The notes under the pieces: model-generated
Told to the model about the DNA's origin: nothing
Database searches by the model: none
What the model saw: the letters and a program-made list of their open reading frames with translations, nothing else
In this document: one piece after another, positions 1 through 64,000 of the stretch
Position numbering within the stretch: position 1 is the stretch's first letter
Layout of the letters: each line of letters starts with the position of its first letter
Program-made: the position numbers and the translations under genes
From: Streptomyces sp. CB02056
GTDB taxonomy: Bacteria > Actinomycetota > Actinomycetes > Streptomycetales > Streptomycetaceae
DNA length: 64,000 bases
Assembly (NCBI RefSeq): GCF_001905545.1
Contig: NZ_LIPD01000014.1
Location: forward strand, 1 to 64,000
Reading direction: 5' to 3'

Positions 1-1073
1 ACCCCCACAGACAGCCAACCCGCCCCGACCGGCACACACTTACTGTCCCACGCCCAACCCAACCGACTTCGCCAGCAGAGTCATCCAGCCGACTTTCCGT
101 GCTTCGAGTCCGAGTGCGGTTCCTGCCGGCGAGGCTTCCAGCACGCCCCCCAAGCGGTGCCCGCGCAGGAAGTCGGCCTGGCTGACTTCTCATGTCCTGC
201 TCCAGTGACCCTGCTCGCCAGGCAGCGTATTGCCAGGGCTTGCTTCGCTTGTGCCGCGCTATCTGTTTGGCCTCGGCGCGAGCGTCCGGAAGCAGCCCAC
301 CCCGGCTGCGCGCAGGAAGTCGACCGCGCCGACTTCCTGCACCCCATTCCCAGGTGTTGTCCATGGCGGTGTGGCCCCCGCTGCCGCGACGAACCGGCGA
401 GTAGCGCGCGGGAAGTCGATCCAGCCGACTTTCCGTGCTTCCTGCCCGAGCGCGGTTCCTGTCGTTCCGGCCTCCGCCAGGGCACCGAGCCGGTGTGTGC
501 GCGAGAAGTCGGCCCAGTCGACTTCTTGCGCCTCGCCCAGTGACGCTATTCAGTACGGGGCGTTTGGTTGGGGGCCCGCTTCGCTGGTGTCCGGCTCGCA
601 CTTCAGGCGGGCGAGCCCCGGTTGATGTCGGCGGAGCCGGGGAGGGTCCTTCCGCCTGGGTGTGCGTGGGAAGTCGATTGAGCCGACTTCTCGTGCGCTT
701 GGAGGGTGGGATTTCCGTGTGTGGGCTCCCGGTCTGCTCGCGAATTGTCCGTCGGCCTCGGCGCGGTCGTCCGGAGGCCTGCCGCGTATGCCTTGGGGTG
801 GTGGTTCGGGCGGACCGGTTGCGCGGTGCTGGCGCCTGGATCGGCCCCGGCGGCTCCGGGGTTCGCTGCTTCAGGCCACATGTTGCGGCAAATGGCATCG
901 GCAGCGGCTCAATTTGGGTTCTGGGTCACGGAAAGTCGTCCAGAACCTCAACCGTTGGCCGACAAAACCGGTGCCTGTGTTGCCACAGGTGGGGAGCCGT
1001 TTCAGCTGCCGCGGCGGAAGTCGGCTGGCCCGACTTCTGGTGTCTCGCGGGGGTGGGAGGGGGTCGCTGCGGC
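1..1073. repeat. Gene-free region with a degenerate array of 21-bp palindromes
   Basis: No credible gene is seen in this 1.07-kb stretch; its base composition is less GC-biased at third positions than the genes that follow. It holds a repeated palindrome of form GAAGTC-N9-GACTTC at 169-189, 316-336, 412-432, 505-525, 670-690 and 1017-1037, plus a copy with one base deleted at 77-96 and a lone right arm at 65-70. The copy at 312-340 extends to an 11-bp perfect stem. Conserved bases continue outside the core (GYGC to the left, YGTGC to the right), and some flanks are also repeated: 97-135 resembles 433-470, and 269-290 matches 754-775 at 20 of 22 bases. The array starts at or before the window edge. 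A separate 7-bp inverted repeat lies at 918-924/940-946. Function is unknown. Confidence 0.8.
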
Positions 1074-2537
1074 TCACGGGACGGGGGTGGGGTCCGGGGC
1101 TGGTGTGGGGTGGGTGGTGCGGGATTCGGTGGTGTGGGCGGCGAGGGCGAGGAGGGCGCCGAGGAGGCAGAGGGCGGCGGCGGTGAGGGTGGCCCGGTCG
1201 GTGCCTGCGGCGAGGGTGTGGGCGGTGGGGTGGGGGGAGCCGGTGACGGTGACGGTGAGGGCCACGCCGAGGGCCGAACCCAGGTAGCGGGAGGTGTTGT
1301 TGGCGCCGGAGCCCATGGCGGCCCGGTGTGCGGGGACGCTGCTGACCGCGAGCCGGGCGAGCGCCGCGTTGAGGATGCCGCTGCCGATGCCCGCGACGGC
1401 GAGCCCCGGGGCCAGTCGCAGCCAGGACGAGCCGGGGGTGAGCCCGTACAGCGCGGCCTCGCCGGTGCCGCAGACGAGCAGGCCGAGGGCGACCTGGGCG
1501 GTGGCGGGCAGGCGGGTGGCCAGGTGGCGGGCCTGGAGCGCGGAGACCACCGAGAGGCCCGACCACAGGGCCAGCACGCCGGCCGCGGCCGGGCCGGACA
1601 GGCCGAGCACGCCCTGGAGCAGGGTGGGCAGGTAGCTCATGAAGCCGACCAGGGCCAGCCCGGTGAACAGCGCCCCGCCGGTGGCCGCGATGAAGCCGGG
1701 GCTGCGGAACAGGGCGAGGTCCAGCATCGGCTCCCGGACCTTCGCCTCGACCACGGCGAACGCCGCCAGCAGCAGCACCCCGCCCGCCAGCAGCGCCACC
1801 ACGGCGGGCTGTCCCCAGCCGCCGCGGCCTTCGGCCAGTCCGGCGATCAGGCAGGAGGTGCCGGCGGCGAGGGTGAGCACCCCGTACGGGTCGAGGGCAC
1901 GCGGGCGTTCGGCCCGTGACTCGGTGAGGACCCCGGCGGCGCAGCCGGCCACCACGGCGGCGGCCACCGCGATCCCGCCGCTGACCGCGCGCCATCCGGC
2001 CCACTGCTGGACCAGGGCGCCGTACACCGGCCCGATCGCGATGCCCAGCCCGACCGCCGCGCCCCAGATGCCGAGCGCCCGGATCCGGCCGGGACCGGGC
2101 GGGTGGGCGTGGCTGATCAGGCCGAGCGCGGGGGCCAGGACGGCGGCCGAGGCGGCGCCGAGGAGTACCCGGGAGGCCAGGTAGACGGCGCCGCCGGGGG
2201 CGAGGGCGGCCAGCGCCTCGGCGGCGGCGAACAGCAGCACGCCGAAGGTGAAGACCCGCTTGCGGCCGTGGTCGTCGGCGGCGCTCCCGGCGGTGAGCAG
2301 CAGCGCCGAGATGCCGACCAGGGTGCCGGTGAGGATCCAGGTGCGGCCGGAGGCGCCCAGGTGGGCGGCCTGGGCGGTGGCGGCGAGCGAGGCGGTGGGG
2401 GCGGTGTACGCGACGGTGGTCAGGGCGGTCGCCGCCGCGGTGGTCGCCAGCGTGGCCCCGGGCCGGACGCGCGGGCCTGGGGTGGTGGGGGTGGTGGGGG
2501 AGGAGGCGGGTGAGGAGCCAGGTGGTGCGGGGGGCAT
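1074..2537 (-). CDS. MFS multidrug exporter, DHA2 (EmrB/QacA) type
   Basis: A 487-residue major facilitator predicted to expel small hydrophobic compounds by proton antiport across the cell membrane. After a Pro/Thr-rich N-terminal tail of about 25 residues the protein is almost entirely hydrophobic, with about 14 membrane segments, the number typical of the DHA2 group. A motif A-like loop (GSAADDHGRKR, about residues 83-93) follows the second helix. The ATG at 2535-2537 was chosen because a GGAGGG ribosome site lies 7 bases upstream; an in-frame ATG 32 codons further out has none and would run through the operator. It is divergent from the HxlR regulator at 2660 and shares a 122-bp intergenic region with paired operators, so it is probably repressed by that regulator. 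Substrate unknown. Confidence 0.88.
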   Translation of the reverse strand: MPPAPPGSSPASSPTTPTTPGPRVRPGATLATTAAATALTTVAYTAPTASLAATAQAAHLGASGRTWILTGTLVGISALLLTAGSAADDHGRKRVFTFGVLLFAAAEALAALAPGGAVYLASRVLLGAASAAVLAPALGLISHAHPPGPGRIRALGIWGAAVGLGIAIGPVYGALVQQWAGWRAVSGGIAVAAAVVAGCAAGVLTESRAERPRALDPYGVLTLAAGTSCLIAGLAEGRGGWGQPAVVALLAGGVLLLAAFAVVEAKVREPMLDLALFRSPGFIAATGGALFTGLALVGFMSYLPTLLQGVLGLSGPAAAGVLALWSGLSVVSALQARHLATRLPATAQVALGLLVCGTGEAALYGLTPGSSWLRLAPGLAVAGIGSGILNAALARLAVSSVPAHRAAMGSGANNTSRYLGSALGVALTVTVTGSPHPTAHTLAAGTDRATLTAAALCLLGALLALAAHTTESRTTHPTPAPDPTPVP

Positions 2538-2559
2538 GGGTGTTCCCTCCGAGGGCCGG

Positions 2560-2652
2560 ACCCTAATGGTCTGGTGAATGAACCTTCGTCTCGGACGGCA
2601 CGCTACCACCGCTGGTCTGTTCATTGAACCCACAAGGGGGGTGGACTAGGCT
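2560..2652. promoter_or_regulatory. Divergent promoters with two HxlR-type operators
   Basis: Two related 18-bp sites lie 46 bp apart: TGGTCTGGTGAATGAACC at 2567-2584 and TGGTCTGTTCATTGAACC at 2613-2630. The second contains the palindrome GTTCATTGAAC. For the regulator gene, TTGAAC (2624-2629), a 17-bp spacer and TAGGCT (2647-2652) form a promoter, so the second site covers the -35 box. For the exporter on the minus strand, a TAGGGT -10 box is at 2560-2565 and the first site lies directly upstream of it. This geometry suits joint control of both genes by the HxlR protein. Sites are seen; binding is inferred. Confidence 0.65.
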
Positions 2653-2659
2653 GACGCCC

Positions 2660-3205
2660 ATGGCCCTGGGAACCGACTACGAACTGCAGGAGTGCGCGCT
2701 GGCCCGCGCCCTGGAGGTGGTCGGCGAGCGCTGGAGCCTGCTGATCGTGCGCGACGCGTTCTACGGTGTGCAGCGCTTCAACGACTTCCTCGCCCACCTC
2801 GGCATCCCGCGCGCCGTCCTCACCTCGCGCCTCAACGCCCTGGTCGCGGCCGGGGTGCTGCGCAAGGAGCCGTACCAGCGGGCGCCGCTGCGCCACGGCT
2901 ACCTGCTGACCAGTGCCGGCCTCGAACTCTGGGGCCCGCTCTACCAGTTGAGTCGCTGGGGCGGCCGGCACGCCACCGAGGGGGGTCCGTACCACCTCTT
3001 CGCGCACGCCGTCTGCGGCACCGACCTCGACCTCGTCGGCGTCTGCCCGGCCTGCGGCGGCGGGCCCGTCCCGCCGACCGCGGTCGTCATGCGCCCCAAC
3101 CCCGCCCGGGCCGGCGGCCACCGCGAGGACCGGGTCTCCCGCGCCCTGGTCCGCCCCCACCCGCTGCTCGAACCGATCGCCTCGGCGGCGGTGCTGCCCG
3201 GCTGA
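2660..3205 (+). CDS. HxlR-family winged-helix transcriptional regulator
   Basis: A 181-residue regulator. Residues about 10-100 match the HxlR fold: the family signature around CALARALEVVGERWSLLIVRD near the start (Cys near residue 9), then the recognition helix region ending in GIPRAVLTSRLNALVAAGVL and a wing. The C-terminal part contains a CPACGGG motif that could bind metal or act as a thiol sensor, not present in the shortest family members. The ATG at 2660 follows a TAGGCT -10 box by 7 bases, so the message is probably leaderless; an upstream in-frame ATG at 2624 falls inside the promoter. It likely represses the divergent exporter and itself through the two operators between them. Confidence 0.85.
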   Translation: MALGTDYELQECALARALEVVGERWSLLIVRDAFYGVQRFNDFLAHLGIPRAVLTSRLNALVAAGVLRKEPYQRAPLRHGYLLTSAGLELWGPLYQLSRWGGRHATEGGPYHLFAHAVCGTDLDLVGVCPACGGGPVPPTAVVMRPNPARAGGHREDRVSRALVRPHPLLEPIASAAVLPG

Positions 3206-3231
3206 CTGTAGGCAGAGCGCCCGTACGCCGA

Positions 3232-3262
3232 CGGGGCCGCCGGCGCGCTGCCGACGGCCCCG
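3232..3262. terminator. Bidirectional terminator hairpin
   Basis: CGGGGCCG (3232-3239) pairs with CGGCCCCG (3255-3262). It sits between the convergent HxlR and hydrolase genes and has no T-tract, as is usual in streptomycetes. Confidence 0.55.
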
Positions 3263-3311
3263 CCCCGGGAACCGCTGTCACTCGGAAATCGCTGTCATTC
3301 GGGGACGGCCG

Positions 3312-4502
3312 TCAGGGGGTGAACCGCACCTCCGGGTTGGCGGCGCTCGGCCCGTCGAGCAGCGGCTGCGGGACGCCCTTCAGCTGGAGGTCGAAGAACG
3401 CCCCGACGTACTGCCGGGTGAGGGCGACGGCCCGCTGGCTGCCGATGGTGGTGTCCGGGCCCTTGGGGAGGCCGAGCCCGTCGAAGAAGAGCGGGAAGTC
3501 GGTGAAGCTGCCGTGGTCGGTGCCGTCGACGGTCAGCCAGCGCTTCCAGCCGTCCAGCCGGGGCCAGCTCCTGAGCCAGCTCTCGTCCTCGCCGCCGCCG
3601 GGCAGCGGGTGGCCGATCATCAGGTACGGCTTGCCCTTGATGCCGGACTCGGGCACCAGGTAGTCCATGGTGCCGTCCAGGTCGACCCCGGCCCGGAGCC
3701 GGTCGTCGGTGAGCAGGGCCGGGACGGTGGCGGCGCCACCGGCGGAGTGTCCGGCCATGGCGATCCGGTCGCGATCGATCAGCCGGGCGTAGCGCCAGGC
3801 CGGGTGCGGGCGGTCGGTCAACTGGTCGATGACGAAGGAGACGTCCTTCGCCCGGCTCGCGTCCAGGGCCTCCCAGGCCTCCTGGGTCCTCAGCGTCCCG
3901 CACACCTCGCAGGGGAGCGTCCGGCCGTCGGGGAAGGTGGTCCCGGTGTTCTCGTAGGTGTGGTCGACCAGCGCGACGACGTAGCCGCGGCTGGTCAGGT
4001 CCTCGGCGAGGCTGCTGAGTGTGGCACGCGGCATGGTGAAGCCGGGCGACAGGACCACCAGCGGGTAGTGGCCGCCCTGGGGGCGGGCCCCGGACTCCGC
4101 CCACGTCCGGGTGCCGGACACCGCCTCGGTCGGGATGGTGTTGCCCGGCAGCTTCCCGTCCAGCAGCGCGCGGGCCGCGGCGGGCGTCATGTACGGGGCG
4201 GGGGTGCCCGTCCCGGCGTGCGCGGGGTAGTACATCGAGACCATCAGCTGGCGCGGACCGGCGGCGGGCACCCACGGGTCCGGACGGTTCTGGTCCACGA
4301 GGTGCAGGACCTCCTGCCCGACCGCGTACGGCCCGGTCGGGCGGGGGAGTTCGACCTGGGCGGCGGCCCGGGTGGTCGGGTTCGCGGGAGCGGTGGCGGA
4401 GTCGGCGGGCGCGGCCGCCAGGGCCGGCGCGGCGGCGGCGACGGACAGCGGCAGCGCGAGCAGCAGGGCCGCAGCGGCGGCGGTCGTACGGAGTCGGCTC
4501 AT
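3312..4502 (-). CDS. Secreted alpha/beta hydrolase, PAF-acetylhydrolase/lipase-like
   Basis: A 396-residue protein that should be exported: a basic N-terminus, a hydrophobic stretch and an Ala-rich cleavage region within about the first 32 residues. The mature part has the alpha/beta-hydrolase nucleophile elbow GHSAGG (Ser near 253), an acidic residue in VDLDG (about 274-276) and a likely catalytic His in the TDHGSF segment (about 330). Length and motif order resemble the platelet-activating factor acetylhydrolase / dienelactone hydrolase-like enzymes common in actinomycetes. Substrate is unknown; short-chain esters or lipids are plausible. It is convergent with the HxlR gene, with a hairpin between, and no clear ribosome site is visible before the ATG. 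Confidence 0.82.
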   Translation of the reverse strand: MSRLRTTAAAAALLLALPLSVAAAAPALAAAPADSATAPANPTTRAAAQVELPRPTGPYAVGQEVLHLVDQNRPDPWVPAAGPRQLMVSMYYPAHAGTGTPAPYMTPAAARALLDGKLPGNTIPTEAVSGTRTWAESGARPQGGHYPLVVLSPGFTMPRATLSSLAEDLTSRGYVVALVDHTYENTGTTFPDGRTLPCEVCGTLRTQEAWEALDASRAKDVSFVIDQLTDRPHPAWRYARLIDRDRIAMAGHSAGGAATVPALLTDDRLRAGVDLDGTMDYLVPESGIKGKPYLMIGHPLPGGGEDESWLRSWPRLDGWKRWLTVDGTDHGSFTDFPLFFDGLGLPKGPDTTIGSQRAVALTRQYVGAFFDLQLKGVPQPLLDGPSAANPEVRFTP

Positions 4503-4661
4503 GTCAGCGACCGTAGGCCGCCCGCCACGGAACTGACGTCCACTCAGCGGCGTACTGATCCCTTCCGGAAGGCACTGTGGCGCCCCCTAGGGGGCGGGCC
4601 CGGGCGGGCCTGTGCGAACCTGCGGGAACCTGCACCGGGGCTGCTCGGCCCGGGCGGGCCG

Positions 4662-5507
4662 TCAGCCGGTGGAGGCCGTCCGGAGGTCCTCCAGGAAGCC
4701 TGCGGCCGCACGGGCGTTGGGCACCGGGAAGGTGAGCGGGAGACCGGCCGAGTGCGTCCGGACCTCCAGCTCGCCGAGGGCGGAGGCCCGGGCCGAGTGC
4801 ACCTCCGGCCACCGGTAGGCCTCCGTCGCGGCGAGCGGGTGCGGCGGCCGGTGCACCAGCCCGCCGGCCGTCACCGTCAGTCGCCCCCGGACGAAGCGGA
4901 CGCTCCCCTCCGCGCGCAGCGTCTCGTGCAGGGCGGCCCGGAGCCCGGGGGAGAGACGCTCCTCCAGCTCCCGGAACAGCCTGCCCAGCCCGCCCAGGTG
5001 TGCCAGCACCAGCGGCTCGTCCGCGCCCGCCGGCCATATTCGCCCGTGCTCGTACTCCCCGTGCGGCCCTCCCGGGGAGTACTCGGTGGCCTCCATCGCG
5101 CGCCAGGGCAGCGGCTCCTCGCCGCCGCCGGCCGAGACCAGCACCAGCCCGCCCTCGTGGACCCGTACGGAGCGCAGCCCAGGTGTGGGCCGCAGCCGCT
5201 CGTACCCGCTCACCGCCACCACCGCGGCGGCGGCCAGTACGGGCGCGGGCCACCACTCGCCGAGCGCCAGACAGACCACCACGGAGACGGCCACCCCGCA
5301 GGAGTGCAGCCACACCCGCGCCGGCCAGGACAGCGGCCGGAACCGTCTGTGCACCCGCAGCACCGGGCCCAGTCGACCGGCAGCGCCGGCCACATCGGCC
5401 ACGCCGGCCGCACCAGCCACGCCGGCCGCACCGGCAGAAGCGGCCAGGTCGGCAGAACCGGTCGCACCCGCCGACCGCACCCGCGTCGGCGACCACGTCA
5501 CCGCCAC
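4662..5507 (-). CDS. DUF6585-like membrane protein
   Basis: A 281-residue protein of unknown function. The first 45 residues are an Ala/Gly/Val-rich repeat (AGAAGVAGAAGVADVAGAAG) of low complexity. Two adjacent hydrophobic segments follow (about residues 65-100). The rest is a soluble beta-rich part with two similar halves (HEGGLVLVSAGGGEEPLPWRA and TAGGLVHRPPHPLAATEAYRW), a pattern seen in streptomycete DUF6585 proteins and reminiscent of PH-like domains. The GTG at 5505-5507 was chosen because AAGGGGG lies just upstream. The DNA about 100 bp upstream contains one of two 50-bp repeats with a 14-bp palindrome. A long open frame from 5610 in another register is a shadow. Confidence 0.68.
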   Translation of the reverse strand: MAVTWSPTRVRSAGATGSADLAASAGAAGVAGAAGVADVAGAAGRLGPVLRVHRRFRPLSWPARVWLHSCGVAVSVVVCLALGEWWPAPVLAAAAVVAVSGYERLRPTPGLRSVRVHEGGLVLVSAGGGEEPLPWRAMEATEYSPGGPHGEYEHGRIWPAGADEPLVLAHLGGLGRLFRELEERLSPGLRAALHETLRAEGSVRFVRGRLTVTAGGLVHRPPHPLAATEAYRWPEVHSARASALGELEVRTHSAGLPLTFPVPNARAAAGFLEDLRTASTG

Positions 5508-5570
5508 GTCGGCCCCCTTTCACTCGGCTCAGTCGGAGGGCTCCCCCAACGGAACCGCGACTTCCAGAAC

Positions 5571-5853
5571 CCCAGCATCGACCGCGCGCCGCCCCCGGCG
5601 ACAGTGCCAATCAGCACCTTTTGGCCTGGTTCGGCCCCGCCATCATCGCGCCCCGGCCCAAGCCGCCCGCCATGGGGGTGGGGACGAACGGCCCAGGTGC
5701 CCCCGGGCGGGGCCGCAACGCCCGCCCGGGCGCCCGCACCACCGTCATGCCGAGCTCCCTCCGCTCCGCGGCAACCCCTCGGGAGGGCCGCAACCATCGG
5801 ATGCCCAGGATCGACTCCTCACCGCGCCCGCCGACAGTGCCGATCGGCACATT
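5571..5853. repeat. Pair of 50-bp direct repeats with 14-bp palindromes
   Basis: Copies at 5571-5620 and 5804-5853 match at 40 of 50 bases without a gap. Each contains a palindrome: GTGCCAATCAGCAC at 5604-5617 (imperfect) and GTGCCGATCGGCAC at 5837-5850 (perfect). Each palindrome centre lies about 95-105 bp upstream of a minus-strand start codon (5507 and 5748). This fits a duplicated promoter or operator element. The 393-bp interval 5508-5900 holds these repeats and the small frame at 5611-5748 and nothing else recognised. Confidence 0.6.
5611..5748 (-). CDS. Possible small protein of 45 residues, unknown function
   Basis: A short frame beginning with ATG at 5746-5748 and preceded at good spacing by GGAGGG (8 bases), a strong ribosome site. 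The predicted product is basic, Pro/Gly/Arg-rich, with a single C-terminal Cys; it has no signal peptide or membrane segment. It lies between the two 50-bp repeats, and its stop codon lies inside the palindrome of the downstream copy. No family is recognised. The ribosome site and the conserved upstream element are the only support; codon bias cannot decide at this length. Confidence 0.35.
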   Translation of the reverse strand: MTVVRAPGRALRPRPGAPGPFVPTPMAGGLGRGAMMAGPNQAKRC

Positions 5854-5900
5854 CCGATCGAAATCCCCCCCCGTCACCGCCGGAACCCCCGTCACCGCCC

Positions 5901-6965
5901 TCACCCCGTCGTCGCGAACCCGATCTGCAGCCCGCGCAGCAGCGCCGTGCCCGCCGGATCGACCGACCGGCGGGTGTTGGCCAGCACCACGGCGCCGACC
6001 CGCTTCTCCGGGTCGAAGGCCACGAACGAACGGAACCCGCCGGTGCCCCCGTTGTGCCAGATCTGGAGGTGCCCGCCCTGCTGGGTGTGCAGCCGGTGCC
6101 CGAGCCAGCCCAGGTGCGTCCAGGCGAAGGGGTTGACCCGGTGGCGGGTCTCCCGGGTGAGGGCGATCGCGGCCGACAGCGGCGCCTCCGGCTCGCGCCC
6201 GGCGGCGAGTTGGGCCCGCAGGAACACCACCAGGTCGGCGGCGGTCGACCGGAGCCCGCCCATGCCGGGCACGGCCCCGAAGCTCCAGTGCGGCACCGGG
6301 CGGCCGCCCGGCGTGTGCCCGTGCGCCAGCCGCGCGGACTGCTCCTCGTCCGACCGCACGCAGGTGTCCACCAGGCCCAGCGGTGCGCAGACCTCGCGCG
6401 CCACCAACTCCTCGTACCCGACGCCGGACCGCTGCGCGAGGGCCAGGCCGAGCAGCCCCGCGCCGAGGTTGGAGTAGCGGAAGCCGCGCCCGGGCGCGGT
6501 CCGCAGCCGCGTCCGCGCGAGCCCGTCGAGCACCCGCTCGGTGGTGCAACCGGCGTACGGATCGGGCTTGTTGGGGGACAGCAGTGACTGCGCCAGCATG
6601 CCCCGGGGCAGCCGGGGGAGCCCCGAGGTGTGAGTGGCGAGGTGCCGCAGGGTGATCGGCTGCGCGCCCCTGGCCGGGACGACGGCCCGACCGCCCGAGG
6701 CCCCCGTGAGCACCTCGGCGAGCGGCTCGTCCAGCCGGACCGCGCCGTCGAGCGCCAGCCGTGCGAGCACGAGCGAGGTGAACACCTTGGTGACGGAGCC
6801 TATGTCGAACAGCGTGTGCGGCCCGGGTATCCCACCGCCCGGACCGGTCCGCCCGGCACCCCGGATCTCCACGTCGTCGCCGGCCAGCCCGGCGACCACC
6901 GCGCCGACGTGTCGGCCCGCGAGCCGGTCGGCCGTCTGCTGCACGAGACAGGCGAGTTCGTTCAT
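5901..6965 (-). CDS. Serine hydrolase, class C beta-lactamase/esterase family
   Basis: A 354-residue member of the beta-lactamase-related serine hydrolases (PF00144). The catalytic SxxK is SVTK (Ser about 57, Lys 60), the second motif is YSN (about 164-166), and HNGG near the C-terminus takes the place of the KTG triad, as in family VIII esterases and D-aminopeptidase-like enzymes. There is no signal peptide, so a cytoplasmic esterase or peptidase is more likely than true beta-lactam resistance. The ATG at 6963-6965 was chosen because the extension upstream is Gly/Arg-rich and unlike the family. It stands alone between the repeats at 5804 and the HIT gene. Confidence 0.85.
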   Translation of the reverse strand: MNELACLVQQTADRLAGRHVGAVVAGLAGDDVEIRGAGRTGPGGGIPGPHTLFDIGSVTKVFTSLVLARLALDGAVRLDEPLAEVLTGASGGRAVVPARGAQPITLRHLATHTSGLPRLPRGMLAQSLLSPNKPDPYAGCTTERVLDGLARTRLRTAPGRGFRYSNLGAGLLGLALAQRSGVGYEELVAREVCAPLGLVDTCVRSDEEQSARLAHGHTPGGRPVPHWSFGAVPGMGGLRSTAADLVVFLRAQLAAGREPEAPLSAAIALTRETRHRVNPFAWTHLGWLGHRLHTQQGGHLQIWHNGGTGGFRSFVAFDPEKRVGAVVLANTRRSVDPAGTALLRGLQIGFATTG

Positions 6966-7142
6966 GCTCGCGAGCCTAGGCGCCCCGTTCGGCCGGATCG
7001 TCCGCCCGGAAAACGATATCGACCCCGCCGATGCTCCTGCGGAGGTACGACCCCAATCGGCCCCCAGCCGACCTCCGCCGACCCCCAACCGACCCCCCGC
7101 GCGATCCCCACGGCAGGGCACGGAGCCGGAGCCCCGCCCCCG

Positions 7143-7556
7143 TCACTCCTCCAGCGCCTCCCGCAGCCGGGCCGCGACCTCCGCCGCCCCCGCCTCGTCC
7201 GGATACCGCCGCCGGGGCCAGAAGAACCCGCGCAGCCCGTCCTTCGGATTGCGCGGCACCACGTGGACGTGCAGGTGCGGCACCGACTGGCTGATCCGGT
7301 TGTTCGCCGCCACGAAACTGCCCGCCGCGCCCAGCCCGCGCTCGACGGCCCCCGCCACCCGCTGCACCCGCAGGAAGAACGGCCCGACCTCGGCGGCGGG
7401 CAGGTCGGCCAGCGTCGGGTGGTGGGCGCGCGGCACGACCAGGACGTGCCCGGGGAACAGCGGTCGGCGGTCCAGGAAGGCCACCGCCACCTCGTCGTCC
7501 AGCACCCGGTGCGCCGGCTCCTCGCCCGCCACCACCGCACAGAAGACGCAGTCCAT
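7143..7556 (-). CDS. HIT-family nucleotide hydrolase or transferase
   Basis: A 137-residue histidine-triad protein. The catalytic HxHxH is HLHVHV (His 94, 96, 98), preceded by the family's N-terminal CVFC pair (Cys 3 and 6) and the substrate-loop residues around FPGHVLVVPRAH. The length is normal for Hint/FHIT-like proteins, which hydrolyse AMP-lysine, adenosine phosphoramidates or dinucleoside polyphosphates in the cytoplasm. Start at ATG 7554-7556, where the family begins; a much longer upstream frame is not conserved in style. The 178 bp to the serine hydrolase start contain nothing recognised. Confidence 0.9.
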   Translation of the reverse strand: MDCVFCAVVAGEEPAHRVLDDEVAVAFLDRRPLFPGHVLVVPRAHHPTLADLPAAEVGPFFLRVQRVAGAVERGLGAAGSFVAANNRISQSVPHLHVHVVPRNPKDGLRGFFWPRRRYPDEAGAAEVAARLREALEE

Positions 7557-7739
7557 CCGTCCATTCAAACCACCGGCCCGCCGCCCCGGCACCTCCGCAA
7601 ACCCCGGTGGGCCCGGCATCACCCGTCCGGCTGCCGCCCGGGTGCGGCCGGGGCGGTGCCGGGCGCACGGTGGCGCCGGGGGCCGGACAGCGGGCGCATC
7701 GAGCGCTCCACGAGGAGGCCCCGCGAGGAGGTGGCCCCG

Positions 7740-7928
7740 ATGTCGGGCAAGTTCGAGGTCTATCAGGACGCCGGTGGCAAGTACCGGTTCCGGCTCAAGG
7801 CGGGCAACGGCGAGATCGTCGCCACCGGCCAGGGCTACGCCAGCAAGGACGCGGCCCACAAGGGCGTCGAGGCGGTCCAGCGGGCCGCCGACGGCGCGCC
7901 CGTGGTGGACCTTCCCAAGGCGGCCTGA
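7740..7928 (+). CDS. DUF1508 / YegP-family small protein
   Basis: A 62-residue protein made of a single DUF1508 unit (KFEVYQDAGGKYRFRLKAGN and the SYASKDAAHKG-like second half, here GYASKDAAHKG). YegP proteins usually have two such units and fold as a small alpha/beta module of unknown function; one-unit versions are common in actinomycetes. GAGGAGG lies 8 bases before the ATG. The 3' end, including the stop codon, is part of a 32-bp tandem repeat that continues downstream. Confidence 0.87.
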   Translation: MSGKFEVYQDAGGKYRFRLKAGNGEIVATGQGYASKDAAHKGVEAVQRAADGAPVVDLPKAA

Positions 7929-7995
7929 GCCCACCGCCGCCCGAACCCGAGGCGGCCTGAGCCAACCGCCGCCCGAACCCGAGGCGGCTTGAGCC
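7919..7995. repeat. 32-bp tandem repeat spanning a stop codon
   Basis: Two full units (7919-7950 and 7951-7982) and a partial third (7983-7995). The unit begins GGCGGCCTGAGCC, so the stop codon of the preceding gene is included in the duplicated block. The following 170 bp to the PPOX gene contain only short GC-rich direct repeats (GCCGGGCACC and similar). Confidence 0.85.
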
Positions 7996-8162
7996 ACGGG
8001 GCAGCCGGAGCCCCGAGGCTCAGGCCGGGGGCGCGGCCCGGCGCCCGACCCACCGGGCCGGCCGCCGGGCACCTCGCCGAGCATCTCGCCGGGCACCCGC
8101 CAAACCGACCGCCGGACACTCACAGCGAGACGGGGACCCCGAGCGGAGAAGTCCCCGCTGCC

Positions 8163-8867
8163 TCACTCGTACCGGTACAGCAGCGCCTCCCGCTCGATTT
8201 GCTCGATCATCTCCACGGTCAGCGACTCGTCCCGCAGGTGCGAGAGCGTGACCTCCGCCGAGCTCGGCTGCTCGTCCTTGGCGAGCCAGTTCTCCGGCTT
8301 CCACGCCGAGGAGCGCAGGAAGGCCTTCGGGCAGTGCCCGTACACCTCCTCGACGGCGACCACGATGGCGCTGCGCGGCGGCTTGCCGACGGCGGTCAGC
8401 TGCCGCAGCAGCTCCGGGTCGGTCGAGACGCAGGCCCGCCCGTTGACCCGCAGGGTGGCGTCCCGGCCGGGGACGACGAAGAGCAGCCCGACCCGGCCGG
8501 TCTCCAGGATGTTGTGCAGGGTGTCCAAGCGCTTGTTGCCGGTGGCGTCCGGAATGGCCAGGGTGTACTCGTCGAGCACCGAGACCAGCCCGGCCGGCCC
8601 GCCGCGCGGGGAGACGTCGCAGCGCCCGGCGGCGTCCGCGCTGGCCACGAAGACCAGCGGGGAGCAGGCGATCAGGCGCTGGGCGACCTCGTGCAGGTGG
8701 TCGACCTGCTTGCGGCGCGCCTGGTCGCCGGGCTGCTCGTAGATCTCGCGCAGCTGGGCGGGATCGCTGAGCGCGCCCGCGTGGAGGGCGTCGAACAGGC
8801 TGCCCGGCCGGTTCGGCGCGGTGGTTGCGGTGGTTGACGAAACGACAGATTCCGGTGTGGTCGTCAT
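8163..8867 (-). CDS. PPOX-class FMN/F420 flavoprotein, pyridoxamine 5'-phosphate oxidase-like
   Basis: A 234-residue protein of the split-barrel flavin-binding fold. The order of motifs (FVASADAAGRCDVSPRGG, then IPDATGNKRLDTLHNIL, then VGLLFVVPGRDATLRVNGRA) is that of the MSMEG_1061-type FMN-dependent PPOX proteins. These bind FMN or F420; substrate cannot be read from the sequence. The ATG at 8865-8867 has no good ribosome site, but TACATT lies 8-13 bases upstream and could be a -10 box giving a leaderless message. A longer in-frame ATG at 8945 is judged unlikely. Confidence 0.83.
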   Translation of the reverse strand: MTTTPESVVSSTTATTAPNRPGSLFDALHAGALSDPAQLREIYEQPGDQARRKQVDHLHEVAQRLIACSPLVFVASADAAGRCDVSPRGGPAGLVSVLDEYTLAIPDATGNKRLDTLHNILETGRVGLLFVVPGRDATLRVNGRACVSTDPELLRQLTAVGKPPRSAIVVAVEEVYGHCPKAFLRSSAWKPENWLAKDEQPSSAEVTLSHLRDESLTVEMIEQIEREALLYRYE

Positions 8868-9095
8868 ACCGGGAATGTAGCCGAGGCCGCTCGGCGCACC
8901 CCGTTCCCCGGGCCCCGGCAACCCTCCGTGAAATTCCGGCTCCACCCCTCCCCACCAGCGGTTTTCCGCTCATAATGGGGGCCAGGGACCACTGGCTCGG
9001 GGCTCGCCGGGCGGGGACCGCCGGGTCAGTGGTCAGCGCGCCCGGGCGAGGGATGCCCGGGCGTGGGACGCCAGCCGCAGCCGGAGGTGGTGGTC

Positions 9096-9410
9096 GTGAT
9101 CGTCAGGATCTGGGCCGGGCAGGTCTCGGCCGGTCGCATCGAGGAGTTCTGCGCGCACCTGGCCGCCCAGGTGATCCCGCAGCTCGGGCGGACCGACGGC
9201 TGCCTCGGCGGCGAGCTGCTGCGCTCGGTGTCCGAGGACGGGCACCGGGTGCTGGTGCTGAGCCGCTGGCGCGACGAGGAGGCGCTGCGCGGGTACGCGG
9301 GGCCGATGTGGCGGATCCGGCCGGTCTGGTCGGAGGGCGAGCTGAGCTACCTCGCCCACCCGCCGGAGGTCACCCACTTCACGTCGATCACCGCCCCCGC
9401 GGCCCTCTGA
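9096..9410 (+). CDS. Antibiotic biosynthesis monooxygenase (ABM)-domain protein
   Basis: A 104-residue single-domain protein with the ABM dimeric alpha/beta-barrel pattern: VRIWAGQVSAGRIEEFCAHL at the start, a middle GCLGGELLRS strand and VLVLSRWRDEEALRGYAG. Members include quinone-forming monooxygenases and heme-degrading enzymes, but many are uncharacterised. The GTG at 9096 was chosen because GGAGG (9083-9087) lies 8 bases upstream; an ATG at 9063 lacks a site. It is an isolated gene. The 200 bp downstream to the riboswitch contain no recognised feature. Confidence 0.8.
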   Translation: MIVRIWAGQVSAGRIEEFCAHLAAQVIPQLGRTDGCLGGELLRSVSEDGHRVLVLSRWRDEEALRGYAGPMWRIRPVWSEGELSYLAHPPEVTHFTSITAPAAL

Positions 9411-9614
9411 GCCGCGGCCCTCCGAGCGCATGGCCCGCCGAACACGCGCACCCCCGCGCACATGGCCCTCCAACGTACGCTCGCCCCCCGGCGGAGCCGC
9501 GGTAGCACCCCGCCGCGCATTCCCCGCAAGCCCGTGAAACAGACCACAGCCGGAGGCCCTCCCTGCCCTTGCGCCGACCGTGGCACAATGACGGCATCAA
9601 GCAGTGACGTTCAG

Positions 9615-9739
9615 CGCACTCCGGGGTCGGTGAAAATCCGAACCGGCGGTTACAGTCCGCGACCCGTCCGCAGCCAGCGGCCGGTTGACCAGGTGAAATT
9701 CCTGGACCGACGGTTAAAGTCCGGATGGGAGGCGTGCGC
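9615..9739 (+). promoter_or_regulatory. FMN riboswitch (RFN element)
   Basis: The conserved RFN blocks are all present: GGTGAAAATCC, ACCGGCGGTTACAGTCC, a variable arm, AGGTGAAATTCCTGG, ACCGACGGTTAAAGTCCGGATGGGAGG. The closing helix P1 is GCGCAC (9615-9620) with GTGCGC (9734-9739). It precedes the riboflavin synthase gene by 223 bp. The family binds FMN and lowers expression of riboflavin genes when FMN is plentiful. Confidence 0.97.
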
Positions 9740-9772
9740 GGGCGGACGAAGAGCAGTACCCGTGGGTCCACT

Positions 9773-9829
9773 GGCAGGAGACTGCCTCCCGGCCCCGGTC
9801 AGGTGAACGACGGGAGCGGTGTCTCCCGT
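9773..9829 (+). promoter_or_regulatory. Likely expression platform of the FMN riboswitch
   Basis: Four short segments can pair in mutually exclusive ways: GGGAGGC (9727-9733, within the aptamer 3' side), GCCTCCCG (9784-9791), CGGGAG (9811-9816) and CTCCCG (9823-9828). Without ligand 1 pairs with 2 and 3 with 4 (hairpin 9810-9829, 7 bp); with P1 closed, 2 can pair with 3. A small hairpin GGCAG/CTGCC (9773-9777/9782-9786) also competes. There is no T-tract, so control at translation or by Rho is more likely than intrinsic termination. Confidence 0.5.
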
Positions 9830-9962
9830 GCCGGGCGAGCGATCTCCCGGTGGCCTCGACATCCCCGGCGACGGGTGTGTCCCGGGTCCGTGCGCCGGTG
9901 CCCGTCCGTGTCATCTCCCATGCCGCCCCGGAGTCCGCGCCCCAAGCGCGAGGAGAACCCGG

Positions 9963-10709
9963 GTGTTCACCGGCATCATCGAAGAGCTCGGCGAGGTCGT
10001 GTCGATCGAGGAGATCGGCGACTCCTCGCGGATCCGCCTGCGCGGCCCGGTGGTCTGTACGGGTGCTCGGCACGGCGACTCCATCGCGGTCAACGGCGTG
10101 TGCCTGACCGTCGTCGACAGCCCGGAGGAACTGGCCGCCGGCACCGGTGAGTTCAGCGCCGACGTGATGGCCGAGACGCTGCACCGCTCCAGCCTCGGCG
10201 AGCTGGCGCCCGGCTCGCGGGTCAATCTGGAGCGCGCCATGGCGCTCGGCGCCCGGCTGGGCGGCCACCTCGTCCAGGGCCATGTCGACGCCACCGGGCG
10301 GCTGTTGAGCCGCGAGCCGGGCGAGCGCGACGCGGCGGGCGAGCTGCGCTGGGAGGTGCTGCGGTTCTCGCTGCCCGGCACGATCTCCCGCTACCTGGTG
10401 GAGAAGGGCTCGATCACGGTCGACGGCGTCAGCCTCACCGTGGTGGAGGCGGCTGCGGACAGCTTCACCGTCAGTCTCATCCCGACCACCCTCGCGCTGA
10501 CCACGCTCGGCGCCAAGGCCGTCGGGGAGGGCGTCAACCTCGAGGTGGACGTGCTCGCGAAGTACGTCGAGCGCCTCCTGGAGTCCCGCACCCTGCCCGA
10601 CTTCCCGAACCTGCCGAACCTTTCCAACCCGCCCCACCCGTCCGACCTTTCCAGCCTGTCCACCCCGTCCGGCCTGCCGGTCGACGGAACCCCGGGGGAG
10701 TCCGAGTGA
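9963..10709 (+). CDS. ribE: Riboflavin synthase, alpha subunit type
   Basis: Converts two 6,7-dimethyl-8-ribityllumazine molecules into riboflavin and a pyrimidine that is recycled by RibH. The start is the family hallmark MFTGIIEELG, and two lumazine-binding repeats are visible (SIAVNGVCLTV in the first, SITVDGVSLTV in the second). The 248-residue length exceeds the usual 200-215 because of a C-terminal Pro/Leu/Ser-rich tail of about 40 residues (PNLPNLSNPPHPSDLSSLS) absent from typical homologues. GTG start at 9963 with GAGGAGAA upstream. First gene of the operon; its stop overlaps the next start by 4 bases (GTGA), showing translational coupling. Confidence 0.95.
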   Translation: MFTGIIEELGEVVSIEEIGDSSRIRLRGPVVCTGARHGDSIAVNGVCLTVVDSPEELAAGTGEFSADVMAETLHRSSLGELAPGSRVNLERAMALGARLGGHLVQGHVDATGRLLSREPGERDAAGELRWEVLRFSLPGTISRYLVEKGSITVDGVSLTVVEAAADSFTVSLIPTTLALTTLGAKAVGEGVNLEVDVLAKYVERLLESRTLPDFPNLPNLSNPPHPSDLSSLSTPSGLPVDGTPGESE

Positions 10710-11353
10710 GCTGGCTCAGCGGCGAGGCGTTCACCGTCCTCGGCGAACACGTCAAGTGGGCCGACATGTTCGGCAACATCCTCGGCCTCGGCGGGCTCGC
10801 GCTCGGCTGGCGCCGCTCGGTCTGGAGCTGGCCGGTCCAGCTGCTGTCCGGCGCGGTGCTGATCGCGGCCTACCTCGGCGGCCACGTCCCCGGCCTGATC
10901 GGCAAGCAGCTGATCGTGATCGTCACCGCCGCCTGGGGCTGGGCGCAGTGGCAGCGGGGCCGCCGCGAGGGCGGCACGATCGCCGTACGGTTCGCGAGTT
11001 GGCGCGAGCGGATCGCGCTGGCGGCGGGTACGGCGGCCGGCACGGTCGCGCTCGCCCTGCTCTTCACGTCCTACCCCAGCCTGTCCTGGAGCCCCTGGTC
11101 GGACGCCTACGTCTTCGTCGGCACGCTGGCCGCGATGGTCGCCCAGGCCCGCGGCTGGGTGGAGTTCTGGTTCGCCTGGATCGCGGTCGACGCGGTCGGC
11201 GTGCCGTTCGCCTTCAACAGCGGCTACACCTTCTCCGGCCTCACCTACTCCGTCTACTTCGTCCTGGTGCTGCTCGGCCTGCGGTCCTGGTGGCTGAGCA
11301 CCCGTGAGCCGCGCGCCAAGTCCGCCACCGTCCCGCAGGGAGCCACGGTATGA
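10706..11353 (+). CDS. ribM: PnuC-type riboflavin transporter (RibM-like)
   Basis: A 215-residue integral membrane protein with about six or seven hydrophobic helices. The composition (many Trp and Tyr) and the motif region [20 protein letters not shown] match the PnuC superfamily. PnuC proteins carry nicotinamide riboside, but the homologue at this position in streptomycete rib operons, RibM, carries riboflavin; the operon context makes that the best assignment. Start GTG 10706 overlaps the ribE stop; its own stop overlaps the ribBA start (ATGA). Probably under FMN riboswitch control with the rest. Confidence 0.87.
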
Positions 11354-12642
11354 CCGAGATGACCGAGAACCAGTCCAGCAACGGGGCCACCGGGCCCGAC
11401 TCCGACCCCGAGCTCGTCCTCGACCCGGTCGAGCGGGCGATCGCCGACATCGCGCTCGGCCGCGCCGTGGTCGTGGTCGACGACGAGGACCGCGAGAACG
11501 AGGGCGACATCGTCTTCGCCGCGTCCGCCGCGACCGCCGAGCTGATGGCCTTCACCGTCCGCTACAGCTCCGGCGTGATCTGCGCCCCGATGACCGGCGA
11601 GGAGCTGGACCGCCTCAAGCTCCCGCCGATGACCCAGGTCAACGAGGACCGCAAGGGCACCGCGTACACCGTCTCGGTGGACGCCCGGGAGGGGGTCGAC
11701 ACCGGCATCTCCGCCGCCGACCGCGCCCGCACCGTGCGGCTGCTCTCCTCGCCCGGCACCGAGCCCGGCGACCTCACCCGCCCCGGGCACGTCTTCCCGC
11801 TGCGCGCCGTCGAGGGCGGCGTGCTGGTCCGCCCCGGCCACACCGAGGCCGCCGTCGACCTGGCCCGGCTCGCCGGGCTGCCGCCGGCCGGCGCGATCGC
11901 CGAGGTGGTCAACGACGACGGCACCATGGCCCGGCTGCCCGAGCTGGTCGCCTTCGCCCGCGAGCACGGCCTGGCGATCATCTCCATCGAGGACCTGATC
12001 GCCTACCGCCGCCGTACCGAGCTGCACGTCGACCGGGCCGCCGCCACCGGCCTGCCCACCGTGCACGGGGAGTTCACCGCCGTCGGCTACCGGGGGACCA
12101 TCGACGGCGTCGAGCACCTCGCGCTGGTGGCCGGCGGCCTGGACGCGGAGGGGCGGCTGCCGGACGGCGAGGACGTCCTGGTGCGGGTCCACTCCGAGTG
12201 CCTGACCGGTGACGTCTTCGGCTCGCTGCGCTGCGACTGCGGCCCGCAGCTGGAGGCCTCGCTGCGGCGGGTCGCCGAGGCCGGGCGCGGCGTGGTGCTG
12301 TACCTGCGCGGCCACGAGGGGCGGGGGATCGGCCTGGCCCACAAGCTGCGCGCGTACGAGCTGCAGGAGCGGGGGCGGGACACCGTCGACGCCAACCTGG
12401 ACCTCGGCCTGCCCGCCGACGCCCGCGACTACAGCATCGCGGCCCAGATGCTGGTGGACCTCGGCGTCCGCTCGCTCACCCTGCTCACCAACAACCCGCA
12501 GAAGCTGACCGCGCTCACCGAGCACGGGCTCAAGGTCAAGGGGCGCGAAGCGGTCGAGATCGCGCCCGGCGAGCACAACCTGCGCTACCTGCGCACCAAG
12601 CGCGACCGGATGGGCCACGACCTGCCCGGCCTCGGCTCCTGA
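11350..12642 (+). CDS. ribBA: Bifunctional 3,4-dihydroxy-2-butanone 4-phosphate synthase / GTP cyclohydrolase II
   Basis: A 430-residue fusion supplying both precursors of riboflavin. The N-terminal half (about 25-220) is the butanone-phosphate synthase, with the acidic [10 protein letters not shown] loop (about 44-53), TGISAADR and the [11 protein letters not shown] motif. The C-terminal half (about 225-425) is GTP cyclohydrolase II, with the zinc ligands Cys 284, 295 and 297 ([18 protein letters not shown]) and the [17 protein letters not shown] loop. Length is normal. Start ATG 11350 overlaps the ribM stop. Neither half appears inactivated. Confidence 0.97.
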
Positions 12643-12690
12643 AGCCGCACACCTCAGAACCAGCGACGACACCAGAGAACGGAAGAGAAC

Positions 12691-13164
12691 ATGAGCGGTC
12701 ACGGAGCCCCCGAGCTGACCATCGACGGCGCCGCCGGCCTCAAGGTCGCCGTCGTCGCCGCCCAGTGGCACGACACGGTGATGAACGGCCTGCTGGACGG
12801 CGCGCACCGCGCGCTCAAGGAGCTGGGCGTCGCCGAGCCGACCGTGCTGCGGGTGCCCGGCACCTTCGAGCTGCCGGTCGCCGCCAAGCGCCTCGCCGAG
12901 CGCGGCTACGACGCCGTGGTGGCCCTCGGCGTGGTGATCCGCGGCGGGACCCCGCACTTCGACTACGTCTGCCAGGCGGCCACCAGCGGCCTCACCCAGG
13001 TCAGCGTGGACACCGGCGTCCCGGTCGGCTTCGGCGTGCTGACCTGCGACAACGAGGAGCAGGCGATCGACCGCGCCGGCCTGCCCGGCTCCGCCGAGGA
13101 CAAGGGCCACGAGGCCGTCACCGCCGCCGTCGCCACCGTCGTGGCGCTGCGCGCCGCGCTCTGA
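12691..13164 (+). CDS. ribH: 6,7-dimethyl-8-ribityllumazine synthase
   Basis: The lumazine synthase that joins the pyrimidine and butanone-phosphate intermediates and forms an icosahedral shell in many bacteria. At 157 residues it has normal length. Motifs visible: [15 protein letters not shown] (substrate site), [15 protein letters not shown], and the catalytic His in [10 protein letters not shown] (His 89). GGAAGAG precedes the ATG. It is 48 bp after ribBA, within the same operon. No ribD (deaminase/reductase) is in the window, so that step must be encoded elsewhere. Confidence 0.97.
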
Positions 13165-13276
13165 CACGGGGCCGCACCCGGTCCGTCCGGTCCCGGAGCG
13201 CGGACGTCCAGCCGACTGTCCACGCTCCGGGACCGTTTACCGTCCGTCCGCCCGCACGCCGTAAGGTGGCCCCATC

Positions 13277-13549
13277 ATGGCTTCGAAGACATTCGAGGAG
13301 CTCTACGCCGAGCTCCAGCAGAAGGCCGCCACCGGCGACCCCTCGTCCTCCCGTACCGCGCAGCTCGTCCAGCAGGGCGTCCATGCGATCGGCAAGAAGG
13401 TCGTCGAGGAGGCCGCCGAGGTCTGGATGGCCGCCGAGTTCCAGACGGACGAGCAGACGGCGGAGGAGATCTCGCAGCTCCTCTACCACCTCCAGGTGAT
13501 GATGATCGCCCGCGGACTGACGCTCGACGACGTCTACAAGTACCTCTAG
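13277..13549 (+). CDS. hisE: Phosphoribosyl-ATP pyrophosphatase
   Basis: Second step of histidine synthesis, hydrolysing phosphoribosyl-ATP to phosphoribosyl-AMP. The 90-residue MazG-fold protein shows the conserved acidic helix pair ([12 protein letters not shown] and [14 protein letters not shown]) that binds magnesium. The ATG follows a TAAGGT -10 box (13262-13267) by 9 bases, so it is probably leaderless and has its own promoter rather than depending on the rib operon 112 bp upstream. hisG follows after 57 bp. Confidence 0.95.
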
Positions 13550-13606
13550 ACACCCCCGCTCTCCCGAGCACCCCCATCCTCCGAACAGGTAAGGAAGCAA
13601 CCTCCC

Positions 13607-14455
13607 ATGCTGCGCATCGCCGTCCCCAACAAGGGTTCGCTCTCGGGTCCCGCGGCGGAGATGCTCCATGAGGCCGGCTACCGCCAGCGGAAGGACCCCA
13701 AGGAGCTCGTCCTCGTCGACCCGAACAACGAGGTGGAGTTCTTCTTCCTCCGCCCGCGCGACATCGCGGTGTACGTGGGCTCCGGCCGCCTCGACGTCGG
13801 GATCACCGGCCGCGACCTGCTGCTGGACTCGCACTCCAACGCCGAGGAGGTGCTCGCCCTCGGCTTCGCCGGGTCGACCTTCCGCTTCGCGCGCCCCGAG
13901 GGCGTGGACGTCGAGGACGTCAAGGGCCTGGAGGGCCTGCGGATCGCCACCTCGTACACCGGCCTGGTCGAGCAGCACCTGGCCGACCACGGCGTGAAGG
14001 CGACGGTCACCAAGCTGGACGGCGCGGTCGAGACCGCGGTGCAGCTGGGCGTCGCCGACGTGATCGCCGACGTGGTGGAGACCGGCACCAGCCTGCGCAA
14101 CGCCGGCCTGGAGGTGTTCGGCGAGCCGATCCTGGTCTCCGACTCCGTGGTGATCCGGCCCAAGGGCGCGGGCGAGGACACCCGGGTGGAGCAGTTCCTG
14201 CGCCGCCTCCAGGGCGTGCTGGTGGCCCGCCGCTACGTGCTGATGGACTACGACATCCGCGCCGAGAAGGTCGGCGCGGCCGTCGCGCTCACCCCGGGCC
14301 TGGAGTCGCCGACCGTCTCGCCGCTGCACACCGAGGGCTGGGTCGCGGTCCGGTCGATGGTGCTCCGCAAGGAGGCCCAGCAGATCATGGACGACCTCTG
14401 GGGCATCGGCGCCCGGGCCATCCTGGTCACCAACATCCACGCCTGCCGCCTCTGA
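13607..14455 (+). CDS. hisG: ATP phosphoribosyltransferase, long form
   Basis: First and feedback-controlled step of histidine synthesis. At 282 residues it is the long HisG, with the periplasmic-binding-protein-like catalytic domains (MLRIAVPNKGSLSGPAAEML, DVGITGRDLLLDS, DVIADVVETGTSLRNAGL) and a C-terminal ACT-like regulatory domain that binds histidine. AGGTAAGG precedes the ATG. In operon with hisE and closed by a strong terminator. Confidence 0.97.
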   Translation: MLRIAVPNKGSLSGPAAEMLHEAGYRQRKDPKELVLVDPNNEVEFFFLRPRDIAVYVGSGRLDVGITGRDLLLDSHSNAEEVLALGFAGSTFRFARPEGVDVEDVKGLEGLRIATSYTGLVEQHLADHGVKATVTKLDGAVETAVQLGVADVIADVVETGTSLRNAGLEVFGEPILVSDSVVIRPKGAGEDTRVEQFLRRLQGVLVARRYVLMDYDIRAEKVGAAVALTPGLESPTVSPLHTEGWVAVRSMVLRKEAQQIMDDLWGIGARAILVTNIHACRL

Positions 14456-14491
14456 CCCGCCCGCCCGAGCGCGGGTAAAGAACGGTTCAAT

Positions 14492-14523
14492 GGGGCGGGG
14501 ACGCCGGTCGGCGTCCCCGCCCC
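14492..14523 (+). terminator. Strong hairpin terminator after hisG
   Basis: GGGGCGGGGACGCC (14492-14505) pairs perfectly with GGCGTCCCCGCCCC (14510-14523) across a 4-base loop, 36 bp past the hisG stop. No T-tract. Confidence 0.75.
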
Positions 14524-14563
14524 GCCGTGCTGCCGCCCCCAGAACCACCCCCGGAGAACCCAC

Positions 14564-15004
14564 GTGTCCACGCCGTCCGTCCAGTTCCCCGTCACCTGGG
14601 CTCCGCGCCGCACCCGCGCCGTACTGCTGCCGGTCTGCGTGCTGATGGTGGTGCTGTTCTCCGCGATGGCCGTGCTGCTCCCGGAGAACTGGCAGCTCAA
14701 CGACCGGATCATGATGACGGCCAGCGGCCTGCTGTTCGCCGGCGTCGGCCTGATGCTGGCCCGCCCCAAGGTGAGCGCCGACGCGGAGGGCGTGACGGTG
14801 GTCAACTTCGTCCGCCGGCGCCGGCTGGCCTGGGCCGAGATCGTCCGGGTCAACTTCCGCCAGGGCGACCCGTGGGCCACCCTCGACCTCGCCGACGGCA
14901 CCTCGCTCGCCGCGGTCGGCATCCAGTCCGGCGTCGGCAAGGACCAGGCGATCGCGGACGCCCGGGCGCTGCGCGACCTGGTCGAGCACCACGCCCAGGC
15001 CTGA
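14564..15004 (+). CDS. PH-domain-like membrane protein
   Basis: A 146-residue protein with two hydrophobic helices (about residues 22-42 and 52-68) followed by a small beta-rich domain beginning near PKVSADAEGVTVVNFVRRRRLAW, the pattern of bacterial PH (bPH6-type, PF10756) proteins. Such proteins are membrane-tethered and of unknown role; the equivalent gene sits just after hisG in other streptomycetes. GTG start at 14564 with GGAG upstream. Its stop codon begins a 37-bp tandem repeat. Confidence 0.75.
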   Translation: MSTPSVQFPVTWAPRRTRAVLLPVCVLMVVLFSAMAVLLPENWQLNDRIMMTASGLLFAGVGLMLARPKVSADAEGVTVVNFVRRRRLAWAEIVRVNFRQGDPWATLDLADGTSLAAVGIQSGVGKDQAIADARALRDLVEHHAQA

Positions 15005-15084
15005 GCCCGCTCTAGGGCCTGAAAGCCTGCACCGGGCCTGAGCCCGCTCCCGGGCCTGAAGGCCTGCGCCGGGCCTGAGCCCGC
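15001..15084. repeat. 37-bp tandem repeat starting at a stop codon
   Basis: CTGAGCCCGC recurs at 15001, 15038 and 15075, giving two full 37-bp units and a partial third. The TGA stop of the preceding gene is inside the first unit. The rest of the 321-bp gap holds the structured leader listed below. Confidence 0.85.
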
Positions 15085-15190
15085 GCCCCGGCCCGCACCC
15101 GGGCGGACGTCCCCCCACCTGGGGTTCCCCGCCCCCGGCGGGCCGAACGGGCTTCCTACGCCCATCCGGGTATGGTCTACGCTGGTAAAA

Positions 15191-15321
15191 GCAGGGCAAA
15201 GTTCGCCCTGCCCGAAAATCGAGTGCCCGAACCCGACCAGAGGAGTGACACTCCCCCTCGATGGACGATCCGTCCGGTAGTACCTGCGCCGCCTCGCTTC
15301 CGCTCCCCGGAAGGCAGGCGG
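15191..15321 (+). promoter_or_regulatory. Structured leader with a ribosome-site hairpin, candidate riboregulator
   Basis: Four hairpins occur in series before the first CNNM gene: GCAGGGC/GCCCTGC (15191-15197/15205-15211), GGAGT/ACTCC (15242-15246/15250-15254), GGACG/CGTCC (15263-15267/15271-15275), and a compound stem CCGCCT/AGGCGG (15289-15294/15316-15321) enclosing CTTCC/GGAAG (15297-15301/15309-15313). The last one buries GGAAGG, the only plausible ribosome site for the GTG at 15326. No known riboswitch class was recognised. An AT-richer stretch near 15172-15190 could hold the promoter. Confidence 0.5.
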
Positions 15322-15325
15322 CACT

Positions 15326-16669
15326 GTGATCACCGCCTGGCTGCTGTTGCTCGCAGCCGTTCTCCTGATCCTCGCCAACGGCCTCTTCGTGGCTGCCGAG
15401 TTCGCCTTCGTGACCGTCGAGCGCGGTGAGGTGGAACGCTCCGCGGAGACGGGCGACGCCAAGTCCCGCCGCGTCGCCGGGGCCCTGCGGCACCTCTCCT
15501 TCGAGCTCTCCGGCGCCCAGCTCGGCATCACCGTCACCTCGCTGGTGGTCGGCATGCTCGCCGAGCCGGCCCTGTCGACCCTGCTCGCACCCGTCATGAC
15601 CGGCATCGGCGTGCCCGACTCGGCCGCCCGCGGCGTCTCCGTGATCGTCGGCATGGTGCTGGCCACCGTCGTCCAGATGGTGATCGGCGAGCTGGTGCCG
15701 AAGAACTGGGCGATCTCCCGCCCGCTCCAGGTGGCCCGCGCGGTCGCCGCCCCGCACATGGCCTTCTCCCGGGTCTGCCGCCCGCTGATCAGCTTCCTCA
15801 ACGGCACCGCCGACCGGACCGTACGGGCCTTCGGCGTCGAGCCGCAGGAGGAGCTGGGGCACGCCCGCACCCCCGACGAGCTGGTCTCGCTGGCCCGTCA
15901 CTCGGCCAAGGCCGGCGCGATAGACGAGGAGTCGGCGACCCTGTTCGTCCGCACCCTCGCGCTGAGCGAGCTGACCGCCGAGTCCGTGATGACCCCGCGC
16001 GTCGACGTGGCCGCGCTCCAGCGCGACGCCACCGCCTCCGACGTCATCAACCTGACCCGGGCCACCGGCCTGTCCCGCTTCCCGGTGCACACCGACAGCC
16101 TGGACGAGGTCACCGGCATCGTCACGCTCAAGGACGCCCTGGCCGTCCCGGCCGCCCGGCGCGGCCTGGTGCGGGTCGCCGAGCTGGCCTCGCCGCCGCT
16201 GCTGGTGCCCGAGACGCTGCCCGCCGAGCGGCTGCTCGACCAGCTGCGCCGCCTCCAGCCGATGGCCATCGTGGTCGACGAGTACGGCGGCACCGCCGGC
16301 GTCGTCACCGTCGAGGACATCGTCGAGGAGATCGTCGGCGAGGTGCAGGACGAGCACGACCCCGACGACCACCCCGAGCTGTTCCCGCTGCCGCCGGTCA
16401 ACGGCCTGCCGGTCTGGGAGGCCGACGGCCGCGCCCGGATCGACCAGCTGGAGCGGATCGGCCTGAACGCCCCGGACGGTCCGTACGAGACCCTGGCCGG
16501 CCTGGTCGCCGACCTGCTCGGCAAGCTCCCCGAGGTGGGCGAGCAGGCCGAGCTGCCCGGTTGGCGGTTCACCGTGACCGGTGTCGACCGCCACCGCACC
16601 ACCGAGGTCCGGGTGGAGCGCACCACCGCGCCCGCGCGCTTCGACGAGGACCGGGAGGAGGGCCGATGA
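15326..16669 (+). CDS. CNNM/CorC-family transporter with CBS domains (first of pair)
   Basis: A 447-residue membrane protein of the UPF0053/HlyC-CorC family. Order: DUF21 (CNNM) membrane domain with about four helices (about 1-190, including NGLFVAAEFAFVTVERGE and GELVPKNWAI), a CBS pair (about 205-335, with MTPRVDVAAL and VVDEYGGTAGVVTVEDIVEEI) and a C-terminal CorC/HlyC domain (about 350-435). CNNM proteins move magnesium or sodium-coupled divalent cations; some members are misnamed haemolysins. GTG start at 15326 lies directly after the structured leader. Its stop overlaps the next start (ATGA). Confidence 0.9.
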   Translation: MITAWLLLLAAVLLILANGLFVAAEFAFVTVERGEVERSAETGDAKSRRVAGALRHLSFELSGAQLGITVTSLVVGMLAEPALSTLLAPVMTGIGVPDSAARGVSVIVGMVLATVVQMVIGELVPKNWAISRPLQVARAVAAPHMAFSRVCRPLISFLNGTADRTVRAFGVEPQEELGHARTPDELVSLARHSAKAGAIDEESATLFVRTLALSELTAESVMTPRVDVAALQRDATASDVINLTRATGLSRFPVHTDSLDEVTGIVTLKDALAVPAARRGLVRVAELASPPLLVPETLPAERLLDQLRRLQPMAIVVDEYGGTAGVVTVEDIVEEIVGEVQDEHDPDDHPELFPLPPVNGLPVWEADGRARIDQLERIGLNAPDGPYETLAGLVADLLGKLPEVGEQAELPGWRFTVTGVDRHRTTEVRVERTTAPARFDEDREEGR

Positions 16670-17712
16670 CCGCCCTGCAACTGGCCGTCGCGCTGCTGCT
16701 CCTGCTCGGCAACGCCTTCTTCGTCGGCGCCGAGTTCGCCGTGGTGTCGGTGCGCCGCAGCCAGATCGAGCCGCTCGCCGAGGCCGGGCACAAGCGCGCC
16801 CGCACCGTGCTGCACGCGCTGTCCAACGTCTCGGCGATGCTGGCCGCCGCCCAGCTCGGCATCACGGTCTGCTCGCTGGGCCTCGGCGCCCTCGCCGAGC
16901 CGACCATCGCCTCGCTGCTGGAGGGCCCGTTCCACGCGATCGGCGTCCCGTCCGGCCTGATGCACCCGCTCTCGTTCGGTATCTCGCTCGCCCTCGTGGT
17001 CTTCCTGCACATGGTGTTCGGCGAGATGGTGCCGAAGAACATGGCCATGGCGGGCCCGGAGAAGGCCGCGCTCTGGCTCGGCCCGCCGCTGGACCGGCTG
17101 GCCCGCTGGCTCGCCCCGGTGATCCGGGCGCTGAACGCCTCCGCCAACGGCATCCTGAAGCTGTTCCGGGTGGACGCCAAGGACGAGGTCGAGTCGGTCT
17201 TCACCACCGAGCAGCTGATGTACCTGCTGGCGGACTCCCGGGACGCCGGGCTGCTCGACGAGAGCCGCCAGGAGCGCCTGGAGGACGCCCTGGAGCTGGG
17301 CCGCCGCCCGGTCACCGAGGTGCTGCTCAAGCCCGAGCAGCTGGTCACCGTGGACACCAAGGCGACCGCCGCCGAGGTCGAGGAGCTGGCGCTGCGCACC
17401 GGCTTCTCGCGCTTCCCGGTCACCGACGGCGACCCGGCCGGCCACGGCTACCTCGGCTACGTCCACCTCAAGGACATCCTCGACGTGGACGACCCCTCGG
17501 CACCCGTCCCGGCCCGCCTGTGGCGGCCGATCACGGTGCTGCGCGGCAGCCTCCCGCTGGACGACGCCCTCGGCGCGATGCGCCGGGCCACCTGCCACCT
17601 GGCCGCCGTGCTGGACCAGGACGGGCGCACGCTCGGCGTGGTCATGCTGGAGGACGTGCTGGAGGAGCTGGTCGGCGAGATGCACGACCCGGACCACCGC
17701 GCCACGGCCTGA
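16666..17712 (+). CDS. CNNM/CorC-family transporter with CBS domains (second of pair)
   Basis: A 348-residue paralogue of the upstream gene, with the same DUF21 helices (NAFFVGAEFAVVSVRRSQIE, GEMVPKNMAM) and a CBS pair, but without the C-terminal CorC domain, which accounts for its shorter length. The ATG at 16666 overlaps the previous stop by 4 bases and is preceded by GGGAGGAGGG, so the two are translationally coupled and may form a heteromeric transporter. Tandem CNNM genes of unequal length are usual in actinomycetes. Confidence 0.9.
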   Translation: MTALQLAVALLLLLGNAFFVGAEFAVVSVRRSQIEPLAEAGHKRARTVLHALSNVSAMLAAAQLGITVCSLGLGALAEPTIASLLEGPFHAIGVPSGLMHPLSFGISLALVVFLHMVFGEMVPKNMAMAGPEKAALWLGPPLDRLARWLAPVIRALNASANGILKLFRVDAKDEVESVFTTEQLMYLLADSRDAGLLDESRQERLEDALELGRRPVTEVLLKPEQLVTVDTKATAAEVEELALRTGFSRFPVTDGDPAGHGYLGYVHLKDILDVDDPSAPVPARLWRPITVLRGSLPLDDALGAMRRATCHLAAVLDQDGRTLGVVMLEDVLEELVGEMHDPDHRATA

Positions 17713-17845
17713 CGCCCGTCGGCCGGCGCCTCCCCGGAGAGTTCCGGAGTTCCGGCTTTCGCCGACGGCGTGTCCGCTCCTGGCGATTCTGCCCTGAGCA
17801 TGCACCCGTTCCCATGCCGGCCACCCTGGTAGCAGGGTGGTCGGC

Positions 17846-18832
17846 ATGAGACTTCTCCTGCTGGGTGGAACCGGGTTCGTCGGACGGGTCGTCGCCGAGG
17901 AGGCGCTGGCCAGGGGCTGGGAGGTGACGGCCCTCAACCGCGGCACGCAGCCCGCGCCCGGGGGCGTCCGGGTGCTGACGGGCGACCGCACCGCGCCGGA
18001 CGGCCTCGCGGCGCTCGGCACGGGGGAGTGGGACGCGGTGGTGGACACCTGGTCCTGGGCTCCCGCGGCGGTGCGCGACAGCGCCCGCCTCCTGAACGGC
18101 CGGGTCGGCCACTACGCCTACGTCTCCAGCCGGTCGGTGTACGACCACCCGCTGGTGGCCGGGGCCGGCGAGGCCGCGCCGGTGGTCGCCTCCTCCCCGG
18201 ACCTCACCGGCGAGGTGCCCTACGCCGAGGCCAAGCGCGGCGCGGAGCTGGCGCTGGAGGCGGAGTTCGGCGGGCGGGCGCTACTGGCCCGGGCCGGGCT
18301 GATCATCGGCCCGCACGAGGACATCGGCCGGCTGCCCTGGTGGCTCAACCGGATCGCCGAGGGCGGCCCGGTGCTCGCCCCCGGGCCGCGCGACCTGGCC
18401 CTCCAGTACATCGACGTGCGCGACCTCGCGGCCTGGCTCCTGGACGCCTCGGCGGCCCGGCTCGGCGGCCCGTACAACCTGGTCGGCCCGTCCGGCCACG
18501 CCACCATGGGCGAGCTGCTGGAGGCCTGCGTACGGGCCACCGGCTCGGACGCCGAACTGCGCTGGACGGACCCGGAGCGGATCCTCGCGGCGGGCGTCGA
18601 GCCGTGGACCGAGCTGCCGATCTGGCTGGCGCCCGGCGAGCTGTACGACTTCCTGCACACCGGCTCGGTCGAGCGCGTGCTCGGCGCCGGGCTGCGCTGC
18701 CGCCCGGTCGCCGAGACCGTCGAGTCCACCTGGGCCTGGCTGCGGTCCATCGGCGGCAGCGCGCCGCAGCGGAGCGACCGGGTCAGGGTCGGGCTGGACC
18801 GGGAGCGGGAGGCCGCGCTCCTCAGGGGCTGA
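17846..18832 (+). CDS. NAD-dependent epimerase/dehydratase family protein
   Basis: A 328-residue extended short-chain reductase. The Rossmann signature GGTGFVGR is at residues 7-14. A YAEAKRG segment takes the place of the usual catalytic YxxxK, giving Y-x-x-x-K, and YVSSRSVYD supplies the preceding serines. The substrate is unknown; similarity in style is to RNA-binding/epimerase-like proteins and reductases of nucleoside sugars. ATG 17846 preferred over a GTG 9 bases upstream because AGGGTGG is better placed. It is convergent with the AAA+ gene, 20 bp away. Confidence 0.82.
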   Translation: MRLLLLGGTGFVGRVVAEEALARGWEVTALNRGTQPAPGGVRVLTGDRTAPDGLAALGTGEWDAVVDTWSWAPAAVRDSARLLNGRVGHYAYVSSRSVYDHPLVAGAGEAAPVVASSPDLTGEVPYAEAKRGAELALEAEFGGRALLARAGLIIGPHEDIGRLPWWLNRIAEGGPVLAPGPRDLALQYIDVRDLAAWLLDASAARLGGPYNLVGPSGHATMGELLEACVRATGSDAELRWTDPERILAAGVEPWTELPIWLAPGELYDFLHTGSVERVLGAGLRCRPVAETVESTWAWLRSIGGSAPQRSDRVRVGLDREREAALLRG

Positions 18833-18852
18833 GCAGGGGGCCGGTGCGGGGA

Positions 18853-21039
18853 TCAGCTCCGGCCGTCGATCAGCTCCCCGTACGCCTGGACGAGGTCCGG
18901 CAGCCGCAGGGTGGCCAGGTCCTCCCGGCCCGGCGGCTCGCGCAGCAGCGTCAGCCGCAGGTCCCGGTAGGCGCAGGACTTCTCGTACAGGGTGCGGATG
19001 AACCGGCCGTTGCCCAGCTCGTCGATCCAGCCCTCGCGGACCACGTGGGTGCAGATGCTGGCCAGCTCCTCGGCGGCGTCCTCGTCCCAGCCGTCGCCGT
19101 CCCGGCCGGCCAGCGCGGCGCCGATCGCGGTCAGCTCGCCGGGGCGGTAGCTGGGGAAGTCGACCCGGGTGGTGAAGCGGGAGTTGAGGCCGGGGTTGGT
19201 GGCGAGCAGCCGGTTCATGCCCTCGGGGTAGCCGGCCAGGATCACCACCAGCCGGTCCCGGTTGTCCTCGGCGCGCTTGAGCAGCACCTGGAGCGCCTCG
19301 TCGCCGTACGCGTCGCCCTTGGTGTAGCCGGAGTTGGAGAGGCTGTACGCCTCGTCGATGAACAGCACGCCGTCCAGCGCGGAGTCGATCAGCTCGTTCG
19401 CCTTCACGGCCGTCTGGCCGAGGAACTCGCCCACCAGGTCGGCGCGTTGGGCCTCCACGAGGTGGTCGCCGGAGAGCAGGCCGAGGGCGTGGAAGACCCG
19501 GCCGAGGATCCGGGCCACGGTGGTCTTGCCGGTGCCCGAGGGGCCGGAGAAGACGAAGTGGCGCTTCGGCGGCTGGACGGGCAGGCCCTGCTCGGCCCGC
19601 AGCCGCGACATTCTCAACTGGGCGGACAGCGCCCGCACCTGGCGCTTGACCGGCTCCAGGCCGACCATCAGGGAGAGTTCGGCCAAGGCCGCGTCCAACT
19701 CCCGTTCGTCGCCGGCGGACCGGAGCTCCGGCACGGCGGCGGTCCGGGGCTGCACCCGGCCGAGGGCGGGCAGCGGCGGTACGGCGGGGCCGGTCGGGGC
19801 GCCCGAGCCGGAGCGCTCCCCGGCGGCCTGCGGAGCGCCGTCGGCCGGGGCGCCGTCCAGCCGGGCGCCGCCGGTCGCGGTCCCGTCCAGCAGGGCGCCG
19901 CCGGCCAGGGCCCCGTCCGCCGGGGGGCCGTCCACCAGTCCGGCGTCCACCGAGGGTCCGCCGCCGTTCGACGCCAAGCCGTTCGACAGCAGGCCGTTCG
20001 ACAGCCCGCCAGGCACTCCGTCGCTCGACAGCCCGTCGCCGGGGACGGGCGCGCCGCCAGGCCCGCCCGCGTCCGCGAACTCCTCCCCGTACCCGGGCAG
20101 TTCGGGGTATCCGGCGTCGTCCGGGTAGCCGGGATCGGCACCCGGCCCGCCCGGTGCGGCGGCGTCGGCCGCGCCCGGGCTCCCGCCCGCCGTCAGCCCG
20201 TCCGCGAGCCCGTTGGCGAGCCCGTCCGCGATGGCGTCCACGAGGCCGTCGGCGAGCGCGTCCTCGGCCGAGATGGCCGTCAGCCGGGTCGCGGTGTCCA
20301 TGAACGCCGGGTCCGCCCGGTGCACCGCCCGGTAGAGCGGCAGCGCCGCGGCGCTGCGCCCGGCCCCCTCGTACGCCCGGGCCAGCCAGTACCGCAGCTC
20401 CTTGCGCTGCGGCTGCTCGGAGCGGCAGCGGGCCAGCGAGGCGGCCAGCGGGGCCTGCGCCTGGGCGCACATGTCGAGGCGCACCCGCGCCATGCCGGCG
20501 AACAGCCCGGCCTCGATGCCGAGCAGGGGGTCGTCCAGCAGGCGGTCGGTGTCCCGGATCAGCTGCTCCCAGTCCTTGAGCAGGTAGGACCGGCAGGCGT
20601 ACAGGAAGCGGGCGGACGGGTCCTCGCTGGGCGCCGGACACTGCTCCAACGCCCGGTCCAGCTCGGCGAGGTGGCGCCCGTCCAGCCAGTGCGAGGCGTG
20701 CGCCAGCGCGAGGTCGCGGGCGTCCTCCAGCACCGGCTGCACCCACCAGCCCAGCCAGTACCAGGAACTGAGCGGCCGTCGGTGCAGTCGCCGCTGCTCG
20801 CCGAACCGCTTCTGGTTGCGGTACATGGCCAGCAGCGCGGCCGAGGTGTCGCTGCGCAGCGCGTGCAGTCCGAGCCAGGCGTCGGCCATGCCCGGGTCCA
20901 GTCGGACGGCGGCCCGGAACTCCTCCTCGGCCCGGGTGTACGCACCGGCCGTGTACGCGTCCATGGCGCGCAGCCAGGCGCGGTCGGCGAGCCGGTCGGG
21001 CCCGCCCGCCGTGCTGTCGGAACTGTCCACCGTCGTCAC
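18853..21039 (-). CDS. EccA-like TPR / AAA+ (CbbX-type) ATPase
   Basis: A 728-residue protein with the arrangement of the type VII secretion ATPase EccA: an N-terminal helical TPR-like half (about 1-265), a linker, and a C-terminal CbbX/SpoVK-type AAA+ domain (about 455-728). Walker A is GPSGTGKTT (499-507) and Walker B VLFIDEAYSL (558-567); an Arg finger region (LNSRFTTRVDFP) follows. The linker of about 170 residues is unusual: it is Gly/Ala/Asp-rich with decayed repeats such as LADGLVDAIADGLANGLADGL and SNGLLSNGLASNG. GTG start at 21037-21039. No WxG100 or other ESX genes are nearby, so it is an orphan here. Confidence 0.85.
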   Translation of the reverse strand: MTTVDSSDSTAGGPDRLADRAWLRAMDAYTAGAYTRAEEEFRAAVRLDPGMADAWLGLHALRSDTSAALLAMYRNQKRFGEQRRLHRRPLSSWYWLGWWVQPVLEDARDLALAHASHWLDGRHLAELDRALEQCPAPSEDPSARFLYACRSYLLKDWEQLIRDTDRLLDDPLLGIEAGLFAGMARVRLDMCAQAQAPLAASLARCRSEQPQRKELRYWLARAYEGAGRSAAALPLYRAVHRADPAFMDTATRLTAISAEDALADGLVDAIADGLANGLADGLTAGGSPGAADAAAPGGPGADPGYPDDAGYPELPGYGEEFADAGGPGGAPVPGDGLSSDGVPGGLSNGLLSNGLASNGGGPSVDAGLVDGPPADGALAGGALLDGTATGGARLDGAPADGAPQAAGERSGSGAPTGPAVPPLPALGRVQPRTAAVPELRSAGDERELDAALAELSLMVGLEPVKRQVRALSAQLRMSRLRAEQGLPVQPPKRHFVFSGPSGTGKTTVARILGRVFHALGLLSGDHLVEAQRADLVGEFLGQTAVKANELIDSALDGVLFIDEAYSLSNSGYTKGDAYGDEALQVLLKRAEDNRDRLVVILAGYPEGMNRLLATNPGLNSRFTTRVDFPSYRPGELTAIGAALAGRDGDGWDEDAAEELASICTHVVREGWIDELGNGRFIRTLYEKSCAYRDLRLTLLREPPGREDLATLRLPDLVQAYGELIDGRS

Positions 21040-21353
21040 TCACGCCCCCCGCGGTGCGGCCCGGGGCTCGGCCGGCGGGTTGCCTGCGCCTAGCCTGGCC
21101 GGTGGTCGTCGACCCCCTGTGGCGCAACTGCGCCTGCCAGGAATCGTACCGGCGCGGCGCTGATCCGGAAGGGTGCCGCACAGGGGCAAATGCGATCGCA
21201 CGAGCGGCCGTTGAGCGGCCGGGCGACGAAACGGGCGGCGGGGGAGCGGGTTTCGGAAGGGGACCGGACGGCGTCCCCGGCTCACGGGGGAACAAGCCGG
21301 GGGCGCCGGGTCCGAGGCAACCGGAATCTGTTCTTCCGGTGGCTGAGGAGAAC
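21040..21353. other. 314-bp gap with a weak hairpin
   Basis: It separates the AAA+ and uridine kinase genes, both on the minus strand. CCGGAA (21321-21326) and TTCCGG (21334-21339) form a hairpin 15 bp beyond the kinase stop and may act as its terminator. No gene, tRNA or other element was recognised in the remainder. Confidence 0.5.
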
Positions 21354-22010
21354 CTAGATCCTGGCGATGTCGCAGGTCAAGGCGTTGGTTGAAGATTCAC
21401 CGACGGTGTCCGGGGCGATCCGGCCGGTCACCCCGTCGACCCGCGTCACGGCGTGCGGACGGCTCGGATCGGCGGCGAAATGCGCCGATTCGGCCCGGGC
21501 CCAGCCCGCCCAGAACTCGGCCAGTTCCGGCCCGTCCCGCTCCTCCCCGCGCCGCCGGGCCGAGACGGCGTCCAGCTCCATCCAGATCACCCGGGCCAGC
21601 CACGGCCGCACCGCCCGTCGCCCGGCGCCGACCCCCTCCACCAGCACCACCGGGGCGGCCGGCACCGCGGCCGTGCCCGCGAAGCGGCGCAGCGTCCAGT
21701 CGTACACCCGGTACTCGGCGTCCCGCCCGGCCGCCAGCGGCTCCAGCACCTGCTCGCGCAGCCGCCCGGTCCACCCGAAGGGCTCGCGGTGGGTGGCCAG
21801 GTCGTCGAGGTGGACCACCGGGGCCCCGCCGAGCGCCGCCGCCAGCCGTCCGGCGAAGGTGGTCTTGCCGGAGCCCGCGTGGCCGTCCACCGCGACCAGC
21901 CGCACCGGCCCGCAGGAGGGCGGCAGCGCTCGCAACTCGGCCGCGAGCGCGGTCAGCCGGTCGTCCGGAGCGGGCCGGAATCGGGTCGGGAGGGGTTCGG
22001 ATACAGCCAC
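21354..22010 (-). CDS. Uridine kinase-like P-loop kinase
   Basis: A 218-residue protein of the uridine/cytidine kinase family. Walker A is GHAGSGKTT (about 43-51), followed by the HLDDLATHREPFGW segment that carries the acidic base-binding residues and by VLVEGVGAGRRAV. Uridine kinases phosphorylate uridine and cytidine for pyrimidine salvage; single-domain versions like this are widespread in streptomycetes and their exact substrate is not known. GTG start at 22008-22010. It is divergent from the acyl-CoA dehydrogenase, with a 16-bp palindrome in the 212-bp gap. Confidence 0.83.
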   Translation of the reverse strand: MAVSEPLPTRFRPAPDDRLTALAAELRALPPSCGPVRLVAVDGHAGSGKTTFAGRLAAALGGAPVVHLDDLATHREPFGWTGRLREQVLEPLAAGRDAEYRVYDWTLRRFAGTAAVPAAPVVLVEGVGAGRRAVRPWLARVIWMELDAVSARRRGEERDGPELAEFWAGWARAESAHFAADPSRPHAVTRVDGVTGRIAPDTVGESSTNALTCDIARI

Positions 22011-22112
22011 AACGTCAACCCTACGGTGCCGTAGCCCGCCACTGCGTCCAGTTCATATGTGCAGGTCGTGACGGCAGCGCGGGTTTCGGGCATACTCGCC
22101 TTCGCCACGACT

Positions 22113-22128
22113 GTGAACGGCCGTTCAC
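22113..22128. promoter_or_regulatory. Perfect 16-bp palindrome, likely TetR-type operator
   Basis: GTGAACGGCCGTTCAC lies about midway between the divergent uridine kinase (start 22010) and acyl-CoA dehydrogenase (start 22223) genes. Symmetry and size fit a TetR-family operator, perhaps for a fatty-acid-responsive repressor encoded elsewhere; no TetR gene is adjacent. Confidence 0.5.
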
Positions 22129-22222
22129 CGCAACCCGGTGCCGGTCGGTCCGACCAGCCACACCCACGCCGGACCGGCCGACACCTCGGTCCCGCGCCCC
22201 GATCGAGGAGGCGACCACCGCC

Positions 22223-23386
22223 ATGACCCCCTCCCCTGTGAAAGCCGTGGAGCGCCAGCTGCCCACCGAGGAGGCCCGCGAGCTGCTGGGCCTCACCCGG
22301 GACCTGGTCCAGCGCGAGCTCCAGCCGCGCGCGGCGGAGGACGAGGCCGCCGGCCGCTTCCCGCGGGAGGTCTTCCGCACCCTCGGCGAAGCCGGCCTGC
22401 TCTCCCTCCCGTACGACGAGAAGTACGGCGGCGGCGACCAGCCCTACGAGGTGTACCTGCAGGTGCTGGAGGAGCTCGCGGCCGGCTGGCTGGCCGTCGG
22501 CCTCGGCGTCAGCGTGCACACCCTGTCCTGCCACGCGCTGGCCACCTTCGGCACCGACGAGCAGCGCGAGACGTGGCTGCCCGCCATGCTCTCCGGCGAG
22601 CAGCTCGGCGCCTACTGCCTCTCCGAGCCGCAGTCCGGCTCCGACGCGGCCGCGCTGCGCACCCGCGCCGACCTCGACGGCGACACGTACGTGGTGAACG
22701 GCACCAAGGCCTGGATCACCCACGGCGGCCAGGCCGACTTCTACAGCGCCCTGGTGCGCACCGGCGTCGACGGCCCCAAGGGCATCAGCTGCCTGCTGGT
22801 CCCCGGCACCCAGCAGGGACTGTCCGCGGCCCCGCCGGAGCGCAAGATGGGCATGTGGTCCTCGCCGACCGCGCAGCTGCACTTCGACGGCGCCCGGGTG
22901 CCCCGCGAGCGGCTGGTCGGCGAGGAGGGGCAGGGCTTCCAGATCGCGCTCGCCGCGCTGGACTCCGGCCGCCTCGGCATCGCCGCCTGTGCGATAGGGG
23001 TGGCCCAGGCCGCGCTCGACCTCGCGGTCGACTACGCCCGCACCCGGCGCCAGTTCGGCCGCCCGATCGCCGAGTTCCAGGGCCTGTCCTTCATGCTCGC
23101 CGACATGGCCACCCAGATCGAGGCCGGCCGCTCGCTCTACCTCTCCGCCGCCCGGCTGCGGGACGCCGGCCGCCCGTTCTCCAAGGAGGCGGCGATGGCC
23201 AAGCTGTTCTGCACCGACGCGGTGATGCGGGTGACCACCGACGCCGTCCAGGTGCTCGGCGGCTACGGCTACACCCAGGACTTCCCGGCCGAGCGCTACA
23301 TGCGCGAGGCCAAGGTGCTGCAGATCGTCGAGGGCACCAACCAGATCCAGCGCCTGGTGATCGGCCGCCACCTCACGAAGGCCTGA
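22223..23386 (+). CDS. Acyl-CoA dehydrogenase
   Basis: A 387-residue flavoenzyme making the first beta-oxidation double bond or acting on a branched-chain acyl-CoA. Family blocks are intact: AYCLSEPQSGSDAAALRT (flavin and substrate binding), RRQFGRPIAEFQ, and QVLGGYGYTQDFPAERYMR. The likely catalytic base is the Glu in IVEGTNQIQ (Glu 370), the position used by short/medium-chain enzymes. GAGGAGG lies 10 bases before the ATG. It is followed by a strong terminator and has a palindromic operator 95 bp upstream. Confidence 0.93.
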   Translation: MTPSPVKAVERQLPTEEARELLGLTRDLVQRELQPRAAEDEAAGRFPREVFRTLGEAGLLSLPYDEKYGGGDQPYEVYLQVLEELAAGWLAVGLGVSVHTLSCHALATFGTDEQRETWLPAMLSGEQLGAYCLSEPQSGSDAAALRTRADLDGDTYVVNGTKAWITHGGQADFYSALVRTGVDGPKGISCLLVPGTQQGLSAAPPERKMGMWSSPTAQLHFDGARVPRERLVGEEGQGFQIALAALDSGRLGIAACAIGVAQAALDLAVDYARTRRQFGRPIAEFQGLSFMLADMATQIEAGRSLYLSAARLRDAGRPFSKEAAMAKLFCTDAVMRVTTDAVQVLGGYGYTQDFPAERYMREAKVLQIVEGTNQIQRLVIGRHLTKA

Positions 23387-23404
23387 CGGCCTTCCCTCTC
23401 CACG

Positions 23405-23447
23405 GCCTCCGGCCGTCACTCCAGGGTGCGGAGTGACGGCCGGAGGC
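23405..23447. terminator. Long bidirectional terminator
   Basis: GCCTCCGGCCGTCACTCC (23405-23422) pairs perfectly over 18 bp with 23430-23447 across a 7-base loop, between the convergent acyl-CoA dehydrogenase and the small gene ending at 23463. Confidence 0.85.
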
Positions 23448-23462
23448 GTTCCCGGCGGAGCG

Positions 23463-23984
23463 TCAGCTCGCCTTGGCGGTACGGGCGGTCAGCGCCGGAC
23501 GACGGCGGCGCTGCTCGGGGATGGCGGCCCGCATCGTCGCGACCGTCGGGGCGGCGGGCGCGGTCGGAGCGGCCTGGCCGACCGCGGCGAGCCGCACCGG
23601 GCGGTGCGCGACGGCGTGCGAGAACGGCTGGGTGCGCCAGTCCAGCCCGGTCGGGAGCTTGAACAGCGCGTCGATCCGGGCCGGTTCGGCGTCCTCCGGG
23701 GCCTCGACCTCGGCCAGGTCGTCCGTCGGGGTGCCCGAGCCCGGGCAGATCGCGGGGGCGAAGGGGTTCCAGGCGGTCGGCAGCAGCGCGTGCTGCGGCA
23801 GCCGGTCCTCGTCCGCCACCAGGGCGATCGGGCGGCGGCACTCGGGGCAGTCGACCCGGAAGATGTCCCAGTTCTCCGCCTCGCCGGGGTCGGTGCCCGG
23901 CATGTAATCGACCGCGAGGTCCTCGCGGTCGGTCATATCGTCGGTCTCGTCGGCGCCCAGCACACGCTGGTCAGTAGCAGGCAT
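23463..23984 (-). CDS. Hypothetical protein with a single CPEC zinc-ribbon-like motif
   Basis: A 173-residue protein of unknown function. The acidic N-terminal third contains many Asp/Glu, then VDCPECRRPIALV with a CxxC pair (about residues 50-53) and a further Cys in AICPGSG; three cysteines could hold a metal or be redox active. The C-terminal 60 residues are Ala/Pro/Arg-rich and probably disordered. The ATG at 23982-23984 was chosen because AGGGGGAT precedes it. Homologues of this style are common in streptomycetes next to acyl-CoA dehydrogenases. No membrane segment. Confidence 0.68.
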   Translation of the reverse strand: MPATDQRVLGADETDDMTDREDLAVDYMPGTDPGEAENWDIFRVDCPECRRPIALVADEDRLPQHALLPTAWNPFAPAICPGSGTPTDDLAEVEAPEDAEPARIDALFKLPTGLDWRTQPFSHAVAHRPVRLAAVGQAAPTAPAAPTVATMRAAIPEQRRRRPALTARTAKAS

Positions 23985-24213
23985 GAGGATCCCCCTAGGA
24001 TCGGGCCCGGCGTGGTCGTCCAGGGCCACAACCAGCACTTCCCTGTGATCAGGACTCATAACCCTGCGGTCCCGTGCACCGTGATGCACCGGGTGTGTCC
24101 TTGGCCACACCGGACGCCACATTCGCCCGGCATGTGCCCGCCCGGTACCTGCGATCCCTCCCCGTGCCACCGCGTGCGCCCCCCGTGCTCCCGACCGGGT
24201 AGGTTTGCGCACT

Positions 24214-24654
24214 GTGGAGGATCTCGACCAACGCATTGTCCAGCTGCTCCTCGAAGACGGCCGGATGAGCTACACGGACCTGGGCAAGGCCACCGGCCTG
24301 TCCACCTCGGCGGTGCACCAGCGGGTGCGCCGCCTCGAACAGCGCGGGGTGATCCGCGGCTACACCGCGATCATCGACCCCGACGCCGTCGACCTGGCGC
24401 TGACCGCGTTCATCTCGGTCAAACCCTTCGACCCGAGCGCCCCGGACGACACCCCCGAACGGCTGGCCGGCCTGCCCGAGATCGAGGCCTGCCACAGCGT
24501 CGCCGGGGACGAGAACTACATACTCAAGGTCCGCGTCGGCGCCCCCGGCGACCTGGAGGACCTGCTCGCCCGCATCCGCAGCGCCGCCGGCGTCTCCACC
24601 CGCACCACCGTCGTCCTGTCCACCCCGTACGAGGCACGACCCCCGAAGCTCTGA
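24214..24654 (+). CDS. Lrp/AsnC-family transcriptional regulator
   Basis: A 146-residue regulator with an N-terminal helix-turn-helix (DLDQRIVQLLLEDGRMSYTD through AVHQRVRRLEQRGVIRGYTA) and a C-terminal RAM effector domain (LTAFISVKPF, VAGDENYILKVRV). These bind amino acids and form octamers on DNA. The GTG at 24214 follows a TAGGTT -10 box (24200-24205) by 8 bases, so the message is probably leaderless; a TTG three codons upstream would fall in the -10 box. The amidohydrolase 31 bp downstream may be its target or operon partner. Confidence 0.9.
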   Translation: MEDLDQRIVQLLLEDGRMSYTDLGKATGLSTSAVHQRVRRLEQRGVIRGYTAIIDPDAVDLALTAFISVKPFDPSAPDDTPERLAGLPEIEACHSVAGDENYILKVRVGAPGDLEDLLARIRSAAGVSTRTTVVLSTPYEARPPKL

Positions 24655-24685
24655 CCGCGAACGGGCGGGGTGCAGACTAGGCCGC

Positions 24686-26293
24686 ATGACCGAACGCACT
24701 CCCCGGACCGTCCTGCTGCGCGGCGGCGCCGTCTACAGCCCCGCCGACCCCTTCGCCACCGCGATGCTCGTGGAGGGCGGGCACGTCGCCTGGGTCGGCA
24801 GCGACGGCGCCGCCGAGGCGTACGCCGCGACCGCCGACGAGATCGTCGAGCTGGACGGCGCCCTGGTCACCCCCGCCTTCGTGGACGCCCACGTGCACGC
24901 CACCGCCACCGGCCTGGCGCTCACCGGCCTCGACCTCACCGGCAGCCCCTCGCTGGCCGCCGCCCTGGCCGCCGTCACCGCCTTCGTCGACGCCCGGCCC
25001 GAGCCCGGCGGGGTGCTGATCGGCCACGGTTGGGACGAGAGCGGCTGGCCCGAGGGCCGCCCGCCCACGCTCGCCGAGCTCGACGCCGCCGCCCGCGGCG
25101 CCGCCCTCTACCTCTCCCGCACCGACGTGCACTCCGCCCTCGCCACCACGGCGCTGCGCGACCTCACCGAGGGCCTGGCCGAGGCGCCCGGCTTCGACCC
25201 CGAGGGCCCGCTCACCAGGGACGCCCACCACATCGTGCGGCGGACCGCGCTGGCCCGGCTGACCCCCGAGCAGCGCCGCCGCGCCCAGCGGGCCACCCTG
25301 GCCCGCGCCGCCGAGCTCGGCATCGGCGCCCTGCACGAGTGCGCCGGCCCGGAGATCTCCTCGGAGGCCGACCTGGCCGCCCTGCTGGCTCTCGCCGCCG
25401 CTGGCGAGGGGCCCGAAGTCTTCGGCTACTGGGGCGAGTTGGGCGGTGTCGAGACCGCCCGCCGGCTCGGTGCGGTGGGCGCCGGCGGCGACCTCTTCGT
25501 GGACGGCGCGCTCGGCTCCCACACCGCCTGCCTGCACGCCCCGTACGCGGACGCCGGGCACACCGGCACCGCCTACCTGACCGCCGGGCAGGTCGCCGAC
25601 CACGTCGCCGCCTGCACCGGGGCCGGGCTCCAGGCCGGGTTCCACGCGATCGGCGACGCGGCCGTGGCCGCCGTGATCGAGGGCGTCCGGGAGGCCGGCG
25701 CCCGGGTCGGCGCCGACCGGGTCAAGGCCCTGCGCCACCGTGTCGAGCACGCCGAGGCCCTGGACGACGAGGCCGTCGCCGCCTTCGCCGAACTCGGCCT
25801 GACCGCCTCCGTCCAGCCCGCCTTCGACGCCGCCTGGGGCGGGCCCGAGGGCATGTACGTCCAGCGTCTGGGCGCCGAGCGGGCGGCCGCCCTCAACCCC
25901 TTCGCCGCGCTGCTGCGGGCCGGCGTCCCGCTGGCCTTCGGCTCGGACGCCCCGGTCACCCCGCTCGACCCCTGGGGCACCGTCCGCGCGGCGGCCTTCC
26001 ACCGGACCCTGGACCACCGGATCTCGGTGCGGGCCGCCTTCACCGCCCACACCCGGGGCGGCTGGCGCGCCGTCGGCCGGGACCAGGACGGCGTGCTGGT
26101 CCCCGGCGCGGTCGCCAGCTACGCGATCTGGGCGGCCGGCGAGCTGGTCGTCCAGGCCCCCGACTCCCGGGTGGCCGGCTGGTCCACCGACCCGCGCTCC
26201 GGCACCCCCGGCCTGCCCGACCTCACCCCGGGCCACCCGCTGCCGACCTGCCTGCGCACCGTCGTCCGCGGCCGCACGGTGTACCAGCGGTAA
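24686..26293 (+). CDS. Amidohydrolase, YtcJ/Amidohydro_3 type
   Basis: A 535-residue metal-dependent hydrolase. The N-terminal metal site is DAHVHATA (HxH, about 68-70), further ligands lie in HAIGDAA and HRVEHAEAL, and the last catalytic Asp in FGSDAPVTPLDPW. Length and motif spacing match YtcJ-like proteins (PF07969), whose substrates are largely unknown; N-acyl or imide compounds are typical. The ATG at 24686 lies only 31 bp after the Lrp gene. No clear ribosome site; CAGACT at 24673-24678 could be a -10 box for a leaderless message. Confidence 0.88.
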   Translation: MTERTPRTVLLRGGAVYSPADPFATAMLVEGGHVAWVGSDGAAEAYAATADEIVELDGALVTPAFVDAHVHATATGLALTGLDLTGSPSLAAALAAVTAFVDARPEPGGVLIGHGWDESGWPEGRPPTLAELDAAARGAALYLSRTDVHSALATTALRDLTEGLAEAPGFDPEGPLTRDAHHIVRRTALARLTPEQRRRAQRATLARAAELGIGALHECAGPEISSEADLAALLALAAAGEGPEVFGYWGELGGVETARRLGAVGAGGDLFVDGALGSHTACLHAPYADAGHTGTAYLTAGQVADHVAACTGAGLQAGFHAIGDAAVAAVIEGVREAGARVGADRVKALRHRVEHAEALDDEAVAAFAELGLTASVQPAFDAAWGGPEGMYVQRLGAERAAALNPFAALLRAGVPLAFGSDAPVTPLDPWGTVRAAAFHRTLDHRISVRAAFTAHTRGGWRAVGRDQDGVLVPGAVASYAIWAAGELVVQAPDSRVAGWSTDPRSGTPGLPDLTPGHPLPTCLRTVVRGRTVYQR

Positions 26294-26335
26294 ACCCCGT
26301 GGATCGGCGGGCCGTCGCCTCCTAGGTTGATCACC

Positions 26336-26788
26336 ATGACCGACCTGGTACCCGCCGACTTCACCGTCCCGCGCGAGCTGCTCGCCCCGGAGTTCCGCCT
26401 GGAACCCCTGGGCGAGCGGCACAACGCCTCCGACCACGCCGCCTGGACGGGCTCCATCGCCCACATCCGCGCCACCCCCGGCTGGGCCGGCCGCGGCTGG
26501 CCGCCCGCCGACGGGATGCCGCCGGAGCGGAACCTCGACGACCTGCGCCGGCACGCCGCCGACTTCGAGGCCCGCACCGGCTTCACCTACACCGTCCTGG
26601 AGCCGGACCGCGACGAGGTGATCGGCTGCGTCTACATCTACCCGGACCGCGAGGACCCGTCCGCGGTCTCGGTCAGCTCCTGGGTCCGGGCCGACCGCGC
26701 CCACCTGGACGCCCCGCTGTACCGCGCCGTCTCCGACTGGCTCACCGGGCACTGGCCGCTGCGGGAGGTCCGCTACACCCCGCGCTGA
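26336..26788 (+). CDS. GNAT-type N-acetyltransferase-like protein
   Basis: A 150-residue protein. It has a FRLEPLGERHNASDHAAWTGS start and a YTVLEPDRDEVIGCVYIYPD strand typical of the GNAT fold, but the acetyl-CoA P-loop (Q/RxxGxG/A) is not recognisable, and the C-terminal half is short. It may be a degenerate or specialised acetyltransferase. The ATG at 26336 follows TAGGTT (26323-26328) by 7 bases, giving a probable leaderless message; an in-frame TTG at 26327 lies inside that box. Confidence 0.7.
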   Translation: MTDLVPADFTVPRELLAPEFRLEPLGERHNASDHAAWTGSIAHIRATPGWAGRGWPPADGMPPERNLDDLRRHAADFEARTGFTYTVLEPDRDEVIGCVYIYPDREDPSAVSVSSWVRADRAHLDAPLYRAVSDWLTGHWPLREVRYTPR

Positions 26789-26883
26789 CCCCGCTACCAC
26801 CCTGACCTCACGGGCCTCCGGCCTTCCGGGGTACCTTCTTCGCACAGCGTCCGAACAGCAAGCCCCAGGAAGATGGTGCGCCG

Positions 26884-28530
26884 GTGGCCACTCCCGTCAC
26901 CCAGGAACGGCCCGAGGCCGTCCCCGAGCCGCAGGAGCCGGCGCCCCGGGCGAGCCGCGGAGCCCGTGCGCTCGCCAAGGTCCGCGCCGGCCTCCCGCGC
27001 ACCGGCCTCGCCGCCCTGGCCGGCCTGCTGCTGGCCCTCGCCTTCCCGCCGTACGACCTGTGGCCGCTGTCGCTGCTCGGCGTCGCCGCGCTGTCGCTGC
27101 TCACCCGGGGCCGCACCTTCCGCCAGGGCCTGTGGACGGGCTTCGCGTTCGGCCTGCCGTTCTTCCTGATGCTGCTCAGCTGGCTGCGGGTGGTCGGCTG
27201 GGACGCCACGATCGGCCTGTCGGTCGTGGAGGCGCTGTTCCTGGCCGTGCTCGGCGGCGCCCTGGCCGTCACCTCCCGGCTGCCCGGCTGGCCGCTCTGG
27301 ACGGCCTGCCTGTGGATCACCCAGGAGTGGGCCCGCGACCGGCTGCCGCTCGGCGGCTTCCCCTGGGGCCGGCTCGCCTTCGCCAACACCGCCACCCCGT
27401 ACACCCCGCTGGCCGCGCTCGGCGGCGCGCCGCTGGTCACCTTCGCGGTCGCCCTGTCCGGCGCCCTGCTGGCCTGGGCCGCCCTGCGGCTGCGCGGGCC
27501 CGGCAGGGCCCCGAAGGCGGCCGCGCTGGCGGCGCTCGGGGCGGTGGCCGCGCTGCTGGCCGGCTACCTCGTCCCGGTGCCCACGGCCGCCGACGACACC
27601 GTCAAGGTCGCCATCGTCCAGGGCAACGTGCCCAACCCGGGGATGGACTTCCTGGGCCGCCCGATGATGGTCCTCAACAACCACGCCGCGGCCACCGAGC
27701 GGCTCGCCGCCGACATCAGGGCCGGCAAGGTCGAGCGCCCCGACATCGTGATCTGGCCGGAGAACTCCTCCGACCTCGACCCGTTCAGCGACCCGCTGGC
27801 CCGCCAGCGGATCGACGAGGCCGTGAAGGCGATCGGCGTGCCCACCCTGGTCGGCACCCTGGTGGACGGCCCGGACGCGCAGCACGTCCAGAACGAGGGC
27901 ATCGTCTGGGACCCGGTCACCGGCCCCGGCGCCTCCTACACCAAGCAGCACCCCGTCCCGTTCGGCGAGTACGTGCCCTTCCGCGCCCAGCTGATGAAGG
28001 TGATCACCCGCCTCCAGCGGGTCGCCCGGGACTTCTACCCCGGCGACCACAACGGCGTGATGCAGCTCGGCCCGGCCCGGATCGGCGACGTGATCTGCTT
28101 CGAGGTCGCGTACGACGAGATCGTCCGCGACACCGTGGACAGCGGCGCCCGGGTCCTGGTCGTCCAGACCAACAACGCGACCTACGCCAAGACCGGCCAG
28201 CCCGAGCAGCAGCTGGCGATGAGCCGGCTGCGGGCCGTCGAGCACGGCCGGGCGGTGCTGATCGCCGCCACCAGCGGCATCAGCGCGGTGATCGGCCCGG
28301 ACGGCAGTGTCCGGCAGCGCACCGAGGAGCTGACCGCGGCCGAGCTGTCGGCCACCGTCCCGCTGCGCGACGGCACCACGGTGGCCGACCGGGTCGGCGC
28401 CGCCCCCGAGTGGACGCTGGCCGTCGGCGGCCTGCTGGCCTGCGGTGCGGCGGTGCTGGTCGGCCGCCGCCGGAAGGCCCCGTCCGGAACACCGGCCGGG
28501 CAGGAATCGTTGGACCAGGTGGTGCCGTAG
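26884..28530 (+). CDS. lnt: Apolipoprotein N-acyltransferase
   Basis: Transfers an acyl chain from phospholipid to the N-terminal Cys of lipoproteins at the outer face of the cell membrane. The 548-residue protein has about six or more N-terminal helices (40-230) and a nitrilase-type domain (240-500) with the catalytic triad visible: Glu 293 (WPENSS), Lys 354 (SYTKQHPVPF) and Cys 405 (DVICFEVAY). An N-terminal tail of 35 residues rich in Pro/Glu/Arg precedes the first helix. GTG start at 26884. It is 55 bp upstream of an FxsA gene and probably co-transcribed. Confidence 0.94.
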   Translation: MATPVTQERPEAVPEPQEPAPRASRGARALAKVRAGLPRTGLAALAGLLLALAFPPYDLWPLSLLGVAALSLLTRGRTFRQGLWTGFAFGLPFFLMLLSWLRVVGWDATIGLSVVEALFLAVLGGALAVTSRLPGWPLWTACLWITQEWARDRLPLGGFPWGRLAFANTATPYTPLAALGGAPLVTFAVALSGALLAWAALRLRGPGRAPKAAALAALGAVAALLAGYLVPVPTAADDTVKVAIVQGNVPNPGMDFLGRPMMVLNNHAAATERLAADIRAGKVERPDIVIWPENSSDLDPFSDPLARQRIDEAVKAIGVPTLVGTLVDGPDAQHVQNEGIVWDPVTGPGASYTKQHPVPFGEYVPFRAQLMKVITRLQRVARDFYPGDHNGVMQLGPARIGDVICFEVAYDEIVRDTVDSGARVLVVQTNNATYAKTGQPEQQLAMSRLRAVEHGRAVLIAATSGISAVIGPDGSVRQRTEELTAAELSATVPLRDGTTVADRVGAAPEWTLAVGGLLACGAAVLVGRRRKAPSGTPAGQESLDQVVP

Positions 28531-28585
28531 CCGGCCCGGACCTCCCGTGCGGCGCGCAGAGCACCGCTTGGAGTGGATTCGTACC

Positions 28586-29164
28586 GTGACCCAGCAAGCT
28601 ACCCCCACCCGTCCGGCCCCGCGTAGCAGGCTCCGCCGGGTGCTGCCGCTGCTGATCACCGCCTGGCTGGTGCTGGAGATCTGGCTGCTGGTCCAGGTCG
28701 GCTCGTGGCTGGGCGGCCTCACCGTCGTGCTGCTGCTCGTCGCGGGCGTCCTGATCGGCGGCTCGCTGATCAAGCGGGCCGGGCTGAAGGCGCTGTCGGC
28801 GGCGATCGAGCAGAGCAAGAACCCGCAGTCCCAGCAGCCGCAGACCGGCACCAGCATGACCGTGCTGGCCGGCCTGCTGCTGATCGTCCCCGGCTTCCTG
28901 ACGGACCTGGTGGCCCTGACCCTGCTCTTCCCGCCCACCCGGGCGCTGTGGCGGGCGGTCGGGCGCCGGGCCGCGGACAAGGCGCTGCGCAGCACCTCCG
29001 CCGCCGGCGCGGACCCGTTCGCGGACGCGATGCGGCTCCAGGAGCAGCTGCGCATCCACCGCCCGGACGGCAAGGTGGTCCAGGGCGAGGTCGTGGACCC
29101 GGAGGACGGCCCGCGCGGCCCGCAGGGCCCGGACACCACCTACCGCCCGCCGATCGCCGGCTGA
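28586..29164 (+). CDS. FxsA-family membrane protein
   Basis: A 192-residue protein with the FxsA domain: three or four hydrophobic helices (about 20-125), including LVLEIWLLVQVGSWLGG and VPGFLTDLVALTLLFPPTR. FxsA, first known from phage exclusion in E. coli, is of unknown molecular function. The C-terminal 65 residues are hydrophilic and probably cytoplasmic. The GTG at 28586 was chosen as the family's start; GGAG lies 12 bases upstream. It ends the lnt operon, which is closed by strong hairpins. Confidence 0.88.
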   Translation: MTQQATPTRPAPRSRLRRVLPLLITAWLVLEIWLLVQVGSWLGGLTVVLLLVAGVLIGGSLIKRAGLKALSAAIEQSKNPQSQQPQTGTSMTVLAGLLLIVPGFLTDLVALTLLFPPTRALWRAVGRRAADKALRSTSAAGADPFADAMRLQEQLRIHRPDGKVVQGEVVDPEDGPRGPQGPDTTYRPPIAG

Positions 29165-29181
29165 CCGGACCGGCGCGACGT

Positions 29182-29298
29182 ACGAGCCCCCGAGAGGCGG
29201 ACACCCCGCCCCTCGGGGGCTCGTCGCGCGGACGACACCTGGTTGCCCGTCCATGGGCAACGCGAAAGGGACCCTGGTGACCAGGGTCCCTTTTCGCG
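29182..29298. terminator. Three stacked hairpins, bidirectional terminator
   Basis: Between the convergent fxsA and rbpA genes: a 13-bp stem ACGAGCCCCCGAG/CTCGGGGGCTCGT (29182-29194/29212-29224) with an inner GGCGG/CCGCC stem; GTTGCCC/GGGCAAC (29242-29261); and GCGAAAGGGACCCTGG with its complement (29262-29298), which has a run of four T on each side and would act in both directions. Confidence 0.88.
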
Positions 29299-29326
29299 TC
29301 CTCCCGCACGGGGCGGGAGCGAGGTG

Positions 29327-29701
29327 TCAGGCGCTCTTACGGGTGTCTCGCGGGTGTACCGCGAGGTTCATCCCGCCGGAGCGGAGCACGGCCAGCCGTT
29401 CGGCCAGCACCTCCTCCAGCTCCTCGCGCGTCCGGCGCTCCATCAGCATGTCCCAATGGGTGCGCGTCGGCTTGATCTTCTTCTCTTCCGGCTCGTCGCC
29501 GTCGAGAAGCGCCGCCTCCTGTCCACAGAAGCGGCATTCCCAGGTCGCGGGGATCTCGGCCTCGACCGAGAAAGGAACCTCGAAACGGTGTCCGTTCTGA
29601 CATGCGTACTCGACGGTCTGGCGGGGAGCCAGATCGATACCACGGTCGGTCTCGTAGCTAGTGGCCCCGAGTCGCGTGCCGCGGAGAGCTCGCTCGCTCA
29701 T
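29327..29701 (-). CDS. rbpA: RNA polymerase-binding protein RbpA
   Basis: An actinobacterial RNA polymerase-binding protein that stabilises the open complex with the principal sigma factor and affects rifampicin tolerance. At 124 residues it is of normal length. The N-terminal tail (MSERALRGTRLGATSYETDR) is the conserved RbpA opening, the core beta-domain contains a zinc-binding CxxC (CRFCGQE) with another Cys in YACQNGH, and the C-terminal helices (THWDMLMERRTREELEEVLA) bind sigma. GGGAGG precedes the ATG. A SigR-type promoter lies 64-89 bp upstream of the start. Confidence 0.97.
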   Translation of the reverse strand: MSERALRGTRLGATSYETDRGIDLAPRQTVEYACQNGHRFEVPFSVEAEIPATWECRFCGQEAALLDGDEPEEKKIKPTRTHWDMLMERRTREELEEVLAERLAVLRSGGMNLAVHPRDTRKSA

Positions 29702-29764
29702 GAATCGTGCCTCCCGGGCTTATGGCCCACAGGACTAGTGGTCGCTGTTCTTCGTCGTTCGGTC

Positions 29765-29790
29765 AACGCTCGGCTTCCGACGAAGATTCC
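29765..29790 (-). promoter_or_regulatory. SigR-type promoter of rbpA
   Basis: On the minus strand GGAAT (29786-29790) and GTT (29765-29767) are separated by exactly 18 bases, the disulfide-stress sigma factor SigR consensus. rbpA is a known SigR target in S. coelicolor, which supports the assignment. Confidence 0.8.
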
Positions 29791-29847
29791 CGTCCCGGGA
29801 CATGCGTCGTCTGTAGTGCCGCCCCTGTTTGTACCCACCTGCGCCCG

Positions 29848-29910
29848 ATTTGTCACATCTGGCCGGTGATATCACCCCAGGTGTCACGTATTTCACATCT
29901 GGTGATCGTG
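29848..29910. repeat. Imperfect direct repeat upstream of rbpA
   Basis: TCACATCTGG followed closely by TGAT occurs at about 29853-29870 and 29893-29906, with the palindrome GGTGATATCACC (29865-29876) between. These could be binding sites for a regulator of rbpA. The 311-bp gap 29702-30012 contains these, the SigR promoter, and nothing else recognised. Confidence 0.4.
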
Positions 29911-30012
29911 CGGACTTTCCGTGACGAGCGTACCGGGACGGGATTCGGCGGTGGTCGCCGCCCCCGGTCGAGGGCCGGGGAACCGGCCCGCGAGACGGGC
30001 CCGGCCCGGCCG

Positions 30013-31629
30013 TCAGGAGATCGGCCGTGAACGGATCATCGGCTCGCCCTTGGCCAGGTCGACGGGACGGGCCGGCGCGGCCGGATCGGCGGCGGGGACC
30101 ACCGGCGGGCGGTCCGGGCGGGGCGGTGTGGCGGCGGCCGCCTCGGTGCGGCTGTCCCGGTGCGGCAGCAGGGCGATCACCGCGTCCCGCAGCGGGGCCG
30201 GGGCCTCGTCGTCCAGCGGGTCGACGGTGGCGGGCACCTGGAGGCGGAGCGGGGCGCCGTTGCCGATCCGGGCGTAGCCGCGGCCGACCGGGGCGTGGGA
30301 GGCGGGCACGATGTCCAGCGGCGCGCCGAGCGCGTCGCGCCCCTCGTCGGGGCCGGCCGGGCCGAGCACCACCCGGGCCCGGGTGGTGGTGCGGACGGTG
30401 GCGGTGAGCCGGTCCCGGGCGGCGAGGTCGTCGGCGACCACCACGGTGACCCGGGCGGCCCGGCCGTGCCGCAGCGGGAGCTCCAGCAGGTCCTGCGGGT
30501 CGGGGCGGCCCTCGGCCTGGGCGAGCTCGCTCAGCTCGGTCGGGTGGTCCAGCAGCAGCCACAGCGGCCGGGTGACGTCCTCGGGCGGGGCGGTGCCGGC
30601 GTGCCGGGCGGCGTTGAGCGCGGCGAGCCGGCGCTCGGTCTCGCCGACGGCCCAGTCCAGGGCGGCCAGCGCGCCGTGCAGGCTGGTCTCCACGGTGTGC
30701 ACGCCGGGCCGGTTCACCAGGCAGGCGTGCTCGCCGGTGCCCGCGCCGTCGACCACCACCAGGTCCGCGTACGGGAGCGCCTGGAGGGCGACCGAGCGCA
30801 GCAGGCTGGAGGTGCCGTAGCCGGTGACGCCGAGCACCAGCAGGTGCGGCTCGGAGGAGCGCGGGCCGGTGCGCCAGACCACCGGCGGCTGCTGGACGGT
30901 GGTGCCGCCCCGGGTGACCGGGATGGTGCGGGCGGTGCCGTCCTCGTCGGTGAAGCCCAGCACGATCTCGCCGGGGGCGGCCACGAAGCGCTGGGCGGCG
31001 ATGTCGGTGGGCAGCGGGGCGAGCGCGGTGATCCGCAGCCGGTTGGACTCCTCGTCCCAGTCGAAGCGGTACTCGCGGGCCCGGCCGGCCTTGCCCTGGA
31101 CCACCTGCTCGATCCGGGCCCGGGAGGACGGCTCGGTGTCGGTGAAGTAGGCCGGGTAGCTCATCTCCAGCCGGGAGAGCCGGCCCTCGCGGTCGAACTC
31201 CCACGCGCTGAAGGCGCTCTTGTAGGCGCCCTCGAAGTGGTACAGCGGGTTGGCGTCCTCGGGGCCGCACAGGTACGGGGTGAGCGCCGCGTAGAGGGCG
31301 GCGAGCTTGACGTCGGAGGCGTCCGGCGCGGGCGGTGCGGGCGCCGCCTTGGGGGCCCGGCCGGCCCAGGCGGCGCTGGCCATCAGGGCGATCAGGGCGA
31401 ACAGCAGGCCGTGCGGCAGCAGGTAGACGCCGATCAGCAGGGCGGCGGTCAGGAACAGCGTCGGGCCGCGGCGCTCCTTGGGGGTCTCCTGCCAGCGGGA
31501 CCTGGCCCAGTCGACGTGGTGGCGCAGGCCGCGGCCGATGACGGAGAGCGGGGCGAACATGTCGGAGGCGTGGTCCCCGGCGGTCCGGGCGATCGTGCGG
31601 CCCTTGCTGAGGTGGCGGTGGAGCGGCAT
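30013..31629 (-). CDS. FtsK/TraB-like membrane protein with degenerate P-loop
   Basis: A 538-residue protein. Two hydrophobic helices (about 55-92) follow a basic N-terminus; the rest resembles the core of FtsK/SpoIIIE-type translocases, with LLVLGVTGYGTSSLLRSVALQ where the Walker A should be (no Lys before Ser: GYGTSS replaces G-x-G-K-S) and LWLLLDHPTEL in the place of Walker B. ATP hydrolysis is therefore doubtful. The C-terminal 50 residues are Pro/Ala-rich. It lies 114 bp after a small membrane-protein gene on the same strand and probably shares its promoter. A plasmid-transfer-derived or regulatory role is possible; not known. Confidence 0.72.
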   Translation of the reverse strand: MPLHRHLSKGRTIARTAGDHASDMFAPLSVIGRGLRHHVDWARSRWQETPKERRGPTLFLTAALLIGVYLLPHGLLFALIALMASAAWAGRAPKAAPAPPAPDASDVKLAALYAALTPYLCGPEDANPLYHFEGAYKSAFSAWEFDREGRLSRLEMSYPAYFTDTEPSSRARIEQVVQGKAGRAREYRFDWDEESNRLRITALAPLPTDIAAQRFVAAPGEIVLGFTDEDGTARTIPVTRGGTTVQQPPVVWRTGPRSSEPHLLVLGVTGYGTSSLLRSVALQALPYADLVVVDGAGTGEHACLVNRPGVHTVETSLHGALAALDWAVGETERRLAALNAARHAGTAPPEDVTRPLWLLLDHPTELSELAQAEGRPDPQDLLELPLRHGRAARVTVVVADDLAARDRLTATVRTTTRARVVLGPAGPDEGRDALGAPLDIVPASHAPVGRGYARIGNGAPLRLQVPATVDPLDDEAPAPLRDAVIALLPHRDSRTEAAAATPPRPDRPPVVPAADPAAPARPVDLAKGEPMIRSRPIS

Positions 31630-31743
31630 TCCTTGACTCCCCGGGCGGTGGGACGGGTGGGGTGGGCGCGGTGGGGAACGACGGGGCCCGGGGGCGGTGT
31701 GGGATCCGCGCCCGGGCCGGTACGGCGGGGGAGGAGGTGGCGG

Positions 31744-31938
31744 CTAGAACCTGATGCCGCTGAGCAGGCTGGCGAGGCTCGCGCCGCCCGCGGTGATGCT
31801 CGGCGCGATCGAGGAGCCGGCGATGTAGAAGCCGAAGAGGGCGCAGACGATGGCGTGGGAGACCTTTAGTCCGTCCCGGCGGAAGAAGAGAAAGGCGATG
31901 GTGCCGAACAGGACGATGCCGGAAATCGAGAGGATCAC
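31744..31938 (-). CDS. Small two-helix membrane protein
   Basis: A 64-residue protein with two hydrophobic helices (about 2-20 and 30-50) joined by RRDGLKVSHA, ending in a Gly/Ser/Leu-rich tail. GTG at 31936-31938 with GAGGAG six bases upstream; a longer frame starting at 31965 would begin before that site. It heads a likely two-gene unit with the FtsK-like protein downstream. Small hydrophobic proteins next to TraB-like genes recall the Spd spread proteins of streptomycete plasmids, but sequence similarity cannot be claimed. Confidence 0.68.
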   Translation of the reverse strand: MILSISGIVLFGTIAFLFFRRDGLKVSHAIVCALFGFYIAGSSIAPSITAGGASLASLLSGIRF

Positions 31939-31971
31939 GTTCCGCTCCTCAGGAAGTGGGGACAAGCAGGG

Positions 31972-32001
31972 GTGTTACGGAAAGTGCACTAATCGTGACA
32001 A
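31972..32001 (-). promoter_or_regulatory. Probable housekeeping promoter
   Basis: On the minus strand TTGTCA (31996-32001) and TAACAC (31972-31977) are 18 bases apart, 34 bp upstream of the small membrane-protein start. The surrounding DNA is the most AT-rich nearby. Confidence 0.55.
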
Positions 32002-32336
32002 AAAGTAATAGATGATGGAACGGTGCAAATGGGTGGTTCTGCCGTTCAATACCGTTCCGGCGGCCGGGTGGCGGTATGCGCACCGGCCGGGGTGGGGGCC
32101 GGGCCGCGCGGGGATTCGGTGCGCCCAGGCATTCCCGGGCGGCGGGTGGGAAGTTTCCGGGGGGTCCCGGAAGTTCGCTCGAATGGCTGCGCAACGCGTG
32201 CGGTCGCGTGTCGTGGCGGGAGCGGGCCGTCATCCGGATCCCGGACGTCCGCTGGCCCGTCGCGGCACCGGCCGCTACCGTGCCCTGGGCGCAGCCCCGA
32301 GACCGCCCGACGACCCGACCGGAAAGGCCGCCCGCC
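32002..32336. other. Gene-free stretch with one inverted repeat
   Basis: GGAACGG (32017-32023) is repeated in inverse as CCGTTCC (32052-32058), close to the promoter of the minus-strand membrane-protein gene and possibly an operator. The remaining sequence to the ankyrin gene shows no gene; TACCGT near 32275 might serve as a -10 box for that gene. Confidence 0.4.
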
Positions 32337-32753
32337 ATGACCGACGCCGCCAGCCAGCAGCCCGCCGACGCCCCCGACGCCGAGGTGATCGCGCTCGCCG
32401 GGAAGCTCTTCGACGCCGCCCGGGCCGGGGAGACGGACACCCTGTCCGCCTACCTGGGGGCCGGCGCCCCGGCCGACCTCACCAACGACCGCGGCGACAC
32501 CCTGGTGATGCTCGCCGCCTACCACGGCCACGCCGCCACTGTCGCGGAGCTGCTCCGGTACGGCGCCGACCCGAACCGCGCCAACGACCGCGGCCAGACC
32601 CCGCTGGCCGGCGCCGTCTTCAAGGGCGCCACGGACGTGCTCGACGTGCTGCTGGCCGGCGGCGCCGACCCCCGGGCCGGCGTCCCGAGCGCCGTGGACA
32701 CCGCCCGGATGTTCGGCAAGGACGAGCTGGTCGCCCGGTTCGAGGTCCGCTGA
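32337..32753 (+). CDS. Ankyrin-repeat protein
   Basis: A 138-residue protein containing about three ankyrin repeats (DRGDTLVMLAAYHGHAATVA, DRGQTPLAGAVFKGATDVLD and flanking halves) after a short Ala/Asp-rich N-terminus. Ankyrin modules bind other proteins; bacterial single-domain versions have no general function, though some pair with catalase or sit next to their partner gene. The ATG at 32337 has GGAAAGG 9-15 bases upstream. The downstream acetyltransferase begins 24 bp later and has its own promoter-like box. Confidence 0.88.
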   Translation: MTDAASQQPADAPDAEVIALAGKLFDAARAGETDTLSAYLGAGAPADLTNDRGDTLVMLAAYHGHAATVAELLRYGADPNRANDRGQTPLAGAVFKGATDVLDVLLAGGADPRAGVPSAVDTARMFGKDELVARFEVR

Positions 32754-32777
32754 GCGGGGATCGTAGGCTTTTTCACC

Positions 32778-33293
32778 ATGAGCACCAGCACCGCCCAGGA
32801 CACCGGCACCGTCGAGTTCCGTGTCACCGGCTACGCCCACCCCGACGCCCAGGCCCTGTCGGCGGAGGTGCAGCAGGAGTACGTGCGCCGCTACGGCGAC
32901 CCGGACGAGACCGTCCTGCACCCCGAGGACTTCGAGGCGCCGGCCGGCCTGTTCATGATCGCCTACCTGGACGGCCGGCCGGTCGGCTGCGGCGGCTGGC
33001 GGGCCAAGCAGGCCGGCCCGGACGGCCTGCGCGACGGTGACGCCGAGCTGAAGCGGATGTTCGTGGTCCCCGACGCCCGCGGCCGCGGCCTGGCCCGCGC
33101 GGTGCTGCGCCGCCTGGAGCGGACCGCGGTCGAGGCCGGGCGTACCCGCTTCATCCTGGAGACCGGCACCGAGCAGCCCGAGGCGATCGCGCTGTACCAG
33201 TCCGAGGGCTACGCCGCGATCCGGAAGTTCGGCATCTACAAGGACCACCCGCAGAGCGTCTGCCTCGGCAAGGAACTCGCTCCGGCGGTCTGA
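32778..33293 (+). CDS. GNAT-family N-acetyltransferase
   Basis: A 171-residue acetyltransferase. The acetyl-CoA binding segment is MFVVPDARGRGLARAVLRRLE (motif RGRGLA), flanked by the AELKR strand and the C-terminal ALYQSEGYAAIRKFG motif found in most GNAT enzymes. Substrate unknown. The ATG follows TAGGCT (32764-32769) by 8 bases, so it is probably transcribed as a leaderless message independent of the ankyrin gene. Confidence 0.92.
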   Translation: MSTSTAQDTGTVEFRVTGYAHPDAQALSAEVQQEYVRRYGDPDETVLHPEDFEAPAGLFMIAYLDGRPVGCGGWRAKQAGPDGLRDGDAELKRMFVVPDARGRGLARAVLRRLERTAVEAGRTRFILETGTEQPEAIALYQSEGYAAIRKFGIYKDHPQSVCLGKELAPAV

Positions 33294-33341
33294 GCCGCGG
33301 CTGCGCGGGGAAGGCTCCCGTCGGCCCGAGGAGGGGGACGG

Positions 33342-34430
33342 ATGAGCCAGCGAGCGACTGGACCCGACGCACCCGGAGCCGACCGGCTCCCCGGCCTGGC
33401 CGCGCCCGGCGGGGAGCTGGACCGGCTGGTCGAGGGCGGCGCGCGCACCGTCGGGGCGGGCGCCGTCTGGGCCGTCGGCGACGCCGGCGGTGCGCTCGGC
33501 GGCGGCGGGCACGGCGCGCTCGGGCAGGGGCCGTACGCGCGGCTGAGGCCCGGGCCGGACACCCTGTACGACCTCGCCAGCCTCACCAAGGTGGTCGCGC
33601 TCTGGCCCTGCGCCGGGGTGCTGCGGCAGTCCGGACGGCTGCCGCTGGACGAGCCGCTCGGCGCCTGGTGGCCGCCCGCCGCCGGGCACCCCGCCGGAGC
33701 GGTGACGGTCCGTCAACTCCTGGCCCACACCGCCGGGATACTCCCGTACACCCGCTTCGAGCAGCTCTACGGGCGCGACCCGGCGGCGATCCGGGCCGGG
33801 GTCCTCGCCGCCCCGTCGCACCGGCCGCCGGGCGCGGCCGTCGAGTACACCGACCGGGCCGCCGTGCTGCTCACCTACCTGGTCGAGGACCTCGGCGGGG
33901 CGCCGCTGGACCGGCTCGCCGAGCAGTGGGCCTGGCGGCCGCTCGGGATGGCCGACACCCGCTACGGTCCGCTCGGCGCCGCGCTCGCCGCCCGCACCGC
34001 GCCCACCGAGTACGAGGAGGGCGCCGGCGCCCACCTGCGCGGCGTCGTCCACGACCCCTCGGCCCGGCTGCTCGGCGGGGTCTCCGGCAACGCCGGGGCC
34101 TTCTCCACCGCCCGCGACCTCGCCCGCTTCCTCACCGCGCTGCTCGCCCCGCCGCCCGGGCTGCCCTGGGGCGGGGCGTGGATCGAGGAGTCGCTGCGCG
34201 AGCAGACCGGCGGCCTCGCCCCCGCCCGCGGCCTGTCCTGGCTGTACGCCCCCGGCACCGGACCGGCCGAGGGCACCTTCGTCCACTACGGCTTCACCGG
34301 CACCGGCTTCTGGGTCTCCCGGCGGCTCGGCCGCTGGGCCCTGCTGCTCACCAACAAGGTGCACTACGACCGGGACATCCAGCGGCTCACCGAGCTGCGC
34401 AACGCCTTCCGGCGGGCCGTCTTCGGCTGA
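33342..34430 (+). CDS. Serine hydrolase, beta-lactamase-related
   Basis: A 362-residue protein of PF00144. SxxK is SLTK (Ser 80, Lys 83); the second motif is YTD (168-170) instead of YxN; and the C-terminal HYGFTGTGF segment replaces KTG. No signal peptide is visible. These enzymes include esterases, D-amino peptidases and transacylases; the YTD variant makes classical beta-lactamase action unlikely. GAGGAGGGGG lies before the ATG. It is a paralogue, in family only, of the gene at 5901. Confidence 0.87.
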   Translation: MSQRATGPDAPGADRLPGLAAPGGELDRLVEGGARTVGAGAVWAVGDAGGALGGGGHGALGQGPYARLRPGPDTLYDLASLTKVVALWPCAGVLRQSGRLPLDEPLGAWWPPAAGHPAGAVTVRQLLAHTAGILPYTRFEQLYGRDPAAIRAGVLAAPSHRPPGAAVEYTDRAAVLLTYLVEDLGGAPLDRLAEQWAWRPLGMADTRYGPLGAALAARTAPTEYEEGAGAHLRGVVHDPSARLLGGVSGNAGAFSTARDLARFLTALLAPPPGLPWGGAWIEESLREQTGGLAPARGLSWLYAPGTGPAEGTFVHYGFTGTGFWVSRRLGRWALLLTNKVHYDRDIQRLTELRNAFRRAVFG

Positions 34431-34536
34431 GGCCGGATCCGGCACTCATTCGGGTGGATTCGGCGCGAACAGCCGTTTGGCGGGCGGGGATCGCGGCAGA
34501 TTGTCCCCGACGGCGGCGGTCGGCGGAGGAGGCGCG

Positions 34537-35037
34537 ATGACGGACACCTGGGCACTCTCGGAGGAGGAGTGGCTCGCCGGGATGGTGCGCGCCTACGTCG
34601 GGTGCAGCGTGCTGCTCACCGACGAGGCGGGCAAGGTCCTGCTGCTGAAGGCCAGTTACCGCGACCAGTGGCAGTTCCCCGGCGGCGGGATGGACCCGGG
34701 GGAGGGGCCCGCCGAGTGCGCCGCCCGCGAACTGTACGAGGAGACGGGGCTGTTGGCCGGGCCGCTGCGGCTGCTCGTCGTGGAGTGGCGCGACGCCATC
34801 CCCGACCAGGGCGAACACGCCCACCCCGCCGTGCAGTTCATGTTCGACGGCGGGACGGTCGCGGCCGGGTCGGCGGTCCGGGCGCAGGTCGAGGAGATCG
34901 CCGACCACGGGTACTTCACCCCGGCCCAGGCGGCCGTCCTGCTGCAGCCCGGTGCGGCGCGCCGGCTCACCGGGGCCCTGGAGGCCCGGCGGACGGGCGC
35001 CGCCACGCTGCTGCACTCGGACGGGTACGTGGGGTGA
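34537..35037 (+). CDS. NUDIX hydrolase
   Basis: A 166-residue protein with a complete NUDIX box: GGGMDPGEGPAECAARELYE followed by ETGLL (G-x5-E-x7-REL-x-EE-x-GL), which binds magnesium and cleaves nucleoside diphosphate derivatives. An N-terminal 15 residues precede the first strand (RAYVGCSVLLTDEAG). Substrate cannot be read. The ATG at 34537 has CGGAGGAGG upstream. It is convergent with the VKOR gene, 7 bp away. Confidence 0.93.
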   Translation: MTDTWALSEEEWLAGMVRAYVGCSVLLTDEAGKVLLLKASYRDQWQFPGGGMDPGEGPAECAARELYEETGLLAGPLRLLVVEWRDAIPDQGEHAHPAVQFMFDGGTVAAGSAVRAQVEEIADHGYFTPAQAAVLLQPGAARRLTGALEARRTGAATLLHSDGYVG

Positions 35038-35044
35038 CGGACGG

Positions 35045-35701
35045 TCAGAGGAGCGTGCTCCAGTAGTACCAGAACCGGTTGAGGACCAGCAGCGCGATCA
35101 CCGCCGCCCACAGCACCGGCAGCGCCCAGTGGTAGCGCGCCGCCTCCCGGACGACCACGCCCAGCCGCGGGCCCACCGGGATCACGCCCGAGCGCAGGTT
35201 GTGCAGCGTGGTGTACCAGAACAGCACCACCACCGTCGCCCACACCACCATGCAGTACGGGCAGAGCGCGCCGATGTCGTACAGCGCCTGGTAGATCAGC
35301 CAGTGCGCGAACCCCACGCCCACCGCGGTGCCCGCGTTCAGCCCCAGCCAGAACCAGCGCCGGTACGCCGCCCCGGCGAGCAGCCCCGCACCGATCGCCG
35401 CCAGCGCGCCGAAGGCGGCCAGCCCGAGCAGCGGGTTCGGGAAGCCGAAGACCTCCGCCTGCTCGGTGCGCATCACCGAACCGCAGCTGATCACCGGGTT
35501 GATGTTGCAGTTGGGGACGTAGGAGGGGTTCTCCAGGATGCGGAGCTTGTCGAAGGTCAGGACCGCCGAGGCGGCCAGCCCGACCAGACCGCCGAGGAAC
35601 AGCAGGAAGGCGTAGGCCCGGCTCGCGCCGATCGGGGCCCGGGCCCGGGCGGCGTCGTCGGGAGCGGAGCGGGACGGGGGCACGGTGGTAGCAGCGGACA
35701 T
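35045..35701 (-). CDS. Vitamin K epoxide reductase (VKOR) family protein, copy 1
   Basis: A 218-residue membrane protein that re-oxidises DsbA-like partners with quinone. It has four or five helices; the essential cysteines are all present: the loop pair Cys 65 and Cys 73 (NCNINPVISC) and the active-site CPYC (Cys 147 and 150). It lacks a fused thioredoxin domain. A DsbA-like gene lies 106 bp upstream on the same strand, its natural partner. A second copy (57528-58148) is near-identical over long stretches, including the last 30 residues. ATG start at 35699-35701. Confidence 0.94.
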   Translation of the reverse strand: MSAATTVPPSRSAPDDAARARAPIGASRAYAFLLFLGGLVGLAASAVLTFDKLRILENPSYVPNCNINPVISCGSVMRTEQAEVFGFPNPLLGLAAFGALAAIGAGLLAGAAYRRWFWLGLNAGTAVGVGFAHWLIYQALYDIGALCPYCMVVWATVVVLFWYTTLHNLRSGVIPVGPRLGVVVREAARYHWALPVLWAAVIALLVLNRFWYYWSTLL

Positions 35702-35807
35702 GGCAGCACACTCCGGTGGCTGGCTGGGAGGAGCCGGCCCGGCCGGGAGTTCGGCCGGGCCGGGTGGTGCCGTACGGTGCGGTGGTGCGCGGGGGCGGGG
35801 GCGCGGC

Positions 35808-36611
35808 CTACTGGAGGCCGGCGGCCTGCTTCACCTGCGCGGTGAACTGCTCCGGCGGGACCACGGCGTTCCCGGCGAACAGGGTGATCTGCTTGCCGTC
35901 CACCTTGACGGTCGGGGTGCCGGTCACGCCGCTGTCGTTGAACGCGTCGGCGACCTTGGCCGCCCACGGGGCGTAGGTCTTGTCGGTCACCGCCTTCACG
36001 AAGGCGTCCGTCTTCAGCCCGGGCACCTGGCCGGCCAGGTCCAGGATGTGGTTGACGTCGCCGAAGCCGTCCTCGCGCTCGTCCGGCTGGTTGGCGTACA
36101 GCACGTCGTGGAACGCCTTGAACTGGTCCACGCCCTCGTTCAGCGCGGCGCCGACGGCGGCCAGCGCGGTGCGCGAGCCCTTGCCGCCGAGGCTCTTGTC
36201 CAGGAAGGCCGCCAGGTGGAACTCCACCTTGATCTGGCCGTCCTCGGTGAGCTTCTTGACGGTCTCGCCGTTCGCCGCCTCGAAGTGCTTGCAGACCGGG
36301 CAGCGGAAGTCCTCGTAGACCGCCATGGTGTGCGGGGCGTCGGCCTTGCCGTAGGTGATCACCGTGCCGTTCGGGCCGGAGGCGTTGGCCGGGGTGACCA
36401 GCGGCGCCGACGCGGCGGCGGAGGACTTGTCGTTCTTGTCCGAGGCCGAGTTGACCGCGACGGCGACACCGCCCGCGAGGGCCAGCACGACGACGGCGGA
36501 GACCGTCACGACGATCCGCTGACGGCGCTTGGCGGCCTGCTGCTCGCGGCGCTGCGCCTCCTGGATCCGCTCGCGGGCACTGATGCGCTTCTTGTTCTTG
36601 TCCTGGGACAC
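35808..36611 (-). CDS. Membrane-anchored DsbA-like thioredoxin-fold protein, copy 1
   Basis: A 267-residue protein with a basic cytoplasmic N-terminus, one membrane anchor (about 33-54), a Ser/Ala-rich spacer and an extracellular DsbA_2/thioredoxin_4 domain with the active site CPVC (Cys 104 and 107) and a cis-Pro loop in TGTPTV. It would introduce disulfides into exported proteins, being re-oxidised by the VKOR encoded downstream. Compared with copy 2 it is almost identical between about residues 140 and 220 but quite different around the active site (CPVC against CPFC). Confidence 0.92.
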   Translation of the reverse strand: MSQDKNKKRISARERIQEAQRREQQAAKRRQRIVVTVSAVVVLALAGGVAVAVNSASDKNDKSSAAASAPLVTPANASGPNGTVITYGKADAPHTMAVYEDFRCPVCKHFEAANGETVKKLTEDGQIKVEFHLAAFLDKSLGGKGSRTALAAVGAALNEGVDQFKAFHDVLYANQPDEREDGFGDVNHILDLAGQVPGLKTDAFVKAVTDKTYAPWAAKVADAFNDSGVTGTPTVKVDGKQITLFAGNAVVPPEQFTAQVKQAAGLQ

Positions 36612-36764
36612 GGGGGAGTCAACTCCTGTACGCGGCGCGCGGGTGCGCGCGGGAAGCCGCAGCTGCTGCGGCGGGGTCGGTGAACGCGGGAGTCGTGCGC
36701 ACTGCCTGCGGGCGTACCGGGCCCGTTTCGGGCGGGTACGGGGATGATCAGATGAGGCCGGAGA

Positions 36765-37439
36765 TCAGCAGGCAGGCGCGAAGGCGGGCGGGCCGCGCCG
36801 GGGCGCCGGGCTCAGCACCACGTCCTCGCGGCGCGGCCGCGGGCGGTCCGACACCGGCAGCGGCACCCGCAGCACCGGACGGACCGGGGCCGGGAGCAGC
36901 AGGACGACCAGGGCGCGCAGCGGGCCGGCCAGCGACTCGCTCAGCGCGCGCAGCGCCCGGGCCAGGCCGGACAGGGCGGCGTCGCCCATCCGCAGCCAGG
37001 CGGAGGCCGCCAGCGCGATCACCAGGTGCACCAGCAGGAGCAGCAGCTGGGTCGCGGCGGGCGCCAACTGGGCGGTGTGCCCCAGCGGGCCGCTCAGCAG
37101 CGAGCCGTCCACCGAACCGCCGCCACAGACCAGCAGGTTCACCCCGCGTGCGGGCACCTGACCGGCCAGCACCGGCGAACAGCCGGCCTGGCCCAGGTTG
37201 AACGTGGTGTTGAGCAGCAGCTCGACCGGCACCATCACGCCGGAGATGTGCAGCAACCGCCGCTCCCCGCCGGCCAGCACGGTCGCGACCAGGAAGACGA
37301 CGGCACCGGCCGTGGCCACCAGCGACAGCGGCAGCGGACGGCCCGTGATGACCACCTGGCCCAACGCGGCCATCGGCACGGCGAGCGCGGTGAACACCGC
37401 GGCCCGCAGGGCCCTGGTCGCGTGGGAGGAGGTCGTCAC
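36765..37439 (-). CDS. Multi-helix membrane protein of the redox cassette, copy 1
   Basis: A 224-residue protein with four hydrophobic helices, two conserved cysteines (QAGCSP and LVCGGGS) predicted on the outer face, and a Pro/Arg-rich C-terminal tail ending RRGPPAFAPAC. It has no recognised family. It lies 153 bp upstream of the DsbA-like gene and occurs in the same position in the second cassette, so it likely works with, or is a substrate of, the thiol system. GTG start at 37437-37439; CGGAG lies very close to it. It differs strongly from copy 2 even though the neighbours are nearly identical. Confidence 0.72.
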   Translation of the reverse strand: MTTSSHATRALRAAVFTALAVPMAALGQVVITGRPLPLSLVATAGAVVFLVATVLAGGERRLLHISGVMVPVELLLNTTFNLGQAGCSPVLAGQVPARGVNLLVCGGGSVDGSLLSGPLGHTAQLAPAATQLLLLLVHLVIALAASAWLRMGDAALSGLARALRALSESLAGPLRALVVLLLPAPVRPVLRVPLPVSDRPRPRREDVVLSPAPRRGPPAFAPAC

Positions 37440-37606
37440 GCTCCGGAGTATGCCATGGCCTCCGCGTCCGGCACGAGGGCCCGTAGGTCCCTGGTCCGGC
37501 TGACGCGCGCTCAGTAGCCTGCGAGGTCGCCCGTCGGGTCGACAGCAGCCGTGGCCGCATTAGCCTGGAAGGCGTTCCCGCTGACCCGACGAGGGGGCGA
37601 GCGCGC

Positions 37607-38485
37607 ATGGTGAAACCCGAGACCACGGTGGGACAGGTGCTGCTGGCCCGCATCGAGGCGCAGGCCGTGGTGCTGGCCGGCCTGGACGAGGCCGTCCGGG
37701 CCGACGAACCGGACGCCGTGCACCGGATGCGGGTCGCCTGCCGGCGGCTGCGCAGCGCCCTGCGGACCTTCCGGCGGCTGTTCGCGCCCGGCACCACCGA
37801 CGAGCTGGTCGCCGAGCTGCGCTGGCTCGCCGCCGCGCTCGGCGGGGCGCGGGACCGCGAGGTGCTGGCCGCACGGCTCGCCGCCGAGGCCCGCGAGCTG
37901 CCCGCCGAATGCGGGCCGCAGCGGGTCGCCGCCGCGCTGGAGCGGTGGGGCGAGGCCGAGTACCGGCAGATCTGGCCGGAGGTCGTCGCCGCCCTCGACA
38001 GCCCCCGCCGCCGGGCCCTCGGCGAGGCCCTCGCCACCCTCCTCGCCGACCCGCCGCTGCTCCCGCGCGCCGCCCGCGGCGCCGTCCCGGAGCTCTCCCG
38101 GATCGCCGCCCGCGAACAGGACCGCACCGCCGAACGCGTCCGCGCCGCCCTCGCCGCCGCCCCCGGGGAACGGGACCTCGCCCTCCACGCGGCCCGCAAG
38201 GCGGCCAAGCGCGCCCGCTACGCCGGCGAGACCGCCGCCCCGGCCGTCGGCGCCCGGGCCGAGCGCTACGCCCAGCGGATGAAGGCCGTCCAGGAGGTGC
38301 TGGGCGAGCACCAGGACGCGGTGGTCGCCGCGAGCACCCTCGCCGCCCACGCGGCGAGCGGCGGCGAGCCCTTCGGCTACGGCGTCCTCTACGGCCGCCA
38401 GCTGGCCGCGGAGGAGGCCGCCCGGCGCCGGCTGCCGGAGGTCTGGCGGGCGGCGGGCAGGCGGAAGCTGGCCCGCTTCGGGTAG
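37607..38485 (+). CDS. CHAD-domain protein
   Basis: A 292-residue all-helical protein covering one CHAD domain. The conserved basic helix HRMRVACRRLRSALRTFRRL and a second one (HAARKAAKRARYAGE) carry the His, Arg and Lys residues that bind polyphosphate. CHAD proteins localise to polyphosphate granules. There is no CYTH domain fused to it. ATG start at 37607 after GAGGGGGCG. The 3' side is followed at once by a dehydrogenase remnant. Confidence 0.92.
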   Translation: MVKPETTVGQVLLARIEAQAVVLAGLDEAVRADEPDAVHRMRVACRRLRSALRTFRRLFAPGTTDELVAELRWLAAALGGARDREVLAARLAAEARELPAECGPQRVAAALERWGEAEYRQIWPEVVAALDSPRRRALGEALATLLADPPLLPRAARGAVPELSRIAAREQDRTAERVRAALAAAPGERDLALHAARKAAKRARYAGETAAPAVGARAERYAQRMKAVQEVLGEHQDAVVAASTLAAHAASGGEPFGYGVLYGRQLAAEEAARRRLPEVWRAAGRRKLARFG

Positions 38486-38490
38486 CGGCG

Positions 38491-38577
38491 GCCTGGCCGC
38501 TGAGCGACCGGGCCTCGTACGTCGCGGGCGTCACGCTGCCGGTGGACGGCGGGATCACGGCCACCCGCCGGTTCGAC
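38491..38577 (+). pseudogene. Remnant of a short-chain dehydrogenase C-terminus
   Basis: Reading + strand frame from 38491 gives AWPLSDRASYVAGVTLPVDG followed by GITAT, which is the hallmark C-terminus of SDR oxidoreductases (S-D-x-A-S-Y-V-x-G-x-x-L-P-V-D-G-G). No N-terminal part or start codon exists: the frame lies directly after the CHAD gene stop. It is the stump left by a deletion of an SDR gene. The frame continues past GITAT into sequence unlike any SDR, so the original stop has been lost. Confidence 0.65.
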
Positions 38578-38596
38578 CGGCCCGCTCCGCCGCGCC

Positions 38597-39433
38597 CTAC
38601 CGGGGGTCGAGCCCCGCCGAGCGGGCGGCTTCGCGCAGCAGGTCCCGGAGCATCGCGGTGGTCAGCCGGCCGGTGTTCGTGTTGCGCGGGCTCACGTGGT
38701 AGCAGCCGTACATCCGCAGGTCCGGGCCGCCGTCGCGGGCCGGGAAGGCGGCCACGGCGGCGTGGCCGAAGGCGGGGCGGGGGCGGGGGAGCCGCCAGCC
38801 GGCGTCCGCGATCACCGGCAGCATCGCCTGCCAGGCGAAGCCGCCGAGGGCGACGACGGTGCGCACGGTGGGGCGCATCAGCTCCAGCTCCCGGGTGATC
38901 CAGGGCCGGCAGGTGTCGCGTTCCGCGGTGCTGGGCTTGTTGTCCGGCGGGGCGCAGCGGACCGGGTCGGTGATCCGGACGCCGGACAGTTCCAGGCCGT
39001 CGCCGTAGCGGACGGACTCGGGGCGGTTGGCGAGCCCGAGCTCGTACAGGGCGGCGTAGAGCAGGTCGCCGGAGGGGTCGCCGGTGAAGATCCGGCCGGT
39101 GCGGTTGGCGCCGTGGGCGGCGGGGGCGAGGCCGACCAGGACGAGCGGGGCGTCCGGCGGGCCGAAGCCGGGGATCGGGCGGGCCCAGTAGTCCTGGTCC
39201 TGGTAGGCGCGGCGCTTGGTGCGGGCGGTCTCCTCGCGCCACGCGACCAGGCGCGGGCAGGCCCGGCAGCCGGTGACGACGCGGTCCAGCGCGGCGAGTC
39301 CGGCGGCCCGGGCGGCCGCCTCGGCGGGGTGCCGGGGGTGCTCGGGGTCGTCGGCGGCCTGGTCGGAGGCCGGATCGGCCGCCAGGTGGGAGGGCTCGTC
39401 GGCGGGGGAGGAGGGTGCGGCCTCGGTCGGCAT
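38597..39433 (-). CDS. Family 5 uracil-DNA glycosylase (UDGb)
   Basis: A 278-residue base-excision repair enzyme. Motif 1 is GLAPAAHGANRTGR (about 101-114), the form used by family 5 enzymes that lack the usual catalytic Asp or Asn at that position; the C-terminal motif is HVSPRNTNTGRLT. Cys 56, 59, 160 and 175 are spaced to hold a 4Fe-4S cluster. The 40-residue Ala/Pro/Asp-rich N-terminal tail is specific to actinomycetes. UDGb removes uracil, hypoxanthine and related bases. ATG start at 39431-39433. It is convergent with the remnant and the CHAD gene. Confidence 0.9.
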   Translation of the reverse strand: MPTEAAPSSPADEPSHLAADPASDQAADDPEHPRHPAEAAARAAGLAALDRVVTGCRACPRLVAWREETARTKRRAYQDQDYWARPIPGFGPPDAPLVLVGLAPAAHGANRTGRIFTGDPSGDLLYAALYELGLANRPESVRYGDGLELSGVRITDPVRCAPPDNKPSTAERDTCRPWITRELELMRPTVRTVVALGGFAWQAMLPVIADAGWRLPRPRPAFGHAAVAAFPARDGGPDLRMYGCYHVSPRNTNTGRLTTAMLRDLLREAARSAGLDPR

Positions 39434-39588
39434 GGTCAGGATCCTAGGGGGAGCGGGACGTTCGTACCGGCGTCCTCCGGGCAGGCGTAGCGTGGAATCA
39501 GTTGCTCCGGCGGTCCCCGGCCGGTCCGGGTCGGCGGCGGCCGGAGACGCCGGTGTGCGCGCAGCGCGCCGGTCGCGAGGAGGCCGCG

Positions 39589-40581
39589 ATGATCGTCGAT
39601 GCGGTGCTGGGTGCGCTCGGGGGGCTGGCCGGGCTCGGGGTGATCTGTGCGGGCCTGAGCATCAGGGTCGTCCAGCAGTTCCAGAAGGGCGTGGTGTTCC
39701 GCTTCGGGAAGGTGCGCGACGAGGTGCGCGAGCCCGGGCTGGTCGCGCTGATGCCGGTCGCGGACCGGCTGCGCAGGGTCAACGTGCAGATCGTGACGAT
39801 GCCGATCCCGGCGCAGGAGGGCATCACCCGGGACAACGTGACCGTACGGGTGGACGCGGTGGTCTACTACCGGGTGGTGGACCCGGTGAAGGCCACCGTC
39901 AACGTGCAGGACTACAACTTCGCGATCTCCCAGGTCGCGCAGACCTCGCTGCGCTCGATCATCGGCAAGAGCGAGCTGGACGACCTGCTGGCCAACCGGG
40001 AACCGATCAACCAGGGGCTGGAGTTGATGATCGACAGCCCGGCGCTGGGCTGGGGCATCGAGATCGACCGGGTGGAGATCAAGGACGTCGCGCTGCCGGA
40101 GTCGATGAAGCGCTCGATCGCCCGGCAGGCGGAGGCCGAGCGGGAGCGGCGGGCCCGGATCATCACGGCGGACGGCGAGTACCAGGCCTCGCAGCGGCTG
40201 TCGGATGCCGCAGCCGTGATGAGCGCGACTCCGGCCGCGCTGCAACTGCGGCTGTTGCAGACCGTGGTGGAGGTGGCGGCGGAGAAGAACTCGACGCTGG
40301 TGCTGCCCTTCCCGGTGGAGCTGCTGCGCTTCCTGGACAGTGCCACGGAGGTCCAGCAGCGGAATCTGCTGACGGCGGCGGCGGTCGCGGCCGGGGCGAA
40401 GGCCGTGGAGGAGGCGGTGGAGAGCGGCGAGATCCCGGAGGAGGGGTTGGAGCCGGAGCCTCCCAGGCATGAACTCCCTCCCCTGGAAGAGGTGTTGGAG
40501 CAGTCGCCGCTGGACCGACCGGAGTCGCCGGACGGCCGGGTCGGGCGCGGCGGCCCCGCCGGGTCGGACGGAGCGGAGTGA
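39589..40581 (+). CDS. SPFH/band 7 (stomatin-like) membrane protein
   Basis: A 330-residue protein with one N-terminal membrane anchor (about 3-22), an SPFH domain (about 25-200; RVVQQFQKGVVFRFGKV, PGLVALMPVADRLRRV, VTVRVDAVVYYRVVDP), and a helical and acidic tail. Slipin-type members organise membrane protein complexes; the partner NfeD protease gene is not present. GAGGAGG lies 5 bases before the ATG. A CBS-domain gene follows 82 bp downstream. Confidence 0.9.
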   Translation: MIVDAVLGALGGLAGLGVICAGLSIRVVQQFQKGVVFRFGKVRDEVREPGLVALMPVADRLRRVNVQIVTMPIPAQEGITRDNVTVRVDAVVYYRVVDPVKATVNVQDYNFAISQVAQTSLRSIIGKSELDDLLANREPINQGLELMIDSPALGWGIEIDRVEIKDVALPESMKRSIARQAEAERERRARIITADGEYQASQRLSDAAAVMSATPAALQLRLLQTVVEVAAEKNSTLVLPFPVELLRFLDSATEVQQRNLLTAAAVAAGAKAVEEAVESGEIPEEGLEPEPPRHELPPLEEVLEQSPLDRPESPDGRVGRGGPAGSDGAE

Positions 40582-40663
40582 GCGGGTCGGCCCCGGTGGC
40601 GTCGGCCATCCGCCCGGACCACGATGGACGAGGGGAACGGGAAGCCAGGTCAGGAGGCGGACC

Positions 40664-41113
40664 ATGACCAGAGCCAGCGACATCATGCACCCGGGCGCGG
40701 AGTGCATCCGTGAGCACGAGACGCTCGCGGCCGCAGCCCGGATCATGCGGGAACGCCATGTGGGCGCCCTGCCGATCTGCGGGCCGGGCGACAGGCTGCT
40801 GGGGATCGTGACCGACCGCGACATCGTGCTGCGCTGCGTCGCCGAGGACCGCGACCCGGCATCGGTGACGGCGGGCGAGCTGGCGCAGGGGCGGCCGATG
40901 ACGGTGGAGGCGGACGAGGACTGCGAGCAGGTGCTGCGGGTGATGGAGCAGTACCAGGTGCGCCGGCTGCCGGTGATCAACCACCCGGAGCACAAGCTGG
41001 TCGGCATGATCAGCGAGGCGGACATCGCGCGCGGGCTGCCGCAGGCGCGGGTCGCCGAGTTCGTCTCGGCGGTCTGTGCGGAGGAGGCTCCCGCGGGGGC
41101 GGCCCAGGGCTGA
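40664..41113 (+). CDS. CBS-domain pair protein
   Basis: A 149-residue protein consisting of two CBS domains (first HPGAECIREHETLAAAARIM to LLGIVTDRDIVLR; second RPMTVEADEDCEQVLRVM to LVGMISEADIARGL). Paired CBS modules bind adenine nucleotides and act as sensors. No fused catalytic domain. AGGAGG precedes the ATG by 6 bases. It is followed by a strong terminator. Confidence 0.93.
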   Translation: MTRASDIMHPGAECIREHETLAAAARIMRERHVGALPICGPGDRLLGIVTDRDIVLRCVAEDRDPASVTAGELAQGRPMTVEADEDCEQVLRVMEQYQVRRLPVINHPEHKLVGMISEADIARGLPQARVAEFVSAVCAEEAPAGAAQG

Positions 41114-41134
41114 CGCCTGCCGCGCGTACGCGGG

Positions 41135-41170
41135 CTGCGGCCCCCGCCGACGGACGGGCGGGGGCCGCAG
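41135..41170 (+). terminator. Strong hairpin terminator
   Basis: CTGCGGCCCCCGCC (41135-41148) pairs perfectly with GGCGGGGGCCGCAG (41157-41170), 21 bp past the CBS gene stop. Confidence 0.8.
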
Positions 41171-41291
41171 TCGTGCCGCTCCGGTCATCCCAGGGCGTAG
41201 ACGGAGGTGGCGTGGGCGGCGGGGGCCCGGTGCCGTCGGTGCTCTCCGTGCCCTCGGCGACCTCGGCGTTCTCGGGGGTGTTGGCGCGGTC

Positions 41292-41921
41292 TCAGGAGGC
41301 GGGGGCGGCCAGGGTGTCGAGGTGGCGGCGCAGCACCGCGCGCAGCTCGTCGGGGCCGACCAGGTCGGGGTGCTGGACGGCCTGGAGGGTGAGGCCGTCC
41401 AGCAGGGCGGAGAGCCGGCGGGTCTCGAGGTCGAGGTCGAGGTCGAGGCCGGGGGCCAGGCCGCCGGCGCGTCGGGACTCGGCGAGGACGCGTCGGACCA
41501 GGTCGTCGAGTCCGGTCTGCATCTCGACGGCGCGGGGCCGCAGGTCGGGCCGGGTGCGGGCGGCGGTGACGAAGGAGAGCCAGAGCGCGGACTCCTCCCG
41601 GCGCCCGGCGTCCAGCGGGAGGGTCTCGGCGAGCAGTCGGACGGTCCGTTCGCGCCGGTCGGTGCCGGCGGCGGCCGGGTCGAGCAGGGCGGCGGCGTGG
41701 GCGCGGATGCGGGCCTCGATCCGCCGGGCCAGCTCGCGCATCGCGAAGATCATCAGCTCGGAGCTGCCGGCGAAGTAGTGCCGCACCGAGCCGACGGCCA
41801 GTCCGGCCTCCTCGGCGACGTTGCGCAGGGAGGCGTGCTCCAGTCCCTCCCGGGCCGCGACGCGCAGGACGGCGTCGGCGACGGCCTGGCGGCGTTCGGC
41901 GGGGTCGACGATCTTCGGCAT
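41292..41921 (-). CDS. TetR-family transcriptional repressor
   Basis: A 209-residue regulator with an N-terminal helix-turn-helix (AVLRVAAREGLEHASLRNVA, then EEAGLAVGSVRHYFAGSSEL) and a helical ligand-binding half. A hexanucleotide repeat in the gene gives DLDLDLE (about 165-171). On the minus strand a perfect TATAAT -10 box (41928-41933) lies 6 bases before the ATG, so its message is leaderless. It is divergent from a CcdC-like membrane gene, and both promoters carry copies of the same operator. Ligand unknown. Confidence 0.93.
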   Translation of the reverse strand: MPKIVDPAERRQAVADAVLRVAAREGLEHASLRNVAEEAGLAVGSVRHYFAGSSELMIFAMRELARRIEARIRAHAAALLDPAAAGTDRRERTVRLLAETLPLDAGRREESALWLSFVTAARTRPDLRPRAVEMQTGLDDLVRRVLAESRRAGGLAPGLDLDLDLETRRLSALLDGLTLQAVQHPDLVGPDELRAVLRRHLDTLAAPAS

Positions 41922-41927
41922 GTTGCC

Positions 41928-41978
41928 ATTATAGCACGAGCGAGCTAAATTGCTGATTTAGCACGGTCGAGCTACAAA
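41928..41978. promoter_or_regulatory. Divergent promoters with two TetR operators
   Basis: Two 16-bp sites, TAGCACGAGCGAGCTA (41932-41947) and TAGCACGGTCGAGCTA (41959-41974), are 27 bp apart and nearly palindromic. The first overlaps the TATAAT box of the tetR promoter. The second sits in the spacer of the plus-strand promoter TTGCTG (41950-41955), 17 bp, TACAAA (41973-41978). Repressor binding would block both genes. Confidence 0.78.
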
Positions 41979-41995
41979 AATTCGGGGAGGCAGGA

Positions 41996-42499
41996 ATGAA
42001 CGGCTGGGTGCACGCGGGGCTGATCGCCGTCGTGGTCGTCGTGGTGGTGATCCGGCGGCTGCGCGGCGAACCGCTCAACGCCCGGGACCTCTTCGCGCCG
42101 CCGGTGGTGCTCACCGCCCTCGGCGTGTGGGCGCTCGCCCAGAAGCACGGGCTCGGCGCGGCCGACTACGGCTGGATCGCGGCGGGCGCCGGGCTCGGCG
42201 TCGCGCTGGGGGCGGTGCGCGGCGCCACCATCCGGGTCTACGAGCGGGAGGGCGTGTTGTGGCAGCGCTACACCGGGCGGACCTTCCTGGTCGCGGCGGT
42301 GTCGCTGGCCCTGATGGCCGGTTTCGCCGCGCTCGCCGCGCACTTCGGCCTGGCCGCGGACGCCCGTCCGATCCAGCTGTCGATCGGGGTGGGCTTCCTG
42401 GGGGAGGCGCTGGTGGTGGGCTTCCGGGCGCTCTCCTCGGGCACGCCGTTCGCGCCGGAGAAGCGGGGTGCGAGCCCGCTGGACCGGTTCGGCCGGTAA
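41996..42499 (+). CDS. DUF1453/CcdC-like membrane protein
   Basis: A 167-residue protein with four hydrophobic helices (about 5-20, 35-50, 58-75 and 98-118, with one more near 128-145), basic loops and a short hydrophilic tail. The first helix followed by RRLRGEPLNARDLF is typical of CcdC-like proteins of unknown role. GGGGAGG and AGGA precede the ATG. It is the apparent target of the divergent TetR repressor. Its TAA stop begins the first of two operator-like repeats of the next gene. Confidence 0.78.
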   Translation: MNGWVHAGLIAVVVVVVVIRRLRGEPLNARDLFAPPVVLTALGVWALAQKHGLGAADYGWIAAGAGLGVALGAVRGATIRVYEREGVLWQRYTGRTFLVAAVSLALMAGFAALAAHFGLAADARPIQLSIGVGFLGEALVVGFRALSSGTPFAPEKRGASPLDRFGR

Positions 42500-42538
42500 C
42501 TATGGTTGTCGTGGACGAGTTCGTTAACTACAGTTGTC
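42497..42538 (+). promoter_or_regulatory. Two 14-bp direct repeats at a leaderless promoter
   Basis: TAACTATGGTTGTC (42497-42510) and TAACTACAGTTGTC (42525-42538) are 28 bp apart and each contains a short inverted repeat (AACT..AGTT-like). The second covers the TACAGT -10 box (42529-42534) of the downstream gene, whose ATG is 7 bases further on. This would suit autoregulation by that gene's own HTH-like product or another repressor. Confidence 0.55.
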
Positions 42539-42541
42539 ATC

Positions 42542-43054
42542 ATGACGACCGTGGAGATCACTCCGGAGGAGCGGGCCGCGCTGGCCAAGGCCCTCCTCGA
42601 CGCGCTCGACCCCCTCGCCGCCGCCGTGCGCGCCCGCGCGACGGGCCTGCCCGCGGAACGGATATGGAACGCCGAGCCGGTCGAGGTCGCGCTCTCCGTC
42701 CTGTCCGCCTGGAAGCTGGTGGACGCCGAGGTCAAGCTGCTCACCGCGGGCGCGGCCGCCACCGCGGGTTCCTATGGCGCCAGTTACGAGCAGCTCGGTG
42801 CTGCCTGGGGCATCACCCGGCAGGGCGCCCGGAAGAAGTGGCCGGAGGCCGTCAGTCGTCCGGCGGCGCGGCCCGGGCTGCTCGAACTGTTCGGCGGAAC
42901 CGCCGAGTTGGCGGAGGACGAGGCCTCCGGCGGCTGGCGCTGGACGGCCACCGGTGCGGACGGCGCCACCGGTGGGGCGGCGGCCGGCCCCCGGACCAGG
43001 GAGGAGGCCGCGGCCCACGCCGGGGCCTTCCTCGCGGCGCACCGTCAGGACTGA
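42542..43054 (+). CDS. Putative DNA-binding protein with HTH-like segment
   Basis: A 170-residue protein of unknown function. After a helical N-terminus (VEITPEERAALAKALLDALD), YEQLGAAWGITRQGARKKWP (about 80-99) looks like a helix-turn-helix, in which the AWGITRQGARKKW part would be the recognition helix; similar segments occur in streptomycete proteins related to the Fis or sigma region 4 class. The C-terminal 60 residues are Ala/Gly/Thr-rich. It is leaderless by its TACAGT -10 box, and operator-like repeats cover the promoter. The 3' end overlaps the convergent oxidoreductase gene by 10 bases. Confidence 0.65.
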   Translation: MTTVEITPEERAALAKALLDALDPLAAAVRARATGLPAERIWNAEPVEVALSVLSAWKLVDAEVKLLTAGAAATAGSYGASYEQLGAAWGITRQGARKKWPEAVSRPAARPGLLELFGGTAELAEDEASGGWRWTATGADGATGGAAAGPRTREEAAAHAGAFLAAHRQD

Positions 43055-45951
43055 TCCCGCAGCTCCCGGGCGATCAGCTCCGCGAGGTGCAGGGCCCGCC
43101 GCCCGTCCGCGAGTTGGGCGATCTGGGTGCGGCAGCTGAAGCCGTCCGCCAGGACCACCGCCTGCGGCCCGGCGGCCCGGAGCCCCGGCAGCAGCACCCG
43201 CTCCGCGATGGCCTCGGACACCTCGAAGTGGCCCCGCTCGAAGCCGAAGTTGCCCGCCAGGCCGCAGCAACCGGCCTCCAGTACCCGGTTGTTCAGGCCG
43301 AGGCGGGCCTCCAGCCGGCGGTCGGCGGCACTGCCGAGCACCGCGTGCTGGTGGCAGTGGGTCTGGGTGACGGCGTCCAGCGGGATTCGGGGGAGCGGGG
43401 CGTCCGGGGCGAACTCGTCGAGGAACTCGGCGAAGGTGCGGGTGCGGTCGGCGAGCGGGCGGCCCTCCGCGCCGAGCAGCCGGGGCAGCTCCTCGCGCAG
43501 GGTCGCGGTGCAGCTGGGGTCCAGGCCGATCACGGGGGTGTCGGCCTGGACCCCGCCCGCTCCCGTTTCGGCCGCTTCCAGCGCCCGCAGGCTGCGCCGC
43601 AGCACCCGTCGTGCGGTGCCGAGTTGGCCGGTGGAGTACCAGGTGAGGCCGCAGCAGACCGGGCCCGAGGGCAGCCGGACGTCGAAGCCCAGGTGCTCCA
43701 GCACCTCGACGGCCGAGCGCGGCACGCTCGGCTGGAGGCGGTCGGAGAAGGTGTCCGGCCACAGCAGCACCGGCCGGGCGCCCGCCGGGGCCGGGCGGGT
43801 GGCGCGGTGCCGCCGGTACCACGCGGTGAAGGTCTCCGGTGGGAGGACCGGCAGCACCCGGCGCCGGTCGATCCCGCCGAGCCGCTTGAGCAGCCCCCCG
43901 GCCCGGGAACGGGCGAGGGTGTTGGCGGCCCCGGGCGCGAGCGAGGCGGCCCGCAGCCAGAGCGGCAGCCAGCCCATCGAGTAGTGCGCGAGCGGGCGCG
44001 GCCGGTGCCGGTAGTGCTGGTACAGGAATTCGGACTTGTAGGTCGCCATGTCGACGTGGACGGGGCAGTCGCTCGCGCAGCCCTTGCAGCTCAGGCAGAG
44101 GTCCAGCGCCTCCCGCACCTCCTCCGAGCGCCAGCCGTCCGGGATCGCGTCCCCCCGCAGCATCTCGGCGAGCAGCCGGGCCCGCCCCCGGGTGGAGTGC
44201 CGCTCCTCGCCGGTGGCCAGGTAGCTCGGGCACATCACCCCGCTGCCCGGGGCCACGCACTTGGCGACGCCCACGCAGCGGTGCACCGCCTTCACCAGGC
44301 TGCCGCCGTCCTGCTCGTACGGCAGGGCCAGCGGCAGCGTGCGGCGCGGGGCCGTGACGAAGCGCAGGTCGGCGTCGAGCGGGCGCGGGTCGACCAGCGC
44401 GCCCGGGTTGAGCAGGTTCTCCGGGTCCCAGATCCGCTTGAACTCCCCGAACAAGCCGATGATTTCGGGCGGGTACATGCGCGGCAGCAGCTCCGAGCGG
44501 GCCTGCCCGTCGCCGTGCTCACCGGAGAGCGAACCGCCGTACGAGACCGCCAGATCGGCCGCCTGCTCCAGGAACTCCCGGAAGACCAGCACCCCTTGGG
44601 GCTCGTCCAGCGGGAAGTCGATCCGCAGGTGCACGCAGCCGTCGCCGAAGTGCCCGTACGGGACGCCGTGCAGGCTGTGCCGGCGCAGCAGGGCGCGCAG
44701 GGCCCGCAGGTAGTCGCCGAGCCGCTCGGGCGGGACGGCGGAGTCCTCCCAGCCGGGCCAGGCCTCGCCGCCGCCGGGCAGCCGGGTGACGATCCCCGCG
44801 CCGGCCTCCCGGACGGCCCACAGCTGGCGCTGCTCGACCGGGTCGGTGACCAGGGCGACAGTGGCCGAGCGCTCGCGCTTCACCGCGTCGGCGAGCCGAC
44901 GGGCGGCCTGATAGGCGGCCCGCGGGGTGTCGCCGCCGGTCTCCAGGAACAGCCAGCACTTGCCGGCGGGCAGCCGGTCCAGCGCGGGCGGGCGGGGCCC
45001 GGCGGCGAGCAGCGCGGCGATCAGGTCGGCCGCCATGCCCTCGGCGGTCAGCGGGCCGTACGGCAGCAGCGCCGGGACGGCGTCGGCGGCGGCGCCCTCG
45101 TCGGGGTAGCCGGCCACCACCAGGGCCCGGGCCGGCGGGTCCTCGACCAGGCGGACGGTGGCGCCGAGCAGCAGCGCGCAGGTGCCCTCGGTGCCGGTGA
45201 GCGCCCGGGCCAGGTCGTGGCCCTGCTCGGGCAGCAGCGCGTCCAGCGGGTAGCCGGAGGTGCGGCGGGGCAGCCGCGGCATGCCCTGCCGGATGGCGGC
45301 GAGGTTGCGGTCGGTGAACTCCTGCAGCCCGGTGTGGAGTTGGCCGACCCGCCCGGGCAGCGCGGCCAGCGCGGCGCGCTCCGCGGGGGTGAGCCGCCCG
45401 CCGACGGTCAGCTCGGTGCCGTCCGCGAGCAGCAGCTCCAGCCGCTCGACGTTGTCGGCGGTGCGCCCCCAGGCGAGCGAGTGGGAGCCGCAGGAGTCGT
45501 TGCCGATCATGCCGCCGAGGGTGCACCGGCTGTGCGTGGACGGGTCGGGCCCGAAGCGCAGCCCGTACGGCCTGGCGGCGCGCTGGAGGTCGTCCAGCAC
45601 GGTGCCGGGCTGGACGCGCGCGGTGCGGGCCCCCGGGTCGACCTCCAGCACCGCGCCGAGGTGGCGGCGGAAGTCCAGCACCACCGCGCCCGGGCCGATC
45701 GCCTGCCCGCCGATGCTCGTCCCGGCCCCGCGCGCCACCACCGGCACCCGGTGGGCGCGGCAGAGCGCCAGCGCGGTGCGCACGTCGTCGAGGTCGGCCG
45801 GCTTGACCACGCCGAGCGGCAACTGCCGGTAGTTGGAGGCGTCCTGGCTGTAGACGGTGCGCTCGGCGGCGCCGAAGCGGACCTCGCCGCGCAGCACGGC
45901 GGTCAGCTCACGGGCCAACTCGGCCCCGGGGACGGCGGACGGACGGCTCAC
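43045..45951 (-). CDS. FAD-linked oxidase / Fe-S dehydrogenase fusion (D-2-hydroxyacid type)
   Basis: A 968-residue GlcD-GlcF-type fusion. N-terminal: FAD_binding_4 domain (about 35-220; VARGAGTSIGGQAIG, TLGGMIGNDSCGSHS), FAD-oxidase C domain (about 270-520; HGDGQARSEL), then a ferredoxin-like part with two clusters of Cys (CVGVAKCVAPG and CLSCKGCASDCPV), and two CCG repeats (CCGLTWYSTG, CCGLAGNFGFE). Such enzymes oxidise D-lactate or D-2-hydroxyglutarate and pass electrons to the respiratory chain. GTG or ATG choice: ATG at 45949-45951 gives the family's N-terminus. No transporter or regulator is adjacent. Confidence 0.93.
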   Translation of the reverse strand: MSRPSAVPGAELARELTAVLRGEVRFGAAERTVYSQDASNYRQLPLGVVKPADLDDVRTALALCRAHRVPVVARGAGTSIGGQAIGPGAVVLDFRRHLGAVLEVDPGARTARVQPGTVLDDLQRAARPYGLRFGPDPSTHSRCTLGGMIGNDSCGSHSLAWGRTADNVERLELLLADGTELTVGGRLTPAERAALAALPGRVGQLHTGLQEFTDRNLAAIRQGMPRLPRRTSGYPLDALLPEQGHDLARALTGTEGTCALLLGATVRLVEDPPARALVVAGYPDEGAAADAVPALLPYGPLTAEGMAADLIAALLAAGPRPPALDRLPAGKCWLFLETGGDTPRAAYQAARRLADAVKRERSATVALVTDPVEQRQLWAVREAGAGIVTRLPGGGEAWPGWEDSAVPPERLGDYLRALRALLRRHSLHGVPYGHFGDGCVHLRIDFPLDEPQGVLVFREFLEQAADLAVSYGGSLSGEHGDGQARSELLPRMYPPEIIGLFGEFKRIWDPENLLNPGALVDPRPLDADLRFVTAPRRTLPLALPYEQDGGSLVKAVHRCVGVAKCVAPGSGVMCPSYLATGEERHSTRGRARLLAEMLRGDAIPDGWRSEEVREALDLCLSCKGCASDCPVHVDMATYKSEFLYQHYRHRPRPLAHYSMGWLPLWLRAASLAPGAANTLARSRAGGLLKRLGGIDRRRVLPVLPPETFTAWYRRHRATRPAPAGARPVLLWPDTFSDRLQPSVPRSAVEVLEHLGFDVRLPSGPVCCGLTWYSTGQLGTARRVLRRSLRALEAAETGAGGVQADTPVIGLDPSCTATLREELPRLLGAEGRPLADRTRTFAEFLDEFAPDAPLPRIPLDAVTQTHCHQHAVLGSAADRRLEARLGLNNRVLEAGCCGLAGNFGFERGHFEVSEAIAERVLLPGLRAAGPQAVVLADGFSCRTQIAQLADGRRALHLAELIARELRDQS

Positions 45952-46050
45952 CAGGACCTCCCAGGAGTACGGCTCCGCCGATGATCGCAGCCGCGCCGCC
46001 GCACCGGTACCGGGCGCGGCGCCCGGCTCACCCGGGTGGGGGTGCCCCGG

Positions 46051-47055
46051 CTACTTCCGCCCGGTGAGCGTGCCGCGCGCGATGTGGGAGAGCTTGGCCA
46101 CCTCGAAGGCCGGGTACGCGCCGCCCGCCAGCAGCGAGAACTTGATCCCCTCGCGGCCGCCCGGCCGGCGGTGGCCGGGCGGCTGGAAGCGGCGGTGGTG
46201 CTCGGCGGCGCGGTGGAAGAACTGCGGCCGCTCGGCGCGGGTGACGCAGCCGGCCAGGTCGAAGACGAACAGGTAGTGCCGGATCATCCGGACGAACAGC
46301 GCCTCGCGCACCGCGTACAGGTGCGGCTGGTCCTCCAGCAGGGCGAAGCTGCGCTCGTACTGCTCGAACAGGTCGAAGACGCTGCTGCCCGGGCCGCCCG
46401 CCGGGTGGACGGTCTCCCGGCGGCGGAGCTGGACGCACTCGCGGGCCAGCACGGCGGCCGTCCGGGCGCCGAGCAGCGCCGCGTGCGCCACCGGGACCTC
46501 CTCGTAGCGGCCGGGCGGGAAGGCCAGGCCCAGCTCGGCCCAGTGGCCGCGGCGGACCAGCCGGTCCCAGGCCAGCGGCGGCGCGCCGAACAGCGCGGGC
46601 CGGTCGAAGGGCGCGAACGGCTCGGGGCCGGCCTCGGCGAGCAGCGCCTCGGCGCCGCCCGGCCAGTCCCGGTCCTGGTGCCGGCGGGAGTGGCCGAACA
46701 GCAGCACGTCCACCGGGCCGGTCTGCCGGAGCCGGTCGGCGAGCGTGCGCAGCGCGTCCCGGGGCAGCAGGTGGTCGGCGTCCAGGAACAGCAGGTACTC
46801 GCCGGTGGCCCGCGCCGCGCCCGCGTTCCGGCTCGCCCCGACCCCGACCGCGGCGTTCAGGTGCAGCACCGACACCTGCGGGTGCCGGGCGGCGTACGCG
46901 TCGGCGAGCCCGCCCGCGGTCTCGGGGGAGCGGTCGGCGACCACGATCACCTCGACGTCGGCCAGGGACTGGGCGAGCAGCGAGTCCAGGCAGTCGGCGA
47001 GCTGTTCGTGCTGGTCGTAGGCGGGGAGCACGACGCTGATCAGGGGTGAGGGCAT
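46051..47055 (-). CDS. Glycosyltransferase family 2
   Basis: A 334-residue protein with an N-terminal GT-A domain: SVVLPAYDQHEQLADCLDSL, VEVIVVADRSPE, and the metal-binding FLDADHLLP (about 95-103). The C-terminal half is unlike typical GT2 enzymes and resembles those of glycerophosphotransferase-linked teichoic or polysaccharide synthesis genes in actinomycetes; no membrane helix is present. Start ATG 47053-47055, where the GT2 motif begins. It stands alone. The 221 bp upstream to the transglycosylase contain no recognised element. Confidence 0.85.
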   Translation of the reverse strand: MPSPLISVVLPAYDQHEQLADCLDSLLAQSLADVEVIVVADRSPETAGGLADAYAARHPQVSVLHLNAAVGVGASRNAGAARATGEYLLFLDADHLLPRDALRTLADRLRQTGPVDVLLFGHSRRHQDRDWPGGAEALLAEAGPEPFAPFDRPALFGAPPLAWDRLVRRGHWAELGLAFPPGRYEEVPVAHAALLGARTAAVLARECVQLRRRETVHPAGGPGSSVFDLFEQYERSFALLEDQPHLYAVREALFVRMIRHYLFVFDLAGCVTRAERPQFFHRAAEHHRRFQPPGHRRPGGREGIKFSLLAGGAYPAFEVAKLSHIARGTLTGRK

Positions 47056-47276
47056 GACGCCGGAGCGTAAGAGGGCTCGCGAACCGTGGCAAAGCCCTGA
47101 CGGTCCGTAATTCCGATCAATCAGTGGCAAACCGTACGAGTGTGCGCCAGATCTTCACGCCGCCTTCCGGACGTGTCCACGCCCGGCCCGGGTCCCGGCC
47201 CGGCTTCCGACCTGGGGTGATGCGCGCCGGGGCCCGCGACGCGCGGTGCGTCGCGGGCCCCGGGTGGCCGATCGGC

Positions 47277-47927
47277 CTAGTACCAGTGGTGGGACTGCCA
47301 GAACGACCAGGCGGCGCAGGGGCTGCCGTAGCGGGTGTTCATGTAGTTCAGGCCCCACTTGATCTGGGTGGCCGGGTTGGTGCGCCAGTCGGCGCCCGCG
47401 GAGGCCATCTTGGAGCCGGGCAGGGCCTGGACCAGGCCGTAGGCGCCGGAGGAGGCGTTCACCGCGAGGGGGTTCCAGCTGCTCTCGCGGAACACGATGT
47501 TGCTGAAGCACTGGAGCTGGCCGGCCGGGACGATCTGCGCGGCGATCTGCTGCGGGGTGCCGGAGTAGGCGGCCGGGGCGCTGTTCAGGTCCTGGCGCTC
47601 CTGGGAGCGGGAGGCGGCGGCCTCGGCGTCGGCCTTGGCCTTGGCGTCCGCCTGGGCCTGCGCCTCGGCCTGGGCCTGGGCGGCGGCGTCCGCCTCGGCC
47701 TTGGCCTGGGCCTCCTGGGCGGCCTGCTCGGCGGCGCCGGCGGCAGCGGTGTCGGCCTGGCCCTGCTCGGCGACCAGCGTGCCGTCCACCGACACGGCGG
47801 CCACGGGGGCGGCCTCGGTGCCGTTCCCGGCCTGCGGGATGGCGAGGGCCGCGGTGGCGGCGCTCGCGACCACGAGGGTGGCGACGCCGGTGATCAGGGA
47901 GTTGCGGCGGGCATGGCTGAGCTGCAT
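47277..47927 (-). CDS. Secreted transglycosylase-like (SLT/lysozyme-fold) protein
   Basis: A 216-residue exported protein. A signal peptide or membrane anchor (about 10-30, ending at AALAIPQAGNG) is followed by an extended coiled-coil of Ala/Gln/Glu/Lys heptads (about 55-110) and a C-terminal domain with FRESSWNPLAVNASSGAYG (probable catalytic Glu 148) and ALPGSKMASAGADW, as in the transglycosylase SLT domain found in streptomycete resuscitation and cell-wall proteins. Cys 140 and a C-terminal Cys could form a disulfide. ATG at 47925-47927; AAGGAT lies about 10 bases upstream. Confidence 0.85.
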   Translation of the reverse strand: MQLSHARRNSLITGVATLVVASAATAALAIPQAGNGTEAAPVAAVSVDGTLVAEQGQADTAAAGAAEQAAQEAQAKAEADAAAQAQAEAQAQADAKAKADAEAAASRSQERQDLNSAPAAYSGTPQQIAAQIVPAGQLQCFSNIVFRESSWNPLAVNASSGAYGLVQALPGSKMASAGADWRTNPATQIKWGLNYMNTRYGSPCAAWSFWQSHHWY

Positions 47928-49565
<1,638 letters not shown>

Positions 49566-49602
49566 TCCGTGACGGACCGGGGGCGGCCGTGTCCGGGGAG
49601 CC

Positions 49603-50826
49603 TCACCCGCGCAGCCACTCCTCGGCCCGCCGTCGCTCCCGGGCGATGCGGCCGGCGGTGTGCGGGGGCAGCCGGGTGAGCAGGGCGACGGCGGCGTCGG
49701 TGCGGCCGGCGAGGGCGTGGGCGCCGGCGAGGCGGGCGGTGACCAGGGCGTGGTCGCGCGGGCGGGCGGCCGGGTCGAGGAGCCGCAGGGCGGCCTCCAG
49801 CCAGGCCGCCGCGGTGCGGGCGTGGCCGGCGCGGCCGGTGCGGACGGCGAGGTCCCGGTGGCAGGTGCCGTGCGCGACGGCCAGGACCAGGTCGGCGCGG
49901 TCCGCCCAGGGCGTCGGATCGCCGGTGCGCAGCGCGGTGTCGGTCAGCCGCCGGGCCTCCGCCAGCGTCCGGCGCACCAGCGGGGCCCGGCCGGCCAGCG
50001 CGTGGGCGTGGGCCTGGGCGACGGCGGTCCAGGCCCGCAGCCCCGGCAGGGGAGGCGCGGTGGTCCGGGCGGCCTCGGCCAGGGCGAGCGCGGTGGCCGG
50101 GTCGCCGTGCCACCAGTACAGGGTGCTCTGCCGGGCGAGCAGCGCGGCCGCGGTGATCCGGTCACCGGTCGCGCGTGCCCACTCCAGCCCGGTGGCGTAC
50201 CAGCTGAGCGCGCGGGCGTGGCGGTCGCCCTCGAAGTGGGCCCAGCCGGCGAGTTCGGCGTACTGGGCGGCGAGCGAGCGGTCGGCGGCGGGGTGGTCGC
50301 GCCGGTCGGGGTACTGGTGCGGGTCGGGGTGCGGCCGGCCGAGCAGGGTGTGGGCGTGGTGCTCCAGGACGGTGGCCAGCTCCTCGCCGCCGATCCGGCC
50401 CGCGGCGGCGCGGTAGACGGCGAGCAGCTGGGCGAGCACTTCGACGGTGGCGGCGTCCGGCGGGCCGGTGGTGGTGGTGTCGAGCGGTGGCCGGGTGGCG
50501 GCGGCGCGTTCGCCGAGGTGTTCGCGCTCCTGCTGGACGGCCTGCCAGAGGTCCGCCAACTCGCCGTCGGCGCGCAGGAGTTCGTCGGCCCGGGCGGGCA
50601 TTCCGGGTGGTGGCCAGCGGTGGGCGTTCTCCACCCGGCTGATCAGCGAGTCGTGGTAGCCGAGCAGCCGGCCGAACTCGGCCTGGCTGAGGCCCCGGGC
50701 CTCGCGCCAGTGGCGCAGTCGGCGGCCGAAGCGCAGGCGCGCGGACCCGGGCCCCGTACGGGGCGGCGGCGGAGGCGGCTGGGGTGGTGGCGGCGGGGGT
50801 GGCGTGGGGGCGGGTAGGGACGGCAC
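49603..50826 (-). CDS. XRE-family regulator with TPR-like C-terminus
   Basis: A 407-residue protein. The N-terminus is a Pro-rich tail of about 22 residues (PSLPAPTPPPPPPPQPPPPP), then an XRE helix-turn-helix (about 30-90; GLSQAEFGRLLGYHDSLISR). The rest is a helical TPR-like array typical of streptomycete regulators in which the C-terminal part senses a peptide or protein. No target operon is adjacent: the protease gene is convergent and the permease lies on the same strand upstream. ATG at 50824-50826. The poly-Pro tail may in part be untranslated if a later start is used. Confidence 0.82.
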   Translation of the reverse strand: MPSLPAPTPPPPPPPQPPPPPPRTGPGSARLRFGRRLRHWREARGLSQAEFGRLLGYHDSLISRVENAHRWPPPGMPARADELLRADGELADLWQAVQQEREHLGERAAATRPPLDTTTTGPPDAATVEVLAQLLAVYRAAAGRIGGEELATVLEHHAHTLLGRPHPDPHQYPDRRDHPAADRSLAAQYAELAGWAHFEGDRHARALSWYATGLEWARATGDRITAAALLARQSTLYWWHGDPATALALAEAARTTAPPLPGLRAWTAVAQAHAHALAGRAPLVRRTLAEARRLTDTALRTGDPTPWADRADLVLAVAHGTCHRDLAVRTGRAGHARTAAAWLEAALRLLDPAARPRDHALVTARLAGAHALAGRTDAAVALLTRLPPHTAGRIARERRRAEEWLRG

Positions 50827-50986
50827 GGGGTCTCCCGGAGGGGGCGGGGGGAGCGCTCGTGGGGGAGCGCCCGGCCCTGGTATCCCCGTTGACGTGCCTT
50901 GGTCAAACTGGACGGGCGGTGGATCGCGGCGCGCTGCGGTGCCGGGCGGTGCACTGCGCCGAGCAAAACGGCGCCGGGCAGAACGG

Positions 50987-51028
50987 CGCCGGGCCCGGGA
51001 GCCTCCGCATCGGCTCCCGGGCCCGGCG
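50987..51028 (-). terminator. Strong terminator of the permease gene
   Basis: CGCCGGGCCCGGGAG (50987-51001) pairs perfectly over 15 bp with CTCCCGGGCCCGGCG (51014-51028); the run GTTTTGC follows within 35 bases on the minus strand. It lies just beyond the stop at 51050. The rest of the 223-bp gap shows no gene. Confidence 0.85.
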
Positions 51029-51049
51029 TTCCCGCGCGGGGCGGACGGG

Positions 51050-52495
51050 TCAGGAGCCCGCCGCCGCCACCGCGGCCCGCCGCCGTCGGCCCACCACGGC
51101 CGAGGCCGCCAGCACGATGGCTGCGGCGACCAGCGACAGGTACATCTGCTTGCGTCCGTCGGCGTCGGTGAACATGTACGCCATGACGAACCCGATCATG
51201 CCCATGGCCGTCCAGGTCAGGTACGGGTACAGCCACATCCGGACGGTGTGCCGCTCGGGCATCTCGCGCTCGATGATCCTGCGCATCCGCAGCTGGGTCG
51301 CGCAGATCACCAGCCAGACGAAGAGCGCGACGGCGCCGGAGGAGTTGAGCAGGAAGGCGAACACGGTGTCCGGCGAGGTGTAGTTGAAGAACACCGCGAC
51401 GAAGCCGAAGACCACCGAGGAGAGGATCGCCACCCGCGGCACGCCGCGCGAGGTCACCGTGGCGAAGGCCTTGGGCGCGTCCCCGCGCTGGCCCAGCGAG
51501 AACGCCATCCGGGAGGCCGTGTACATCCCGGAGTTGAGGCAGGACAGCACCGCCGTCAGCACGATCACGTCCATCACCTGGCCGGCGCCCGGGATGCCGA
51601 TGTGGTCCAGCACCGCCACGTACGGGCTCGCCTTGACGTCGGCGGAGTCCCAGGGCAGCAGGGTGACCACCAGCAGGATCGAGCCCAGGTAGAAGATCCC
51701 GATCCGCCAGATCACGCTGTTGGTGGCCTTGGAGACCGCCTTCTCCGGGTTCTCCGACTCGCCGGCGGCCAGGGTCACGATCTCACTGCCCATGAAGGCG
51801 AAGACCACGGTGAGCATGCCGGTGAACACCGCCCCCACCCCGTGCGGCAGGAACCCGCCGTGGCCGGTGAGGTTGCTGGCGCCGACCGCGTGGGTGCCCG
51901 GCAGCAGGCCGAAGGCGGCGAGGGTGCCGATCACCAGGAACGCGGCGATCGCGACCACCTTGATCCCGGCGAACCAGAACTCGAACTCGCCGTAGGAGGC
52001 CACCGAGAAGAGGTTGGTGGCGGTCAGCACCGCCATGACTATCAGGGCCCAGCCCCACTGGGGGACGCCCGGCACCCAGTTGTTGAGGATCTTCGCGCCG
52101 GCCGTCGCCTCGACCGCGAGCACCACCACCCAGAAGAACCAGTACAGCCAGCCGATGCTGAACCCGGCCCAGCGGCCGAGCGCCCGGTCCGCGTACGCCG
52201 AGAACGAGCCGCTCTGCGGGTCGGCCGCGGCCATCTCGCCGAGCATCCGCATCACCAGGACGACCAGCACGCCGGCCATGGCGTAGGAGAGCAGGATGCC
52301 CGGGCCGGTGGTCGCGATGCCCGCGCCGGAGCCGACGAACAGGCCGGCGCCGATCACGCCGCCGATGGCGATCATCGACAGGTGGCGGTTCTTGAGTCCG
52401 GCCTTCAGGTGGCCGTCGCCGCCGTGGCCGATCGGCCCGGTCTGGTGGGGGAGCTTGGTGGCCGTGGCCGGGGGCTTGGTGGTGTCCGCACTCAT
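51050..52495 (-). CDS. APC-family amino acid permease, GABA/proline type
   Basis: A 481-residue transporter with 12 membrane helices. The first helix region IAIGGVIGAGLFVGSGAGI and the GSEIVTLAAGESENPEKAV loop are diagnostic of the AAT/GabP branch of the APC superfamily, which imports 4-aminobutyrate, proline or related amino acids with protons. An aldehyde dehydrogenase of succinate-semialdehyde type lies about 2 kb upstream on the same strand, so GABA use is plausible but the aminotransferase is not in the window. ATG at 52493-52495. Confidence 0.92.
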   Translation of the reverse strand: MSADTTKPPATATKLPHQTGPIGHGGDGHLKAGLKNRHLSMIAIGGVIGAGLFVGSGAGIATTGPGILLSYAMAGVLVVLVMRMLGEMAAADPQSGSFSAYADRALGRWAGFSIGWLYWFFWVVVLAVEATAGAKILNNWVPGVPQWGWALIVMAVLTATNLFSVASYGEFEFWFAGIKVVAIAAFLVIGTLAAFGLLPGTHAVGASNLTGHGGFLPHGVGAVFTGMLTVVFAFMGSEIVTLAAGESENPEKAVSKATNSVIWRIGIFYLGSILLVVTLLPWDSADVKASPYVAVLDHIGIPGAGQVMDVIVLTAVLSCLNSGMYTASRMAFSLGQRGDAPKAFATVTSRGVPRVAILSSVVFGFVAVFFNYTSPDTVFAFLLNSSGAVALFVWLVICATQLRMRRIIEREMPERHTVRMWLYPYLTWTAMGMIGFVMAYMFTDADGRKQMYLSLVAAAIVLAASAVVGRRRRAAVAAAGS

Positions 52496-52759
52496 CTGGG
52501 TGCCCTGTGCCTTTCCCGCGCGGCGTGTCCCTCGGCTCGTCGCGCCGAGGGTGGGGGACTGACCCGCGCATTGCGTCGCAACCTAACTTCTACGCCCGAG
52601 TATCGGAACAATCCTTTGGTAACTGTTCGCTCAACGGACGGAAAAGGCCTGGTCGGGGTGGGTGGAAAGGTGGCATGGAAACCTCAAATCTGACGCATCG
52701 TCAGCATTCGGAAAGGTCGCCAAGCTCTGTTGGGGCTCAAATCGCCCGCGGGTGGCCGG

Positions 52760-53014
52760 TCAGATCGGCCGCACGTCGAGGACGGTGATCGACGCCTCGT
52801 CCGCCGGCCGCCCGGTGAGCCGGGCGGCGAGGATCCGGGGGATGTTGTCCTCCTGCGAGTATCCGGGCAGCACCGTGACTTCCGCGCGCCGTGCGCCGGG
52901 CTCGCCCCGCACCGCGTACGTCACCAGGTAGCCGTACCGCTCCGGCGGCGGCGCCTGGTCGCGTTCCCGCTGGTCCCGCCGGCCCCGCTGGTGTCCTCGG
53001 CTCCGGATGCCCAT
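52760..53014 (-). CDS. Conserved hypothetical protein
   Basis: An 84-residue protein of unknown function. The first 25 residues are Arg/Gln/His-rich, the rest a compact alpha/beta part (YGYLVTYAVRGEPGARRAEV, LPGYSQEDNIPRILAARL). GAGGAGG lies 9 bases before the ATG at 53012-53014, which supports this start over one 27 codons upstream. It is divergent from Ku, 146 bp away; a possible role in DNA repair is guesswork. The 264 bp to the permease (52496-52759) are AT-richer and contain no recognised element. Confidence 0.62.
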   Translation of the reverse strand: MGIRSRGHQRGRRDQRERDQAPPPERYGYLVTYAVRGEPGARRAEVTVLPGYSQEDNIPRILAARLTGRPADEASITVLDVRPI

Positions 53015-53160
53015 CCGCGTCGACCTCCTCGGCCCATTGTCGACGCGCTGTGGACGATCGGGGCAAACCAGAGCACAGTGGGACTCTCGGGACATGCCGT
53101 AGGAGCATCCCGAGCGTTCTCGGTGCCGGCCGGCTCCCGGCGCCGGTCAGGAGCGACCCC

Positions 53161-54156
53161 ATGCAGACCACCTGGAAGGGGACGATCAGCTTCGGGCTGG
53201 TCAGCATCCCCGTCCACCTGTACTCCGCGACCCAGGAGCACGACGTCCCGCTGCACCAGGTGCACGCCAAGGACGGCGGACGGGTGCGGATGAAGCGGTA
53301 CTGCGAGCGGGAGGAGAAGGAGGTCCCGTACGCGGAGATCGCCAAGGGGTACGAGTCCCCCGACGGGCGGACCGTCACGCTCTCCGACGAGGACCTCGCC
53401 GACCTGCCGCTGCCCAGCAAGAAGATCATCGACGTGCTGGCCTTCGTGGACGAGGGCGAGATCGACCCGCTGATGTTCTCCAAGGCCTACTACGTGGGCG
53501 TTGCCGACAAGGCCGCCGCCAAGCCGTACGCGCTGCTGCGCGACGCGCTCACCGACTCCGGGCAGATCGCCGTCACCAAGATCGCGCTGCGCACCCGGGA
53601 GTCGCCCGCGGTGCTGCGGGTGCACGACAACACCCTGGTGCTGCAGACCTGCATCTGGCCCGACGAGGTCCGCCCGGCGGCCGGCATCGCGCCCGAGGGC
53701 GACGTCGCCGTCCGGCCGCAGGAGCTCAAGATGGCGCGGTCGCTGATGGACACCCTCTCCGAGGACTTCGACCTGTCCCAGCTGCACGACGACTACCAGC
53801 AGGCGCTGCAGCAGGTGATCACCGCGCGGCTGGAGGGCGTCGAGGTCCCGCACGAGGAGGAGCCGGGCGAGGCGCCGGACAACGTGATCGACCTGATGGA
53901 GGCGCTGCGCAGCAGCCTCAAGCAGGCCAGGGGCGGGCGGGGCGGCGGGGCCGGGGAGGCCGCCCCGGAGGAGGCGGAGCCCGCGCCGCGCAAGCGCGCC
54001 CCGGTGAAGCGGAGCGCCTCGAAGGCAGCAGCCTCCGGGAAGGCCCCCTCCGAGACGGCCGCCTCCGAGAAGTCCGCCGGGAAGACCTCCGCGAGGAGCC
54101 CGGCGGCGAAGAAGACCACCACCCGGAAGCCCTCGGCTCCCCGCAAGGCCTCCTGA
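53161..54156 (+). CDS. ku: Ku, non-homologous end-joining protein
   Basis: A 331-residue homodimeric DNA-end binding protein. The bacterial Ku core covers about 1-255 (WKGTISFGLVSIPVHLYSAT, IDPLMFSKAYYVG, EVRPAAGI, NVIDLMEALRSSLK), followed by a Lys/Ala/Ser-rich tail (about 260-331) like those that thread DNA ends in other actinomycete Ku proteins. A partner LigD is not encoded in the window. ATG at 53161 with AGGAGCGA upstream. A small membrane protein lies 57 bp downstream. Confidence 0.96.
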   Translation: MQTTWKGTISFGLVSIPVHLYSATQEHDVPLHQVHAKDGGRVRMKRYCEREEKEVPYAEIAKGYESPDGRTVTLSDEDLADLPLPSKKIIDVLAFVDEGEIDPLMFSKAYYVGVADKAAAKPYALLRDALTDSGQIAVTKIALRTRESPAVLRVHDNTLVLQTCIWPDEVRPAAGIAPEGDVAVRPQELKMARSLMDTLSEDFDLSQLHDDYQQALQQVITARLEGVEVPHEEEPGEAPDNVIDLMEALRSSLKQARGGRGGGAGEAAPEEAEPAPRKRAPVKRSASKAAASGKAPSETAASEKSAGKTSARSPAAKKTTTRKPSAPRKAS

Positions 54157-54213
54157 CCCCACCGGGGCCAGGCACCCCTCCCGTCCAGCCGTCCAGCACT
54201 GGAGGCGATCCCG

Positions 54214-54519
54214 ATGGACCTGCTGACCTACAAGGAACTCGACGCCGAACTCGACGCCCGGGCCGAGGCCGACCCCGCAACCCGCAGGGCCCGGGGCTTC
54301 GGGCACCGCGTCTGGCACTGGCTGCTCAGCCTCAGCCCCACCGTGGTGACGTTCATGATCGCGCTCTCGATCGGCCTCTGCATGGTCGCGGTCCAGGTGA
54401 GCCTGCTGCCCGTGCTGGTGCCGATGGCGGTCTTCTGGGGCCTGACGCTCATCGCGATGGGCGGCGTGGTCGCCCGCTGGATGACCCCGGGGCCGGGCCG
54501 GCACCGGATGGCGTCCTGA
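54214..54519 (+). CDS. Small two-helix membrane protein
   Basis: A 101-residue protein with an acidic N-terminus (YKELDAELDARAEADPA) and two hydrophobic helices (about 45-62 and 66-86). Function unknown. GGAGG precedes the ATG by 8 bases. It sits 57 bp after Ku and might be in its operon; the association has no known meaning. It is convergent with the aldehyde dehydrogenase. Confidence 0.72.
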   Translation: MDLLTYKELDAELDARAEADPATRRARGFGHRVWHWLLSLSPTVVTFMIALSIGLCMVAVQVSLLPVLVPMAVFWGLTLIAMGGVVARWMTPGPGRHRMAS

Positions 54520-54567
54520 CCCGGTCGGGACGGGCGCGGGGCCGGAGGGGCGCGGGCCCGGGAGGGC

Positions 54568-55956
54568 TCAGCCGATCCACACCGTGGTGACGTTGCAGAA
54601 CTCCCGGATCCCGTGCCCGGACAGCTCCCGCCCGAACCCGGAGCGCTTGACGCCGCCGAACGGCAGCGCCGGGTGCGAGGCCGTCATCCCGTTGAAGAAC
54701 ACCCCGCCGGCCTGGATGTCCCGGACGAAGCGCTCCCGCTCGGCCTCGTCGGTGGTCCAGACGTTGGCGCTCAGCCCGAACGGGGTGTCGTTGGCGACCG
54801 CCACCGCCTCGTCCAGGTCGGCCACCCGGTAGACGGTGGCGACCGGGCCAAAGGTCTCCTCCAGGTGGATCCGCATCGCCGGGGTGATGCCCGTCAGCAC
54901 CGTCGGCTCGTAGAACCAGCCGGTGTCCCAGCCCTCCGGGCGCCCGCCGCCGCACTCCACCCGGGCGCCGTGCACCCGGGCGTCCTCGACCAGTTCCTCC
55001 AGGTCGTCCCGGCCCTGGCGGCTGGCCAGCGGGCCGACGTCGGTGGACTCGTCCATCGGGTCGCCGACCTTCAGCGCGCCCATCGCCGCGGTGAAGGCGG
55101 CGGTGAAGCGGTCGTACACGTCGGTGTGCACGATGAAGCGCTTGGCGGCGATGCAGGACTGGCCGTTGTTCTGCACCCGGGCCCGGACGGCGGTGCGCAC
55201 CGCCGCGTCCAGGTCGGCGCTCGGCAGCACGACGAACGGGTCGCTGCCGCCCAGCTCCAGGACGGCCTTCTTCACCTCGTCCGCCGCGGTGGCCGCGACC
55301 GCCCGCCCGGCCGGCTCGCTGCCGGTGAGGGTGACGGCGACGACCCGGCGGTCCCGGATCACGCCCTCCACCGCGCCCGAGCCGATCAACAGGGTCTGGA
55401 AGCAGCCCTCCGGGAACCCGGCCCGCTGGAACAGCTCCTCGATCGCCAGCGCGGTGCGCGGCACGTTCGACGCGTGCTTGAGCAGGCCGACGTTGCCCGC
55501 CATCAGGGCCGGCGCGGCGAACCGGAGGACCTGCCAGAGTGGAAAGTTCCATGGCATGACGGCGAGAACCGGACCGAGCGGACGGTAGCGGACGTAGGCC
55601 CGGGAGGCACCGGAGTCGGCGACGTCGGCCGGGGCCGGGTGCTCGTCGGCGAGCAGCTCCTCGGCGTGGTCCGCGTACCAGCGCATCGCCTTCCCGCACT
55701 TGGCGACCTCGGCGCGGGAGGCGGCGAGCGGCTTGCCCATCTCCTCGGTCATGGTGCGGGCGACCGCCTCCAGCTCCCGGTCCAGCAGGTCGGCGGCGCG
55801 GCGCATCAGTTCGGCGCGGGCGGCGAACGGGGTGCCGCGGTAGCTGTGGAAGGCGGCCTCGGCGCGGGCCAGCCGCCGCTCGATGCCGGCCGCGTCGAGC
55901 GGCTCGAAGGTCTGGACGGTCTCGCCGGTCGCGGGGTTGACGCTGGCGATGGGCAT
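54568..55956 (-). CDS. Aldehyde dehydrogenase, succinate-semialdehyde type
   Basis: A 462-residue NAD(P)-dependent dehydrogenase. The Rossmann domain contains GSEPAGRAV, the catalytic Glu is in LELGGSDPF (Glu 235), and the nucleophile Cys 268 is in NNGQSCIAAKRF. The N-terminus begins ASVNPATGE as in succinate-semialdehyde dehydrogenases, which complete GABA breakdown. NADP preference is likely but unproven. ATG at 55954-55956 with GGGAG upstream; an in-frame ATG 15 codons earlier lacks one. The GABA-type permease is on the same strand about 2 kb downstream. Confidence 0.9.
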   Translation of the reverse strand: MPIASVNPATGETVQTFEPLDAAGIERRLARAEAAFHSYRGTPFAARAELMRRAADLLDRELEAVARTMTEEMGKPLAASRAEVAKCGKAMRWYADHAEELLADEHPAPADVADSGASRAYVRYRPLGPVLAVMPWNFPLWQVLRFAAPALMAGNVGLLKHASNVPRTALAIEELFQRAGFPEGCFQTLLIGSGAVEGVIRDRRVVAVTLTGSEPAGRAVAATAADEVKKAVLELGGSDPFVVLPSADLDAAVRTAVRARVQNNGQSCIAAKRFIVHTDVYDRFTAAFTAAMGALKVGDPMDESTDVGPLASRQGRDDLEELVEDARVHGARVECGGGRPEGWDTGWFYEPTVLTGITPAMRIHLEETFGPVATVYRVADLDEAVAVANDTPFGLSANVWTTDEAERERFVRDIQAGGVFFNGMTASHPALPFGGVKRSGFGRELSGHGIREFCNVTTVWIG

Positions 55957-56076
55957 GCGGGGCTCCCAGGTGGGGTCACGGTCCGGTGCGTCTGCCCTCA
56001 CACCCTCCCCGACCGCCCGCCTCCGGGCACGCCACCGGGCGCCCGGCGTGTCCCGGCGGGCGCGCGGCCCGCCCCG

Positions 56077-56358
56077 TCACTCCGGCAGCGACTCCACCCG
56101 GGCCGCCGCCTCCCGGGCGCGGGCCCCGGCCCTGGTCCGCGCGGCGGTGACCTGCCGGCTCGGGAAGCGGTGCAGGTACTCGGCCTCCAGCTCCCCGGTG
56201 CGCAGCGTGTGCCGCTTCAGCGCCTCCTCCGAGCCGTACAGGAACGTCTCGTGCCGCGTGCGGTGCAGCTGCTCCAGCTCGTGCAGGAGCGTGTCGTTGC
56301 CCAGGGCGTGCGCGGAGATGCCCGCGGGCCGGATGTGCGGGTCTTCGGCGTGCCGCAT
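56077..56358 (-). CDS. DUF6158-family protein
   Basis: A 93-residue, mostly helical protein matching the streptomycete DUF6158 pattern (LLHELEQLHRTRHETFLYGS, then EALKRHTLRTGELEAEYLHR). The function is unknown. GGAGG lies 7 bases before the ATG at 56356-56358; an upstream frame extension from 56475 is unlikely. It is divergent from the deaminase gene. Confidence 0.8.
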   Translation of the reverse strand: MRHAEDPHIRPAGISAHALGNDTLLHELEQLHRTRHETFLYGSEEALKRHTLRTGELEAEYLHRFPSRQVTAARTRAGARAREAAARVESLPE

Positions 56359-56498
56359 CTCGGTGCCTCCTCGGCGGAAGTCCCCTCCTCCAGGGTGCCC
56401 GCCGACCGCCGCCGCTGCACCCGGTCCGTCGGCGCGGATCATAGGATGAATCCTTCCGTACACGTTCAGGACCACCCCGCTAGCGCTCGGACACCCAC

Positions 56499-57482
56499 AT
56501 GCCGCTTCCCAAGGCCGAACTCCACCTGCACATCGAAGGCACCCTGGAGCCCGAACTCGCCTTCGAGCTCGCCGCCCGCAACGGTGTCGAGCTGCCGTAC
56601 GCCGACACCGAGGCGCTGCGCGAGGCGTACTCCTTCAGCGACCTCCAGTCCTTCCTGGACCTCTACTACGCGCTGATGGCCGTGCTGCGCACCGAGGACG
56701 ACTTCGCCGACCTCGCCGACGCCTACCTGGCCCGGGCCGCCGAGCAGGGCGTCCGCCACGCGGAGATCTTCTTCGACCCGCAGGCGCACACCGCGCGCGG
56801 GGTGCCGCTGGGCGTGGTGGTGGACGGGCTGACCCGGGCGCTGGAGCGCGCCGAGGAGCGGTACGGCATCAGCACGCAGCTGATCATGTGCTTCCTGCGG
56901 GACGAGTCCGCCGAGTCCGCGCTGGAGACCTTCGAGGCCGCCCGCCCGTACTTCGGCCGGATCGCCGGCATCGGCCTGGACTCCGCCGAGGTCGGCCACC
57001 CGCCGGTCAAGTTCCGCGAGGTGTACCGCCGGGCCGCCGAGGCCGGGCTGCGCCGGGTCGCCCACGCGGGCGAGGAGGGCCCGGCCGCGTACATCACCGA
57101 GGCGCTGGACGTCCTCGGCGTGGAGCGGATCGACCACGGGCTGCGCTGCCTGGAGGACGGCGAGCTGGTCGCCCGCCTGGTGCGCGAGCAGGTCCCGCTG
57201 ACCCTCTGCCCGCTCTCCAACGTCCGGCTGCGCTGCATCGACACCCTCGCCGACCACCCGCTGCGCGAGATGCTGGACGCCGGCCTGCTGGTCACCGTCA
57301 ACTCCGACGACCCGGCGTACTTCGGCGGCTACGTGGAGGACAACTTCCGCGCCGTGCGCGAGGCCCTCGCCCTCGACCAGGAGACCCTGCGCCGGCTGGC
57401 CGCCAACTCCTTCCGCGCCTCCTTCATCGGCGAGGAGCGCCGCGCCGAACTCCTCGCCGAGGTCGCGGCGTACGCCTTCTGA
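56499..57482 (+). CDS. Adenine/adenosine deaminase family protein
   Basis: A 327-residue metal-dependent deaminase. Zinc ligands HLHIEG (His at about 9 and 11), a later His in RVAHAGEEGP, and an Asp in the NSDDPAYFGGY motif are intact; HAGEEGPA contains the catalytic Glu. HLHIEGTLEPEL and SDDPAYFGGY point to the adenine aminohydrolase (Aah1-type) branch rather than classical adenosine deaminase, whose second motif differs. The ATG at 56499 follows a TAGCGC box (56481-56486) by 12 bases and no ribosome site is visible, so it may be near-leaderless. A terminator follows. Confidence 0.87.
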   Translation: MPLPKAELHLHIEGTLEPELAFELAARNGVELPYADTEALREAYSFSDLQSFLDLYYALMAVLRTEDDFADLADAYLARAAEQGVRHAEIFFDPQAHTARGVPLGVVVDGLTRALERAEERYGISTQLIMCFLRDESAESALETFEAARPYFGRIAGIGLDSAEVGHPPVKFREVYRRAAEAGLRRVAHAGEEGPAAYITEALDVLGVERIDHGLRCLEDGELVARLVREQVPLTLCPLSNVRLRCIDTLADHPLREMLDAGLLVTVNSDDPAYFGGYVEDNFRAVREALALDQETLRRLAANSFRASFIGEERRAELLAEVAAYAF

Positions 57483-57491
57483 CCTGCCGGA

Positions 57492-57521
57492 CCGCCGCCC
57501 CCGCGCGGGCGGGGGCGGCGG
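57492..57521. terminator. Bidirectional terminator
   Basis: CCGCCGCCCCCGC (57492-57504) pairs perfectly with GCGGGGGCGGCGG (57509-57521), between the convergent deaminase and VKOR copy 2 genes. Confidence 0.8.
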
Positions 57522-57527
57522 ACGGGG

Positions 57528-58148
57528 TCAGAGCAGGGTGCTCCAGTAGTACCAGAACCGGTTGAGGACCAGCAGCGCGATCACCGCGTACCACAGCGCC
57601 GGGACGACCCAGTGGTAGCGGGCCGCCTCCCGGACGGCCACCCGCAGCCGCGGGCCCACCGGGATCACGCCCGAGCGCAGGTTGTGCAGCGTGGTGTACC
57701 AGAACAGCGGGATCACCGCGGCCCACACCACCATGCAGTACGGGCAGAGCGCGCCGATCCGGTACAGCGCCTGGTACATCAGCCAGGTCACGAAGCCGAT
57801 GCCGAACACCGTCCCGGCCTGCAGGCCGAGCCAGAACCAGCGCCGGAACGCCGCCCCGGACAGCAGCCCGGCACCCACCGCGATCACCACCCCGAAGGCG
57901 ACCAGCCCGATCAGCGAGTTGGGGAAGCCGAAGGCCTCCGCCTGGTCGCTGCGCATGATCGAACCGCAGCTGATGATCGGGTTGATGTTGCAGCTGGGGA
58001 CGTAGGACGGGTCCTCCAGCAGCCGGATCTTGTCCAGGGTGAGGACCGTCGAGGCGAACAGGCCGACGGCGCCGCCGATCAGCAGCAGCCAGGCGAACGG
58101 GCGGCTCGCGCCGTACCCGGGCCGCCCGGCGGGGGCGCCGGCCGTCAC
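57528..58148 (-). CDS. Vitamin K epoxide reductase (VKOR) family protein, copy 2
   Basis: A 206-residue homologue of the protein at 35045, with the same four cysteines (53 and 61 in SCNINPIISC; CPYC 135 and 138) and about five helices. It lacks the Pro/Ser-rich N-terminal 20 residues of copy 1. The GTG at 58146-58148 overlaps the stop of the DsbA-like gene (GTGA), unlike copy 1, which is 106 bp away from its partner. Nucleotide identity to copy 1 is very high in blocks, for example the last 50 bases of coding sequence are the same. Confidence 0.94.
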   Translation of the reverse strand: MTAGAPAGRPGYGASRPFAWLLLIGGAVGLFASTVLTLDKIRLLEDPSYVPSCNINPIISCGSIMRSDQAEAFGFPNSLIGLVAFGVVIAVGAGLLSGAAFRRWFWLGLQAGTVFGIGFVTWLMYQALYRIGALCPYCMVVWAAVIPLFWYTTLHNLRSGVIPVGPRLRVAVREAARYHWVVPALWYAVIALLVLNRFWYYWSTLL

Positions 58149-58936
58149 CCGGTCACCTGCTTGACCATCGCGGTGAACTGCTCGGGGGAGACGGCCTTGC
58201 CGTTGTTCAGGACGTCCAGCTTCTTGCCGTCCAGCTTGACGGTCGGGGTGCCGGTGACGTCGCTCTTGTTGAACTCCTCGTTGACCTTGGCCGCCCACGG
58301 CGCGTACGTGCCGTCCTGGACGGCCTTGACGAAGGCGTCGGTCTTCAGCCCGGGCACCTGGCCGGCCAGGTCCAGGATGTGGTTGACGTCGCCGAAGGCG
58401 TCGCTGCGCTCGTCCGGCTGGTTGGCGTACAGCACGTCGTGGAACGCCTTGAACTTGTCCACGCCCTCGTTCAGCGCGGCGCCGGCCGCGGCCAGCGCGG
58501 TGCGCGAACCCTTGCCGCCCAGGTTGTTGTCCAGGAACGTCGCCAGATGGTAGTCGACCTTGTACGTGCCGTCGTCGGCGAGCTGCTGGATCGCCTTGCC
58601 GGTGGTGGTCTCCAGCTGCTCGCAGAACGGGCAGCGGAAGTCCTCGTAGACGTCCAGGGTGTGCGGGGCGTCGGCCTTGCCGTAGGTGATCACGGTGCCG
58701 TTGGTACCGCTCGCGTTGGCCGGCACGACCAGCGGGCCGTTCGCGGCGTTCGAACCGGAGCCGGAGGAGCCGCCGACGGCGAAGGCCACACCCGCCACCA
58801 GGGCGAGCACGGCGGCGGAAGCGCCGCCGACCACCACCCGGCGGCGGATCCGGTCGGAGCGCTCGGCCTGGGCGCGGGCGACGCGCATGCGGTCGGTGGC
58901 GGAGGCCTTCTTGTCGGTCTTGCGGGTGTTGCTCAT
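58145..58936 (-). CDS. Membrane-anchored DsbA-like thioredoxin-fold protein, copy 2
   Basis: A 263-residue protein with a basic N-terminus, one membrane anchor (about 33-55), a Gly/Ser spacer and a DsbA-like domain with active site CPFC (Cys 102 and 105), the cis-Pro loop TGTPTV, and an extracytoplasmic location. It is nearly identical to copy 1 over about residues 140-215 but differs around the active site (CPVC in copy 1), so the two may have different substrates. Coupled with the VKOR gene by a 4-base overlap. Confidence 0.93.
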   Translation of the reverse strand: MSNTRKTDKKASATDRMRVARAQAERSDRIRRRVVVGGASAAVLALVAGVAFAVGGSSGSGSNAANGPLVVPANASGTNGTVITYGKADAPHTLDVYEDFRCPFCEQLETTTGKAIQQLADDGTYKVDYHLATFLDNNLGGKGSRTALAAAGAALNEGVDKFKAFHDVLYANQPDERSDAFGDVNHILDLAGQVPGLKTDAFVKAVQDGTYAPWAAKVNEEFNKSDVTGTPTVKLDGKKLDVLNNGKAVSPEQFTAMVKQVTG

Positions 58937-59038
58937 GGGGTGTCGTCCTGTGCTCTCGGGCGTACGGGGCGGCGCGGCCGGTCGGGGCCAGCGCGGGAGG
59001 AGAGAACAGCCGACTGAGCGGGCAGGAAAGCCCGTGGC

Positions 59039-59698
59039 TCAGACGGCCAGGGCGAACACCGGCGGACCGCGCCGGACGGCCGGACGGACGACGACGTCCT
59101 CGGCGGGGACCAGCACGCGGCTGGCCCGGGGGAACGGCACCCGGGACGGCGGACGGGACGGCAGCGGCGCGACCAGCAGCCGCAGCCAGCGGGCGGCGGC
59201 CGGCAGGTGGCGGTGCAGGAACTCGCCCAGCATCCGGACGGCCCCGGCCAGGCAGCAGAGCGCGGCGTCCGCGCGGCTCAGCCAGAAGGCGCCGGCCAGC
59301 GCGATCACCGTGTGCAGCAGGAGGAGCAGCAGCAGGCCGGTCTGGGCGGAGACGCCGTGGCCGAGCAGGAAGCCGCCGAGCGAGCCGCCGCCGCAGAGCA
59401 GCGGCTGGAGGCCGTGTCCGCTGCCTGGCGGCAGCGAGGGACAGGTGCTCTGGGCGAGGTCGAAGAGGGCGCCGGCGGCCAGCTCCAGCGGCAGGAACAC
59501 CGCCGCGACCGCCGGGAAGCCGCGTTCGCGGCCGGCCAGGGCGAAGGCCGCGGCGAAGACGGCGGCCGAGGCGAGCAGCATCGGGCCGACGGGGAGGGTG
59601 CGGCCGGTGACCAGGACCTGGCCGAGCCCGGCGAGCAGCACGACCAGCGCGGCGAAGACCGCTGCGCGGAGCGTTCTGGTGACCGGGCTGGTGTTCAT
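59039..59698 (-). CDS. Multi-helix membrane protein of the redox cassette, copy 2
   Basis: A 219-residue homologue of the protein at 36765: same position in the cassette, four helices, the two cysteines (QSTCPS and LLCGGGS), and a similar Pro/Arg-rich tail ending RRGPPVFALAV. Overall identity to copy 1 is low, in contrast to the flanking VKOR and DsbA genes. ATG at 59696-59698 was chosen by alignment with copy 1; an upstream ATG six codons earlier is possible. No known family. Confidence 0.72.
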   Translation of the reverse strand: MNTSPVTRTLRAAVFAALVVLLAGLGQVLVTGRTLPVGPMLLASAAVFAAAFALAGRERGFPAVAAVFLPLELAAGALFDLAQSTCPSLPPGSGHGLQPLLCGGGSLGGFLLGHGVSAQTGLLLLLLLHTVIALAGAFWLSRADAALCCLAGAVRMLGEFLHRHLPAAARWLRLLVAPLPSRPPSRVPFPRASRVLVPAEDVVVRPAVRRGPPVFALAV

Positions 59699-59881
59699 GG
59701 CATCCGAGTGTGCCACAGGTTGAATGTGGAACGGTCTGCTGGGAGGGGGGCTGTGAAGAGGGTCACCACCTGGGCTGAGCTGGGCTTATGCGGGGCTTAC
59801 GGGGGTTGGGGTGGGGGTGTGGGCTCTCGGGAGGGTGGGGGGCCGGGGGCGGCTCCGGGGGTGGCCGCTCCGGGGGCTGGA

Positions 59882-59942
59882 TGATTTTCAGACTGCCAAC
59901 CCTGGAGGTGGGGCGTTCAGATCGTTGGCAGTCTGAAAATCA
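59882..59942. repeat. 19-bp perfect inverted repeat (61-bp hairpin)
   Basis: TGATTTTCAGACTGCCAAC (59882-59900) is repeated exactly in inverse at 59924-59942 around a 23-base loop. Its arms are about half AT, in contrast to the surrounding GC-rich DNA. The 455-bp gap 59699-60153 between the cassette and the glycosylase gene contains this hairpin, GT-rich low-complexity sequence, and no recognised gene. It might be a terminator, a regulator site or a remnant of a mobile element. Confidence 0.75.
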
Positions 59943-60153
59943 CCCGTCACGCCCCTCTCCGCGGCCACCCCCTGCGCCACCCCCTCCCGCAGCGCGTCCC
60001 TCTCGCCTGGTCGGGTGGGGAGGGGCGGGCGGGTGGGGGTTGCCGTGGGTGGGTGGGTGCTGGGGGAGGTTTTGTTGCGGGCGCGCGGGCTTTTGCCCTG
60101 CGCGCCCGCTGGGGGAGCGCGCGGGGGGTGGGGGGTCGGGGGAGACTGGGGGC

Positions 60154-61023
60154 ATGCCGGAGCTGCCTGAGGTCGAGGCGTTGAGTGCTTTCCTGTCCGA
60201 GCGGTTGACCGGGCGGGTGATCGCTCGGGTGCAGCCGGTGGCGATCAGTGCGTTGAAGACGTACGACCCGCCGGTGACGGCGTTGGAGGGGCGGACGGTC
60301 GGGGCGGTGACCAGGCGGGGCAAGTTCCTGGATGTCGAGGCGGAGGGGCTGCACCTGGTGGTCCACCTGGCCCGGGCGGGCTGGTTGCGGTGGAAGGACG
60401 GTCTGCCCGCTGAGCCGCCGCGGCCGTCTCCGCGCAATCCGCTGGCGCTGCGGGTGCGGTTGGCGGGGGAGGCGGGGGACGGGTTCGATCTCACCGAGGC
60501 CGGGTCGAAGAAGGGGCTGGCGGTGTACGTGGTGCGGGAGCCGGCCGAGGTGCCGGGGGTGGCCAGGCTCGGGCCGGATCCGCTGGACCCGGGCTTCGGG
60601 CTGGCGGACTTCGCGGCGCTGTTGCGGGGCGAGCGGCGTCGGCTCAAGGGGGTGCTGCGGGACCAGGGGGTGTTGGCGGGGGTGGGCAACGCCTACTCGG
60701 ACGAGGTGCTGCACGCGGCCCGGATGTCGCCGTACAAGCTGGCCGCGAGTCTGACCGAGGACGAGGTGGCCCGGCTGTACGAGGCGCTCGGGGGCACGCT
60801 GCGGGAGGCGGTGGAGCGCTCGCGGGGGCTGGCGGCGGGGGAGCTGAAGGCGGAGAAGAAGCTCGGGCTGCGGGTGCACGGACGGACCGGTGAGCCCTGC
60901 CCGGTGTGCGGGGACACCATTCGGGAGGTGTCCTTCGCGGACTCCTCGTTCCAGTACTGCCCTACCTGCCAGACCGGGGGCAAGCCGTTGGCGGACCGGC
61001 GGTTGTCGCGGCTGTTGAAGTGA
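60154..61023 (+). CDS. Fpg/Nei-family DNA glycosylase
   Basis: A 289-residue bifunctional base-excision enzyme. The catalytic N-terminus MPELPEVE gives the Pro 1 nucleophile and Glu 2; a helix-two-turn-helix follows (about 175-235), and the C-terminal zinc finger has Cys 249, 252, 269 and 272. It removes oxidised purines or pyrimidines; which branch (Fpg or Nei) cannot be decided. ATG at 60154 is fixed by the catalytic N-terminus; no strong ribosome site. The DNA upstream and downstream is unusually G-rich. Confidence 0.95.
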   Translation: MPELPEVEALSAFLSERLTGRVIARVQPVAISALKTYDPPVTALEGRTVGAVTRRGKFLDVEAEGLHLVVHLARAGWLRWKDGLPAEPPRPSPRNPLALRVRLAGEAGDGFDLTEAGSKKGLAVYVVREPAEVPGVARLGPDPLDPGFGLADFAALLRGERRRLKGVLRDQGVLAGVGNAYSDEVLHAARMSPYKLAASLTEDEVARLYEALGGTLREAVERSRGLAAGELKAEKKLGLRVHGRTGEPCPVCGDTIREVSFADSSFQYCPTCQTGGKPLADRRLSRLLK

Positions 61024-61104
61024 GGGGGAGGAGAAGTGAGGGGGAGGGGGAGGGGAAGTGGGGAGGGGAGGGGAGGGGAGGGGAGGGGAAGTGAGGGGTG
61101 GGAC
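61023..61104 (+). repeat. Homopurine (GGGGA)n tract
   Basis: From just inside the glycosylase stop codon to about 61104 the plus strand is nearly all purine, with repeated GGGGA and GGGGGA and runs of four or more G at close spacing. It could form G-quadruplex or triplex structure, and may serve as a transcription stop. It lies 3' of the glycosylase and 3' of the convergent methyltransferase. Confidence 0.7.
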
Positions 61105-61140
61105 GGGTTCTGGCCGTCCCACCCGGTCGTCGGTGTTTGG

Positions 61141-62001
61141 TCAGCGCTTGATGGCGACGCCGCCCCAGTAGTAGGCGGCCTTCGGGTCGGCCGGGGGCTC
61201 GCCGTCGGGGCGCCAGGCCAGCACAGGGGCGACGCCCGGTTCGACCAGGTCCCAGCCGTCGAAGAAGCGGACGACGTCGTCGTAGCCGCGCGGCACCAGG
61301 GTCATCCCGCCGGCCCGGGCGGCCTCGGCGACCTTGCCGACGGCCTCGGGGTCGAAGTCCGGGGTGGGGGTGGTCAGGGCGATGCAGCTGCCGGCGGGCA
61401 GGGCGTCGCGCAGTGCGGCGACCCGGCCCCAGGGGTCGTCCTCGTCGGCGATCAGCATCAGTACGGCGATCATCAGCAGGCCGACGGGCTGGGTGAGGTC
61501 GAGGGTGGCGGTGAGCGCCGGGTCGGCGAACAGCTCCTCGGGCTTGCGCAGGTCGGCGTGGATGTAGGTGGTGCGGCTGGCCGGGCTGGAGACCATCAGG
61601 GCGCGGGCGTGGGCGAGCACGATCGGGTCGTTGTCGACGTAGACCACCCGGGTGCCGGGGCTGACCGCCTCGGCGATCTCGTGGGTGTTCGGCGAGGTCG
61701 GGATGCCGGTGCCGAGGTCGAGGAACTGGCGGATGCCGTGCTCCTGGGCGAGGTGGCGCACGGCCCGGCCCTGGAACGCCCGGTTGGCCTTGGCCATCGC
61801 CTTGACGCTCGGTACGGCCTGCTCGATGGCCTGCCCCATGGCGCGGTCCGGCGGGAAGTTGGTCTTCCCGCCCAGCCAGTAGTCGTACACGCGCGCAGAG
61901 TGCGGGGCGGTGGTGTCGACACCGAAGCGTTCCCACTGGCTGAGCTCGGTGGCGTCGTCGTCCTGCGGGCCCTGGCGGGGGGAGTCCTGACTTGTCGTCA
62001 T
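61141..62001 (-). CDS. SAM-dependent methyltransferase, PF04672 (DUF574) type
   Basis: A 286-residue methyltransferase of the large streptomycete family PF04672. Family blocks: HSARVYDYWLGGKTNFPPDR at the N-terminus, FLDLGTGIPTSPNTHEIAE (SAM site), VVYVDNDPIVLAHARAL, and DPWGRVAALRDALPAGS. Substrates are mostly unknown. ATG at 61999-62001 with GAGGA 8 bases upstream. It is divergent from the deacetylase gene. Confidence 0.93.
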   Translation of the reverse strand: MTTSQDSPRQGPQDDDATELSQWERFGVDTTAPHSARVYDYWLGGKTNFPPDRAMGQAIEQAVPSVKAMAKANRAFQGRAVRHLAQEHGIRQFLDLGTGIPTSPNTHEIAEAVSPGTRVVYVDNDPIVLAHARALMVSSPASRTTYIHADLRKPEELFADPALTATLDLTQPVGLLMIAVLMLIADEDDPWGRVAALRDALPAGSCIALTTPTPDFDPEAVGKVAEAARAGGMTLVPRGYDDVVRFFDGWDLVEPGVAPVLAWRPDGEPPADPKAAYYWGGVAIKR

Positions 62002-62210
62002 GGCCACGTCCTCTGATGGCAGATCATCACACTGGGGAAGGCACAGCGTAGCGGTCCGGACGGGAGGTGGAGCGTCCGGTCGGGGAAGATCCGTGGAAGA
62101 TCTTCGGATGTGGAGTGGACGGCCGGTGGCCTTGAGCCGTCGGAGTGGTGATGGGGGCCGTCGGAGTTGCCGTCGGGGAGTGGCGGGGACGGCCGGGGGA
62201 AGCATCCAGA

Positions 62211-63095
62211 ATGCTGTCAGATCGTCAGATTACTTCGCGCAGATTGCTGCTGGTTGCGGCCGGAATGTCCCTGCTGGGGACGGCCGCCGGATGTCGGAGC
62301 CCTTGGGGTGGCGGGGAGGGCGGTGCGGCAGCGGGGGCGGCCGATGCCGCCGCTCCGGCCGACCCGGCGGGGCCGGCGGGGGCGTCGGCCGCGCCGTCGG
62401 TGGCGGCCCCGGGGGGCACGCCGTCCGCGGTGCCCTCGCCGGCGCCGCCGTCCGGCGCCGCGCCGAGCGCGGTGCCCGTGCGCCGGGCGCTCTCCGAGGC
62501 GGAGAGCAAGCCGGTGTACGACCTGGACCCGGAGCGGAAGGTGGTGGCGCTCACCATCGACGACGGGCCGGACCCCCGGTACACGCCGACCGTGCTGTCG
62601 ATGTTCGAGCAGTACGGGATCAGGGCCACGTTCTTCCTGATCGGGGAGAACGCGGTCGAGCACCCCGCCCTGGTGCGGGAGATCGCGGACCGCGGCCACC
62701 ACATCGCCAACCACACCTGGACCCACCCCGACCTGCGGCACATGTCGGAGGGCAAGGTGCGGGACGAGCTGGAGCGCACCTCCGACCTGCTGCAGCGGAC
62801 CACCGGCCGGCAGCCCACCTGGTTCCGCGCGCCGGGTGGGGACTTCTCGGCGGTCTCGCTCAAGGTGGCCGCCGACCTGGGGATGCGGAACATGGCCTGG
62901 TCGGTGGACCCGCGGGACTGGGCCCGGCCGGGGACCTCGGCGATCATCGACCGGGTCCTCAAGAACGTCCGGCCCGGGTCGATCGTGCTCAACCACGACG
63001 GGGGCGGGGACCGGTCGCAGACGGTGGCGGCGTTGAAGGCGTACCTGCCGGTGCTCGTCGACTCGGGGTATCTCTTCACGGCTCCGCCGAACTGA
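62211..63095 (+). CDS. Polysaccharide deacetylase, Tat-type lipoprotein
   Basis: A 294-residue NodB-homology deacetylase likely acting on peptidoglycan or other cell-wall glycans. The N-terminus has a twin-arginine (ITSRRLLLVAAG) and a lipobox ending at a Cys (LLGTAAGC, about Cys 28), suggesting a lipoprotein exported folded. An Ala/Pro-rich spacer (30-90) is followed by the NodB domain: TIDDGPD (metal Asp), HTWTHPDL (two His), FRAPGGDF, SVDPRDW and LNHDGGGDR. ATG at 62211 with GGGGGAAG upstream. Lipoprotein processing would use Lnt encoded at 26884. Confidence 0.93.
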   Translation: MLSDRQITSRRLLLVAAGMSLLGTAAGCRSPWGGGEGGAAAGAADAAAPADPAGPAGASAAPSVAAPGGTPSAVPSPAPPSGAAPSAVPVRRALSEAESKPVYDLDPERKVVALTIDDGPDPRYTPTVLSMFEQYGIRATFFLIGENAVEHPALVREIADRGHHIANHTWTHPDLRHMSEGKVRDELERTSDLLQRTTGRQPTWFRAPGGDFSAVSLKVAADLGMRNMAWSVDPRDWARPGTSAIIDRVLKNVRPGSIVLNHDGGGDRSQTVAALKAYLPVLVDSGYLFTAPPN

Positions 63096-63159
63096 GTTTC
63101 GCATGACGGGGCAGGTCGCGGTTTTAACCCTTAAACCACTCGAATGGGTGGATTAGAAG

Positions 63160-63178
63160 AACCGTTTCTGCGGTTTTT
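63160..63178 (+). terminator. Hairpin with T-run
   Basis: AACCG (63160-63164) and CGGTT (63171-63175) followed by TTT. A second hairpin CCACTC/GGGTGG lies just upstream (63136-63151). Likely terminates the deacetylase message. Confidence 0.6.
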
Positions 63179-63246
63179 GGGCCTCTAGGGTGATCTCGCA
63201 CCAATTAACCGGGTACTGCCGAGTACCACCTGAAAGGCCCTCACTC

Positions 63247-63573
63247 ATGCGTCTCCGCAACGCCATGCTCGCCGCCGCCAGCGCCGTCGCCCTCGTCCTC
63301 GCCGTCCCGTTCTCCGCGAATGCCGCGACGGGCGACTTCCTCTACAAGGTCGGCCCCGGGGTCCCCACGGGCCTGGCCGACCCGAAGAGCCGCGAGTGCA
63401 TCGACCTGCCGTGGACCACCGAGCAGGACCCGGGCTTCGCGCCGGAGAACCTCACCCAGTCCACGGCCACGGTCTTCCTGGACTTCGGCTGCTCGGGCGA
63501 CGTCTTCTACGTCATGAACCCGGGCAAGAAGCTCGGTGACCGGCTGAAGCTGCGCTCCGTGGTCTTCTCCTGA
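63247..63573 (+). CDS. Small secreted protein
   Basis: A 108-residue protein with a typical signal peptide (MRLRNAMLAAASAVALVLAV, cleaved near SANA-ATG). The mature part of about 80 residues has two cysteines (ECIDLPW and FGCSGDV) and no family I recognise. GAAAGG lies 9 bases before the ATG, and TAGGGT at 63187-63192 could be its -10 box, giving a 5' leader of about 45 bases. Secreted, small, low-complexity-free: possibly a protease inhibitor or a surface protein, but this is guesswork. Confidence 0.72.
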   Translation: MRLRNAMLAAASAVALVLAVPFSANAATGDFLYKVGPGVPTGLADPKSRECIDLPWTTEQDPGFAPENLTQSTATVFLDFGCSGDVFYVMNPGKKLGDRLKLRSVVFS

Positions 63574-63738
63574 GCGCCGGGGAGCGCGGGGTGGCCGGGG
63601 CCGGGCGGGCGGCGTAGGTTCGAACTGTCCGGCCCGGTCGCCGGCCCCTCGCCGTGCCCGTACGCCTGTCGTCGTCGCGCGGCCCGCCGTGCCCGTGGTC
63701 GGGCGCCGCAGCCTGGGCAGAGCGAAGGAGGGCCTGGG

Positions 63739-64000
63739 ATGACCGGCAACGGCTACGCGCACCCCGAGGCGTTGGTCCGCACCGAATGGCTGGCCCACCA
63801 CCTGGACGACGGGACGATCCGGGTCGTCGAGGTGGACGAGGACACCGAGGCCTACGACCGGGACCACATCCCCGGCGCGGTCGGCTGGAACTGGACCACC
63901 GACCTGCACAGCCAGGTCGGCCGGGACTACATCGACCGCGACGGCGTCCAGCACCTGCTGCGGGCGGCCGGGGTCGAGGACGACACCACCGTGGTGCTCT
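63739..64000 (+). CDS. Thiosulfate sulfurtransferase (rhodanese), 5' part
   Basis: The first 87 codons of a rhodanese-domain protein, cut by the window end. It begins HPEALVRTEWLAHHLDDG and includes VVEVDEDTEAYDRDHIPGAV and DYIDRDGVQHLLRAAGV, as in actinobacterial CysA-type sulfurtransferases; the active-site Cys lies beyond the window. AAGGAGG precedes the ATG. A 17-codon frame (63689-63742, GTG start) overlaps its start by 4 bases and might be a leader peptide, but has no clear sulfur-related sequence. Confidence 0.88.
   Translation, partial: MTGNGYAHPEALVRTEWLAHHLDDGTIRVVEVDEDTEAYDRDHIPGAVGWNWTTDLHSQVGRDYIDRDGVQHLLRAAGVEDDTTVVL

Follow-up and report, generated by a model that had tools for sequence, protein, structure and literature searches.

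The palindromes crowded into the left end of the window (the whole stretch of 64,000 nucleotides of Streptomyces sp. CB02056 that was analysed, its genome being referred to here as G000) form one array of a hairpin family that is restricted to a single Kitasatospora clade and that is REP-like but corresponds to none of the repeat families that turned up in a search of databases and open papers. On balance, we favor a reading of the sequences in which this is a dispersed family of 3'-end hairpins that would end or insulate transcripts and whose core would be read by a factor of that clade. The array is not the basic unit of the family; at most loci genome-wide there is a single copy behind a stop codon.

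The first 1,037 bases of the window contain five exact copies of GAAGTC-N9-GACTTC, one near-exact copy, and one decayed copy. A pattern scan places the exact cores at 169-189, 316-336, 505-525, 670-690, and 1017-1037, and the core at 412-432 ends in GACTTT, so that the six same-core copies and the decayed one described in the first-pass annotation are all in place except that one of the six carries a mismatch. Core matches with up to two mismatches number eight in the window versus 1.36 ± 1.25 in shuffled sequence, and eight was reached in 0 of 100 shuffles. The family model recovers all six copies with E values from 4e-10 to 2e-5, namely copy 1 at 160-198 (33.8 bits), copy 2 at 307-345 (45.7 bits), copy 3, the one with the mismatch, at 403-441 (33.5 bits), copy 4 at 496-534 (46 bits), copy 5 at 661-699 (39.4 bits), and copy 6 at 1008-1046 (30.8 bits). 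The last of these lies 36 nt behind the stop codon of a gene for an MFS-type transporter (1074-2537, minus strand), whose 3' end faces the array and which is the syntenic anchor in relatives; it is adjoined by a gene for an HxlR-type regulator (2660-3205, plus strand), both genes being called and then named from sequence alone. The decayed copy at about 77-96 reads AGAGTC-ATCCAGCC-GACTTT, with a spacer one base short, and matches the copy at 412 together with the flank of that copy. It stands at the start of a duplicated block (83-526) in which positions 83-190 and 419-526, at an offset of 336, are 75% identical, and the sharing of some flanks noted earlier is therefore real and results from local duplication. 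The codon-usage gene caller calls no gene in positions 1-1073, in agreement with the description of the array as lying in a gene-free stretch. The arithmetic behind the spacing by multiples of three holds for six right arms, yet the interval after them is 347, and in ten other arrays just 7 of 32 intervals are divisible by three; with no gene called and the frame pattern absent from other arrays, the suggestion of a decayed repeat gene is dropped. The array is possibly cut, since window position 1 is also the start of its contig (C6). A weak family-model match at window positions 61846-61876 (17.7 bits, E 0.03) is possibly a further decayed copy. A plasmid origin was considered and rejected, there being no PLSDB match.

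In the genome of the window the exact pattern GAAGTC-N9-GACTTC occurs 113 times and its reversed control not once, which upholds the view that this is a real palindromic repeat family and not a word at chance frequency, and 110 copies fit the stricter GAAGTCG-N7-CGACTTC. With the stricter pattern, the carriers among 69 other Kitasatospora genomes have from 7 to 97 copies and the non-carriers have none, apart from one genome with a single copy, and about 230 genomes from other genera of the taxonomic family have 0 or 1 site each and at most 2. A covariance model applied to 16 genomes with 0-1 exact copies gave no match in 15 of them and two weak matches in the remaining one. In a meaB tree of 31 genomes the carriers all fall on one side of a branch, equivalent to one change, on the basis of a single gene and weak branch support (60/39). 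Carriers among the matches listed in a collection-wide pattern scan include K. aureofaciens, K. xanthocidica, and Streptomyces sp. CB01881, and the matches listed are otherwise mostly unrelated single ones; the five that were checked outside the taxonomic family are all inside genes and chance-like. One 21-mer, GAAGTCGGGTGAGCCGACTTC, is identical in a genome of another genus (G120:C3:47896) and in the carrier G050 (G050:C1:245962, locus L026), where it lies between genes resembling priA and a neighbour, and this may represent either transfer or chance.

Searched for in the genome and its relatives and mapped relative to genes, the core turns the array into a local cluster of a genome-wide family behind stop codons. 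The position analysis covered the regions around 99, 54, and 23 sites in three genomes, with gene boundaries from a home-made codon-usage caller, and the copies there are almost all intergenic. For single copies the median distance to the preceding stop codon is 25 nt, and half of the hairpins lie 16-45 nt behind stop codons. Gaps that hold sites are convergent in 58 cases, tandem in 61, and divergent in 11, where intergenic length predicts 15.5, 52.8, and 61.7 (p 2e-35). Of the 59 single copies in tandem gaps, 52 are closer to the 3' end of the upstream gene. First-match loci in further carrier genomes mostly follow the same pattern. At the cobA locus (G000:C29:344898-344918) the facing gene has a stop codon that overlaps the right hairpin arm, and the same is seen in G008, G012, G062, and G066. 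A partner gene beside the arrays was sought by eye and rejected, the flanking genes at shared loci being varied and mostly resembling ordinary metabolic, regulatory, or housekeeping genes.

The repeat unit is an inverted repeat of about 35-39 nt with an outer stem of 6-8 bp, inner arms GAAGTCG/CGACTTC, and a loop of seven, and in a set of 172 distinct copies the pairing extends past the core for about 6-8 bp. Watson-Crick pairing at the outer positions -1 to -6 is present in 72-83% of these copies, and at -1 to -5 this is above the 44-63% expected from column composition; pair -6, a near-invariant position, has no pairing excess, and the loop pairs have neither pairing excess nor covariation. 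In 73 aligned copies, cells changed on both sides number 124 versus 66 in shuffles and the covariation score is 0.257 versus 0.157 in shuffles and 0.06-0.13 in slid versions, and these two measures and the share of paired cells all exceed every one of 500 shuffles, which ignore relatedness, and all slid versions. Of the two places in which a test for covariation had been suggested, the outer stem shows it and the loop does not. The inner arms behave differently, with 172 distinct intact copies versus 15 with one-sided changes and 1 with a compensated change. The one-sided changes in the core and the compensated changes outside it therefore indicate that sequence is kept inside and pairing outside. 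Core position 8 (G or A) varies independently in the two half-sites. As RNA the hairpin has a median stability of -29 kcal/mol over 41 nt, and the 8-40 nt after the core contain no T-rich tract (12-13% T). The hairpin RNA array offered as one option earlier fits best as far as the hairpin is concerned, because the outer stem covaries, but the sense strand does not prefer G-U over A-C (35 versus 41) and so gives no indication of selection acting on the sense RNA, which leaves an RNA role putative. For generic tandem hairpins the counts are 17 and 8, which is not significant.

Most of the sites in G000 and G004 are not common to both, and one shared array has seven, four, and two copies in three genomes. 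In the convergent gap between marR and meaB, the GAAGTCG hairpin occurs in 3 of 15 readable carriers (G004, G012, and G016) and in decayed form in G001, and in many other genomes this gap holds a strong but unrelated hairpin, and in some it holds none. In the gap between cobA and a sensor kinase gene, 14 of the 20 carriers with a readable slot have an intact core and two more (G011 and G016) a decayed one, and the outer stem is exchanged with compensation between GGAGTGG/CCACTCC, GGAGCAG/CTGCTCC, and GGGGTGG/CCACCCC. The carriers G007, G038, G042, and G046 have in this slot a hairpin of another family with the core CTTTGCAAA/TTTGCAAAG (e.g., L377:1501 and L380:1501 and 1589). At the locus of the window, where the transporter gene is syntenic, the number of copies behind it is four in G004 and G051, three in G035, two in G027 and G031, one in G012, G017, G019, and G022, and zero in G016, G041, and G062, and in G012, G017, G022, G027, G035, and G051 the hairpin closest to the transporter follows its stop codon at a distance of 0-10 nt. 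When the arrays of the window and of G004 are compared, hairpin units of 27-47 nt align and the spacers do not. Because relatives have 0-4 copies near the transporter stop codon, and because of the internal duplication at offset 336, the window array is consistent with a founding hairpin that stood at the end of the gene and was later duplicated locally, and we propose that arrays such as this one would arise in the same way.

Position, stability, and replacement by other hairpins in the same slots are the reasons for assigning the family a 3'-end function, and the hairpins are probably terminator or other 3'-end elements. We propose that the copies would end or insulate transcription, in both directions where they lie between convergent genes, and would shield mRNA 3' ends as the other hairpins in the same slots would. 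These roles leave the conservation of the core to be explained separately, most simply by a factor that reads the sequence; the inner core would be kept because this putative clade factor reads it, and the same factor may also account for the spread of the copies. The family has a zone of conserved sequence cleanly split from a zone of conserved pairing, lacks both a tag and a RAYT, and belongs to a large genus of antibiotic producers, and it therefore offers a way to study the gain of 3'-end hairpins and their exchange among species, and the means by which GC-rich bacteria without T tracts end their transcripts.

A stable hairpin shortly behind a stop codon is also what an intrinsic terminator provides; the Kitasatospora repeat differs in that it has a sequence core common to about 100 sites and in the missing T tract, because of which it is not a textbook intrinsic terminator. 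Bacterial stem-loops in general prefer convergent gaps and the first 50 bp after a stop codon (PMC1590033), and what sets the repeat apart is therefore its shared conserved core and not its position alone. Inverted DNA-uptake sequences, which are thought to serve as terminators in Haemophilus, Pasteurella, and Neisseria (PMC1590033, PMC2267715), share with the repeat a short conserved word that forms a hairpin as an inverted pair. This analogy was rejected, as single arms outside hairpins occur at only 1.05-1.18 times expectation (for GAAGTCG, 304 observed versus 276 expected on both strands of the examined loci). Consistent with the earlier statement that no family with this core has been described, Rfam gave no match up to E 1 in window positions 1-1300 and no description of the GAAGTCG/CGACTTC core was found in open papers.

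REPs with a GTAG (or GTGG) tag at one end are tied to RAYT transposases, which two inverted copies flank, and their reported hosts are Proteobacteria, Cyanobacteria, Chloroflexi, and the PVC group; the REP catalogues consulted deal mainly with groups other than Actinobacteria (PMC2817692, PMC3733652). Like them, the Kitasatospora repeat consists of palindromes of 20-40 bp, with about 100 copies per genome, that are intergenic, near 3' ends, mostly in convergent and tandem gaps, and sometimes clustered. Unlike them, it has no GTAG tag and no RAYT association, is symmetric without head or tail, and has a variable outer stem. GTAG at the fixed offset of -4 reaches only 17 counts over 172 copies, as one of many outer stems, and a Y1 transposase (PF01797) is present in 22 of 76 genomes and does not track with the carriers. 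With no conserved tag and a transposase that does not track with the carriers, the family is not a GTAG/RAYT REP, and Y1 transposase was rejected as the driver of spread on the latter ground. In G000 there is one partial Y1 transposase match (G000:C1:591328-591564), about 4 kb from the nearest repeat copy. The CGTC-tagged REPs reported in Proteobacteria, Chlorobi, Bacteroidetes, Spirochaetes, and Thermotogae (PMC3733652) share with the repeat short 3'-end palindromes without a dedicated transposase, but the repeat has no CGTC at a fixed or preferred offset. The family could still be a non-autonomous mobile palindrome of REP or MITE type, copied by a transposase that recognises the hairpin, with the 3'-end position being simply where insertion is tolerated, and the high copy number in one clade, the turnover at orthologous sites, the two-zone hairpin, and the fact that one or more other hairpin families also use these slots would all suit this. 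We nevertheless find it doubtful, in that only a minority of carriers have the Y1 transposase and several genomes with 79-89 copies lack it, the constraint on the core is far above that expected of relics, and identical copies are rare (160 distinct 33-mers among 172). There is also no target-site duplication, with direct flank identity near the shuffle level at offsets 6-15 and raised only for 2 nt at offsets 6-8, inside or beside the stem, and the idea of MITE target duplications was rejected for this reason.

Two further explanations are each less probable than a mobile palindrome. The near-invariant symmetric 7-mers in a fixed 21-bp geometry, together with the independent half-sites at core position 8, are what a dimeric regulator or nucleoid protein bound to double-stranded DNA would lead one to expect. 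The outer halves change together, however, which is unexpected for independent half-sites, and a location behind genes with scarcity between divergent genes is the opposite of promoters, making this very unlikely. Nothing speaks for the partition or nucleoid sites suggested earlier, since the repeat is tightly linked to gene 3' ends and depleted between divergent genes. To an origin of the covariation in mutation, with template switching in quasi-palindromes keeping the arms complementary without selection on structure, we give similarly little credence. The lack of a wobble preference on the sense strand is in its favour, and the pairing may accordingly reflect a function at the DNA level or have arisen by mutation, but neither the loop nor the flanking sequence beyond about 8 bp has been perfected, and mutations in the core are mostly one-sided and uncompensated.

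Returning to 3'-end hairpins with a core-reading factor, a more specific form would be that a clade-specific protein reads the GAAGTCG/CGACTTC core in hairpin form and, at about 100 loci, sets where transcripts end or insulates convergent genes, the family spreading without a RAYT. We put this forward only tentatively and consider it unlikely in full. Because close relatives differ in whether they carry the repeat, looking for the partner factor is practical. If such a clade-specific 3'-end system exists, the CTTTGCAAA/TTTGCAAAG family, which shares these slots, would be a second example. Matches to its pattern number 49-50 in G007 and G046, 14 in G038, 7 in G042, 5 in G027, and 0-1 in most genomes, and its core presumably resembles a RamB-type motif. 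A single CTTTGCAAAG pair, 17 bp apart, is present at L370:1501-1527 (G004:C1:6592823) and in many other Kitasatospora genomes; in G004 it lies 37 nt upstream of a peptide-deformylase-like gene and looks like an operator.
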